From Treponema sp. (GTDB lineage Bacteria; Spirochaetota; Spirochaetia; Treponematales; Breznakiellaceae): a stretch of DNA of 43,882 nt. Numbering within the stretch: the first letter of the stretch is position 1; each line of letters opens with the position of its first letter. Shown here in pieces: positions 1 to 43,882 of the stretch. Both the position numbers and the translations under genes were made by a program. The notes beneath the pieces were generated by a model, which saw only the letters and a program-made list of their open reading frames with translations, was not told the DNA's origin and did not search any database. The DNA is taken from NCBI GenBank assembly GCA_009781635.1, contig WQXU01000022.1:1-43882 (forward strand), given 5' to 3'.

Positions 1-40
1 AGGCCTTGTATGTGATCTTGTCACTTTTTCCTTTACTCAT
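1..40 (-). CDS. 5' end of an unidentified gene running off the left edge
   Basis: Only 13 codons are present, reading MSKGKSDKITYKA from an ATG at 38-40. No Shine-Dalgarno sequence precedes it. A promoter-like TTTACA / 17 nt / TAGAAT lies directly upstream, with the -10 box 6 nt from the ATG, the same arrangement as at several other unit heads in this window. The lysine-rich start loosely resembles the beginning of some IS1182-type transposases, but 13 residues cannot establish a family. An alternative is a plus-strand reading frame over the same bases that ends with TAA at 75-77; the promoter evidence makes me prefer the minus strand. Confidence 0.4.
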   Translation of the reverse strand, partial: MSKGKSDKITYKA

Positions 41-46
41 AAAGGA

Positions 47-75
47 ATTCTATCATGTCTTATGTACTTTGTAAA
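47..75 (-). promoter_or_regulatory. Promoter of the left-edge gene
   Basis: On the minus strand, TTTACA (70-75) is followed after exactly 17 nt by TAGAAT (47-52), with TG one base upstream of the -10 box (extended -10). Six nucleotides separate the -10 from the ATG at 38-40, so transcription would be expected to start at or next to the A of the ATG. Confidence 0.5.
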
Positions 76-85
76 TTTTGACCAT

Positions 86-130
86 AAAAAAGGCTGCCCA
101 AGATTACTTCTCGGACAGCCCCTTTTTTTT
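86..130. terminator. Bidirectional terminator-like hairpin between divergent promoters
   Basis: A 12-bp arm (92-103) pairs with 109-120 around a 5-nt loop. It is followed by eight T on the plus strand (123-130) and six T on the minus strand (86-91). The two plus-strand C-A mismatches become G-U pairs in the minus-strand RNA, so the fold is stronger in that direction. It lies between the -35 regions of the left-edge gene and scpA, an unusual place for a terminator; it may insulate the two promoters or be a remnant of an older arrangement. Confidence 0.6.
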
Positions 131-140
131 CTGCTGCTTG

Positions 141-169
141 TTCCATACCGGCCTTTATTTTGCTATAAT
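141..169 (+). promoter_or_regulatory. scpA promoter, extended -10
   Basis: A weak -35 (TTCCAT, 141-146) and a consensus TATAAT (164-169) are 17 nt apart. TG at 161-162 makes an extended -10 element. The scpA ATG begins 6 nt after the -10 box, so the transcript is predicted to be leaderless. Confidence 0.55.
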
Positions 170-175
170 AATTTA

Positions 176-910
176 ATGGAAAATCCGGCAGCACCGCGCA
201 GTTTTAAATTAAGCGAGTTTGAAGGTCCTCTTGATCTCCTGCTTTACATGATCCGCAAAAACGAAATTAATATTTATGATATCCCAATATCTCAAATAAC
301 AGAGCAGTATATATCCTGTCTGCGCAGCGCCGAAACACTGGAACTTGAAGATCTTACAAGTTTTCACACAATGGCAACGATGCTGCTCTACATAAAGAGC
401 CGCACCCTTTTACCGGTGAAAATGGACGATGACTTTGGCGAAGACCCAAGAGCTGAACTTGTAGAGCGGCTTATTGAATATCAAAAGTATAAAAAACTCT
501 CCGAGCTTATGGTTGAGAAAGAAAAAGAAAATGAGTGGATGATAGAAAGGCGAAGATTGCAGCACAATCTTCCTTTCGCAGAAGGCGATATGTGGGAAAA
601 GGTTGATATCTGGGATCTTGTAAAAACATTTTCCTCTCTTACATTAAATCTCCCTGCGGAACGTATTATTGATCTTTATGAAGAAGTTACTGTAAATGAA
701 AAAACAGCTCTGCTTTTTGAGTTCCTTGAAAACCGGGGTGAATGCAGATTTACAGATCTTGTTATAAGACAGGGAGCGCTGGATGTTGTCTGTTCATTTC
801 TTGCGGTTCTTGAGGCGGCTAAAATGCGTCTTATCGAACTCTTTCAAAACCGCCTCTTTGGTGATATTCTAATCAGGGCCTTGAAAGAACAGGGAGAAAA
901 TTGTGACTGA
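176..910 (+). CDS. scpA: Segregation and condensation protein A
   Basis: ScpA is the kleisin subunit of the bacterial SMC-ScpA-ScpB condensin, which compacts and helps segregate the chromosome. The protein has 244 residues, near the family norm. It opens with the ScpA signature FKLSEFEGPLDLLLYMIRK (about residues 8-26), which forms the SMC-neck-binding helices, and the C-terminal part is a winged-helix region. The frame is open further upstream to 62, but that extension would run through the terminator hairpin and promoter. The ATG at 176 is where family homology begins. There is no Shine-Dalgarno sequence and the TATAAT box is 6 nt away, so translation is probably leaderless. Its stop overlaps the scpB start by 8 nt. 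Confidence 0.93.
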   Translation: MENPAAPRSFKLSEFEGPLDLLLYMIRKNEINIYDIPISQITEQYISCLRSAETLELEDLTSFHTMATMLLYIKSRTLLPVKMDDDFGEDPRAELVERLIEYQKYKKLSELMVEKEKENEWMIERRRLQHNLPFAEGDMWEKVDIWDLVKTFSSLTLNLPAERIIDLYEEVTVNEKTALLFEFLENRGECRFTDLVIRQGALDVVCSFLAVLEAAKMRLIELFQNRLFGDILIRALKEQGENCD

Positions 911-1457
911 AAATATAAAAAAAGAAATTGCCCTTGTAGAAGCAATTCTTTACATGGAAGGAGACCCGATAGACGAAGGAGCTATTGCGCGAATCTGCGG
1001 CCTTTCAAAAGATATTGTAAAAGCCGCCCTTGACAGTTTAAGTGAACGTTATACGTCAGCCGACTGCGGCCTTGAGTTATCGCGCATTGGCGGCGGTATT
1101 GTAATATCCGCAAAACGTGAGTTATGGGACAGCTTAAAGGAACGTTACGGTAAAAAAAATGAAGGAAAAATTTCCCGCGCCGCCATGGAGACGCTGGCCA
1201 TCGTTGCATATTCCCAGCCTGTTACGCGCCTTGAAATAGAAAAAATCCGCGGCGTGTCCGCCGATAACATGATTAGGCTGCTTCTTGAAAAAGGCCTTGT
1301 GCGCGAAGCCGGTAAAAAAGATATCCCCGGCCGTCCTGTAATGTACGGCACTACAAAAGAATTTTTAAAACTGTTTCATCTTAACTCAATTGCTGATCTT
1401 CCAAAACTTGGAGAAGGTGACATTGAAAAGTTCGAGCTTGAGGGGGACAAGTATTAG
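903..1457 (+). CDS. scpB: Segregation and condensation protein B
   Basis: ScpB is the accessory winged-helix (kite) subunit of the SMC condensin and binds ScpA as a dimer. The 184-residue product shows the expected tandem winged helices and the conserved ScpB stretch around residues 97-130 (ETLAIVAYSQPVTRLEIEKI, then RGVSADNMIRLLLEKGLV). The GTG start lies inside the last codons of scpA (8-nt overlap), implying translational coupling. The stop TAG at 1455-1457 overlaps the proposed start of the next gene. The order scpA-scpB-pseudouridine synthase is common in bacteria. Confidence 0.94.
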   Translation: MTENIKKEIALVEAILYMEGDPIDEGAIARICGLSKDIVKAALDSLSERYTSADCGLELSRIGGGIVISAKRELWDSLKERYGKKNEGKISRAAMETLAIVAYSQPVTRLEIEKIRGVSADNMIRLLLEKGLVREAGKKDIPGRPVMYGTTKEFLKLFHLNSIADLPKLGEGDIEKFELEGDKY

Positions 1458-2172
1458 GCTGCAGGTTTATCTTTCTCATGCCGGAATTGCTTCAAGAAGA
1501 GCGGCGGAACAAATCATAGCTGAAGGAAGAGTTTGCGTTAACGGAGTTGCAATTACATCTATGGGGAGCAGGGTGGAAGACGGGGATCTTGTACTCCTTG
1601 ACGGCAGGCCTGTCCAGTTGGAAAGCCGCATGCTTCATCTTGCCTTGAATAAACCTCCGTGCTATCTTTGCAGCTCAAGCGATCCGCAGGGGAGAGATCT
1701 GGCTCTTGGGCTTCTTCCGGCAGCTATAAAAGAGAGGCTTTACAGCGTAGGAAGACTTGATTATATGTCATGCGGCCTTATCTTTTTCACAAACGACGGA
1801 AATTTTGCAGGCCGTCTTGGACACCCAAGTTCTGGTCTTGAAAAAGAGTATATTGTCGAGGCTACAGGGATAATTCCCGATACTGTAATTGATGCTTTTA
1901 ACTGCGGCGTAACAATTGATAATGAGCATTACAAAGCGAAAATGGCCGTAAAAACAGGGCGTAAATCCATGAAAATAATTCTTGTAGAAGGTAAAAACCG
2001 CGAGATACGAAGGGTTTTTTCCCATTTCCGCCTGCATCCCTGTCTCTTGCGCAGAATAAGAATCGGCTGTGTTTTACTTGGAGATTTAAAGGAAGGAGAA
2101 TCACGTTCCTTAACAGAAGGTGAGATTTCCAAACTCTTAGGGCAAGGAGAAAAAAATGGTAATAGCGATTGA
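1453..2172 (+). CDS. rluB: 23S rRNA pseudouridine synthase, RluB/RsuA family
   Basis: This enzyme converts a specific uridine in rRNA to pseudouridine. An N-terminal S4 RNA-binding domain (RLQVYLSHAGIASRRAAEQII) is followed by the catalytic domain, with the motif GRLDYMSCGLIFFTNDG around the catalytic Asp. The C-terminal EGKNREIRRVFSHF is typical of RsuA/RluB/RluE/RluF enzymes. RluB is favoured over its relatives from the neighbourhood only. The start is not standard: AGGGGG (1441-1446) sits 6 nt before ATT at 1453, which overlaps the scpB stop codon. TTG at 1438 or 1390 are in-frame alternatives but have no ribosome binding site. The 3' end overlaps cmk by 17 nt. Confidence 0.85.
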   Translation: MRLQVYLSHAGIASRRAAEQIIAEGRVCVNGVAITSMGSRVEDGDLVLLDGRPVQLESRMLHLALNKPPCYLCSSSDPQGRDLALGLLPAAIKERLYSVGRLDYMSCGLIFFTNDGNFAGRLGHPSSGLEKEYIVEATGIIPDTVIDAFNCGVTIDNEHYKAKMAVKTGRKSMKIILVEGKNREIRRVFSHFRLHPCLLRRIRIGCVLLGDLKEGESRSLTEGEISKLLGQGEKNGNSD

Positions 2173-2839
2173 CGGGCCTGCAGGATCCGGAAAAAGCACT
2201 ATAGCAAAGATGCTGGCAGAAAAATTAGATTTTACTTATATAAATTCAGGCAAATTGTACAGGGCAATTACCCTGGGCTGCATTCGCATGAATATTGACA
2301 TCACAGATAGTGAAAAAGTGGTTGAATTTGCCAAAAATACCGATATTTCCTATGAAAAAGACAGTGTTCTTCTTAACGGGGAAAATGTAACCGGGCTTTT
2401 ACATACCGATGAAATGGACAGGTTTTCCGCTCCCTTGTCTTCGATTGTTCCTGTAAGGCATATTGTTAACGATATTATCCGCCGTCTTGCAGGCAGTTGC
2501 GATATTGTGGTGGAGGGAAGGGATATGACAACTGTTGTTTTTCCGGATGCCGAAAAAAGGTTTTACCTTGACGCCTCTGCAGATTCCAGGGCAAAAAGGC
2601 GTTTTGACCAGGGGGTCTCTAACCTGTCCCTGGAAGAGATAAAAACCGCAATTTTACAGCGTGATGAGATTGACAAAAACAAAATTGAAGGAAGCCTTAA
2701 AATTGCCGAAGGTGTGCATTATTTGGATACCAGTGGCTTGACCATTATTCAAGTTTATGAGAAATTGATAAAGAATATAGATTTTAAATTAAGGAAAAAA
2801 AATGGCCCAGAAGGAAGTGCGTACGGGAACTGCAGCTGA
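2156..2839 (+). CDS. cmk: Cytidylate kinase
   Basis: Cytidylate kinase phosphorylates CMP and dCMP with ATP in pyrimidine nucleotide recycling. The 227-residue protein begins with the Walker A loop AIDGPAGSGKST (residues 4-15). It has the CMK substrate region YINSGKLYRAIT and the conserved VVEGRDMTTVVFPDAEKRFYLDA, with an Asp-Arg pair for nucleobase and phosphate recognition. The ATG lies within the last codons of rluB, and the 3' end overlaps rpsA by 38 nt in another frame. Close cmk-rpsA linkage is widespread in bacteria. Confidence 0.93.
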   Translation: MVIAIDGPAGSGKSTIAKMLAEKLDFTYINSGKLYRAITLGCIRMNIDITDSEKVVEFAKNTDISYEKDSVLLNGENVTGLLHTDEMDRFSAPLSSIVPVRHIVNDIIRRLAGSCDIVVEGRDMTTVVFPDAEKRFYLDASADSRAKRRFDQGVSNLSLEEIKTAILQRDEIDKNKIEGSLKIAEGVHYLDTSGLTIIQVYEKLIKNIDFKLRKKNGPEGSAYGNCS

Positions 2840-4571
2840 ACGAGCGAAAGCAGGTGCTGGTTCTCCTTCGGACACTAGTCCGGCAAAAGACACAGAAAAC
2901 ATTCAAATTCAATTACAGGAAGAGTACTTAAAATCGCTTGAGCAGCTTGAAGAAGGCCAGCTTATAGAAGGAAAAGTAATCCAGGTAACTTCAGATCAGG
3001 TTTTTATTGATGTGGGTTACAAGTCGGAAGGAAAAATTCCCATATCGGAATTTTCAGAAATTCCAAATATTGGAGATCCTGTATCGGTTATCCTTATCGC
3101 AAAGGAAAACAAATACGGGGAAGTAATTGTTTCCAAACAAAAAGCGGATGCAAAACTTTTTTGGAAAAATTTGCGTCAGGCATTTGCAGATAAAAAGGCA
3201 GTTGAAGGAAAAGTAGAAAAGCAGGTGAAAGGCGGCTTTGATGTAAATCTTGGAGCCGGTGTACATGCGTTTCTTCCTGTCAGCCAGGCTGATGTTCAGA
3301 AACTTGACAAGCCTGAAAAAATATTAAATACAAAAATCAAGGTATATGTTGAGCGTCTTTATTCCGACGGGAAAATTAATATCGTTGTTAACAGACGCAA
3401 GTTCATGGAAGAAGACCTGGATCGCAAGAGAACTGACTTTTATGAGAACACTCCAATTGGCACAGATGTAAACGGCGTTGTAAAAAGTTTTACATCATTC
3501 GGCGCTTTTATAGATCTTGGCGGGTTTGACGGACTTCTGCATATTAACGATATGAGCTGGGGCCATGTTACGCGGCCCAAGGACTTTGTAAAAAAAGGCC
3601 AGGAAATAAAATTAAAAGTTATCCGCATTGACAGGCAGGAAAAAAGAATTAATCTTTCACTCAAACATTATTCTGATGACCCCTGGGTTCACTTTGAAGA
3701 AAAATATCATGTTAATGATATTGTAAAAGGCAAGGTAACAAAGCTTACGGATTTCGGCGCTTTTATCGAGCTTGAAGAGGGAATTGAAGGCCTTGCGCAC
3801 ATTTCAGAATTCTCCTGGTTAAAGAAAGTTCAAAAACCCCAGGATATGTTAAAGTCCGCAGACATGGTTGAGTGTATGATCCTTGGATACGATCTTCAGG
3901 CAGGAAGGGTGTCGCTTGGACTTAAGCAGGTTCAGGATAATCCATGGGAATCAATCGAAGAAAAATATCCTGTAGGCGCAAGAATAAAACGTAAAGTTGT
4001 GAAAGTTACAAATGCGGGCGCTTTTGTTGAACTGGAAGAAGGCATCGACGGATTCCTGCACGCTGATGATATGTCCTGGACAAGAAAAAGCAAGAACTAT
4101 GGTTTACAGGCCGGCCAGGAAATCGAAGTAATGGTTATATCCATAGACACCGACAGCCGGAATATTAAACTCGGAGTAAAGCAGCTCTCAGAAGACCCCT
4201 GGAAAGATTTTAACGAAAATTACAAACCAGGCTCTCCTGTAGAAGGAGAAATTGCTTCAATCACAGATTTTGGATTATTCCTTAGAGTTCCGGGCGGTAT
4301 AGAAGGACTTATTCATAAAACCAATCTTATTGAAAACCGCGAAGAAGATCCGGAAGAAGCGCTTAAAAAATACAAGGTTGGAGACAAATTAAAGGCAATA
4401 GTCCTTGAAGTGCACAGTGATAAACAGAAAGTTGCATTCTCGCTTCGCGATTATCAAAAGAAGGTGCAAAGAGAGGAAATTTCCCGTTTTATGTCAAGTG
4501 AGGAATCTTCCGATTCTACATATACTCTTGGGTCTGTCCTTAAATCCAAAAATTCAAAACAAGAGAATTAA
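2802..4571 (+). CDS. rpsA: 30S ribosomal protein S1
   Basis: S1 binds mRNA on the small ribosomal subunit and promotes translation of structured leaders. The 589-residue protein has an N-terminal low-complexity tail of about 50 residues, then six S1-type OB-fold repeats. Repeats 3 to 6 carry the clear pattern FGAFI(D/E)L...GLLHI(S/N). The ATG is preceded by AAGGA with 7-8 nt spacing and lies 38 nt inside cmk. Because several genes in this window look leaderless, the relation between S1 and initiation here is of interest, but nothing in this sequence shows S1 itself to be unusual. Confidence 0.94.
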   Translation: MAQKEVRTGTAAERAKAGAGSPSDTSPAKDTENIQIQLQEEYLKSLEQLEEGQLIEGKVIQVTSDQVFIDVGYKSEGKIPISEFSEIPNIGDPVSVILIAKENKYGEVIVSKQKADAKLFWKNLRQAFADKKAVEGKVEKQVKGGFDVNLGAGVHAFLPVSQADVQKLDKPEKILNTKIKVYVERLYSDGKINIVVNRRKFMEEDLDRKRTDFYENTPIGTDVNGVVKSFTSFGAFIDLGGFDGLLHINDMSWGHVTRPKDFVKKGQEIKLKVIRIDRQEKRINLSLKHYSDDPWVHFEEKYHVNDIVKGKVTKLTDFGAFIELEEGIEGLAHISEFSWLKKVQKPQDMLKSADMVECMILGYDLQAGRVSLGLKQVQDNPWESIEEKYPVGARIKRKVVKVTNAGAFVELEEGIDGFLHADDMSWTRKSKNYGLQAGQEIEVMVISIDTDSRNIKLGVKQLSEDPWKDFNENYKPGSPVEGEIASITDFGLFLRVPGGIEGLIHKTNLIENREEDPEEALKKYKVGDKLKAIVLEVHSDKQKVAFSLRDYQKKVQREEISRFMSSEESSDSTYTLGSVLKSKNSKQEN

Positions 4572-4615
4572 GGATTTAAAAGATACCTTCACAAGTATTT
4601 TTATAAGGGACGGCA

Positions 4616-6121
4616 ATGCTGTCAAAGATCGATGTAAATAAATTCAAAACTCTAATTGAAATTAATTCCTTAATTAATTCAAACTATAAAGACACTAATG
4701 TTCTTTTGACAAAGATTATGGAATCTGCAACACTGCTTTCCGATGCGCAGGCAAGCAGCCTTTTACTTCTCAACAAGGAAAAAAACGCCCTGCATTTTGA
4801 AGTAGCGCTTGGCTCCAAGGGAGAACAGATAAAAAAATACACAATAAAGTCCACAGAAGGTATTGCAGGCTGGGTAGTGCAGAATAATAAAGCGATTATT
4901 GTAAATGATGTCCAGAAAGACAATAGGCATTTAAGCAGTATCGGAGAAGAAATAAATTACAAGTCAGAAACGATTATGGCAGTTCCCATGAGGATAAAAG
5001 ACGATTGTATCGGAGTTCTTGAAGTTATAAATAAAAACGGGAACGAAGGCTTTTCGCAGGATGATATTGAGTGGCTTGAGATCTTTGCAAACCAGGCGGC
5101 TTTGGCAATTGTAAATGCAAAAAACATGGAAGAGGCAAAAGGCGAGATTCAAAATCTGCAGGAAAGGCTGCATAAGGATCAATACAATACAGTAATAATA
5201 AAAAGCCCCTGCCTGCTTGAAAAAATGGAAATTATTGACAAGGTGGCAAAGACAGATTCTTCCGTACTGCTTTTGGGAGAGAGCGGAGCAGGCAAGGAAA
5301 TTTTCGCAGAGCAGATACACCTAAGAAGCCCGCGCAGAAACGCCGCCTTTATAAGGGTAAATTGCGCAGCTTTGCCGGAAGGCCTTTTGGAAAGTGAATT
5401 GTTCGGGCATGTTAAAGGCGCGTTCACAAATGCAATCGCAAACAGAAAAGGAAGATTTGAACTTGCAGATAACGGAACGATTTTTCTTGATGAAATAGGG
5501 GATTTACCCCTTTCCTTACAGGCAAAAATCCTTCGTGTAATACAGGAAAGAAAGTTTGAAAAAGTGGGCTCTGATATAACAATTACAGTGAATGTCCGTA
5601 TTATTGCCGCTACGAACAAGGATCTTGAGGAACAGGTAGAGAACAAGAAGTTCCGCCAGGATTTATACTACCGCCTGAATGTTTTTCCGGTTACCATTCC
5701 GCCCCTAAGGGACAGACCCGAAGATATTCACGAACTTGCCTTTTTCTTTCTTGATAAATTTATGAAAGAGACAAAAAAGCAGTTTGAAGGATTTACACAG
5801 GATGCGCTTAAAGCTATGCTTGCCTATCCATGGCCAGGCAATGTACGCGAGCTGCAAAATTGCGTTGAGCGTGCCTGCGTAATGGGAATGGGTAAGTTTA
5901 TAAGGCGGGAAGATTTGTTTCTTAAGCCGGGCAGCGGCACAGAAACGGAAATTAATGAGCGCAATTTGAAGAATGCGATAAATGAATTTAAAACAGGCTT
6001 TATTTTGAAGGTGCTGGAAGAGAATAACTGGAATCAGACAGAGACCGCCAGGGCACTTGTCATACAACGCACTTATTTGTCAAGATTGATAAAAGAGCTT
6101 AATATAACATCCAAGGAGTAA
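4616..6121 (+). CDS. Sigma-54-dependent transcriptional activator with GAF sensor domain
   Basis: This is an enhancer-binding AAA+ ATPase of the NtrC/NifA type, which remodels sigma-54 RNA polymerase. An N-terminal GAF domain (about 10-170) is followed by a short coiled linker and a sigma-54 interaction domain with Walker A GESGAGKE (221-228) and Walker B GTIFLDEI (287-294). A C-terminal Fis-type helix-turn-helix (NWNQTETARALVIQRTYLSRLI, about 471-492, here listed in part) binds DNA. The sigma-54 contact loop reads GAFTNA (268-273), not the usual GAFTGA. There is no response-regulator receiver domain. AGGGA precedes the ATG by 6 nt. Target genes and ligand are unknown; rpoN is not in the window. 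Confidence 0.9.
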   Translation: MLSKIDVNKFKTLIEINSLINSNYKDTNVLLTKIMESATLLSDAQASSLLLLNKEKNALHFEVALGSKGEQIKKYTIKSTEGIAGWVVQNNKAIIVNDVQKDNRHLSSIGEEINYKSETIMAVPMRIKDDCIGVLEVINKNGNEGFSQDDIEWLEIFANQAALAIVNAKNMEEAKGEIQNLQERLHKDQYNTVIIKSPCLLEKMEIIDKVAKTDSSVLLLGESGAGKEIFAEQIHLRSPRRNAAFIRVNCAALPEGLLESELFGHVKGAFTNAIANRKGRFELADNGTIFLDEIGDLPLSLQAKILRVIQERKFEKVGSDITITVNVRIIAATNKDLEEQVENKKFRQDLYYRLNVFPVTIPPLRDRPEDIHELAFFFLDKFMKETKKQFEGFTQDALKAMLAYPWPGNVRELQNCVERACVMGMGKFIRREDLFLKPGSGTETEINERNLKNAINEFKTGFILKVLEENNWNQTETARALVIQRTYLSRLIKELNITSKE

Positions 6122-6123
6122 AA

Positions 6124-6831
6124 ATGCAAAACAACAGGGAAATGCAAAACCAGCAGAAGGACAGTGACAGCGGGAAAGTGCCCGCCGGAGAGAAAATCAA
6201 TGATTTTATCCAGAATAACAGAAAGGGAATAATTGCAGCATTCGCCGTATTTGTTCTTGTGTTTGTTGGTTTTATTGCTTATTTTTTTATAAGCGATAAT
6301 CTTAACAAGCAGGCGATTGCCGAAGTTGAGGAATTAAACCGGAGATTTATAGATCTGCAGCAGGATATCCAGGAAGGATCTTCCACAGATATGACAGAAA
6401 AGCTGCTTGCGGATTTAATTGAATTTGCCCAGAAAAAGAGCAAATTTCCCGGCAGTAAGGCATGGTCTTTGGCTGGGCAGATATACTCGCAGAGAAAAGA
6501 TTGGGCGCTTGCAGAGGAGGCATGGTTAAATGCCGCAAAATCAGGGGAAAAAACCTACCTTGGACCGATAGCCTTATTCCAGGCTGCCGCAGTCTGCGAA
6601 GAGCAGGGGAAGTATGAAAGAGCAATTGAGCTTTACAGGGAATGCGTTTCCCATCCTTTTGAGTTTCCGGCAGCCCCCCGCGCTCAATTTTCCATAGGAA
6701 GGCTTAATGAGCAAATAGGAAATTTTCCTGATGCAATAGAAGCATACAGAGCGGTAACTATAAACTGGCCTGAAATTCCTGTCTGGCAGAACCTTGCAAG
6801 AAGCAGAATTACAGCCATCGAGATTAGATGA
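6124..6831 (+). CDS. Membrane-anchored TPR protein
   Basis: A short polar cytoplasmic N-terminus is followed by one transmembrane helix (about residues 36-58, GIIAAFAVFVLVFVGFIAYF) and a predicted extracytoplasmic domain with several tetratricopeptide repeats (for example GKYERAIELYRECV and GNFPDAIEAYRAV). The layout resembles YfgM-type ancillary TPR proteins. AAGGAG lies 5 nt before the ATG. The gene starts 2 nt after the sigma-54 activator and overlaps the lipoprotein gene by ATGA, so the three are probably co-translated. No precise function can be assigned. Confidence 0.8.
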   Translation: MQNNREMQNQQKDSDSGKVPAGEKINDFIQNNRKGIIAAFAVFVLVFVGFIAYFFISDNLNKQAIAEVEELNRRFIDLQQDIQEGSSTDMTEKLLADLIEFAQKKSKFPGSKAWSLAGQIYSQRKDWALAEEAWLNAAKSGEKTYLGPIALFQAAAVCEEQGKYERAIELYRECVSHPFEFPAAPRAQFSIGRLNEQIGNFPDAIEAYRAVTINWPEIPVWQNLARSRITAIEIR

Positions 6832-7535
6832 ATATAAAAGTCATCTCTTTTTTTTCAGCATGTGTTTTACTTGCAGCCTGCGGAATAGATGAGTATTATT
6901 ATCTTCCGCAGGTGAATCCTTCTTCTGTAGCAAGGGTTATGAATACCGATGCTGAAATTAGAATTCCGTCCATAACAAGTTTTAGTTATGCAACTGGATA
7001 CATTATTTTTTATAAAATATACTTGAGTAGTTTTGATGCAGGCTCATGGGAAAATCTTGGACTTATACATTCAACCCTTGTTAGTGATTATAATGCGCTT
7101 TTGCCATTTACAGACCCTGCAAATACAACATTAATTACATCCTTGAATACATTTACAAACCGCAGATACCACGAGCTTGAGTTTCCGTTAAACAGGGACC
7201 AGGGAATACTTGATATAAGATTTCCTACACAGGATTTGGAATTTCCAACAGGTACTTTTACTCTTCCAAATTCAAACATAACAGGGGAGCCAGTTCTCCT
7301 TGAACGTTCTTCAAGGCTAATTTCTCCTGAACCTGACGGAGACCCGTATTTTAGAAATACATCCGGCCTTAATAATTCAGTTAATACCGATGTTGCCCTT
7401 GGAGCAAATAACGCATCGCAGCATGCTTATGCCGCCATGTATATTTGTGCTATAGGGCAGAACCCTCAGAACTTTTCCAGAATATACAGTAAGCCAACCT
7501 TTATCAGCGTCTTTAAACTTCCTAATGCATATTAA
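6828..7535 (+). CDS. Hypothetical lipoprotein
   Basis: The 235-residue product starts with a lipoprotein signal peptide (MNIKVISFFSACVLLAAC) whose lipobox LAAC places the lipidated Cys at residue 18. The mature part is rich in Asn, Ser, Thr, Tyr and Phe and looks like an extracytoplasmic beta-rich domain. I do not recognise a family. Its ATG overlaps the TPR gene stop (ATGA), making it the last gene of the scpA-to-lipoprotein run. It converges with the radical SAM gene across 69 nt in which I see no clear terminator. Confidence 0.75.
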   Translation: MNIKVISFFSACVLLAACGIDEYYYLPQVNPSSVARVMNTDAEIRIPSITSFSYATGYIIFYKIYLSSFDAGSWENLGLIHSTLVSDYNALLPFTDPANTTLITSLNTFTNRRYHELEFPLNRDQGILDIRFPTQDLEFPTGTFTLPNSNITGEPVLLERSSRLISPEPDGDPYFRNTSGLNNSVNTDVALGANNASQHAYAAMYICAIGQNPQNFSRIYSKPTFISVFKLPNAY

Positions 7536-7604
7536 ACTCTAGCGGGCATAGTAGTCTCCCATAAGCATTACTAATCATAATGTATATTCTGTCTACCATT
7601 GTAT

Positions 7605-9989
7605 TTAAAGCTTTTTATAAAGAAAGCCGAAAACATCAAAATATGAAGCGTATTCATTCTTATCATCAATAATATTGCGCGCAAGAACTTCCCTGCGTCT
7701 TAACGAAAAAAGTGATTCATCTTCTTTTAAGCGGCTGTTTCTGTAAACCTTCTCATCTTTTGCCTTAACAAAATCAATTCCAGATTCTTTGACATAAGAG
7801 AAACCCCATAATAAAGATGTTAATGAATGTTTTTTAATGCCTGTATCTATATAAAAACAGTTTGCGTTATTTATCTTTATTCCCCCAGGAAGACTTTTAT
7901 TTAAATCATTGATAAATTTTAATCCGTTAAACTCTTCTTTTAAATCCACTGATGCAATCTCGCAGTCTGCGCTGATTCCGGTTGTTAAGGGTGAAGAAAA
8001 TTCCATTTTAACAAGAGGATTAAAACCCTGTGTATAAATTACTGGAATACATGCCCTCCTTAATGACATTGAAAATATCTCAATAATGCTTAAATGGCCG
8101 TGAAATACTGCGCTTCCTTCTTTGGAAAAACTGAATATCATTCTGTAAATTACAGGATCATTCTTTACAGACATTTTATCGTTAACGCAAGTATCCGCAT
8201 GGTTAACGTTAATATCCTCTTTATCCTGTTCATCCAGGCCGGTTTCTTTTTTACAAACCCCGCACGAACTGCATTTAACTTTACATGAAGGTGTACGAAT
8301 ACAATTAATGGATTTTTCATATTCTATTTGCAGATAATTTTTTGAAACACCGGAATCAATATCTGCCCATGGCAGAGGATCATTTTTGCCGGAAAAGACA
8401 GACTCTGCATAAGATGAGTTTTTTTCAAGCACGCAATGCCATGCCTGTCTGTCAATAAACTCATTCCAGGGATCCAGCCTGCTTCCGCTCTTCCAGGCTT
8501 CTTCACAAAGAAGGCCTGCTCTGTAATCACCTCTGCTTAAAAGACCCTCAATTTTTAGAATAAGGGTATCGGATGTGCTTACTTTGTGTCCCAATGGTTT
8601 TAACTTTGAACGGATAAAAATCATTTTTCTTTCTGCTGTTTCACTGTCCATCTGGGATGCGCATTGATAAGGCGTATGTGGCTTTGGTATAAATATTCCT
8701 ATGTTTATATTAAAATGCATTCTGGTTCTGCGTCCGACATCTGTAATAAAATTTACAATTTCTTCTTCTTCATTTTTCATCTGCATCTGATTGCTGCATG
8801 CAGGCGGAAGCCCAATCATAAAATAAAATTTGGCTCCTCTCCAGCCGCTTTCTTTTGCTTTTGTCAGAATAGAAACTACGCTGTCATAAGTTACTTCCTT
8901 ATTAATTGCAAGCTGCCAGTAATCAAGAGGGGTTTCAACAGCAAATGTAAGTCCGCTCTTTCTTGTAATTGAAATTTTTTCAAGAATTGGCAATGAAAAG
9001 CCTGACACTTTAAGCGACGGCAGTTGAAAAGAAACTTTCTTCTCTGAGAACTTTTTATTCAGGCTGTCTATGAGCTCTCCAATCCCATTATAATCTCCGG
9101 AGGAAAGTGATGAAAGGCTTATTTCCTGCCATCCGCCCAATTCAATAAAATCATTAACATGCGAAATTATTTGTTCCATATTTTTCTGTCTTGCAGGCCT
9201 GTACCAGAATCCTGCATGACAAAACCTGCATCCGTTCGGGCAGCCGCGCATTATTTCCATCGAACCGTGATGCTGTATTATTTTCATACTGGGAATGGGG
9301 TATACGGCTGCGGGCATGTTATTAAAAGCAAAACCAGATGTAATAGCTCGCTTTGCTCCACTTTTTCCTTTTACCCAGATATTCGGATGACATGCAATTT
9401 TTTCTCTTTGAGCCGCTCTGCTCTGCCCTTCCTTTTTTAACAGAGCCAATTCTGATACTAAATCAAAAAATCCGCTTTCAGCTTCTCCCATCCAGAAAGC
9501 ATCTATAAATGGCGAATACGGCGCTGGATTTGATACAGCAGGTCCCCCTGCGATTATTAAAGGATGATTTTCATCCCTTTCATCACAGTGCAGCGGTATC
9601 TTTGAAACATCAAGCATAGTAAGAATACCGTTTAATCCCAATTCATAGCCAAGAGTAAACATTAGAAGATCAACGCAGAATAAAGCAATTCCCGTATCAA
9701 GTCCGTAAAGAGGTATTTTATTTTCGCGTAACATTTTTTCAAAATCGGGAGCCGGCGCAAAACTGCGATCGCATGAAACATCTTCTAAATTATTTATGCA
9801 GTTATATAATATTCTTACAGCCTGATTACCCATTCCTATCTCGTAGAGATCCGGAAACGCAATCAGCGTTCTGTAGTTTTTTTCAACTTTTGCAATTCTG
9901 CCTGCTTCGCCGCCGGTATAACGGCCGGGTTTTTCAACATTCAGTAATTTTCCGCCCAGCTCTTTTACAGGATCAATATAAACCGTCAA
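7605..9989 (-). CDS. Radical SAM protein, TIGR03960-like with C-terminal DUF2344 domain
   Basis: The 794-residue protein has an N-terminal cobalamin-binding-like region and a radical SAM core with the iron-sulfur motif CPNGCRFC (C-x3-C-x2-C) near residue 254. The C-terminal part, starting around IYRMIFSFSKEGSAVFHGHLSIIEIF, matches the DUF2344 domain (TIGR03936). A Cys-rich stretch (CKVKCSSCGVCKK) lies between them. Members of this family are common beside cell-shape or rng genes, but their reaction is not established to my knowledge. The start is TTG at 9987-9989, overlapping the rodA stop as TTGA, so it is probably coupled to rodA at the end of the mre operon. Confidence 0.82.
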   Translation of the reverse strand: MTVYIDPVKELGGKLLNVEKPGRYTGGEAGRIAKVEKNYRTLIAFPDLYEIGMGNQAVRILYNCINNLEDVSCDRSFAPAPDFEKMLRENKIPLYGLDTGIALFCVDLLMFTLGYELGLNGILTMLDVSKIPLHCDERDENHPLIIAGGPAVSNPAPYSPFIDAFWMGEAESGFFDLVSELALLKKEGQSRAAQREKIACHPNIWVKGKSGAKRAITSGFAFNNMPAAVYPIPSMKIIQHHGSMEIMRGCPNGCRFCHAGFWYRPARQKNMEQIISHVNDFIELGGWQEISLSSLSSGDYNGIGELIDSLNKKFSEKKVSFQLPSLKVSGFSLPILEKISITRKSGLTFAVETPLDYWQLAINKEVTYDSVVSILTKAKESGWRGAKFYFMIGLPPACSNQMQMKNEEEEIVNFITDVGRRTRMHFNINIGIFIPKPHTPYQCASQMDSETAERKMIFIRSKLKPLGHKVSTSDTLILKIEGLLSRGDYRAGLLCEEAWKSGSRLDPWNEFIDRQAWHCVLEKNSSYAESVFSGKNDPLPWADIDSGVSKNYLQIEYEKSINCIRTPSCKVKCSSCGVCKKETGLDEQDKEDINVNHADTCVNDKMSVKNDPVIYRMIFSFSKEGSAVFHGHLSIIEIFSMSLRRACIPVIYTQGFNPLVKMEFSSPLTTGISADCEIASVDLKEEFNGLKFINDLNKSLPGGIKINNANCFYIDTGIKKHSLTSLLWGFSYVKESGIDFVKAKDEKVYRNSRLKEDESLFSLRRREVLARNIIDDKNEYASYFDVFGFLYKKL

Positions 9990-11296
9990 CGATTATACCT
10001 TCTTATAAAAATGCTCAAAGCAAGGCCGATGCCTATCATCGAAGTCATTACAGAGGAGCCGCCGTATGACATGAAAAGAAGCGGAAGTCCTGTAATGGGC
10101 ATAATACCCATAGTCATGCCTACATTAATAATAAAATGAAAACTGTACATTCCGGCAAGCCCTGCGCAGATATATCTTGCAAAGGGATCTACAACGGTTT
10201 TCATGATGGCTAAAAGCCTGTTGCAGATTAAAAGATACATGGAGAAAATGAAAAGCCCTCCCAGAAAACCTGTCTCTTCAGAAAAAATTGAAAAAATAAA
10301 ATCCGTGCTTTGCTCAGGTAAAAATCTGTAATGGCTTTGTGTGCCCTGCAAATATCCTTGCCCTGCAAAACCGCCTGCTCCTATTGCAGTTACTGACTGA
10401 ATAATATTCCAGCCTGCGCCGCGAGGGTCTACATTTGGATCCAGAAAAACAATAAGCCTCATTATCTGATAATTTTTTAATACAACACGGGCAACATAGG
10501 AAACGCTTATCGAAAATACAATTATGGCAGAAATATAAACTACCCAGAAAAAATATCTTTTTTTGTATTTAATATATCCAAAGAGCGCAATGGCTGCAAT
10601 TAATACAAAGAAAAGAACAGTAATAATTACAATTCTTATGCTGGTAAGAACGGCAAGAAACGGCAGGGTTCTTTGCAGTATAAAAGTCTGCCATAAAGGC
10701 AGAACAAGGAAAATCCCTGTCAGCGCAATACAGGAAACCATAAACATCACATAACGCATTGCAATTCCTGACATAAACATCATTGTCAGCAAGATTGCAA
10801 CATAGACAAGCGCTGTTCCAAGATCCGGCTGAAGAAGGACAATGCCCATTGGTATAAATACAATCACGCAGCTTACCAGGAAACGTGAAAATGTTTCCCG
10901 GTTCCGGTCGGTATCAGCAAGATAGCGCGCAAGAAGTATGATGACAGAAATCTTTACAAATTCCGACATCTGTACACCGAATGAGCCAATGCGAAGCCAC
11001 CGGGCGGCATTATATATAACATGTCCGAATAACAAGGTATATAAAAGGGGAATCAGGGAAATTATATATATGTATATTGAGAAATTATAAAATTTTCTGT
11101 AGTTAATCAGAGAAAGCGTAACGGCTGCAGTCAAACCTGCAAATGCCCAGATAATTTGTCTTAGATATTCATTTGAAACAAGAACACCGTCAGAATTTAC
11201 TCCTGATGAATAAATAAAAAGTACGCCCAATGTCATAAGAATCAGTACAGGAAGCAGAAGTAAATAATCGATTCTTAAAATATCACGCAGATTCAT
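9986..11296 (-). CDS. rodA: Rod-shape peptidoglycan glycosyltransferase RodA
   Basis: RodA is the SEDS-family glycosyltransferase that polymerises lipid II in the elongasome together with PBP2. The 436-residue protein is almost entirely transmembrane. It shows the SEDS hallmarks AARWLRIGSFGVQMSEFVKI and LLQPDLGTALV, and a C-terminal LPLLFMSYGGSSVMTSMIGIGL (given here without its flanks). It is a little longer than typical RodA because of an extra hydrophobic stretch around residues 205-265. It lies 15 nt after mrdA (PBP2), its usual partner, and overlaps the radical SAM gene by 4 nt. Confidence 0.93.
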   Translation of the reverse strand: MNLRDILRIDYLLLLPVLILMTLGVLFIYSSGVNSDGVLVSNEYLRQIIWAFAGLTAAVTLSLINYRKFYNFSIYIYIISLIPLLYTLLFGHVIYNAARWLRIGSFGVQMSEFVKISVIILLARYLADTDRNRETFSRFLVSCVIVFIPMGIVLLQPDLGTALVYVAILLTMMFMSGIAMRYVMFMVSCIALTGIFLVLPLWQTFILQRTLPFLAVLTSIRIVIITVLFFVLIAAIALFGYIKYKKRYFFWVVYISAIIVFSISVSYVARVVLKNYQIMRLIVFLDPNVDPRGAGWNIIQSVTAIGAGGFAGQGYLQGTQSHYRFLPEQSTDFIFSIFSEETGFLGGLFIFSMYLLICNRLLAIMKTVVDPFARYICAGLAGMYSFHFIINVGMTMGIMPITGLPLLFMSYGGSSVMTSMIGIGLALSIFIRRYNR

Positions 11297-11311
11297 TATT
11301 ATACATTGCTC

Positions 11312-13132
11312 CTATAGCCACAATGCGCGTCTTGCTGTTTCAAAATCCTGATTCGCAAAATACCCCTGAAATATTATTGCCGCAACCTGAGTCGGACTTG
11401 CAATCTGATATGTAGTAGATTCAAAAATTACCGTAACTACAATCTTGTCTTCCGGATTTGTGCTGTTAAACGGAGCATAAGCTGTAAACCATAAATGCCA
11501 GCGATCATCAAGGCCAATTTGCGCAGTTCCTGTTTTCCCCGCTACCTGAACAGGAATAGCTCTGGAATTTAAAAGCTGGGCAGTTCCCATGCTTACAACA
11601 GTTCTCATATCCTGCCGTACCGCTTCAAAGACTGCAGGACTTATATTGCTCTCATGCAATATTTGAGGCGTTACAACGCTTTCAATTGCATTTGTTACAG
11701 GATCACGGACTTCTTTTAATACATGAGGTTTATATATAATCCCGTCATTTACAAGCATGCAGATCATATTGCTCATTTGCAGCGGAGTAACAAGAGTATA
11801 ACCCTGTCCTATTGACATGTTCATTGTATCACCTAACACCCATCTTTCATGGAAACGGCGCTCTTTCCATTGAGGTGTCGGAACAAATCCGGGTATTTCC
11901 TGGGGAAGATCAATACCTGTAAGGGATCCAAACCCGTAATCCAGGGAATAATTTACTATTCTTTCTGCTCCTACATTATCTCTTCCCACTGTCATGTAGT
12001 AAATATTGCATGAAAGACTAAGAGCACTTCTTAAATTAAGCCTGCCATGTCCGCTTCTTCTTTCATGGCAATGCCAGGGGCGCCCTCCGTAATTAATTAA
12101 TCCGCGGCAAAGAATTGTCTGCTCTATGGGAAAAACATTGTCTGCATGAATTGCAGTAGACATGATGGTTTTAAATGTAGAAGCAGGAGGATAACTTGAT
12201 TGAATTGCCCTGTTTATAAAAGGTTTTGCAGGATCGTCAAGCAGAGCCCTGAAGTCCGCAGCAAGCCCGTCTGTGAAAATATTTGGATCATACCAGGGGT
12301 GCGAAACCATAGCCAGAATTTCACCTGTTGAAGGCCGCATAACAACAGCAGCGCCGATACGCTGTCCGATTGCCTTTTCTGCAAGGGTTTGCAGCCTTGC
12401 ATCAATTGTCAGAACAAGGTTCTTTCCCCTCTCCGGAGGAACGCGCACAATGTTTTCCCTTCCGGCAATACGCCTTCCTCTGACATCTACCGTTCTTGTT
12501 TCCCAGCCCTGTTTTCCCCTTAAAAGTTCGTCATACTGCCTTTCAATGCCGGATTTACCTATCATATCACCCTGCTGATAGCCAAGATTGTACAGAGTTG
12601 TCAATTCATCGCGCGTAATATCCCCGACATAACCCAATATGTGTGAAAGGCTTCCCACATCGACATAGTTCCGCACGGATTTAATATGCCATGAAATCCC
12701 GGGTAATTCATTTTTTCTTTCTGCAAGAGATGCAATTGACGAAAATGGAACGTTAGATGCAATTTCAACAGGCTGGTAAAGCTGCAGGTACTGGTTTGGA
12801 AGTCTTCCTGTTATTTCATCAGAGGGTATATTTAAAATGCCGGATACGTAATTTATAACTGTGTCCATGCTTCCGCGCGGAACTTCCGCAGGCGTTATAT
12901 TTACAGCAAATGTATCCCTGTTTATTACAAGAGGATTTGTAAAACTCCTGTCAAATATTTCGCCTCTCTGGGCAGGAATCGGATAAGTTCTTCTTGATAT
13001 ATCCTGCGCGCGCATGCGGTGGACTTCCCCTGAGAGAATCTGCATGCCAAAAAGCCTTGCGGCATAAACAAAAAAAACAATTACAAGAATTACCCTGAAA
13101 ATTATTATTCTGCTTCCGTTATCATCATGCAT
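11312..13132 (-). CDS. mrdA: Penicillin-binding protein 2 (elongasome transpeptidase)
   Basis: PBP2 cross-links peptidoglycan during lateral wall growth and is the cognate transpeptidase of RodA. A short cytoplasmic tail and one transmembrane helix (about 9-30) lead into the dimerisation/pedestal domain. The transpeptidase domain follows, with SxxK as S318-T-F-K321, SxN as S374-C-N376 and KTG at 533-535, all intact. GKSGIERQYDELLRG is the typical class B PBP junction. GGAAGGGG precedes the ATG by about 8 nt. It starts 4 nt after the mreD stop. Confidence 0.94.
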   Translation of the reverse strand: MHDDNGSRIIIFRVILVIVFFVYAARLFGMQILSGEVHRMRAQDISRRTYPIPAQRGEIFDRSFTNPLVINRDTFAVNITPAEVPRGSMDTVINYVSGILNIPSDEITGRLPNQYLQLYQPVEIASNVPFSSIASLAERKNELPGISWHIKSVRNYVDVGSLSHILGYVGDITRDELTTLYNLGYQQGDMIGKSGIERQYDELLRGKQGWETRTVDVRGRRIAGRENIVRVPPERGKNLVLTIDARLQTLAEKAIGQRIGAAVVMRPSTGEILAMVSHPWYDPNIFTDGLAADFRALLDDPAKPFINRAIQSSYPPASTFKTIMSTAIHADNVFPIEQTILCRGLINYGGRPWHCHERRSGHGRLNLRSALSLSCNIYYMTVGRDNVGAERIVNYSLDYGFGSLTGIDLPQEIPGFVPTPQWKERRFHERWVLGDTMNMSIGQGYTLVTPLQMSNMICMLVNDGIIYKPHVLKEVRDPVTNAIESVVTPQILHESNISPAVFEAVRQDMRTVVSMGTAQLLNSRAIPVQVAGKTGTAQIGLDDRWHLWFTAYAPFNSTNPEDKIVVTVIFESTTYQIASPTQVAAIIFQGYFANQDFETARRALWL

Positions 13133-13136
13133 AATA

Positions 13137-13634
13137 TTATCCCCTTCCTATAAGAATAGGTTTGAATTTTCTTAAAAGAAGAAATAACAAGGGTGCGCTT
13201 AATGCGTTATACCCAAGCTCAATCCAGAAAGTTGATGTTATAAATGAATAAACAGGAATTGCAGGGCCGATAATAAGATGAAGTACTAATAAAAGCAGCG
13301 CCTTTATAATTGTCGCAACGGCGCAAAGAACGGCCGGCATAAAAATAACATCAAGAAAGAAAGAGCCCTTAAAAAGGCCTGCAAGCGCGCCGATTACAGT
13401 GCGTATAAAACTGTTTAGTCCAAGCGGGGCTGCTGAAAGAAAATCCAGCAAAAGCCCTGAGAAAAAACCTGAAACCTGTCCTGTCATTGACCCGTTTACA
13501 TATGCGGAAAAAACCACAATGCAAAGGGCTAAATCCGGAACGACCTGGAATAGCGCAAAACTGCCTATTATTGTTGATTGTAATATGGCGGCAATGATAC
13601 TAAAGATCACTGTCCAGATAATGCTTCTAGCCAT
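13137..13634 (-). CDS. mreD: Rod shape-determining membrane protein MreD
   Basis: MreD is a small integral membrane subunit of the elongasome. The 165-residue protein has about five hydrophobic segments and the MreD-type stretch VVPDLALCIVVFSAYVNGS followed by G(F/L)xSGLLLDFLSAAPLGLN. I start it at the ATG at 13632-13634 because GGAG lies 8 nt upstream. An in-frame ATG at 13661 would add 9 basic residues but has no ribosome binding site. The gene overlaps the mreC stop by 8 nt. Confidence 0.88.
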   Translation of the reverse strand: MARSIIWTVIFSIIAAILQSTIIGSFALFQVVPDLALCIVVFSAYVNGSMTGQVSGFFSGLLLDFLSAAPLGLNSFIRTVIGALAGLFKGSFFLDVIFMPAVLCAVATIIKALLLLVLHLIIGPAIPVYSFITSTFWIELGYNALSAPLLFLLLRKFKPILIGRG

Positions 13635-14523
13635 CGCTATACTCCGCCTCTTCAGCTTCAATTACAAATACATATTCAAGTCTGGAAAAATCGGTCATTG
13701 GAACAATCTCAATTAATAAAGTAGTCTCGTACTCAAGCGTATTTATACTGTTGACTCTGCCAATATTAATTTCCGCAGGAAATATTCCTCCCATGCCGCT
13801 TGTAACTACAACATCGCCGATATTTATTTCTTCTCTTGCGCGTCTTGGCACAAAGTTCATTATAAGAGGCGCCTCCCAATTTCCATGCCCTTCAACGATA
13901 CCTTCAAAACGGGAGACGGAAAGACGCGCAGAAACAAGGGAATTATTGTCGAAAATCGGCATGACAAGGCTTTCAAAAGCGCCGGTTTGTATTACCTTTC
14001 CGACAAGCGCCTGGGTGCCGTTTTGCCAGGCAACAACAGCCATGTTATTTGAAACACCGGAGTAGCTGCCCTTGTTAATTACAACTGCGGAAAAAAGATT
14101 ATCAGGATCACGCCCTGAAATCTGGGCTGGAATACGGCGGTACCTTAAGGTCCTGGAAAAATCAAGCTGTTCTTTAAGACGTATATTCTCCTGATAAATT
14201 TCTGCGTTGCTTCGTTCAAGTTCTTCAAAACGATCAAGCTGCCTTAGGAGATCTGCATGCTCTTTTCTTAAATTCGCAAGCTCCCTTATGGAAAGCACAG
14301 TTCTTGATGTAAAAGAAGACACCTCGTAAATGCTTCCCCTGATGCCTGAAAAAATTGACAGCCCTGTATTTTTTACGCCGGAAATAAAATCCCTGCTTGA
14401 AAGCAAAAGCAAAACTGCAGAAATTATTATCAGAATTACAAAAACAAACACGGATGAATTAATCTGCGCTCCCGGAACTTTGCCTCTTGTGCGTGATTGC
14501 TTGCTTAAAATTCCGCGGCGCAT
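13627..14523 (-). CDS. mreC: Rod shape-determining protein MreC
   Basis: MreC is a bitopic periplasmic scaffold that links MreB and MreD to PBP2. The 298-residue protein has a basic N-terminus, one transmembrane helix (about 25-45), a coiled coil (about 85-125) and two beta barrels. The usual signatures RYRRIPAQISGRDPDN, VINKGSYSGV and VVTSGMGGIFPAEINIGRV are present. It sits 4 nt after mreB and overlaps mreD. Confidence 0.92.
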   Translation of the reverse strand: MRRGILSKQSRTRGKVPGAQINSSVFVFVILIIISAVLLLLSSRDFISGVKNTGLSIFSGIRGSIYEVSSFTSRTVLSIRELANLRKEHADLLRQLDRFEELERSNAEIYQENIRLKEQLDFSRTLRYRRIPAQISGRDPDNLFSAVVINKGSYSGVSNNMAVVAWQNGTQALVGKVIQTGAFESLVMPIFDNNSLVSARLSVSRFEGIVEGHGNWEAPLIMNFVPRRAREEINIGDVVVTSGMGGIFPAEINIGRVNSINTLEYETTLLIEIVPMTDFSRLEYVFVIEAEEAEYSDG

Positions 14524-14527
14524 AATA

Positions 14528-15556
14528 CTATCCGTTTAGTCTGTCATAAATATTCTTTGTAAGGTCAGCGCCCTTTATATAATCAAAATATTTGCCCGCA
14601 CCAAGCGCAACGCAGATTTTAGGCTGTTCTGCAATAATCGCAGGAACGCCTGTTTCTTTCTGAATAAGTTTATCAAGCCCTTTAAGAAGAGAGCCTCCGC
14701 CTGTCATAACAATCCCGCGATCCACAATATCCGCCGCAAGTTCAGGGGGAGTCTTTCCAAGCACTGTTTTTATTTCATCTACAATTTGAGTTATCGGATC
14801 ACGCAGCGCTTCCCTTACTTCAACTGAATCAATTTCAAGCCGGCGCGGAAGGCCGGTAATTGCATCATTGCCTTTTACTTCCATTTTTTCGATTATTCTG
14901 TCCGGAGATGCGTTGCCTATTTCTATTTTTAATCTTTCCGCCATCTGCTCGCCGATTATAAGATTGTGAACGCTGCGTATGTGTTTAATAATGGAATCAT
15001 CAAACTCATCTCCGCCGACCCTTATCGCGCTTGTTACTACCATGCCTCCAAGAGAAATGACAGAAATTTCGGTTGTGCCGCCTCCAATGTCAAGAATCAT
15101 ATGTCCTGCAGGCTCTCTTATCGGAATATCGGCGCCGATTGCTGCGGCAAGGCTTTCTTCTATTACGCGCACTTCCCTGGCTCCCGACTTGTACGCGCCC
15201 TCTTCTACTGCGCGCCTTTCCACTTCTGTAATGCAGGAAGGAACTCCTATAACCATTCTTGGTTTTACAAAACGATAACGCGGAAAAACACGATCTATAA
15301 AACAACGGATCATCTTTTCTGTTGATTCAATATCCGCTATAACCCCGTCACGCATCGGCCTTATTGCAATAATATTTTCCGGTGTTTTCCAGAGCATTCT
15401 TTTTGCATCAGCGCCGACAGCAACTATTCTTTTTGTACCGCGTTCAACCGCAACAACCGACGGCTCATCAAGTACAACGCCTTTGCCCTTTATATAAATG
15501 AGGGTATTACAAGTCCCAAGATCAATTCCAAAATCCGACGAAATGTTGCCAAACAT
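14528..15556 (-). CDS. mreB: Actin-like rod shape protein MreB
   Basis: MreB polymerises on the inner face of the membrane and organises the elongasome. The 342-residue protein carries the actin-fold nucleotide-binding motifs: [20 protein letters not shown] at the N-terminus, [35 protein letters not shown] and [23 protein letters not shown] precedes the ATG. It begins the mreBCD-mrdA-rodA block and follows the TPR gene by 18 nt. Confidence 0.96.
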
Positions 15557-15574
15557 GCCATTCTCCTTAAAACA

Positions 15575-16510
15575 CTAATTAAGCCGCGCTCTTGCCCTTG
15601 CATGAGACGGATCCTGTCTAAATGCCATTCTCCATTCTGAACGCGCTCTTGTTGTGTCGCCTTTCATATTGTACAGTTCACCTAACTGAAAACGGACTTC
15701 CGCGTTTTCACCGGAAGTTTCAAGTATTCTGTTATATTGACTTTCAGCGCTGTCATAATCATTATTTTTTTTATGGATTTCAGCTAACAAAAGACGCGCT
15801 GTAATTACAGACATGGAATCAGGCGATGTTTCAATGCAGCGCTGCAAGTAGCCAAGAGCCATGGAATATTCATCCATTGCCATGTAAGAGCGCGCAATTG
15901 AAAGCAGTAAATTATCTGACACAGGTTTCCCCGGAATAAGAGCCTGTGTAAAGGAAATTACGCTGTTTCTGTAATCGCCAAAGGCAGCATACGCAAGACC
16001 AAGATATTCCGGAATATCCTGCGCATCATAATTTAGAGCATTCGCCATATTTAAATATTTAACCGCCAAATCAGCGTATTCAGCGCCTTTATTTCCGTAT
16101 GCTTTTCCCAAAACATAATAAAGACGTCCGTCTTTTAACGCTTCTTTCTGCATGATTGCTTTTCTTAATGAGAAAATGCATATGTTAATAAAATTAAGCA
16201 TGCTTTGATTATTAATCTGTGAAACACCCATCTGATATGCTGAAAAACCATTTATTGTAAGCAAAAAATAATCCAAAGGCCTGTCTATAAGCGCATTTTT
16301 ACTGATTTCATATGCCATTTCATAATTTCCCTCATTCCAGACATGCAAAAGTTCTCTCCTTTCATTTCCTGCACCTCTATTTATCTGAGAAAACACAAAA
16401 ATTGAAACGATAATTGCCGCCAAAGACAGGAAAACTATACCAAACGATCGAATTTTTTTGAGAAGATATATATGACGTCCATAATCGGACCATGTATTAT
16501 TGCTTAACAT
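15575..16510 (-). CDS. TPR protein at the head of the mre operon
   Basis: The 311-residue protein has an N-terminal membrane anchor (about residues 23-43, FGIVFLSLAAIIVSIFVF) and an extracytoplasmic array of TPR-like repeats. Examples are FGDYRNSVISFTQAL, MDEYSMALGYLQRCIE and NNDYDSAESQYNRIL; the C-terminal repeat is very regular. It is the first gene after a strong promoter (16526-16554) and probably shares its transcript with mreB. A role in envelope growth is inferred from position only. Confidence 0.82.
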   Translation of the reverse strand: MLSNNTWSDYGRHIYLLKKIRSFGIVFLSLAAIIVSIFVFSQINRGAGNERRELLHVWNEGNYEMAYEISKNALIDRPLDYFLLTINGFSAYQMGVSQINNQSMLNFINICIFSLRKAIMQKEALKDGRLYYVLGKAYGNKGAEYADLAVKYLNMANALNYDAQDIPEYLGLAYAAFGDYRNSVISFTQALIPGKPVSDNLLLSIARSYMAMDEYSMALGYLQRCIETSPDSMSVITARLLLAEIHKKNNDYDSAESQYNRILETSGENAEVRFQLGELYNMKGDTTRARSEWRMAFRQDPSHARARARLN

Positions 16511-16525
16511 TGCACCACAATTGGA

Positions 16526-16554
16526 ATTCTACATAAATTTCTGATAAGTGTCAA
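16526..16554 (-). promoter_or_regulatory. Promoter of the TPR-mreBCD-mrdA-rodA operon
   Basis: On the minus strand a consensus TTGACA (16549-16554) and TAGAAT (16526-16531) are 17 nt apart. The ATG at 16510 lies 15 nt beyond the -10 box, giving a leader of about 8 nt with only a weak GGTG. Confidence 0.75.
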
Positions 16555-16594
16555 TTATTATCGTGAATTTTAAGTGAATTTTGCTTAATTTGTA

Positions 16595-16623
16595 TTGAAA
16601 ACAAAGAGAAAAGGATATATATT
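16595..16623 (+). promoter_or_regulatory. rnpB promoter
   Basis: TTGAAA (16595-16600) and TATATT (16618-16623) are separated by 17 nt. The first base of the P1 helix of the RNase P RNA is at 16631, 8 nt after the -10 box, which matches the expected transcription start. It is arranged back to back with the mre promoter. Confidence 0.75.
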
Positions 16624-16630
16624 TTACTGG

Positions 16631-17102
16631 TGATGAACCAGGCTGCCGCCTTATCTGCCGCTTTTGCTGCATGATTAAGGAGGAAAGTCCGGGCTCCGCA
16701 GGGTATGATGCCGGGTAACGCCCGGGACTGATTTTAAAAAATGCAGGTCATTTTTTTTAATCAGGACAGACAGCGCCACAGAAAATAAACCGCCTGACTA
16801 CTTAAAATGATACAAATATGCAGTTAATTCAGCTTATTATTTGTCATTTTAAGTAGTCAGGTAAGGGTGAAACGGCGGGGTAAGAGCCCACCTCGGCATT
16901 AGCAATAATTCCGGAGAAGGCAAGCCTCATCAGGAGCAAAGTCAAACAGCGTACAAACCAATGACCCGTTGGAAGTGCGCGGGTAGACTGCTAAAAAAGC
17001 GTTTGTAAAAACGTTTTAAGACAGATGGCAGCGCTCTGAAATTCCGGCCGTTAAAATAATGGTCAGGGTTTCAGATAACAGAACCCGGCTTATGGTTCAT
17101 CA
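16631..17102 (+). ncRNA. rnpB: RNase P RNA, bacterial type A
   Basis: This is the catalytic RNA of RNase P, which removes 5' leaders from tRNA precursors. The ends pair perfectly as helix P1 (16631-16640 with 17093-17102). Conserved blocks are in order: GAGGAAAGTCCGGGCTCC, GGGTAACGCCCGGG, ACAGAAAATAAACCGCC, GGTAAGGGTGAAACGGCGGG, TAAGAGCCCACC, and ACAGAACCCGGCTTAT. At about 472 nt it is longer than most type A RNAs. The extra length comes largely from an AU-rich hairpin at the P9 position (about 16728-16764) and an 18-bp perfect stem at the P12 position (from 16792, ending at 16861). A run of six T right after P1 (17104-17109) probably ends transcription against the converging gene. Confidence 0.95.
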
Positions 17103-17107
17103 CTTTT

Positions 17108-17950
17108 TTATTCTTCTGAATCGATGTTTATGATTTCCTCATCTTCATCGTCATCTTCGTATTCTTCATCTTCCATCTCATCAAGATCAGAGAGGGCTCC
17201 TGTATCTTCGGTATTGAAGTAATCTTCTTCGCCGTCTGCGGATTCTTCATAGTATAAAATGCGCGAACAATAAGGGCAAAAGACAAATTCCTCTCCAATC
17301 CGAACTTCGTTAGCAAACTGGACAGGAAGTATCATATGACAGCCCATGCATACATTTCCTTTAATCGCGATTATGCCAATACCCATCTTGTTTTTAATAA
17401 TCCTTTCAAATTTAAAGACAACTTCGGTATCAAGATTTTCTGTAAGTTTACTCTCTTTTTTTCTCAGGGTTTCTATTTGTTTATGTTTGTCATTTATTTC
17501 TGCTTCTATCTTTTTTCTGCGCTCTTCAAGTTCCTTTTCCTGATTGTCAATTAAAGAAGCCTGCTGTTTAATCTGCTCATCCAGTTCTGCAAGAATACGC
17601 TCTCTTTGCTGCAAGTCTTTGCGGTACTGCTGCTCTTTTTCAAATGCATCCTTAATTTCCTTGTCAAGCGCTTCATATTCTCTTTGGGTGCTGACGCTAT
17701 CCATGTTTTTTTCTGATTTTTCCCTTGCAGATTCAGCTTCAAAAAGCCTGTTTTTGTAATCCGCTTCTTCGGCTTTTACTTTTTCGTAGTCGGAATTTTT
17801 TTCGATGAAGGTTTTCTTTAACCTGGTTAAAAGTTCTTCCTGGGTTCCAAGCAGCTTGGGTATTTCCTGAATGCTTTTTTCAAGGCCGATTTTTTCATAG
17901 ATGATCTCCTGCAAGGATCGCAGTTTATCTAAATCATTCTCAGTTACCAT
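17108..17950 (-). CDS. Zinc-ribbon coiled-coil protein, CT398/DUF164 family
   Basis: The 280-residue protein is a long antiparallel coiled coil (about 1-190) followed by a C4 zinc ribbon with C-x2-C pairs in NVCMGCHMIL and FCPYCSRILYY. It ends in a very acidic tail (EYEDDDEDEEIINIDSEE). Members of this family (Chlamydia CT398) have been linked to sigma-54 and secretion functions, but the molecular role here is not known. It follows rpoD on the same strand after 71 nt. Its stop codon is only 5 nt from the rnpB 3' end, so the two transcripts converge tightly. GGAGGG precedes the ATG at a longish spacing of about 9 nt. Confidence 0.82.
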   Translation of the reverse strand: MVTENDLDKLRSLQEIIYEKIGLEKSIQEIPKLLGTQEELLTRLKKTFIEKNSDYEKVKAEEADYKNRLFEAESAREKSEKNMDSVSTQREYEALDKEIKDAFEKEQQYRKDLQQRERILAELDEQIKQQASLIDNQEKELEERRKKIEAEINDKHKQIETLRKKESKLTENLDTEVVFKFERIIKNKMGIGIIAIKGNVCMGCHMILPVQFANEVRIGEEFVFCPYCSRILYYEESADGEEDYFNTEDTGALSDLDEMEDEEYEDDDEDEEIINIDSEE

Positions 17951-18021
17951 AGTCTAAATCCCTCCACAATAATTATAATGTCCTATACTTGTATTTCGTC
18001 CGTTCTACAGACAGATTCTGA

Positions 18022-19905
18022 TTAATGGTCTAAATAATCCTTTAACCTGCGGCTTCTCTTCGGATGCCTCAGCCGCCGCAGCGCTTTTGCTTCTATCTGT
18101 CTTATCCTTTCACGTGTTACATTAAAATACAAGCCTACTTCCTCAAGAGTAAGTGAATATCCGTCATCAAGGCCGAAGCGCATCTTTAAAACTTCCTGTT
18201 CGCGCGCAGGAAGCGTGGAAAGAACGCCTCCAAGCTGTTCCTGAAGCACCTTAAAGGCCGTCTGGTTTGCGGGGTTTTCTACATCCTTATCTTCGATGAA
18301 ATCGCCCAAAAGCGAATCTTCTTCCTCGCCTATCGGGGTTTCAAGGCTAATTGGTTCACGCGCGACATTTTTTACAGATTTGACCCTCAGCGCAGTCCAG
18401 CCGAGTTTTTCTGCAATTTCTTCATCGGTAGGTTCGCGTCCCAGGGACTGCAGAAGCTGCCTTGATTCTCTTACAACCTTGTTGATTTGTTCAATCATGT
18501 GTACAGGTACGCGTATTGTTCTTGCCTGGTCAGATATAGACCTTGTAATTGCCTGCCTTATCCACCATGTTGCATATGTAGAAAACTTAAATCCCTTCTG
18601 GTATTCAAACTTTTCTACTGCTTTTATAAGGCCGATATTCCCTTCCTGTACAAGATCAAAAAAGTGAAGGCCCCTGTTTGTATACTTTTTTGCAATTGAA
18701 ACAACAAGCCTTAAATTTGCCCTTATAAGCTTGTCTTTTGCGTTTTTCATCATTACTCGGCCGTGGTAAATCTCGGCTGCCATCTGATTTATGCTGTCAA
18801 TGGATTCTTCAAACTCGGCTTCCATGGCCTTAAGCTTTTTCTCCGTTACCTGCACAAGCCTTATTTTTTCTTTTATCTCATCTGATGAAAGGCCAAGTTC
18901 ATTTTCAAGTTTTTCCCTTTCTACTTTGATTGTAAGGAATCTTCCGAGCGTGCGAAGCTCTTTTAATGAACCTACTTTAAGGTGTTTTTCAAGGCGTTCC
19001 TGTTCTTTTATGTAGCGTTTTATTTTTTTTGAAGCGATTATAAATTTGTCGGAGAATGCCTGTATTTCATCCTGATGCAGCTGCGTATTTTTTACCGTTT
19101 TCATAATACGCTTTCTGATGTTTGAGCAGTCCTTGTCTTCTTTATAATCCAAATCCTTTGCGATAAGCTGTTTTTTTAATTCCATGTAATTTCTTAAATC
19201 AACCTGTATTGCGCGTAAGGTATCCTTGTAAAATTGATTTAATCTGCGGTACTCTGTCATGTGCTCTGTTATTTCTTTTTTTGAAAGATTAAGTTCACGC
19301 ATGTCTTTTTTGGAAAATGCCTTTTGCGCAATTACATAAAACTCGGGTATTACCATCCCTGATCTTTTGATTACATTTTTTACAATATTTTCGCCTTCTT
19401 CCATCTGCTTTGAAAGTTCTATTTCCTGCTCGGCAGTCAATAAATGCTCTCTTCCTATTTCACGCAGATAAAGTCTTATAGGATCATCAACAAGAGATGA
19501 TTCCTTGTCAGTTCCGGCGGCAGCCCTGCTCTTCTTGGCGGATTCCTGATTCTTTTTTGCATCAGCCTCATCTTCTTCAGATGCGTTTTCCTCTTCTACA
19601 AGCTGGACATGATTGGCTTCAAGAAGGGCAAGCACTTGCTCTATTTTATCCGAGTTTGTTATGTGCTCAGGAAGAAAATCAGAAAGTTCTTCATATGAAA
19701 GAGTCTTTTTTATTTTTGCGAATTCAAGCAATTTTATAATGGCAGGATCCATAGCTCCGGCTTCACCGTCAACCAATGAAATACCATTATTTTCTTCTGT
19801 CGCATCCGGTTTTATTTTTATGTTTTTTCTTTGTACAGGCTTACTGTAAAAATACTTTATAAGAGGCTGTATATTTTTGCATCTTAATTTAATAAAATTC
19901 TGCAT
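18022..19905 (-). CDS. rpoD: Primary sigma factor RpoD (sigma-70)
   Basis: RpoD directs RNA polymerase to housekeeping promoters. The 627-residue protein has region 1.1, an acidic linker, region 1.2 ([22 protein letters not shown]) and a long non-conserved region. Region 2 includes [27 protein letters not shown] and the -10 recognition helix with [14 protein letters not shown]. Regions 3 and 4 follow, with helix-turn-helix [21 protein letters not shown] (shown in part) for the -35. The first 51 residues before [12 protein letters not shown] look atypical. The ATG at 19905 has an upstream GGAAGGG, but an internal start is possible. It starts 3 nt after dnaG, a classic macromolecular-synthesis arrangement. 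Confidence 0.95.
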
Positions 19906-19908
19906 TAA

Positions 19909-21768
19909 CTATTTCCCTTCCAGCTCCCTGATCTGGGAATCGATATGTAATTTTTCCGCAAGTAATTCATCAATATAGATTAAATTTCCATCTTTGCGCT
20001 CGCTTTCCCGCATCTGCGCATTAATCTCCAAAAGTCTTTTTTCAAGTCTTTTCTTTTTTATTTTTTTTATTCCATCCTCCATGAATTTCTGCGAATCACC
20101 CTTGAACTCGCCGGATGTTCCCCTCTCTGCAATATAATTGCGCAATGACTCATCATTAATTCTGGCCAAAAGAGAGTCTGTTCCGCTCTGGTCATGTATA
20201 TAACATTCTTCCAGAGCGATAAAAAGTTCCTTAGCCGCAGGATCATCAATTTCCCTTATCTCCAAAGCACTGCGCAATTGCCTGTACAATTCCATATTAA
20301 ATGCAACGATAGTAAGAAGACTAAGTTCGGCATTTCTTTTTATTTTAAAATTATTCTTTGCCGAAGATTCAGTTTTATTTATATTAACGTCCTGGTACTT
20401 TTTGGAATTACCCCCTGATTTCCATTGTAAATAATCCTTTTGCACCGCACTGCGCTGTATTTTATAAATATCTGCGATCCTTGTGATACTGTCAGATATT
20501 TCAACTTCAGAATCCAGCGAATCAAGATACGGAAACATAAAAGCTGCCGCACGATTAATATCACCTTCTGTTGAAACATACTGAAGCTTGCCGCGCAAAA
20601 TAAGGTACTCAAAATCATTTATAGTAAATTCCAGGGTTTTTTTCAATACCTCAGGGCCGAATTTTTGCAAAATATCCGCAGGATCCTTGTAATTAACGGT
20701 TTTTTCACCAGAGATTTCATCTTTTAGGCCTTCCTGTAAATCAGAAAGCATACAGGAAAGACCATTTTTACGGCATGTAATTATTGCCTTGTATGCGGCT
20801 TTCTGGCCTGCCTCATCACTGTCAAAAATAAGAATAACTTTATCAACCCAGCGTCTTAGCCAGCCTGCCTGTTCATCTGTAAAGGATGTTCCTAAAGGCG
20901 CCACAGCATTTACAATTCCCGCCTGATGCAGTGCCATTACGTCCATATAACCTTCCGCAAGATAAACGCTTTTTTTCTGCCTCATTTCATTCTTTGCAAG
21001 ATCTATCGCAAAAAGAGTCTGCCCTTTTTTGTATATCTCCGTTTCCGGCGAGTTTATATATTTTGGAGGCTCTCTTCCGTCAGGCTGAACGGCAGCTGGC
21101 AGCGCTCTTCCGCCAAAGGCAACGATTCTTCCCTGTCTGTCTGTTATTGGAAACATCAATCTTCCGGAAAACAATGAGAATGTTTTGTAATTGGAAGAAA
21201 AGAGTCCTGATTTTTCCAAAAAATCATTTGAATATCCTTTTTGCCTCAGAAAATTATGAAGAAAATCCCTGTCTACAGGAGAAAAACCAAGTTTGAAAAG
21301 ACTGATTATCTCCTGCGAAAAACCTCTTTTTAATATATATGAAAGCGCTTCTTTCCCGGCTTCTTTTTCATGTAAAAAATGCATGAATGTATTTGTAGTT
21401 CTGCGGTACAATTCAAAAAGCTCTTCTTTTAAAGAGCTGTCATTTTCAATCTTACTATAGCTTCCTTCTTCGTAAACAATTTCTATTCCAATTTTACGCG
21501 CCAGACTTTTTATCGCCTCCGGATATGTAAGCTTGTCCATTTCCATAACAAAATTGATAATGCTCCCGCCCTTGCCGCAGCCAAAGCAATGGTACATTTT
21601 TAAATCCGGATCCACTTTAAATGAGGGCGTTTTTTCCTGTCCTCCGCCGTGAAAAGGACATCTTCCCCAAAAACGTCCGCCTTTTTTTTCAAGCCTTACA
21701 TAATCGCCGACAACAGAGATTGCATCAAGGCGTGTATTTACTTCATCAATTGTTGATTTTGCTATCAC
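19909..21768 (-). CDS. dnaG: DNA primase
   Basis: DnaG makes RNA primers at the replication fork. The 619-residue protein has the CHC2 zinc finger (C37, H40, C61, C64 in CPFH and YHCFGCGKGG). The TOPRIM catalytic domain follows (AEGYMDVMALHQAG and ILIFDSDEAGQKAA hold the metal-binding Glu and Asp residues). A C-terminal DnaB-interaction domain ends the protein. The start is GTG at 21768, preceded by AGAGG. It lies between mltG and rpoD with short gaps. Confidence 0.95.
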   Translation of the reverse strand: MIAKSTIDEVNTRLDAISVVGDYVRLEKKGGRFWGRCPFHGGGQEKTPSFKVDPDLKMYHCFGCGKGGSIINFVMEMDKLTYPEAIKSLARKIGIEIVYEEGSYSKIENDSSLKEELFELYRRTTNTFMHFLHEKEAGKEALSYILKRGFSQEIISLFKLGFSPVDRDFLHNFLRQKGYSNDFLEKSGLFSSNYKTFSLFSGRLMFPITDRQGRIVAFGGRALPAAVQPDGREPPKYINSPETEIYKKGQTLFAIDLAKNEMRQKKSVYLAEGYMDVMALHQAGIVNAVAPLGTSFTDEQAGWLRRWVDKVILIFDSDEAGQKAAYKAIITCRKNGLSCMLSDLQEGLKDEISGEKTVNYKDPADILQKFGPEVLKKTLEFTINDFEYLILRGKLQYVSTEGDINRAAAFMFPYLDSLDSEVEISDSITRIADIYKIQRSAVQKDYLQWKSGGNSKKYQDVNINKTESSAKNNFKIKRNAELSLLTIVAFNMELYRQLRSALEIREIDDPAAKELFIALEECYIHDQSGTDSLLARINDESLRNYIAERGTSGEFKGDSQKFMEDGIKKIKKKRLEKRLLEINAQMRESERKDGNLIYIDELLAEKLHIDSQIRELEGK

Positions 21769-21784
21769 AAAATAAACCTCTTTA

Positions 21785-22894
21785 TCAGGGCCATGAAGGT
21801 TTTGTAAATAGCTGGCCTGCTCTTATATGTTCATCATGAGTTCTGGAAAAGTAATGCCTTCCGCTTGCAACATCCGCAAGCCGGAAATATAAAAAGTTAG
21901 TTCTTTCCGGATACATTGCAGCGTTAAGGGAAACAAATCCTGGAGCTGAAATCGGCCCCGGCGGCAAACCGCGGTGTATGTATGTGTTGTACGGATTACG
22001 TATCTGCAGATCCTGATTTAGAATAACATTTGGATGAGGTCTGCCGAGTATTTCTGTAATGATATACTCTACAGTCGCGCATGATTGCAGCCCCATATTT
22101 ATTCTTAAACGGTTAAAAAAAACACCGGCCATTAAAGGCGCTTCATCCGGAATTCTGTATTCACGTTCAACAATGGATGCTATTATTACTTTTTCGTTTA
22201 GTTCCAACGCAGTAAATACATGATATGAAGGATATATGGTTTCCAGCCTTTCAAAAAAGTTATCCGCCATTTTTCTTACAACCTGATCCGCGGGAAAATC
22301 CTTCGGGAAAAAATATGTATCCGGAAAAAGATAGCCTTCCATTGTCTGATTCGGTATACCGTATTCTCTTACAATCGAAAGGTCTCTTGCCGAAGCAATA
22401 AAACTTGAAGCTGAACATATGCCTGCATCTTCCAGTATTATTGACGCTCTTCTTATCGTTACTCCTTCCGGAATTGTAACGCTGTGAAGTATTTCTCTCC
22501 CGGAAACCAAAAGACGGTGAATTGCAAGTATGCTTGCAGGCATTTCAATTCTGTATGTACCCATTTTAATATGCTGATTACTGATACGGCAAAGTACATT
22601 CCAGATATGCCTGTTATTTATAAGGCCTGTTCTTTCCAGCCGAAGTCCTACAGACTGGGAAGTTTCTCCTCTTCTTACTTCAATTAAATAACTGCCGTCT
22701 TCATCCTGTTTTATGGCATCAAAATCTGATATATTATTATTCCTTTGCATATTCTGCGAAGGATAGTTAAAATACATTACTGCGCCCAAAGCCAATGTTA
22801 TAAAAATGACAGATAACGCAACCAGAAAGGAAAATATTCCGAAAAATACCGAGAAAAATGATTTTTTTTTCTTTTTATGTTTCACTTTTGCCAA
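21785..22894 (-). CDS. mltG: Endolytic murein transglycosylase MltG
   Basis: MltG cuts nascent glycan strands at the inner membrane and is thought to set strand length. The protein has a lysine-rich cytoplasmic tail, one transmembrane helix (FSVFFGIFSFLVALSVIFI) and a LysM-like segment. The YceG/MltG catalytic region carries KVIIASIVEREYRIPDEAPLM, which holds the catalytic Glu, then VFFNRLRINMGLQSCATVEYI (shown in part) and NPYNTYIHRGLPPGPISAPG. I start it at TTG 22892-22894 because GGGAGAG lies 6 nt upstream. An in-frame ATG at 22957 would overlap the upstream gene by 26 nt and lacks a ribosome binding site. Confidence 0.88.
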   Translation of the reverse strand: MAKVKHKKKKKSFFSVFFGIFSFLVALSVIFITLALGAVMYFNYPSQNMQRNNNISDFDAIKQDEDGSYLIEVRRGETSQSVGLRLERTGLINNRHIWNVLCRISNQHIKMGTYRIEMPASILAIHRLLVSGREILHSVTIPEGVTIRRASIILEDAGICSASSFIASARDLSIVREYGIPNQTMEGYLFPDTYFFPKDFPADQVVRKMADNFFERLETIYPSYHVFTALELNEKVIIASIVEREYRIPDEAPLMAGVFFNRLRINMGLQSCATVEYIITEILGRPHPNVILNQDLQIRNPYNTYIHRGLPPGPISAPGFVSLNAAMYPERTNFLYFRLADVASGRHYFSRTHDEHIRAGQLFTKPSWP

Positions 22895-22931
22895 TTTCCG
22901 CTCTCCCTCCCCGGATTGCTCCAAAGAGCGT

Positions 22932-23879
22932 TTAAATTGATATTTCCAAACCCTCATAAGCGAGGGTTAATTCGATTCCTTTTAGATTCATTCTCTCCAA
23001 ATACCATTTTGCAGACTGTAGAATCCCGTAAAGTTTCTGATCATCGTATGTAGGATCATGATGAAACATTACCATGTGCTTGATATTCCAGTTAGCTGAA
23101 AAGTCTACAGCAAGGCTGAATGCGCTGTGACCCCAGTTGTATTTTTCGATTGCTTCTCCAAGTGTGTACTGGCAGTCAATGACAATCAGGTCGGCGTCTT
23201 TAAAGAAGGCTGTGTTTTCTTCGTTCTTTATAAAATCCCCTGATGTCAGCTCTGTATCTGTCGCATAAATAAAACGCTTTCCGTTTTCGCAAACGCAGTA
23301 AGCGTAAGATCCGCCAGGGTGGTTCATTTTCTTTGCGCTGACGCTGCGCCCGCAGATATCAACATCATTTTCCATGTAATGAAATGTTTTTGCAGACCCC
23401 ATAAGATCAAGATGAACCGGAAAATAAGGAGGAAGCATCTGTCCTCTTAAGACCTGTTCAAGACCGCCAACAGGTGAATAAAAATCAATTTTCACGGCAG
23501 GATTATAACAGGGCGCAAAAAACGGCAAACCCTGAAGATGATCCCAATGAAAATGAGATAGAAAAACATGGAATTGATTTATCTTTCTTTTTTCATGCGC
23601 CTGCTCCATTCCAAGTTCCCGCAAGCCGGAGCCGCAGTCAAAAACAATACAACTGCTGCTATTGCTGTCTTCAAAATCGACGCTCACACAGGGGCTGTTT
23701 CCGCCTACAGTGCCGAATAACCATGGAGGAAGCCCTGCAAGAAAACGTTCTCTTGTTTCTGCGTTTTCAAGGTCTTCAGGCGTTATTTGCTCCACAATCG
23801 CAGATATTTTACTTTTGATCCGGGAAGGCGAAGTTGGTGTGGGAATAGAGCCGCGAACTCCCCAAAACTTGATATTCAT
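22932..23879 (-). CDS. Metallo-beta-lactamase-fold hydrolase
   Basis: The 315-residue protein begins with MNIKFWGVRGSIPTP, typical of phosphodiesterase-like MBL proteins. It carries the dinuclear metal motif HFHWDH (H109, H111, D113, H114), with further ligands in NHPGGSYAY, ATDTE and HHD. Substrate is unknown; relatives include cyclic-nucleotide and phosphoribosyl phosphodiesterases. GGGGGAG precedes the ATG, which overlaps the ykgJ-like stop as TAATG, so the two are coupled. Confidence 0.82.
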   Translation of the reverse strand: MNIKFWGVRGSIPTPTSPSRIKSKISAIVEQITPEDLENAETRERFLAGLPPWLFGTVGGNSPCVSVDFEDSNSSSCIVFDCGSGLRELGMEQAHEKRKINQFHVFLSHFHWDHLQGLPFFAPCYNPAVKIDFYSPVGGLEQVLRGQMLPPYFPVHLDLMGSAKTFHYMENDVDICGRSVSAKKMNHPGGSYAYCVCENGKRFIYATDTELTSGDFIKNEENTAFFKDADLIVIDCQYTLGEAIEKYNWGHSAFSLAVDFSANWNIKHMVMFHHDPTYDDQKLYGILQSAKWYLERMNLKGIELTLAYEGLEISI

Positions 23880-24376
23880 TATTCTCCCCCTGTACTGCGG
23901 AAACTTCGCTTTTCTATACCGGATTTAAACGCTTCTCTTTTAATTATCGGCTGCTGATCGCGCATCTTCATATTTTCATTTATTTCATTTTTGGTATGCA
24001 ATTTCCCCTGATTTATCCCCGGACAGCCGGAAGCTGCCAATTCCCAGTTTTCGCAGGAGGATACGATTGATTCCCAAAACGGAAAAGTAACACACTGAAG
24101 AGGCCTTGAATCATAGACAGTACAGCCGCAAACTCCCCATAAAATGCAGTCTTTGTTGGATTTTTCCTTTAAAGAAAGGACTTCTTCCCCCCTGAAGTCT
24201 GTAACCCAGCGGCAATAAAGATTTAAAAGCACATTTGTGTCAATTTTTAGCGCTGAAGCAAGACTATTCATATCATTTTCTGATAAAAATACAAAACCTG
24301 CGTCATACCGGCAGCAGGATGAACATCTTTTACATGAAAATTTTAAGCCTGATGCATAAAATGGCAATTTTTTCAT
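23879..24376 (-). CDS. YkgJ-family cysteine-cluster protein
   Basis: The 165-residue protein has the Cys cluster FSCKRCSSCCR near the N-terminus (C15, C18, C21, C22) and further Cys residues (CILWGVCGC, SRPLQC). These define the YkgJ/UPF0153 putative zinc- or iron-cluster family of unknown reaction. I start it at the ATG at 24374-24376. A TTG at 24415 in frame coincides with the -35 box of the promoter and cannot be in the mRNA if that promoter is used. The ATG lies 10 nt after TATAAT with no ribosome binding site, so the message would be nearly leaderless. It heads the run to rpoD. Confidence 0.8.
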   Translation of the reverse strand: MKKLPFYASGLKFSCKRCSSCCRYDAGFVFLSENDMNSLASALKIDTNVLLNLYCRWVTDFRGEEVLSLKEKSNKDCILWGVCGCTVYDSRPLQCVTFPFWESIVSSCENWELAASGCPGINQGKLHTKNEINENMKMRDQQPIIKREAFKSGIEKRSFRSTGGE

Positions 24377-24386
24377 TAGTAGGGCG

Positions 24387-24415
24387 ATTATATCACTGTG
24401 TTTAAGTTTTATCAA
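24387..24415 (-). promoter_or_regulatory. Promoter of the ykgJ-MBL-mltG-dnaG-rpoD run
   Basis: On the minus strand TTGATA (24410-24415) and a perfect TATAAT (24387-24392) are 17 nt apart. Ten nucleotides separate the -10 from the ATG at 24376. Confidence 0.7.
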
Positions 24416-24435
24416 TATGCGTACAGGTATTTTAT

Positions 24436-24464
24436 TTTACAATTATTTATTATATAATTATAAT
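24436..24464 (+). promoter_or_regulatory. Promoter of the small secreted TPR gene
   Basis: TTTACA (24436-24441) and TATAAT (24459-24464) are 17 nt apart. Transcription would begin near 24471, giving a leader of about 37 nt that contains CAGGAG. It is back to back with the ykgJ promoter. Confidence 0.6.
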
Positions 24465-24507
24465 AAGCAGTTTAATGACTTGCTCCGGCCTTAACACAGG
24501 AGATTCC

Positions 24508-24951
24508 ATGAAAAAAGTGATTCTGTTTTTTATATGTCTTAATATTACAGCTCTTTTCAGCGCGCATGCACAGCCGCATTACAATCACTTTGCCCTTGAG
24601 CATTTAAGAAACAGTCTTGATTACCTTATGCAGGGTGATTATTATAACGCAGTAATTTCAAGCAATCAGCTTATAAGAATAGATCCCAATTCGGCCATTA
24701 ACTATATAATAAGGGCCAGGGCCTTTTATGAAATGAACGAATATGACAGGGTTATTTTAGACTGTAACCACGCTATAAGGCTTGACAGAAACAATGCTGC
24801 AGCTTATACAATTCGCGGAAACGCGCATGGTAAGAAAGGCGATTTTACATTGGCTATTTCAGACTGGCAGGCTGCCATAAGAATAAACCCGGGTATTTCA
24901 GAAGCTGCGCATAATATTGAACTGGCGCGTCAGCAGCAGGAAAAACAGTAA
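24508..24951 (+). CDS. Small secreted TPR protein
   Basis: The 147-residue protein has a signal peptide (MKKVILFFICLNITALFSAHA) with a likely cut after AHA. About three tetratricopeptide repeats fill the rest (GDYYNAVISSNQLIRIDP, NEYDRVILDCNHAIRLD, GDFTLAISDWQAAIRINP). CAGGAG lies 5 nt before the ATG; an in-frame start at 24475 is less likely. It stands alone on the plus strand and ends 1 nt from the purD stop. The function is probably periplasmic protein interaction; no family-level role is recognised. Confidence 0.82.
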   Translation: MKKVILFFICLNITALFSAHAQPHYNHFALEHLRNSLDYLMQGDYYNAVISSNQLIRIDPNSAINYIIRARAFYEMNEYDRVILDCNHAIRLDRNNAAAYTIRGNAHGKKGDFTLAISDWQAAIRINPGISEAAHNIELARQQQEKQ

Positions 24952-24952
24952 T

Positions 24953-26221
24953 TTAGTGCCTTCCAATATCCTTACGGTAATGCATTCCCTCAAAGGAAAC
25001 TAAACCGGCCGCCCTGTAAGCTTTTTCAAGGGCAGTTTCCAAAGACGAGCCTGTTGCGCAGACACCCATAACTCGTCCCCCCGATGTCAGAAATGTCCCG
25101 TCTTTGTATTGTGTTCCCGCATGGAATATAAAGGCATCGCTTTCAATTTGTCCCTTAGCGTTTAATCCCTTAATTGCAATTCCTGTCTTAAAATCCGAAG
25201 GATAACCGCCGCTTGCAAGTACAATGCATGCAGAATGCTCATTCTTCCATTTTATTTCTATTTCATTCAATCTGCCGTCTGTAACAGCTTCAAAAATGTC
25301 AAAAAGGTCCGTCTCTAAAAGAGGAAGTATTGCCTGTGTTTCTGGATCTCCAAAACGGCAGTTATATTCAATAACATAAGGTCCTTTTTGTGTAAGCATA
25401 AGCCCAAAGTAAAGGCATCCCTTAAATAAAATACCCTCATTCTGCAAAGCGTTTATGGTTGGTTTAATTATTTTTTCCTCACAGACAGAGGCAATCTCCT
25501 TTGTGTAATAAGGATTCGGCGCAATCACACCCATTCCTCCTGTGTTTGGTCCAAGGTTTCCGTCATTAATGCGTTTGTGATCCATCGAAGAAATCATTGG
25601 CTTGATTGTTTTCCCGTCTGTGAATGCAAGTACTGTAACTTCCGGCCCTGTAAGAAACTCCTCTATTACAACACTGGAACCGCTGGAGCCGAATATCTTT
25701 TTACCCATCATTGATTCTATTGCATCCAGAGCTTCCCTTTGATTTTCCGCTATTATTACTCCCTTGCCGCGGGCAAGCCCGTCCGCTTTAATTACAAGAG
25801 GAAAATTTACAAAAACCGATTTTATATAATTGCATGCATCATTTGGATCTGTAAAAACTTCATAAGAGGCTGTGGGAATATTGTATTTTTTCATCAGGTT
25901 TTTTGAAAATATTTTGCTTCCCTCGATACGGGCTGCGCTCTTTGCGGGGCCAAAACAGCGAATTCCCTTTTCTTCCAGTGCGTCTGTCATGCCAAGAACA
26001 AGAGGATCATCAGGAGTTACAACAACATAGTCTATCGAATTCTTCAAAACAAAATCTGTCATACCATCGATATCAGTATCTTTTACAGGCACGCAGTGTG
26101 AATCGCATCCTGTTCCGCCGTTTCCCGGAGCACAGTAAATTGCGCTTATTCTCTTATTTCTTTGCAATGATTTTATTACAGCGTGTTCACGTCCTCCGCT
26201 TCCAATAACAAGTACTTTCAT
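24953..26221 (-). CDS. purD: Phosphoribosylamine-glycine ligase
   Basis: PurD (GARS) joins glycine to phosphoribosylamine with ATP, step 2 of purine synthesis. The 422-residue protein begins with the N-terminal MKVLVIGSGGREHAVIKSL. The ATP-grasp region includes VIKADGLARGKGVII, and GPNTGGMGVIAPNP and EYNCRFGDPETQAILPLL are family signatures. Length is normal. It is the last gene of the pur operon, overlapping purN by 4 nt, and converges on the small TPR gene with 1 nt between stops. Confidence 0.96.
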   Translation of the reverse strand: MKVLVIGSGGREHAVIKSLQRNKRISAIYCAPGNGGTGCDSHCVPVKDTDIDGMTDFVLKNSIDYVVVTPDDPLVLGMTDALEEKGIRCFGPAKSAARIEGSKIFSKNLMKKYNIPTASYEVFTDPNDACNYIKSVFVNFPLVIKADGLARGKGVIIAENQREALDAIESMMGKKIFGSSGSSVVIEEFLTGPEVTVLAFTDGKTIKPMISSMDHKRINDGNLGPNTGGMGVIAPNPYYTKEIASVCEEKIIKPTINALQNEGILFKGCLYFGLMLTQKGPYVIEYNCRFGDPETQAILPLLETDLFDIFEAVTDGRLNEIEIKWKNEHSACIVLASGGYPSDFKTGIAIKGLNAKGQIESDAFIFHAGTQYKDGTFLTSGGRVMGVCATGSSLETALEKAYRAAGLVSFEGMHYRKDIGRH

Positions 26222-26814
26222 GTTATTTCTCCCTTGCAGAACATTTCAATTGCTTCGCTTAGCAATACCCACTCCCCTTCCTGCATAACCCTTTTTTGTA
26301 AAATCTCCGCGCTGTCCTGCGGAAGAACATCAATTGCTTTTTGCAGAATTATTTTACCGCCGTCTATTATTTCATTTACAAAGTGAACGGTAGCTCCTGT
26401 TACTTTTACGCCTCTTTCCAAAACAGCTTTATGAACACGAAGTCCGTAAAAACCCTTTCCGCAAAAAGAGGGTATCAGGGAAGGATGCACATTGATTATC
26501 CTGTTTTTATAAGATTCAAGCACTCCCGGCCCCAAAACTGATAAAAATCCTGCAAGAACTACAAGGTCTATTTTATTTTCAGATAACGCTTTTGCAATTG
26601 CCCTGTCGTATTCAGGAAGATCTTCATATTTTTTTCTTTCTATTGTGATGTTTTTAATGCCTGCTTTTTCTGCCCGTTCAAGCGCCTTTGTGCCTGCTCT
26701 TGATGAAATAACCAAAGACAGTTCTGCGTTTGCAAACTTTCCTTCTCTTTTAGAATCAATTAAAGCCTGAAGATTTGTACCGCCTCCGCTTACAAGCACT
26801 GCAATTTTTATCAT
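26218..26814 (-). CDS. purN: Phosphoribosylglycinamide formyltransferase
   Basis: PurN transfers a formyl group from 10-formyl-tetrahydrofolate to GAR, step 3 of purine synthesis. The 198-residue protein has the N-terminal VLVSGGGTNLQALID and the active-site segment INVHPSLIPSF with the catalytic Asn and His. The VTGATVHFVNEIIDGG stretch holds the catalytic Asp. It overlaps purD and purM by 4 nt each, so translation is coupled along the operon. Confidence 0.95.
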   Translation of the reverse strand: MIKIAVLVSGGGTNLQALIDSKREGKFANAELSLVISSRAGTKALERAEKAGIKNITIERKKYEDLPEYDRAIAKALSENKIDLVVLAGFLSVLGPGVLESYKNRIINVHPSLIPSFCGKGFYGLRVHKAVLERGVKVTGATVHFVNEIIDGGKIILQKAIDVLPQDSAEILQKRVMQEGEWVLLSEAIEMFCKGEIT

Positions 26815-27857
26815 TTAAAAATAACTCCGCTTGTTACTTCGCAAGCTTCTCCGATAATAAAAGCGCTCTCACCGCATGCTTTCAAACATTCAAGAGCTTC
26901 ATCTGCATTTTCAGGTGATACTGTTACGCACATGCCAACGCCCATATTGTAAGTGTTAAACATATCGCGTTGATCAATATTTCCTTCCCCGGCGATTATA
27001 TTAAAAACCGGCTGTGTTTTAACGGCGCTTTTAAATATAACAGCGCCAAGATTATTATTAAGCATGCGCGGAATATTTTCCTGAAAGCCGCCGCCTGTTA
27101 TGTGACAAATTGATTTTAAATTAGTTTTTTCAAGCGCTGTCAATATTGATTTTACATAAATTCTTGTAGGTTTTAAAAGTTCTTCTGCAAGCGTCATTCC
27201 AAGATCTGCATAATGTTTTTCCAGTATTTTTTTATCCGTGTCAATCTTAAAAACCTTGCGCGTAAGCGAAAAGCCGTTGGAATGAACGCCGGATGAGGCA
27301 AGCGCGATTATTATATCGCCGTGTTTTACACTGTTTTTATCCGGTATTTTTGATTTTTCGGCAATACCTACGGAAAATCCTGCAATATCGTATTCATTTT
27401 CATCCATCATTCCGGGATGTTCTGCTGTCTCTCCGCCGATAAGAGCGCAGCCTGCCTGCACGCAGCCTTCAGCAACTCCCTTAACAATCTGCTCAACTTT
27501 TTCCGGAATATTTTTACCCATTGCAATATAATCAAGAAAAAATAATGGCCTTGCCGAAGCGCAGACAATATCGTTTACGCACATGGCTACGCAGTCTATG
27601 CCGATAGTATCGTGTTTATCCATGTACATTGCGATTTTTAATTTGGTTCCAACTCCGTCTGTGCCGGATACAAGAACAGGCTCTTTTACAGAGGCATAAG
27701 CGTCAAGAGAAAAAAGTCCTCCAAAGCTTCCGATTCCTTCAAGAACTCCTTTAATCCTTGTGCGTTCAACGTGCTTTTTTATCAGTTCGACAGAGCGGTA
27801 TCCGGCAGTAACATCAACTCCTGCTTCTTTGTAGCTCTTACTGTGACTGTTTTGCAT
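26811..27857 (-). CDS. purM: Phosphoribosylformylglycinamidine cyclo-ligase
   Basis: PurM (AIR synthetase) closes the imidazole ring, step 5 of purine synthesis. The 348-residue protein has the typical YKEAGVDVTAGYRSVELIK start and VLVSGTDGVGTKLKIAM. DTIGIDCVAMCVNDIVC and ALIGGETAEHPGMM follow, and the ITGGGFQENIPRML loop is present. It starts 1 nt after the purF stop. Confidence 0.96.
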   Translation of the reverse strand: MQNSHSKSYKEAGVDVTAGYRSVELIKKHVERTRIKGVLEGIGSFGGLFSLDAYASVKEPVLVSGTDGVGTKLKIAMYMDKHDTIGIDCVAMCVNDIVCASARPLFFLDYIAMGKNIPEKVEQIVKGVAEGCVQAGCALIGGETAEHPGMMDENEYDIAGFSVGIAEKSKIPDKNSVKHGDIIIALASSGVHSNGFSLTRKVFKIDTDKKILEKHYADLGMTLAEELLKPTRIYVKSILTALEKTNLKSICHITGGGFQENIPRMLNNNLGAVIFKSAVKTQPVFNIIAGEGNIDQRDMFNTYNMGVGMCVTVSPENADEALECLKACGESAFIIGEACEVTSGVIFK

Positions 27858-27858
27858 A

Positions 27859-29298
27859 TTACTTGCCTATTTTTTTTTCATATTTGCTTTTTGGAATTAT
27901 TTCCGGCTCCGGCACAGGATAATTTCCTGTAAAACAGCCGTCGCAAAACCGGCAGCCTGCATTTTCCGCTATTTTTGTAACGTGTTCCTTTGCAAGGAAT
28001 CCCAGGCTGTCCGCTTCAAGATATTCGCAGATTTCCTTCTCGCTCATTCTGCATGAAATCAGATTATCGCGGCTGTCAATATCCGTGCCGAAATAGCAGG
28101 GGTTTACAAAAGGCGGGGATGAAATACGCAGATGAACTTCTTTTGCTCCTGTTTCGCGAACAAGTTTTACAATTCTTTTCATGGTTGTACCTCTTACGAT
28201 AGAATCGTCTATAAGTACAACACGCTTGTCTCTTATACTGGCTTCGATTGTGTTTATCTTTATTCTTACTGCGCGATCACGCTCTTCCTGTGTTGGCTGG
28301 ATGAATGTCCGCCCTATATACCTGTTTTTTATAAAACCTACACCATAGGGAATACCCGATTGACGCGAATATCCAAGAGCTGCATCAAGGCCTGAGTCCG
28401 GCACTCCAAAAACAATATCAGCCTGAACCGGGTGTTCAAGAGCAAGAAAAGCTCCCGCCCTCTGGCGGGCAGTATGAACACTGGCTCCTTCAATGACAGA
28501 ATCCGGGCGCGCAAAATATATAAACTCAAAAACACACATGCCGCTCTTTTTTCCGCAGTGCGTAGTAATGCTGCGGCAGCCTTCTTTGTCTACAACGACA
28601 ATTTCGCCGGGCTTTATGTCGCGTACAAAATCCGCTCCGATACTGTCAAGCGCGCAGCTTTCAGATGCAAAAACAATATCCCCCTGTAATTTACCCATAC
28701 ACAGGGGGCGGAAACCATGCGGATCGCGAATTGCTATCAGTTTGCTCGGTGACATTATTACAAGAGAATATGCGCCTTCAATTTCGAACATTGCCTTGTC
28801 TATTGCATCTTCTATTGTATTTGTGTGTATTCTTTTTTTTGTAATTATATTTATGATTATTTCGGTGTCGTTTGTCGTATGAAAAACTGTACCTTCCATT
28901 TGCAGTTTTTCGCGCAGCGCCTCAGAATTGGTAATGCTGCCGTTATGCGCAATGGCCATTGCGCCTTTTATGTGCCTTACAACAAGCGGCTGGGCGTTTG
29001 AACGGCTCTTTTGATCCGTAGGCGAATAACGCACATGGCCGATTGCCATATTACCCTTGCCAAGTTTTGACAAGGTATCCTTGCAAAAAACATCGGGGAC
29101 AAGGCCAATATCACTGTGATACTGCATAAGTCCCTCATTGCATACTGCTATTCCGCAGCTTTCCTGTCCGCGATGCTGCAAGGCATAAAGAGCCATGTAG
29201 GCCTGAGCTGCAACATCACAAGATGCATTTGCCGAGTAAATGCCGAATATTCCGCATTTCTCCTGCATTCTCCCCTGAAGGCGGTCTTCCCCAACCAT
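27859..29298 (-). CDS. purF: Amidophosphoribosyltransferase
   Basis: PurF makes phosphoribosylamine from PRPP and glutamine, the committed step of purine synthesis. The class II glutaminase begins at Cys15 (CGIFGIY), the predicted N-terminal nucleophile. Starting at 29298 (GGGAG just upstream) gives a 14-residue propeptide, comparable to known PurF propeptides. Starting at an internal ATG 30 nt later would leave only four residues. The phosphoribosyltransferase domain has the PRPP loop VVLIDDSIVRGTTMKRIV. C-terminal cysteines (GCRFCDGCFTGNYP) suggest the iron-sulfur type found in Bacillus. 479 residues is a normal length. Confidence 0.96.
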   Translation of the reverse strand: MVGEDRLQGRMQEKCGIFGIYSANASCDVAAQAYMALYALQHRGQESCGIAVCNEGLMQYHSDIGLVPDVFCKDTLSKLGKGNMAIGHVRYSPTDQKSRSNAQPLVVRHIKGAMAIAHNGSITNSEALREKLQMEGTVFHTTNDTEIIINIITKKRIHTNTIEDAIDKAMFEIEGAYSLVIMSPSKLIAIRDPHGFRPLCMGKLQGDIVFASESCALDSIGADFVRDIKPGEIVVVDKEGCRSITTHCGKKSGMCVFEFIYFARPDSVIEGASVHTARQRAGAFLALEHPVQADIVFGVPDSGLDAALGYSRQSGIPYGVGFIKNRYIGRTFIQPTQEERDRAVRIKINTIEASIRDKRVVLIDDSIVRGTTMKRIVKLVRETGAKEVHLRISSPPFVNPCYFGTDIDSRDNLISCRMSEKEICEYLEADSLGFLAKEHVTKIAENAGCRFCDGCFTGNYPVPEPEIIPKSKYEKKIGK

Positions 29299-29343
29299 AT
29301 TTCTCCCAATTACTAACTATATTGCATGAATTGCCCTATTCGT

Positions 29344-29847
29344 TCAAGTAGCCGGGAACTCTGTTTCCATTTTTTTTGCCTTGATCTCTACTTCTGCTTC
29401 CATGTTTTTCATATACTGTTCAAGCCACAAGGATATATTTTTATTTTCAATGGCAAGGATGCGAACGGCAAGAAGGCCTGCGTTTTTTGCGCCGTTAACA
29501 GCAACTGTCGCAACGGGGATGCCTCCAGGCATTTGCACAATCGAAAGCAATGAATCAAGCCCGGAAAATGCTTGTGTTTTTACAGGCACTCCAATTACAG
29601 GAAGCGCAGTTATTGAAGCTGTCATACCAGGAAGATGAGCGGAGCCTCCTGCGCCTGCTATAATAACTTTAAGCCCGCGTTCCGCCGCAGTCTCTGCGTA
29701 TTTTACAAGACGCTTTACAGTACGATGCGCAGATACAATTGTCATTTCGTATGAGATACCGGCCTGTTCAAGGATTGCGGCGGCTTCCTTCATTACAGGA
29801 AGGTCAGAATCGCTGCCCATAATAATTCCAACATGCACATTTTTCAT
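29344..29847 (-). CDS. purE: N5-carboxyaminoimidazole ribonucleotide mutase
   Basis: Class I PurE moves the carboxyl group of N5-CAIR to C4, giving CAIR. The 167-residue protein has the signature [13 protein letters not shown] near the N-terminus, then SAHRT and [16 protein letters not shown]. Presence of purK next to it supports the class I (two-enzyme) route. It overlaps purK by 4 nt and is followed by 45 nt before purF. Confidence 0.96.
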
Positions 29848-30998
29848 TTTGAATCTCCTTCTGTGTTTTCACCGCCTATCTTTAGCAAATTACGTATATA
29901 TTCACTTTTTTCTATAGCTTCATTAAGGGTGCCGGATGTCACGGTAAAATGACCCATTTTCCGGTATGGCCTTGATTCAATTTTTCCGTAAAGGTGCAGG
30001 GAAAGCCCGGGAACATTCAAAGCTTTTTCAAAACCTTCTATAAGCATTTTTCCTCTGCTTTGTTTTTGCCCCAGAATATTTAACATTACAGCAGGCCTAA
30101 TAAGGCTTGTATCTCCAAGCGGAAGCCCTGCAATAGAACGAATATGCTGTTCAAACTGACAAGTTACACAGGCTTCCATTGTATAATGCCCTGAATTATG
30201 AGGACGGGGAGCCACTTCGTTAACCAGTATATTTCCGTGGTTATCAAGAAATAGCTCTACTCCGAAAATGCCAACTCCATCCAGAGCTTCAACAACACTT
30301 ATTGCAATTTCATGCGCGCAGGAAGCTGTTTTTTCATCAATGCGGGCAGGAGCTATAACTGTATCGCATATGTTATGATCGGGGTTAAAGGCCATTTCTG
30401 TTACGGGAAAAGCAGCAACAGAACCATCCTGGGCGCGGGCTACCATAACTGCAAGTTCCTTGTTTATGTCAATCATCTCCTCAAAAATCGATGGAGAGTT
30501 CATGGGAGCATCTTCTTTATTTTTTAAAACACGAACACCTCTGCCGTCATAACCGCCCCTCCTTGTTTTTTGCACAAGCGGAAATTTATTCGCGGAAAAA
30601 TCGAAGCTTTCAGGCTTATCACAGGTAAAGTATGATGATGTGGGGATTCCCTTTTTTACAAAGAGCTCTTTTTGAAAACCCTTATCCTGAATTATTCCAA
30701 GTACAGAAGCACAGGGATACATCCTGTATCCGCGGGATTCAAGATTTCCAAGGGCATCTATATTGATATGCTCTATTTCATAGGTCATGATATCTGACAC
30801 ACCTGCAAGTTTTTCAAGCGCATCAGGATCTTTAAGGCTTCCATTTATAAATATATCTGAAAGTGATTTTGCAGGCGCATCTTCAGAATCAAGAACCGCA
30901 AAACGAAAACCCAGCTTTTTTGAACGGTATATCATCATGCGGCCAAGCTGACCGCCCCCTATTATTCCGATAGTACCTGGTGGATAAAGAACCGGCAT
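29844..30998 (-). CDS. purK: N5-carboxyaminoimidazole ribonucleotide synthase
   Basis: PurK carboxylates AIR with bicarbonate and ATP, feeding PurE. The 384-residue ATP-grasp protein begins with [21 protein letters not shown]. It also has [19 protein letters not shown] and a metal-binding [18 protein letters not shown]. It is the first gene of the pur operon. There is no Shine-Dalgarno sequence; TGaTATAAT ends 6 nt before the ATG, so the mRNA is predicted to be leaderless and there is no room for a purine riboswitch. Confidence 0.95.
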
Positions 30999-31004
30999 AA
31001 CAAA

Positions 31005-31033
31005 ATTATATCAGGTAAAAATACAAAATGAAA
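31005..31033 (-). promoter_or_regulatory. pur operon promoter, extended -10
   Basis: On the minus strand TATAAT (31005-31010) is preceded by TG one base upstream, an extended -10. The -35 at 17 nt is weak (TTTCAT, 31028-31033). The purK ATG is 6 nt downstream of the -10 box. Confidence 0.6.
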
Positions 31034-31078
31034 CAAGCTAAAAATACATAATGATTAATAATGTTCATAATTTTATCA

Positions 31079-31107
31079 TTGAATATATGTATAATTTTTT
31101 ATATCAT
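31079..31107 (+). promoter_or_regulatory. metY promoter
   Basis: TTGAAT (31079-31084) and TATCAT (31102-31107) are 17 nt apart. The predicted leader is about 13 nt and holds AAGGAG (31115-31120). The region is AT-rich, and other -10-like hexamers overlap it. Confidence 0.45.
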
Positions 31108-31126
31108 AATTTATAAGGAGTTAACT

Positions 31127-32416
31127 ATGGCAGTTAAAAATTACCGGTTTGAAACAATCCAGGTTCACGCCGGACAGGAACAGGCGGATCCTGCAACAGG
31201 TTCACGCGCAGTTCCCATATATCAGACGACATCCTTTGTTTTCCCCGATTCAAGAACCGCTGCCGCCCGTTTTGCCCTTACAGAACCGGGAAATCTTTAT
31301 TCAAGACTTACAAACCCGACATGGGATATATTTGAGCAGCGTATGGCGGCTCTTGAAAAAGGGGAGGCAGCCCTTGCTGTCGCTTCAGGACAGGCCGCCA
31401 TCTGTTATGCGATTCAAAATATCGCAAGGACAGGAGATCATATCATAGCCGATACTCAAGTTTACGGCGGCACATATAATCTTTTTGCAAATACCTTCCA
31501 TGACATGGGCATAGAAACAACCTTCCTTGATTTAAATGATTTACAGAGTTATAAAAATGCAATAAAACCGAATACCAAGGCAGTTTTTTTTGAAACCCTC
31601 GGCAATCCCAATGCCTCAATTATTGACATAGAAGCAATAACACAGATTGCGCACAATCACGGAATCCCTGTAATTGCAGATAACTCTCTTGCCACTCCTT
31701 ATTTGTTAAGGCCAATAGAACACGGCGCTGATATTGTTGTTCATTCTGCGACGAAATTTATCGGAGGACACGGCACATCTATAGGAGGCGTAATTGTAGA
31801 CAGCGGCAAATTTGACTGGAAGCAAAACGATAAATTCCCTGGTTTGACAAAACCAAATCCAAGCTATCACGGCATTGTATTTACAGAAGCTGCTAAGAAC
31901 CTTGCCTTTATTGTCAAGGCGCGCACTACCCTGTTACGTGACACCGGCGCCTGCCTTTCGCCCTTTAATGCCTTTTTATTCCTGCAGGGTCTTGAAACTC
32001 TTTCACTGCGCGTAGAGCGCCATGTAGAAAACGCCTTAAAGGTTGTTAATTTCCTTAACGCCCATCCCCAGGTTGACAAAGTAAACCACCCCAGCCTTTC
32101 AGAGCATCGTGATTATGAACTTTATAAAAGATATTTTCCCAATGGGGCCGGAGCCATTTTCAGCATAGAAATAAAAGGCGGCAGCGAAAAAGCGCAAAAG
32201 TTTACAGAAAAGCTTAAATTATTTTCGCTTCTTGCAAATATGGCTGATGTAAAATCCCTTGTTATCCATCCTGCTTCCACAACGCATTCTCAAATTAATG
32301 AAAAAGAACTTCTTGAATGCGGGATAAAACCTTCGACCATAAGGCTTTCCATAGGAACAGAACACATTGATGATATTATAGACGATCTTAAGCAGGCCCT
32401 GGATGCGGTCAGCTGA
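31127..32416 (+). CDS. metY: O-acetylhomoserine sulfhydrylase
   Basis: This PLP enzyme makes homocysteine (or methionine) from O-acetylhomoserine and sulfide. The 429-residue protein starts MAVKNYRFETIQVHAGQE and has the PLP-binding Lys210 in HSATKFIGGHG. NLYSRLTNPTWDIFEQRMAALE and HPASTTHSQ are Cys/Met-metabolism family signatures. The length of about 430 residues and the sequence KPNPSYHG favour the MetY branch over cystathionine enzymes. AAGGAG lies 6 nt before the ATG. cysK follows, so the pair handles sulfide assimilation into both amino acids. Confidence 0.93.
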   Translation: MAVKNYRFETIQVHAGQEQADPATGSRAVPIYQTTSFVFPDSRTAAARFALTEPGNLYSRLTNPTWDIFEQRMAALEKGEAALAVASGQAAICYAIQNIARTGDHIIADTQVYGGTYNLFANTFHDMGIETTFLDLNDLQSYKNAIKPNTKAVFFETLGNPNASIIDIEAITQIAHNHGIPVIADNSLATPYLLRPIEHGADIVVHSATKFIGGHGTSIGGVIVDSGKFDWKQNDKFPGLTKPNPSYHGIVFTEAAKNLAFIVKARTTLLRDTGACLSPFNAFLFLQGLETLSLRVERHVENALKVVNFLNAHPQVDKVNHPSLSEHRDYELYKRYFPNGAGAIFSIEIKGGSEKAQKFTEKLKLFSLLANMADVKSLVIHPASTTHSQINEKELLECGIKPSTIRLSIGTEHIDDIIDDLKQALDAVS

Positions 32417-32449
32417 ACAGGCCGCGGCAATTTTTTTTAAGGATTGATT

Positions 32450-33364
32450 TTGATTGCGGAAAAAATAACAGATTTAATCGGTAATACTCCTTTAGTCAAA
32501 TTAAACAGGATAAATAAAAGCGATGCATTAATTTATGCAAAGCTTGAAAGTTTTAATCCCCATCACAGTATAAAAGACCGTATTGCCCTTGCCATGATCG
32601 AAACTGCGGAAAATGAAGGAAAGTTAAAAAAAGGTGATGTAATAATTGAGCCAACAAGCGGCAATACGGGAATTGGACTTGCATATATTGCCGCAGTCAA
32701 GGGATACAAAATCATTCTTACCATGCCTGATACAATGAGCGAAGAAAGACAAAAACATCTTCTTGCACTTGGAGCGCAGCTAGTACTTACAGACGGAAAA
32801 AACGGAATGAAGGGTGCAATAGAAAAGGCCCGGGAAATAGCAGCTTCGATTCCCAATTCATTTATACCTCAGCAATTTGAAAACCCTGCAAATCCCCTTG
32901 CTCACGAAAAGACAACAGGCCCTGAAATCTGGGATGACAGCAAGGGGAAAGTTGATTTTCTTGTAGGCGGCGTTGGAACAGGCGGCACTCTAAGCGGTGC
33001 AGGCAGATTTCTAAAATCAAAAAAAAGCGGGATACAGATAATCGCTGTTGAACCTGAAGGCTCTCCTGTATTATCAGGCGGCAATCCGGGAGCTCATAAA
33101 ATTCAGGGAATCGGTGCAGGTTTTATCCCTGCCGTTTATGACTCATCTGTAATTGACGCAATTTATAAAATTGATGATGAAAAGGCAGCCCTTACAGCCC
33201 GCAGGCTTGCAAGGGAAGAAGGAATTCTTGCAGGAATCTCATCCGGAGCTGCTTTGGAAGCTGCTCTTGCAATCGCAGAACGCCCTGATAATAAGGGAAA
33301 AATGATTGTTGTTATTTTAAGCGACAGCGGGGAGAGGTATTTATCAACCTGGATGTGGGAATGA
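32450..33364 (+). CDS. cysK: Cysteine synthase A
   Basis: CysK forms cysteine from O-acetylserine and sulfide using PLP. The 304-residue protein shows [13 protein letters not shown] at the N-terminus, the PLP Lys42 in HHSIKDR, the substrate loop [15 protein letters not shown], and the phosphate-binding [14 protein letters not shown] start it at TTG 32450 because AAGGA (32439-32443) is 6 nt upstream; TTG at 32444 is the alternative. It follows metY by 33 nt, so the two are probably co-transcribed. Confidence 0.94.
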
Positions 33365-33377
33365 GCACTTTTAATCA

Positions 33378-33406
33378 TTGACCTAATATTCATTTCTTTT
33401 TAATAT
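33378..33406 (+). promoter_or_regulatory. Promoter of the peptide-binding lipoprotein
   Basis: TTGACC (33378-33383) and TAATAT (33401-33406) are 17 nt apart, and the ATG begins after 6 more nt at 33413. No Shine-Dalgarno sequence can fit, so a leaderless transcript is predicted. Confidence 0.6.
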
Positions 33407-33412
33407 TAATAA

Positions 33413-35233
33413 ATGAAATACATTTCCATATTAATGGCTGTTTTCCTGCTGCTCTTTTTTTCCTGTCTAAGGCATGAAGAATTATCACTTGAACATTTTG
33501 AAGATTTCAGCCCTGCAGGCCTTGCAGAGCTTCTTGAAAAAACAGTAAGCAAACCCTGGCGCGGAGAAGATTTTATTCCCGGAAAGCTCGGCGGAACATG
33601 GTTTTCTGTAATAAATAACGATCCAAAAAGTTTTAACCTTCTTATTGCAGAACAGGACAGCGCAACAGCCTCTGTAGTACGCAGGATGACAGAGTATCTT
33701 ATTGACTATGATGTAATAAAAAGAGAATGGAAACCAAATGCAGCCTCTTTTGAAATTGTTGTTGACGAAGCAAACGATACATTGCAGGTAATTTATACCC
33801 TTCGCGACGATCTTTACTGGAGTTACTATAATTCAAACAGAAGGGTGAAAGTAACAAGCGATGATGTTATTTTCTGGTACAATGAAATAACAGGAGACCC
33901 CTTGTTTAACAGTTCAGGTTACACAGGGCAGTTTCTTGTAATGCCCGACGGAAGCTCTCAGCGCATCAACATAATAAAAATTGATTCTTTGCGCTTTGCT
34001 TTTCATTTTCCCAGAATTATTGCAGAGCCGCTTTTATCTACAAATATGGATTTCGGTCCCAGGCATATATTTGAAGAAGCCAAAATTAGAGGCGGTATTG
34101 AAGGAGTAAGAAACCTTTTTAGCGTCGCAGTTGATCCTGTTACAATTCCCTCCGCAGGCGAATGGTTTTTGGTTGAATACACTCCGGGGCAAAGGCTTTT
34201 GTATAAGCGTAATGCCGATTACTGGAGAAAGGATTCCAGCGGCGTATCACTTCCATATGTTGAAGAAATTGTATTAAGAATTATTCCGGAAGAAAATACC
34301 CAGCTTCTTCTTTTCAGAAACTCAGAGATTGAATCTTACAGCCTTCGCCCGGAAGACCTTGACGCTCTTGTAAACAGACAGGACGGAAGATATACGGTCT
34401 TTAATTCCGAAGGTTCCCTTAATGCGTCTTTTTGGACTTTCAACCAGAATCCTTTAAACAGCGGGAAACCCCAATATGACTGGTTTACAAAAAAAGAATT
34501 CAGACAGGCAATGAGCTGTCTTTTAAACCGTGACAGAATAAACGCGCAAGTTTACCGCGGTCTTGCAGAACCAAAGCTCTCAATTTTTCCGCAGCCCAAT
34601 CCTTACTATAATCCTGAAATAAAACTGCAATATCTTTTTGATGCAGAACGCGCTGTAAAACTTTTATCCTCTATCGGCATAAACATGGACAGGTCAGGAA
34701 CAATGCGTGACAGTGAAAACCGCCAGATTGAGTTTGACCTGACGATAAGATCTGAAAGTTCGATTCAGCAGGATACAGCTCTTATAATTATGGATGAGCT
34801 TTCAAAGATTGGAATTAAGATTAATATCCGCGTTATAGATTTCCAGAAACAGGTTCAGCAGTTATTCGAAACTTTTGACTGGGATTCAACATTAATCGGG
34901 CTTTCAGGCTCGGGTATTTTTCCAAGCCAGGGCAGCAATGTATGGCCCTCATCGGGTAATCTGCATATGTGGCATCCGAACCAGATAACACCTGTAACAG
35001 AATGGGAAGCAAGAATTGACTATCTTTATAACGAAGGGCAATTTACGCTGGACAGAGACAAGGCAAAATTGATATGGGATGAGTTTCAGTCTATTCTGCT
35101 TGAACAAAACCCCATGATTTATCTTATGCGCCCAAGAGGTTTTTGGGCATTAAACAACAGATGGGATTTTACCAATGTTTATTTTGACAACATGAACGGC
35201 CCAGAAACAAAATTCATTTTTCTAAAGCAATAA
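33413..35233 (+). CDS. Extracytoplasmic solute-binding lipoprotein, family 5 (oligopeptide type)
   Basis: The 606-residue protein has a lipoprotein signal (MKYISILMAVFLLLFFSC) with Cys18 as the predicted lipid anchor. The SBP_bac_5 fold follows; typical features are LGGTWFSVINNDPKSFN, the TSDDVIFWYNEI block, YKRNADYWRK and the later FRQAMSCLLNRDRIN. It would capture peptides or similar solutes for an ABC importer. No permease or ATPase genes are nearby, so it is an orphan receptor that must share a transporter or signal otherwise. It has its own promoter. Confidence 0.88.
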   Translation: MKYISILMAVFLLLFFSCLRHEELSLEHFEDFSPAGLAELLEKTVSKPWRGEDFIPGKLGGTWFSVINNDPKSFNLLIAEQDSATASVVRRMTEYLIDYDVIKREWKPNAASFEIVVDEANDTLQVIYTLRDDLYWSYYNSNRRVKVTSDDVIFWYNEITGDPLFNSSGYTGQFLVMPDGSSQRINIIKIDSLRFAFHFPRIIAEPLLSTNMDFGPRHIFEEAKIRGGIEGVRNLFSVAVDPVTIPSAGEWFLVEYTPGQRLLYKRNADYWRKDSSGVSLPYVEEIVLRIIPEENTQLLLFRNSEIESYSLRPEDLDALVNRQDGRYTVFNSEGSLNASFWTFNQNPLNSGKPQYDWFTKKEFRQAMSCLLNRDRINAQVYRGLAEPKLSIFPQPNPYYNPEIKLQYLFDAERAVKLLSSIGINMDRSGTMRDSENRQIEFDLTIRSESSIQQDTALIIMDELSKIGIKINIRVIDFQKQVQQLFETFDWDSTLIGLSGSGIFPSQGSNVWPSSGNLHMWHPNQITPVTEWEARIDYLYNEGQFTLDRDKAKLIWDEFQSILLEQNPMIYLMRPRGFWALNNRWDFTNVYFDNMNGPETKFIFLKQ

Positions 35234-35248
35234 TAAAGGAGTATCCGG

Positions 35249-36064
35249 ATGAAATCATCTAAAGAACTGGGAATTGATATCACTCTTATCGACTTGGTTG
35301 AATCATTTAACTTATCAAGAAATGTAATGAAGTGTCTTAAGCTTTTGCTTGCAAGCGATGAAATACAGGCGGAACAGGAATTTGCAAACACCGTTTCCAT
35401 TATAAGACTTGGTTTTAACGATCACGGTCCTGTACACATGAGGACTGCAACCTATAATGCGCTTTTAATGATGTCTCTGCTTAAAAAAGCGGGAATTAAA
35501 ACCAGCATTGAAAAAGACGGATGCGGCGATTTTGAAGACAGCCTTATAGCGGTTATGCTGGCTGCAATGTTTCATGATCTTGGCATGCAAATGGGAAGGA
35601 CAAATCATGAACTTCACAGTACAATTTTTGCATTGCCCCTTATTAACAGTATACTGGTTCAGGTTTTTCCTGAAAATCTGCAAAAGAGAGTGATAATCCG
35701 CGCTGTAGCGCTTGAAGGAATTGCAGGTCACATGGGTACAATCAGCATTTCATCTCTAGAAGCCGGAATTATTCAGATTGCAGACGGATGTGACATGACA
35801 AAGGGAAGGGCCCGCATTCCTATTTCTCTTGCATCGTCTACGGGAATGGGACATATCCATCAATATTCAGCTAACGCGATTGAAACTGTAAATATATCAC
35901 AGGGAGAAGAAAAACCAATACGCATTGACATACACATGACAAATGAAGCTGGTGTTTTTCAGATAGAAGAAGTACTGATGCATAAAGTATCGGGAAGCAC
36001 AGCGAAAAAATACATAGAGCTTTACGCAAGCGTAAGGGATGAAGCTGCAAGAAGGTACCTGTAA
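35249..36064 (+). CDS. HD-domain phosphohydrolase
   Basis: The 271-residue cytoplasmic protein has an HD metal-binding constellation: NDHGPVHMRTAT (H59, H63), MFHDLG (H109, D110) and NHELHS (H120, H123). A later IIQIADGCDMTKGRARI supplies the distal Asp. It resembles predicted HD hydrolases of the COG2316 group; the substrate is unknown. AAGGAG lies 8 nt before the ATG, 15 nt after the lipoprotein gene. aroC starts 3 nt after its stop. Confidence 0.8.
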   Translation: MKSSKELGIDITLIDLVESFNLSRNVMKCLKLLLASDEIQAEQEFANTVSIIRLGFNDHGPVHMRTATYNALLMMSLLKKAGIKTSIEKDGCGDFEDSLIAVMLAAMFHDLGMQMGRTNHELHSTIFALPLINSILVQVFPENLQKRVIIRAVALEGIAGHMGTISISSLEAGIIQIADGCDMTKGRARIPISLASSTGMGHIHQYSANAIETVNISQGEEKPIRIDIHMTNEAGVFQIEEVLMHKVSGSTAKKYIELYASVRDEAARRYL

Positions 36065-36067
36065 AAA

Positions 36068-37036
36068 ATGGCAGGAAACTCATTCGGCGAATTATTCAGG
36101 GTAACAACATTCGGAGAATCACACGGAAAGGCTATGGGTTGTGTTATAGACGGCTGCCCTGCAGGCCTTGAAATATCCCTTGATGACATAAAAAAAGAAC
36201 TGGAGCGCCGCCGTCCGGGCGCAAAACACGGCTCACGTGATGAGGAAGACCTGCCTGAAATATTATCTGGCGTGTATGAAGGAAAAACCCTTGGCAGCCC
36301 GATTGCAATAATAGTCCGCAATTTAAATCAGAAAAGCGAAGATTATAACGAACTTAAAGATATTTACAGACCGGGACACGCTGACTATACCTGGGAAGCG
36401 AAATACGGCTTTCGTGATGCAAGGGGCGGAGGCAGAAGTTCCGGAAGAGAGACTCTTTGCAGAGTCGCAGCTGGAGCCGTAGCCAAAAAGTTTTTATCTT
36501 TACATGGCATTACTGTCACATCCAGCGTTGATGCGCCTTTAAATATTGATGAACTTAAAAATGAAAAAGACAGCGCAGGAGGCCTTGTTTTCTGCAGGAT
36601 TACAGGAATGAAAAATGCTGTAGGCCTTGGAGAGCCTGTTTTTGATAAACTTGATGCACGCCTTTCCTCTGCGATAATGTCAATCGGCGCATGCAAGGGC
36701 ATTGAGTTTGGAGCAGGTTTTGCCGCCGCTGCAATGAAGGGAAGCCAGAACAACGATGAGCCGGCCTGCAGCGGAGAATATAAAACAAATAACTGCGGCG
36801 GCATATTGGGAGGAATTTCTACAGGGCAGGATATTATTTTTAAAGCAGCATTTAAACCCACTCCTTCCATTGAGAAAATTCAAAAAGCATATACACGCGA
36901 CGGCAGTATTAAGGAAATTTCAATAAAAGGAAGACATGATGTTTGTATAGTTCCAAGGGCCGCGATTGTTGCCGAAGCAATGACGGCATTAGTAATTGCA
37001 GATTATTTACTGCTTTGCCGCTGTTCAAAAATATGA
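36068..37036 (+). CDS. aroC: Chorismate synthase, compact form
   Basis: AroC converts EPSP to chorismate with reduced FMN, the last common step to aromatic amino acids. Signatures are present: GNSFGELFRVTTFGESHGKAM with the conserved His, RPGHADYTWEAKYG, FRDARGGGRSSGRET with the phosphate-binding arginines, GLGEPVFDKLDARLSSAIMS and NNCGGILGGISTGQDI. At 322 residues it is about 30-40 shorter than usual. The missing part seems to lie between ITVTSSVDAP and GLVFCRITG. Start at ATG 36068 is clear from homology; no strong ribosome binding site, so coupling to the HD gene is likely. Confidence 0.93.
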   Translation: MAGNSFGELFRVTTFGESHGKAMGCVIDGCPAGLEISLDDIKKELERRRPGAKHGSRDEEDLPEILSGVYEGKTLGSPIAIIVRNLNQKSEDYNELKDIYRPGHADYTWEAKYGFRDARGGGRSSGRETLCRVAAGAVAKKFLSLHGITVTSSVDAPLNIDELKNEKDSAGGLVFCRITGMKNAVGLGEPVFDKLDARLSSAIMSIGACKGIEFGAGFAAAAMKGSQNNDEPACSGEYKTNNCGGILGGISTGQDIIFKAAFKPTPSIEKIQKAYTRDGSIKEISIKGRHDVCIVPRAAIVAEAMTALVIADYLLLCRCSKI

Positions 37037-37038
37037 TT

Positions 37039-37443
37039 TTAATTTTGCTGGTTTTGATTGTCCTTTCTTATATAAAGAGGTATTGAGCCTGCTTCCTTGT
37101 TATCTATAAATAGTACAAAATTTGTTAATCCCGGATTCTTAAAATGCAAATTTCCAATACTAAATACAAGATGTGAAACAGCGGATGCATTATCAGCTCC
37201 GTTTATTTCCAGGCTGCCGTTTATGTCTTTAATACTCATATTCCCTTCAAGATCCCGGGTTTCTATCCGGAATGAGTGCTTTCCAAATTCCCAGATATCA
37301 AAGCGCAGTCTTATAACAACAGACAATTGCGGATGAACGCAGGGAAAATTCCTTGATACTATTGTATCGAAGGTTCCCATTATGGTTAATTTTCCCCCGT
37401 TCTCCTGTGCGAGATCGCAAAATGTAAAAATTTCTATTTTAAT
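37039..37443 (-). CDS. DUF6941-like conserved protein
   Basis: The 134-residue protein begins KIEIFTFCDLAQENGGKLTI after its first residue and continues with GTFDTI. This matches a family of small beta-rich bacterial proteins of unknown function (DUF6941, from memory). The start is unusual: GAGG (37450-37453) lies 6 nt before ATT at 37441-37443, where family homology starts. The upstream in-frame ATG at 37464 overlaps the -10 box of the likely promoter and has no ribosome binding site. The stop is 2 nt from the aroC stop on the other strand. Confidence 0.7.
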   Translation of the reverse strand: MKIEIFTFCDLAQENGGKLTIMGTFDTIVSRNFPCVHPQLSVVIRLRFDIWEFGKHSFRIETRDLEGNMSIKDINGSLEINGADNASAVSHLVFSIGNLHFKNPGLTNFVLFIDNKEAGSIPLYIRKDNQNQQN

Positions 37444-37461
37444 TTTATACCTCAAAATTAC

Positions 37462-37490
37462 CATATAACATGGCTTTTTACTCTTGTTAA
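37462..37490 (-). promoter_or_regulatory. Candidate promoter of the DUF6941-like gene
   Basis: On the minus strand TTAACA (37485-37490) and TATATG (37462-37467) are 17 nt apart. The -35 overlaps that of the GH43 promoter on the other strand, so the two cannot be occupied at once. Confidence 0.45.
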
Positions 37491-37512
37491 ATACCTAATT
37501 CTAGTACATATT
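37484..37512 (+). promoter_or_regulatory. Candidate promoter of the GH43 gene
   Basis: TTGTTA (37484-37489) and CATATT (37507-37512) are 17 nt apart. The ATG follows 15 nt later with GGGGGC as ribosome binding site. Confidence 0.45.
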
Positions 37513-37527
37513 TTAATTGGGGGCAAT

Positions 37528-38958
37528 ATGACAAAACAGGGATTTAACCCGTTTCTCCCTTCCTGGGAATATATCCCGGACGGAGAACCTCATGTATTCA
37601 ATGACAGAGTTTATGTATATGGTTCACATGATAAGTTTGACGGTTATGCATATTGTATGAATGACTATGTTTGCTGGTCGGCGCCTTTGGATGATTTAAA
37701 AGACTGGCGTTACGAAGGCATTATTTTCAAGAAAACCGACGATCCGTACAACAAGGATGGAAGCATGCACCTTTATGCCCCCGATGTTACGCAAGGACCG
37801 GACGGAAGGTACTATTTATATTATGTTCTTGATAAAATGGAAGTTATCTCAGTTGCTGTCTGCGATTCTCCCGCAGGAAGATATGAGTTTTTTGGTTTTG
37901 TCCGCTACGAGAACGGAAGAATGTTCGGAAGACAAGAAGGAGATGTCCCCCAGTTTGATCCTGCAGTTTTTACAGAAGGCAATGTTACATATCTTTACTC
38001 AGGTCAATGCTCCGGTAAAACCAAAACAGTGGATGAATACAGGAATCATTCAATAGCTGTTATACTAAACTCCGATATGCTTACAATAAGCCAGGGGCCT
38101 TTTACAATAATTCCCGGAATTGGCGCAAGTGAAAATACAAGCTTTAAAGGACATGAGTTTTTTGAAGCATCATCAATAAGAAAAATTGGCGATACCTATT
38201 ATTTTATTTATTCGTCATTTGCAATGAATGAGCTCTGTTATGCAACAAGCAAAAGTCCTGTAAAGGATTTTAAATTCGGCGGAGTTATTGTAAGCAATGC
38301 CGATTTGAATATCGATACTTATAAACCTGCAAATAAAATGATGTACCATGGCAACAACAACCATGGAAGCATAGCGGAAATTAACGGACAGTTTTATATT
38401 TTTTATCATAGACATACAAACGGAAACGAGTTTTCAAGGCAGGCCTGTCTTGAAAAAATTTATATTGAAAAAGACGGTTCCATAAAACAGGTAGAGATGA
38501 CATCCTGCGGCCCGAATAACGGTCCTCTTGCCGGAAAAGGAGAATATCCTGCATATATTGCATGTAATATTTTTTCCATGGAAAATGCGCAAGCTCCTGA
38601 GAAGCTTTATTGGCCCAACAGGACTCCGGAACTCCCCTTTATAACCCAGGACTGCAAGGACGGCGATGAAGATACAGGCTTTGTAACCAATATTCTTGAC
38701 AATTGCGGAGTTGGATTTAAATATTTTAACTGCAGGGGTATAAGGGCAATAAGAGTCAAGATAAGGGGATACTGCCGCGGATTTTTTGAAATTAAAACAT
38801 CCTGGGACGGACAGCCACTTGGCACAATTGGAATTGTTTCCAGCAATGTCTGGAAGGAGTTTTCATCCGATATTTCAATACCGGACGGAGTGCATTCCAT
38901 TTATTTTATCTTCAGGGGCACAGGAAACGCAACGCTGGGTTCATTTACTCTGGTTTAA
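37528..38958 (+). CDS. Glycoside hydrolase family 43-type enzyme with C-terminal beta-sandwich
   Basis: The 476-residue protein has the five-bladed beta-propeller pattern of GH43 (arabinofuranosidase or xylosidase). Features include PHVFNDRVYVYGSHD, MHLYAPDVTQGPDGRYYLYY, QFDPAVF (candidate pKa-modulating Asp144) and KGHEFFEASSIRKI (candidate acid Glu213). From about residue 350 a second domain resembles a carbohydrate-binding beta-sandwich (CBM6-like). There is no signal peptide, so it should act in the cytoplasm on imported oligosaccharides. GGGGGC precedes the ATG. No transporter or other sugar genes are adjacent. The exact sugar specificity cannot be read. Confidence 0.85.
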   Translation: MTKQGFNPFLPSWEYIPDGEPHVFNDRVYVYGSHDKFDGYAYCMNDYVCWSAPLDDLKDWRYEGIIFKKTDDPYNKDGSMHLYAPDVTQGPDGRYYLYYVLDKMEVISVAVCDSPAGRYEFFGFVRYENGRMFGRQEGDVPQFDPAVFTEGNVTYLYSGQCSGKTKTVDEYRNHSIAVILNSDMLTISQGPFTIIPGIGASENTSFKGHEFFEASSIRKIGDTYYFIYSSFAMNELCYATSKSPVKDFKFGGVIVSNADLNIDTYKPANKMMYHGNNNHGSIAEINGQFYIFYHRHTNGNEFSRQACLEKIYIEKDGSIKQVEMTSCGPNNGPLAGKGEYPAYIACNIFSMENAQAPEKLYWPNRTPELPFITQDCKDGDEDTGFVTNILDNCGVGFKYFNCRGIRAIRVKIRGYCRGFFEIKTSWDGQPLGTIGIVSSNVWKEFSSDISIPDGVHSIYFIFRGTGNATLGSFTLV

Positions 38959-38960
38959 AT

Positions 38961-40316
38961 CTATTCCTCTGTTTTGTTAATTTCATCTATGCAGTCAAGA
39001 TATGCTTTTTCAAGTTTTGAAATCTCTTCTGCGATTGTTTTTTTTCTTTCTGTTTTATACTGCGAAAGACTTTCACTTAAATTAATTACAGGGGTAGCTT
39101 TTATTATCACCTTTGCAGGCTTTATATTTACCCTTGAAGAAAGCGCTCCTCCCATTGTACGGTTTGCAAAATCCCAAAGGTTCTGCACATATTCAATTTT
39201 TTTGTGAAGCGCGCTTATATCATCCGGAATACAGTGGTAAAAATACCAGCCAAAATCCGCAAGTTCCTGATGCCTTGCTATATGCCATGCCTCCCCTGCT
39301 TTTAAATCCATTACGCTTCGTTTAACAGGATCAATTTTTTCTAAATTTTTTATTTCTGGCACAAATATTCTGTCCCAGCATTCATGGCGCACTTTATAAA
39401 GCCTGGAGAAAAAATCCCCTTCGCTTTTTATTCCAAGCATTTTCTCAGCTGTAAAAAGCGCGGCATTTACAACTTTTTCAAGACGTTCTTCAAATGATAG
39501 AGATTCATCAATATTAATCCCGTATCTTTTTTCATTAATTTTCAGAATGTATTCTCTGCATCTTCCAAGACGCTGTGAAAGTGAAAGTTTTTTATTTTCC
39601 TTATTATATAAACCGCATATTTTTTCTGTTTTCTTTAATAGTTTTTCCATTTCGGATATTTCATGTTTTCCGTAACGGAAATGTATAGATAATGGAAGAA
39701 TTAATACAGGAGAGTCTTCATTTTTTTCTGCAAGCTTGTCTGCTGCCTGAAAGCCAATTCTTATAATTCCTGTTTCAAGCCGCGGCACTGAATCTGTTGA
39801 ATATGATACCTGTCCTTCTGGCGCAAGAGCCAGAGGATAAGGCCCATTAATGATGGCGCTGTAAAGCCTGTTCATTCCCTTTGAATCCAGTTTTGTGTGA
39901 TGAATAGGAAGCGCTCCTATATTCGGCATAATATAGCGCGCAACGGCCCCTGCCCATCTTGCAACTTCATAACCGTAAACAAAAATCGCATGAGGTCTTA
40001 CAGGGAATTTTATCTTTTTTCTTGCAGCCAGTTTTTTTAACCTGAAAAGGAAAAACCATGTTAAAAGCTGAGGCTCCCTTCCGTCCGGATGCCGGAACGC
40101 TATTATAACACGGCTCTTTTTTTCCAGCGCAGACTTAAAAGTTTCGATAAGGATATCATCTGAACGCAGAATAATTTTTGCAAATCCAAAAAGAATAAAA
40201 AGGTAGGTCTTGCTTAAAACAGTAACAATAAAAATTATCAGTTTGGAAATTTTGGGTTCCGGTACGTTTACATCCGCAAACGCATTTATAACCGGCTTTT
40301 TATAGGGTTTATACAA
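38961..40316 (-). CDS. PlsC-like acyltransferase
   Basis: The 451-residue protein has one hydrophobic helix near the N-terminus (about 25-50) and an acyltransferase core. The segment IIAFRHPDGREP (H76 to E81) is where an HX4D motif would be, but here the acidic residue is Glu. LALAPEGQVSY matches the substrate-binding motif of glycerolipid acyltransferases, and GALPIHHTKLDS the intermediate one. A long C-terminal region of about 250 residues is not recognised. It probably acylates a lysophospholipid or another lipid. The start is TTG with AAGGAG 7 nt upstream. It converges on GH43 with 2 nt between stops. Confidence 0.78.
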   Translation of the reverse strand: MYKPYKKPVINAFADVNVPEPKISKLIIFIVTVLSKTYLFILFGFAKIILRSDDILIETFKSALEKKSRVIIAFRHPDGREPQLLTWFFLFRLKKLAARKKIKFPVRPHAIFVYGYEVARWAGAVARYIMPNIGALPIHHTKLDSKGMNRLYSAIINGPYPLALAPEGQVSYSTDSVPRLETGIIRIGFQAADKLAEKNEDSPVLILPLSIHFRYGKHEISEMEKLLKKTEKICGLYNKENKKLSLSQRLGRCREYILKINEKRYGINIDESLSFEERLEKVVNAALFTAEKMLGIKSEGDFFSRLYKVRHECWDRIFVPEIKNLEKIDPVKRSVMDLKAGEAWHIARHQELADFGWYFYHCIPDDISALHKKIEYVQNLWDFANRTMGGALSSRVNIKPAKVIIKATPVINLSESLSQYKTERKKTIAEEISKLEKAYLDCIDEINKTEE

Positions 40317-40359
40317 ATTATTTCTCCTTTTTTTTTAATTTATATATACCAATATTTTA

Positions 40360-40692
40360 TTATATAATTTCTATTAATCCATATTCATTTTTTTTTAAAT
40401 CTTCTATTTTTGATTTAATGTTTACAAATAATTCCATAATTGCTTTACTGCTATTATTTCCGGTTTTTAATAAAACTACTTTTGGCGGAAAACCTTTTAA
40501 TTCCAGCAAATTTATAAAATCATTATCTTTTGTTATTATTATAAATCCATTATTCTTCGCATATTTCCATATATCTATATCTTGTACAGGTACATTTATG
40601 CCTATTAAATCAACATGTTCGCATTCACCAAATATTGGTTTTAACTTATTTATCAATTTATAAGAAATATTTGCATCAAGTAATATTTTCAT
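40360..40692 (-). CDS. DUF5615 PIN-like toxin
   Basis: The 110-residue protein begins MKILLDANISYKLINKL and carries IIITKDNDFINLLELKGFP. These are the two acidic motifs of the DUF5615 (Mut7-C-like) PIN-fold family, which are probable ribonuclease toxins. Its ATG directly follows the stop of the DUF433 gene, the usual antitoxin partner. The DNA is much more AT-rich than the neighbouring core genes, consistent with acquisition. Confidence 0.85.
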   Translation of the reverse strand: MKILLDANISYKLINKLKPIFGECEHVDLIGINVPVQDIDIWKYAKNNGFIIITKDNDFINLLELKGFPPKVVLLKTGNNSSKAIMELFVNIKSKIEDLKKNEYGLIEII

Positions 40693-40929
40693 TTACGCCG
40701 CTGCAATTACTCTTACAATTTCTTCCCGCCTTGCCGCAAAAGATAGAGCTGCTTTTATATGTATTTCTTTTAATAATGGATAATCATCCAATATTTCTGA
40801 TACAGTAATGCCTTCTGATAACCACTGAAGAATATCTCCAACAGTTATTCTAGTACCTTTAATACATGGTTTCCCAAAACGAATTCCATTGTCAATTACT
40901 ATGTAATTTAATAATTCCTCAATTCCCAT
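40693..40929 (-). CDS. DUF433 antitoxin
   Basis: The 78-residue protein has the DUF433 pattern: IRFGKPCIKGTRITVGDILQWLSEG, then EILDDYPLLKEIHIKAALSFAA. It is a winged-helix protein that represses its operon and neutralises the DUF5615 partner. There is no Shine-Dalgarno sequence, and the -10 box ends 7 nt before the ATG. Confidence 0.87.
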   Translation of the reverse strand: MGIEELLNYIVIDNGIRFGKPCIKGTRITVGDILQWLSEGITVSEILDDYPLLKEIHIKAALSFAARREEIVRVIAAA

Positions 40930-40936
40930 TCTTCAG

Positions 40937-40965
40937 ATTATATACTATTTTTTTTATTTTGTCCA
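40937..40965 (-). promoter_or_regulatory. Promoter of the DUF433-DUF5615 module
   Basis: On the minus strand TGGACA (40960-40965) and TATAAT (40937-40942) are 17 nt apart, with the ATG 7 nt further on. Confidence 0.65.
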
Positions 40966-40999
40966 TTTTTTTTTGACTGTTACCCTATTAATTGGTTTA

Positions 41000-41386
41000 T
41001 TACCAGATTTGAGACACTTCGTACTTGACGATATTTTCATCAACGGTAATAAGCGTCATATTCTCGGCAATAGCTGTCGCAATGAGCAAACGGTCGAAGG
41101 GGTCTCGGTGGATCATTGGAAGATTTTCAAGGGTGCTAAGGTGTGTAGGTTTTATGGGAGCAAGTATAAAACCGTTTCTTTCAATATCATAAATAAAGCC
41201 AGCCACTTTACCACTAAATTCCAGCTTACCCAAACTAACTTTTATTGCAATTTCCCAAGCAGAAACGATGCTGACGTATTTAATATTTGAAGTGTTAAAA
41301 ATTATCTTTTTAGCAGTTTCAGAAAGCGAATTATCGCCATTAAAAAACCAAATGGCAGAATGGGTATCCAACAAATAGCGGTTCAT
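41000..41386 (-). CDS. PIN-domain toxin, VapC type
   Basis: The 128-residue protein has the PIN-domain acidic residues in YLLDTHSAIWF (Asp7), SAWEIAIK (Glu) and DPFDRLLIATAIAENMTLITVDENI (shown in separate parts: DPFDRLLIATA and LITVDENI). It is a likely sequence-specific ribonuclease toxin. Its ATG directly follows the stop codon of the upstream antitoxin gene. Confidence 0.88.
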   Translation of the reverse strand: MNRYLLDTHSAIWFFNGDNSLSETAKKIIFNTSNIKYVSIVSAWEIAIKVSLGKLEFSGKVAGFIYDIERNGFILAPIKPTHLSTLENLPMIHRDPFDRLLIATAIAENMTLITVDENIVKYEVSQIW

Positions 41387-41593
41387 TTACATATAGTCCT
41401 TAAAATCCTCAAGCGGAGCATCAAAATCATCTGCCATACGATATTTACCTTTGGAACAGCCAAAAACAGGAACCTTTTTTGGCTCTGTATTCGCAGATGT
41501 AAAAGTAATAATAACGGGTCCAGACGGAATTTCACTAGGCACAGTAACCTGCCTGTAGTTGTCCGTAATTTCCACGGTTTGTGTAATACTCAT
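41387..41593 (-). CDS. Antitoxin of the VapC-type toxin, DUF2281-like
   Basis: The 68-residue protein has a short beta-rich N-terminus (TVEITDNYRQVTVPSEIPSG) and a C-terminal DFDAPLEDFKDYM, the tail commonly found on DUF2281 antitoxins that plugs the PIN active site. No ribosome binding site is seen; TATATT ends 6 nt before the ATG. Confidence 0.78.
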   Translation of the reverse strand: MSITQTVEITDNYRQVTVPSEIPSGPVIITFTSANTEPKKVPVFGCSKGKYRMADDFDAPLEDFKDYM

Positions 41594-41599
41594 AAAGTA

Positions 41600-41628
41600 A
41601 ATATAGCGTGGAAAACAAAGAAAAACAA
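41600..41628 (-). promoter_or_regulatory. Promoter of the vapBC-type module
   Basis: On the minus strand TTGTTT (41623-41628) and TATATT (41600-41605) are 17 nt apart, with 6 nt to the ATG at 41593. Confidence 0.5.
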
Positions 41629-41721
41629 GCCTATTCTAAACTATGCACCGGCTGATTTTTTATAATTATTTTATGGACATGCTTATATTTGAATCTACAG
41701 TTGTAATTTTATCTCTTATTA

Positions 41722-41931
41722 CTACTCTTTTTCAAAATAATTAACTGATGACAATCCTTTAAAATGTTTATCTTGTGTCCATAAAGTACATTTATATTTA
41801 ATATTTGTTGCAAAAATAATACTGTCTGCCATTGGTATTTTATATTCATTGCTAACCATTGCTGCTAATAAAGACAATTCGTCATTTAAGTTAATAACTT
41901 TTCCCTGTTTAATATGGGCAATGGCATTCAA
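41722..41931 (-). pseudogene. C-terminal half of a PIN-domain toxin cut at an attachment site
   Basis: About 68 codons encode the end of a VapC-like PIN protein: NAIAHIKQGKVINL, then YKIPMADSIIFAT and LWTQDKHFKGL with the later acidic residues. The N-terminal half with the first catalytic Asp is missing. Upstream, the frame meets a stop inside the tRNA-Ala fragment at 41921-41962. The TTG at 41931 is not a believable start. The cut coincides with the tRNA anticodon-loop sequence, so it is most simply explained by integration of the neighbouring element into this gene. Confidence 0.75.
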
Positions 41932-41962
41932 GAGGTCAGGGGTTCAATTCCCCTTAGCTCCA
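41921..41962 (+). other. 3' half of tRNA-Ala(GGC): attachment half-site
   Basis: The bases form the 3' part of a tRNA exactly: anticodon loop ATGGCAT (41921-41927, anticodon GGC), 3' anticodon stem TCAAG, 5-nt variable loop, T arm AGGGG-TTCAATT-CCCCT, 3' acceptor strand TAGCTCC and discriminator A. There is no 5' half: the five bases before the loop (GGGCA) cannot pair with TCAAG, and no D arm is present. CCA is not encoded. Partial tRNA 3' ends beside a tyrosine integrase mark att sites, and the anticodon loop is a known crossover location. Confidence 0.9.
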
Positions 41963-41972
41963 GGTAATTAAT

Positions 41973-42061
41973 TCCTTATGTTATAAGGAGTTAGCCCACC
42001 CGAAAACGGACGGCATATCACACGAAAATCTGAAAGTTACACGAAAAGTTACATTTCAGAT
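41973..42061 (+). repeat. Repeats between att half-site and integrase (possible arm or excisionase sites)
   Basis: Three kinds of repeat are packed here. There is a 7-bp inverted repeat TCCTTAT/ATAAGGA around GTT (41973-41989). Two direct copies of ACACGAAAA start 19 nt apart (42020-42028, 42039-42047), and two direct copies of AAGTTACA start 12 nt apart (42034-42041, 42046-42053). The latter sit inside an inverted pair ATCTGAAA/TTTCAGAT (42028-42035, 42054-42061). Direct repeats next to int are typical of arm-type integrase or excisionase sites; this role is inferred. Confidence 0.5.
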
Positions 42062-42075
42062 AAAGGAAGTTCGAT

Positions 42076-43239
42076 ATGCGTAGTTCGTTTTCACTTTTTA
42101 AGAAAAAAACTGGAAATGGTCTCATGTGGTATGTTCGCTTTTGGAATGAGAAAGCGAATGATTATACCATCTTTCGTTCTACTGGTATCCTTGTTGAAGG
42201 TAAAAGAGAACGAAGAAAAGAAGCAGAACAAAAAGCACAGGAAATGTTATCTGAAATCCGTCTTGATATGGAAGCAGTTGATCGCCCTCTCATTACATAT
42301 CTTGAAGAATTTTGGAAACCTGATTCACCTTATGTAAAAGAATGCGCCAACATTAAAAAGAAGCCCCTCTCTACATATTATGTGCATCAAAATTCTGTTA
42401 ATGTAAGACTTCATATAAAGCCCTGCCCTTTGTTTAATAAAATAACTCTGCGAAAACTAACCGCAGGACTAATTAAAGATTGGATGTCATGGTGTATTGA
42501 TCAAAAAATGTCTGGGCGCAAAATTAATTCTGTTTTAAGTTCCATGAGAGTAGCTGTCCATTATGCTGTTGAACGTGAGGAACTTGATAAAAACCCATTT
42601 AGGAATATCAAACCAGTAACAGAAACCCCTAAAGAAAAGGGTGTTTTAACTTTTGCTGAAAGAATGAAACTGTTAAACACCATTCCTCCTGACCCTTTAT
42701 CCAGATTAGCAGTTCTTCTTGGCTTGCTGTGTGGAATGAGAATGGGTGAGGTACGGGGCTTACATTGGAGCGATATTGATAATGGACTTATTCATTTAAC
42801 TCATAACTTTGTCCACATGGAAGGATTGAAAAAACCAAAACGAGGCAAGACAAGAACTGTTCCATATCCTGCCATTATTGAGAAAGTGTTTGAAGAAGTC
42901 CGAGAAATTGCGATAAGCCCTGCAACCAATAATTATATATTTGAAAGTATTAAATGCCCCGGACAACCAATGTTCGAAATATTTTTTAAGAACGCCCTTA
43001 GGCGAGAACTTTCAAATATTAGTATTTCTCTTGATGAACAAAAAAAACGTAATATTACCTTCCACAGTCTGCGCCATAGTTTTATTACCCTTAGTCGATT
43101 GGATGGTATCTCTGATCTTGAAATACAGGCTGTTGCTGGGCACTCCTCCAGAAGGATGATGGAACATTATACCCATGCTGATAAGGTCATTGATTTTACT
43201 GCTGTGAGAGAAAAAATGGGGAGAGTTGCGGGACTGTAA
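42076..43239 (+). CDS. int: Tyrosine recombinase / integrase
   Basis: The 387-residue protein has an N-terminal arm-binding region (about 1-65), a core-binding SAM-like domain (about 70-175) and the catalytic domain. All catalytic residues are present: R222 in GMRMGEVRGLHW, a Lys near 256-258, H330-x-x-R333 in HSLRHSF, H356 in AGHSSRR and the nucleophile Y365 in EHYTHAD. It would catalyse site-specific integration and excision of the element on the right. AAAGGAAG lies 6 nt before the ATG. Its place 113 nt after the tRNA half-site supports tRNA-Ala as its natural target. Confidence 0.93.
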   Translation: MRSSFSLFKKKTGNGLMWYVRFWNEKANDYTIFRSTGILVEGKRERRKEAEQKAQEMLSEIRLDMEAVDRPLITYLEEFWKPDSPYVKECANIKKKPLSTYYVHQNSVNVRLHIKPCPLFNKITLRKLTAGLIKDWMSWCIDQKMSGRKINSVLSSMRVAVHYAVEREELDKNPFRNIKPVTETPKEKGVLTFAERMKLLNTIPPDPLSRLAVLLGLLCGMRMGEVRGLHWSDIDNGLIHLTHNFVHMEGLKKPKRGKTRTVPYPAIIEKVFEEVREIAISPATNNYIFESIKCPGQPMFEIFFKNALRRELSNISISLDEQKKRNITFHSLRHSFITLSRLDGISDLEIQAVAGHSSRRMMEHYTHADKVIDFTAVREKMGRVAGL

Positions 43240-43286
43240 GAATCTTTCAACTGCATACCTGGTATACTAAGCCCTAACAATACCTC

Positions 43287-43523
43287 TTACTGAAAATCAA
43301 AAGGACTTTTTCGCATCCTTGGCTGTCTGGTTACTATTGAACTCGTTATGTCGTGCCGAATACTGTCTGCTGGCAGCTGTGCTGAGCCTGTTCTCTGCCT
43401 GTTGATGACTACTTGCTCTTTCTTCCTGCCAAGTCTATGCGCTCTAGCACAATGAAGATATCGACCACTTCGAACAATACCCGATTTAACCTCTACCAAT
43501 GAACTAAATAAACTATCAAACAT
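43287..43523 (-). CDS. Unknown small basic protein
   Basis: A 78-residue reading frame begins at an ATG preceded by AAGAGG at a good distance. The product is rich in Arg, Ser and Gln and contains SGRYLHCARAHRLGRKKEQ. I recognise no family. Its codon choice and higher GC differ from the core genes on the left. An AAGAGGTA sequence like its own ribosome binding site also overlaps its stop codon, and AGGGCTTA occurs on both sides. It could be a small accessory protein of the element, or a chance frame over a non-coding RNA or control region. Confidence 0.35.
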   Translation of the reverse strand: MFDSLFSSLVEVKSGIVRSGRYLHCARAHRLGRKKEQVVINRQRTGSAQLPADSIRHDITSSIVTRQPRMRKSPFDFQ

Positions 43524-43715
43524 AATTACCTCTTATGAAATATAAGCCCTACAAAATAAATGACGGGATTAGGGCACAACCCAAGGGCAAAGCGTCAACC
43601 TGTTATAACCACTCTGTTTTATAAACTGAGCGATTGATAACGCAAAACATGGTGAGAAAGGGGTACATTGTATCAGGGATTTTTTGTAAGTCGAGTTCTG
43701 GCTGAGGGTGCAATT

Positions 43716-43748
43716 AAAAAAAACAGATCTGGGGCAGGTTGCCCCAGA
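43716..43748 (-). terminator. Rho-independent terminator behind the right-edge gene
   Basis: A perfect 9-bp stem (TCTGGGGCA at 43728-43736 with TGCCCCAGA at 43740-43748) around a 3-nt loop is followed on the minus strand, after four bases, by eight T (43716-43723). It lies 46 nt after the stop codon of the partial gene at 43795, and is strong. Confidence 0.85.
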
Positions 43749-43794
43749 GAACTCAATGCAAAGCCCTTCCAAATAAGGAAGAGCCTCTAAATAC

Positions 43795-43882
43795 TCATTC
43801 TTCAGGCCATAGAATGTTGATGTTCACTTCTGGCATCTTAAATAACAAATCTCTTTCAAAGTTAGATCTTATTTCAAAATTC
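43795..43882 (-). CDS. 3' end of an unidentified gene at the right edge
   Basis: The last 28 codons of a minus-strand frame are present, ending in FKMPEVNINILWPEE and TGA at 43795-43797. A strong terminator follows, which supports a real gene end. The fragment is too short to name. It is presumably part of the integrative element. Confidence 0.5.
   Translation of the reverse strand, partial: NFEIRSNFERDLLFKMPEVNINILWPEE

Follow-up and report, generated by a model that had tools for sequence, protein, structure and literature searches.

About 11% of the transcription unit heads in the genome of this Treponema sp. very probably carry sigma-70-type promoters positioned so that they would yield leaderless mRNAs, with Shine-Dalgarno (SD) sequences employed elsewhere. 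The critical feature is the gap, that is, the number of nucleotides between the end of the TANNNT hexamer of the -10 box and the start codon; at gap 6, the hexamer occupies positions -12 to -7. In the proposed mechanism, a sigma-70-type promoter (TTGACA, a 16-18 nt spacer and TANNNT, often TGn-extended) would direct the RNA polymerase to initiate at the A of the start codon, so that the mRNA would have no 5' untranslated region. The ribosome, probably as the 70S particle or with the help of IF2, would then recognize the 5'-terminal AUG itself, a mode of translation initiation that has been reviewed for leaderless mRNAs (PMC9031893). Leaderless initiation would serve this share of the heads beside a working SD system for the remaining ones, and selection would keep, gene by gene across the family, the distance between the -10 box and the ATG, 6 nt being its commonest value.

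Promoter boxes at start codons in the window

The window, a stretch of 43,882 nt, is contig C22 of a 2.77 Mb genome assembly that consists of 51 contigs and has a GC content of ~41%. The original prediction listed six heads in the window with a -10 box immediately before the ATG, and all six spacings turned out to be exact, five at 6 nt and one, that of the DUF433 gene, at 7 nt. Upstream of the gene for a peptide-binding lipoprotein of the SBP_bac_5 family (33413..35233, + strand; Pfam PF00496, E=2e-50), the -35 box TTGACC (33378..33383) is followed, after 17 nt, by the -10 box TAATAT (33401..33406), which ends 6 nt before the ATG at 33413, the predicted 5' end of the mRNA. This start is backed by the signal peptide MKYISILMAVFLLLFFSC, which begins there, and by the MK starts of most orthologues. 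On the - strand, the purK-like gene (29844..30998; Pfam ATP-grasp, RS_preATP-grasp-like and PurK_C), which is predicted to be leaderless, has the extended -10 box TGaTATAAT (31005..31010) 6 nt before the ATG at 30998, the first possible start codon of this frame. The scpA gene (176..910, + strand; PF02616), also predicted to be leaderless in the window, is preceded by the extended -10 box TGcTATAAT (hexamer at 164..169), again 6 nt before the ATG at 176, a start that the orthologues favor over the alternative at 62. In the window, the -35 box is weak or absent at both purK and scpA.

The two remaining interior heads, both on the - strand, belong to antitoxin-like genes. Six nucleotides separate the box TATATT (41600..41605) from the antitoxin-like ATG at 41593, which opens a predicted leaderless unit (41000..41593) of a DUF2281 antitoxin-like gene (41387-41593; PF10047) and a PIN-domain toxin-like gene (41000-41386; PF01850). 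The box TATAAT (40937..40942) lies 7 nt before the ATG at 40929 of a putative toxin-antitoxin pair (40360..40929) that comprises DUF433 (40693-40929; PF04255) and DUF5615 (40360-40692; PF18480) and is predicted to be leaderless or to have a 1-nt leader. At the left edge, the promoter TTTACA-17-TAGAAT (47..75, - strand) ends 6 nt before the ATG at 40, but this frame is not verifiable as a gene because only 13 codons precede the contig end. A terminator-like hairpin followed by a T-run (92..120, + strand; -13.8 kcal/mol, z -2.1) lies between the alternative scpA starts; this element (92-128) is flanked by the diverging heads of the left-edge frame (ATG 40, - strand) and scpA (ATG 176, + strand). 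Other heads in the window are SD-led, with AAGGAG before the metY start at 31127 and ACAGGA before the TPR gene at 24508. The listed heads indeed lack SD sequences, as originally claimed, but this absence follows in part from the geometry itself, with a -10 box at -12 to -7 taking the place of the SD.

A spacing peak at unit heads across the genome

A genome-wide histogram of the spacing had been named beforehand as the test of the leaderless reading, and it displays a sharp peak at 6 nt, confined to SD-less unit heads. We drew 40 segments of 20 kb each from this genome (~0.8 Mb), with genes called by a coding-potential model that is blind to upstream sequence. The sample includes 290 unit heads, of which 181 lack an SD core. 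SD cores were detected in 109 of the 290 heads (~38%) and in 122 of the 250 operon-internal genes (~50%), in agreement with the earlier proposal that two start modes coexist; given that no 16S rRNA gene was found in the assembly, so that the anti-SD could not be read, we infer a working SD system from the SD peak. The TANNNT hexamer occurs at gap 6 in 28 of the 181 SD-less heads, compared to about 7 at each other spacing, and the full consensus TATAAT occurs at gap 6 in 8 SD-less heads, compared to less than one at other spacings. A second count, with the window left out and heads with shorter divergent gaps admitted, hence the slight difference, yielded 29 gap-6 boxes among 173 SD-less heads, where other spacings averaged 7.3, and none of 2000 random-gap trials reached 29, so the constancy of the spacing is, as had been argued, beyond chance. 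Gap 6 is the sole strongly enriched spacing in the sample, placing the first T of TANNNT at -12.

A mixture model built on a fixed consensus matrix assigned the leaderless signal to 20% of the SD-less heads and 11% of all heads, with an LLR of 34.6 at gap 6 versus at most 4.1 at control spacings; for operon-internal genes, the same model yielded no signal (f=0, LLR 0). Extrapolated from the ~11% of heads, the leaderless share of all genes is perhaps about 5%. The gap-6 heads are mostly divergent (24 of 29, compared to 67 of the 144 other SD-less heads), as expected, because such genes need a promoter of their own. The string TTATCGG that recurs near starts is not enriched (3 occurrences versus 1.7 expected).

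Further promoter signals emerge when heads are selected by the hexamer alone. At positions -35 to -30 from the ATG, a -35 element appears, with T at -35 in 85%, G at -33 in 50% and A at -30 in 65% of the heads, and G is present at -14, the mark of an extended -10 box, in 50% of the gap-6 heads. A TTGACA-like -35 at 16-18 nt, as in sigma-70-type promoters, emerges in the G000 set. The base at -1 is initiator-like, being a pyrimidine in 86% of the gap-6 heads compared to 43-52% in other gene classes. Bacterial transcription usually initiates at a purine preceded by a pyrimidine, and the pyrimidine at -1 thus would make the A of the ATG the 5' end.

These signals bear on two alternatives. The boxes could be chance TATAAT-like strings in AT-rich DNA, with leaders coming from promoters located further upstream. 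At 41% GC, TANNNT is indeed common, such that about 7 SD-less heads per spacing are accounted for by chance, and scanning 30500-33700 for generic promoters did not yield more sites than shuffled sequence did. However, chance predicts neither a sharp excess at one spacing that is lacking in operon-internal genes, nor the emergence of the -35 and -1 signals, nor the conservation of the boxes in orthologues with GC-rich spacers, so we consider this explanation highly improbable, even if chance can still account for roughly 7 of the 29 individual gap-6 heads. Alternatively, the AT-rich stretch before the ATG might act in translation, as the Kozak-like or S1-binding context of Bacteroidota does, rather than as a promoter. 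For AT-rich biases before non-SD starts, both interpretations exist in the literature (PMC5397173), but a translation signal should be apparent also in SD-less operon-internal genes, where the model detected none, and a -35 box at 16-18 nt has no translational meaning; accordingly, we give this possibility hardly any credence. Promoters that set transcription to start at the ATG remain the preferred reading.

Conservation in orthologues and distribution among spirochaetes

The relatives of the window's lipoprotein come nearly all from metagenome assemblies named Treponema or other spirochaetes; the isolate codes of many of these presumably denote termite-gut samples. With nearby in-frame starts allowed, TANNNT was found at gap 6 in 26 of 32 orthologues from related genomes, and at gap 5 in two, gap 7 in one and gap 9 in one. 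Under a strict choice of the start, 23 of 33 lipoprotein genes, including that in the window, have gap 6, compared to a mean of 0.8 at other gaps. A TTGACA-like -35 (at least 5 of 6 matches, 16-18 nt) is present in 16 of these 23 gap-6 promoters, with 0.014 expected per promoter, and no SD core was detected among the 23, again a partly automatic result given that the box fills the SD site. Thus, the lipoprotein promoters have conserved the -10 box together with its gap and, in most cases, the -35 box, and the spacer, GC-rich in some orthologues, has diverged. The more distant lipoprotein orthologues mostly possess SD cores (L016, L028, L037, L040, L041, L044), and others have neither signal. 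In one orthologue (L001, upstream of 10001), GGAGG stands in place of the leaderless promoter, which, judging from the upstream sequence, appears to be a natural switch of the initiation mode. In three others (L010-L012), a -10 box is located 6-7 nt before an in-frame ATG that lies 14-15 codons upstream of the homology-based start, suggesting that the N-terminus of these lipoproteins may be longer than homology alone would give.

In the scpA orthologues, a -10 box near the start is conserved as well, but the gaps range from 4 to 10 and are mostly 8-9, so that leaders of 1-3 nt are predicted. Consequently, the proposal that transcription starts from the A of the ATG is supported by the promoter geometry, the -1 base and the conservation, but the word "exactly" was too strong for scpA. 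Together with the gap of 7 at DUF433 and the greater number of gap-7 matches with long frames (5 of 8) in the genomes of family f2, these distances could favor another interpretation, namely, that the promoters are real but the leaders are short, with transcripts starting 1-5 nt upstream, or that translation truly begins at a downstream codon that has an SD of its own. Yet, the peak is at 6, the base at -1 is mostly a pyrimidine, the signal peptide of the lipoprotein orthologues starts from the gap-6 ATG, and the purK frame has no earlier start codon, which makes this interpretation improbable and leaves transcription from the ATG itself as the favored explanation.

For the order as a whole, we counted matches to the pattern TTGAC-N17..19-TANNNT-N6-ATG in whole genomes, with the same pattern and an 11-nt gap as the control. 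In the four families of the order, the ratios of gap 6 to gap 11 matches were 580:170, 319:92, 332:76 and 320:79, a 3.4- to 4.4-fold excess, and the gap-6 count was the higher one in 59 of 59 genomes; counts for gap 8 were intermediate between the two. Among the matches in the family genomes, the base at -1 is a pyrimidine in 82% at gap 6 versus 32% at gap 11 (p=2e-6). Because any promoter prefers A at +1, an excess of gap-6 ATGs could arise without these being start codons, and this preference could explain part of the raw excess; countering this, in the window's genome, to which this comparison pertains, 15 of 22 gap-6 ATGs are followed by frames of 60 or more codons, compared to 44 of 128 ATGs at other gaps (p=0.004).

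In other Spirochaetota, the excess is patchy. It is strong in a Leptospira-like genome of two contigs (G040, 24:3) and its congener (G050, 22:3), and is absent, by whole-genome counts, in several other spirochaetes, e.g. G003, G007, G013 and G023, which, lacking the excess, serve as internal negative controls. Samples of 200 kb with gene models from G018, G041, G006 and G058 showed no gap-6 peak. The conclusion that the trait was missing in family f2, to which G018 belongs, was nevertheless rejected as a problem of statistical power, given the whole-genome count of 36 versus 12; the 1.1 Mb genome G041 has almost no matches of either kind (2 versus 0). A very strong gap-6 peak in pooled relatives was discarded because the loci had been fetched by the lipoprotein itself. 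With the lipoprotein gene removed, the pooled relatives display a weak peak (5 versus 2.7, p 0.14; for consensus boxes, 3 versus 0.64, p 0.03), and the discarded figure was replaced by the whole-genome counts and the separate genomes. As controls, neither the Agreia (Actinobacteria) loci, too small and GC-rich for a positive one, nor the 50 kb of E. coli, too small for a negative one, were adequate.

Known leaderless systems and the biology of the order

The heads in the window probably fall within the known TANNNT class of leaderless genes, for which there are earlier predictions from some spirochaetes and experimental mapping from Leptospira. Zheng et al. (2011, PMC3160421) described TA-led leaderless genes, SD-less genes in which the first T of TANNNT lies ~12 bp before the start, and assigned leaderless genes to 6 of 18 spirochaete genomes, at 1.8-6.9% of the genes. 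The geometry in the window's genome is the same, with the hexamer at -12 to -7; the text of that survey does not mention Treponema, whereas here one lineage was analyzed gene by gene, including the -35 box, the -1 base and the orthologue footprints. In Leptospira interrogans, which belongs to the same phylum but a different class, dRNA-seq detected about 440 mRNAs with leaders shorter than 10 nt, half of these shorter than 2 nt (PMC5243855), so that what was measured there is predicted here. The mapped starts of Mycobacterium tuberculosis, where -1 is most frequently C and toxin-antitoxin pairs are favored among the leaderless genes, resemble the present case in the TANNNT at the ATG, the pyrimidine at -1 and the toxin-antitoxin association, with which the two antitoxin-like heads in the window fit; however, ~1/4 of the M. 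tuberculosis genes are leaderless, without a strong -35, compared to ~1/9 of the heads and a clear -35 here (PMC3898074). In Deinococcus-Thermus, the -10 box adjoining the ORF was found, in reporter tests, to be the promoter of leaderless genes; there, ~30% of the ORFs are involved, and the dependence on sequences beyond the -10 motif is weak (PMC12340547).

Several other arrangements were noticed in the course of this analysis. In three divergent gene pairs (L077:17698-19877, L089:9757-13577 and L194 near 1130-1186), the ATGs are separated by 47, 47 and 55 nt, respectively, and TANNNT is found at gap 6 on both sides, so that the two promoters overlap and neither mRNA of a pair would have a leader; the L089 pair includes a secA-like gene. 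A divergent pair of gap-6 promoters recurs in three genera (G081:C30:22267-22350, G087:C1:269207-269302 and G074:C32:27721-27864), with closely similar sequences (TCTAGAAT... and CCGTAGA.TTTTA.CATG), suggestive of a conserved, putatively leaderless pair. In G065:C8:15927, G081:C87:907 and G082:C10:22452, a gap-8 promoter overlaps the palindrome TTGTACTAGTACA, which is repeated up to the start codon and resembles the operator of an autoregulated gene. In an AT-rich genome from another family (G029:C1), there are more than 10 near-identical copies of TTGACAAATAAAATTATTCTGTTATAATATTCTTATG, all with gap 6, apparently a repeated family with leaderless geometry.

It is conceivable, albeit doubtful at this stage, that, across the order, initiation without a leader is tied to particular genes and maintained there by selection, including conserved genes and even essential ones (scpA, secA-like, parA-like), with orthologues cleanly switching between the SD-led and leaderless modes, and with some divergent pairs (47-55 nt between the ATGs) sharing a compact promoter region that would leave both transcripts leaderless and force their expression to be either coordinated or mutually exclusive. 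With the genes predicted here, the known leaderless class would expand to include a large order of spirochaetes from the gut and the environment, and there are now named genes with cultured relatives in which leaderless starts could be measured. For some genes in these bacteria, start-site annotation, SD-based gene finders and expression constructs will misplace the start or fail, and the orthologues that pass from the SD-led to the leaderless state would represent natural experiments on the evolution of initiation modes.
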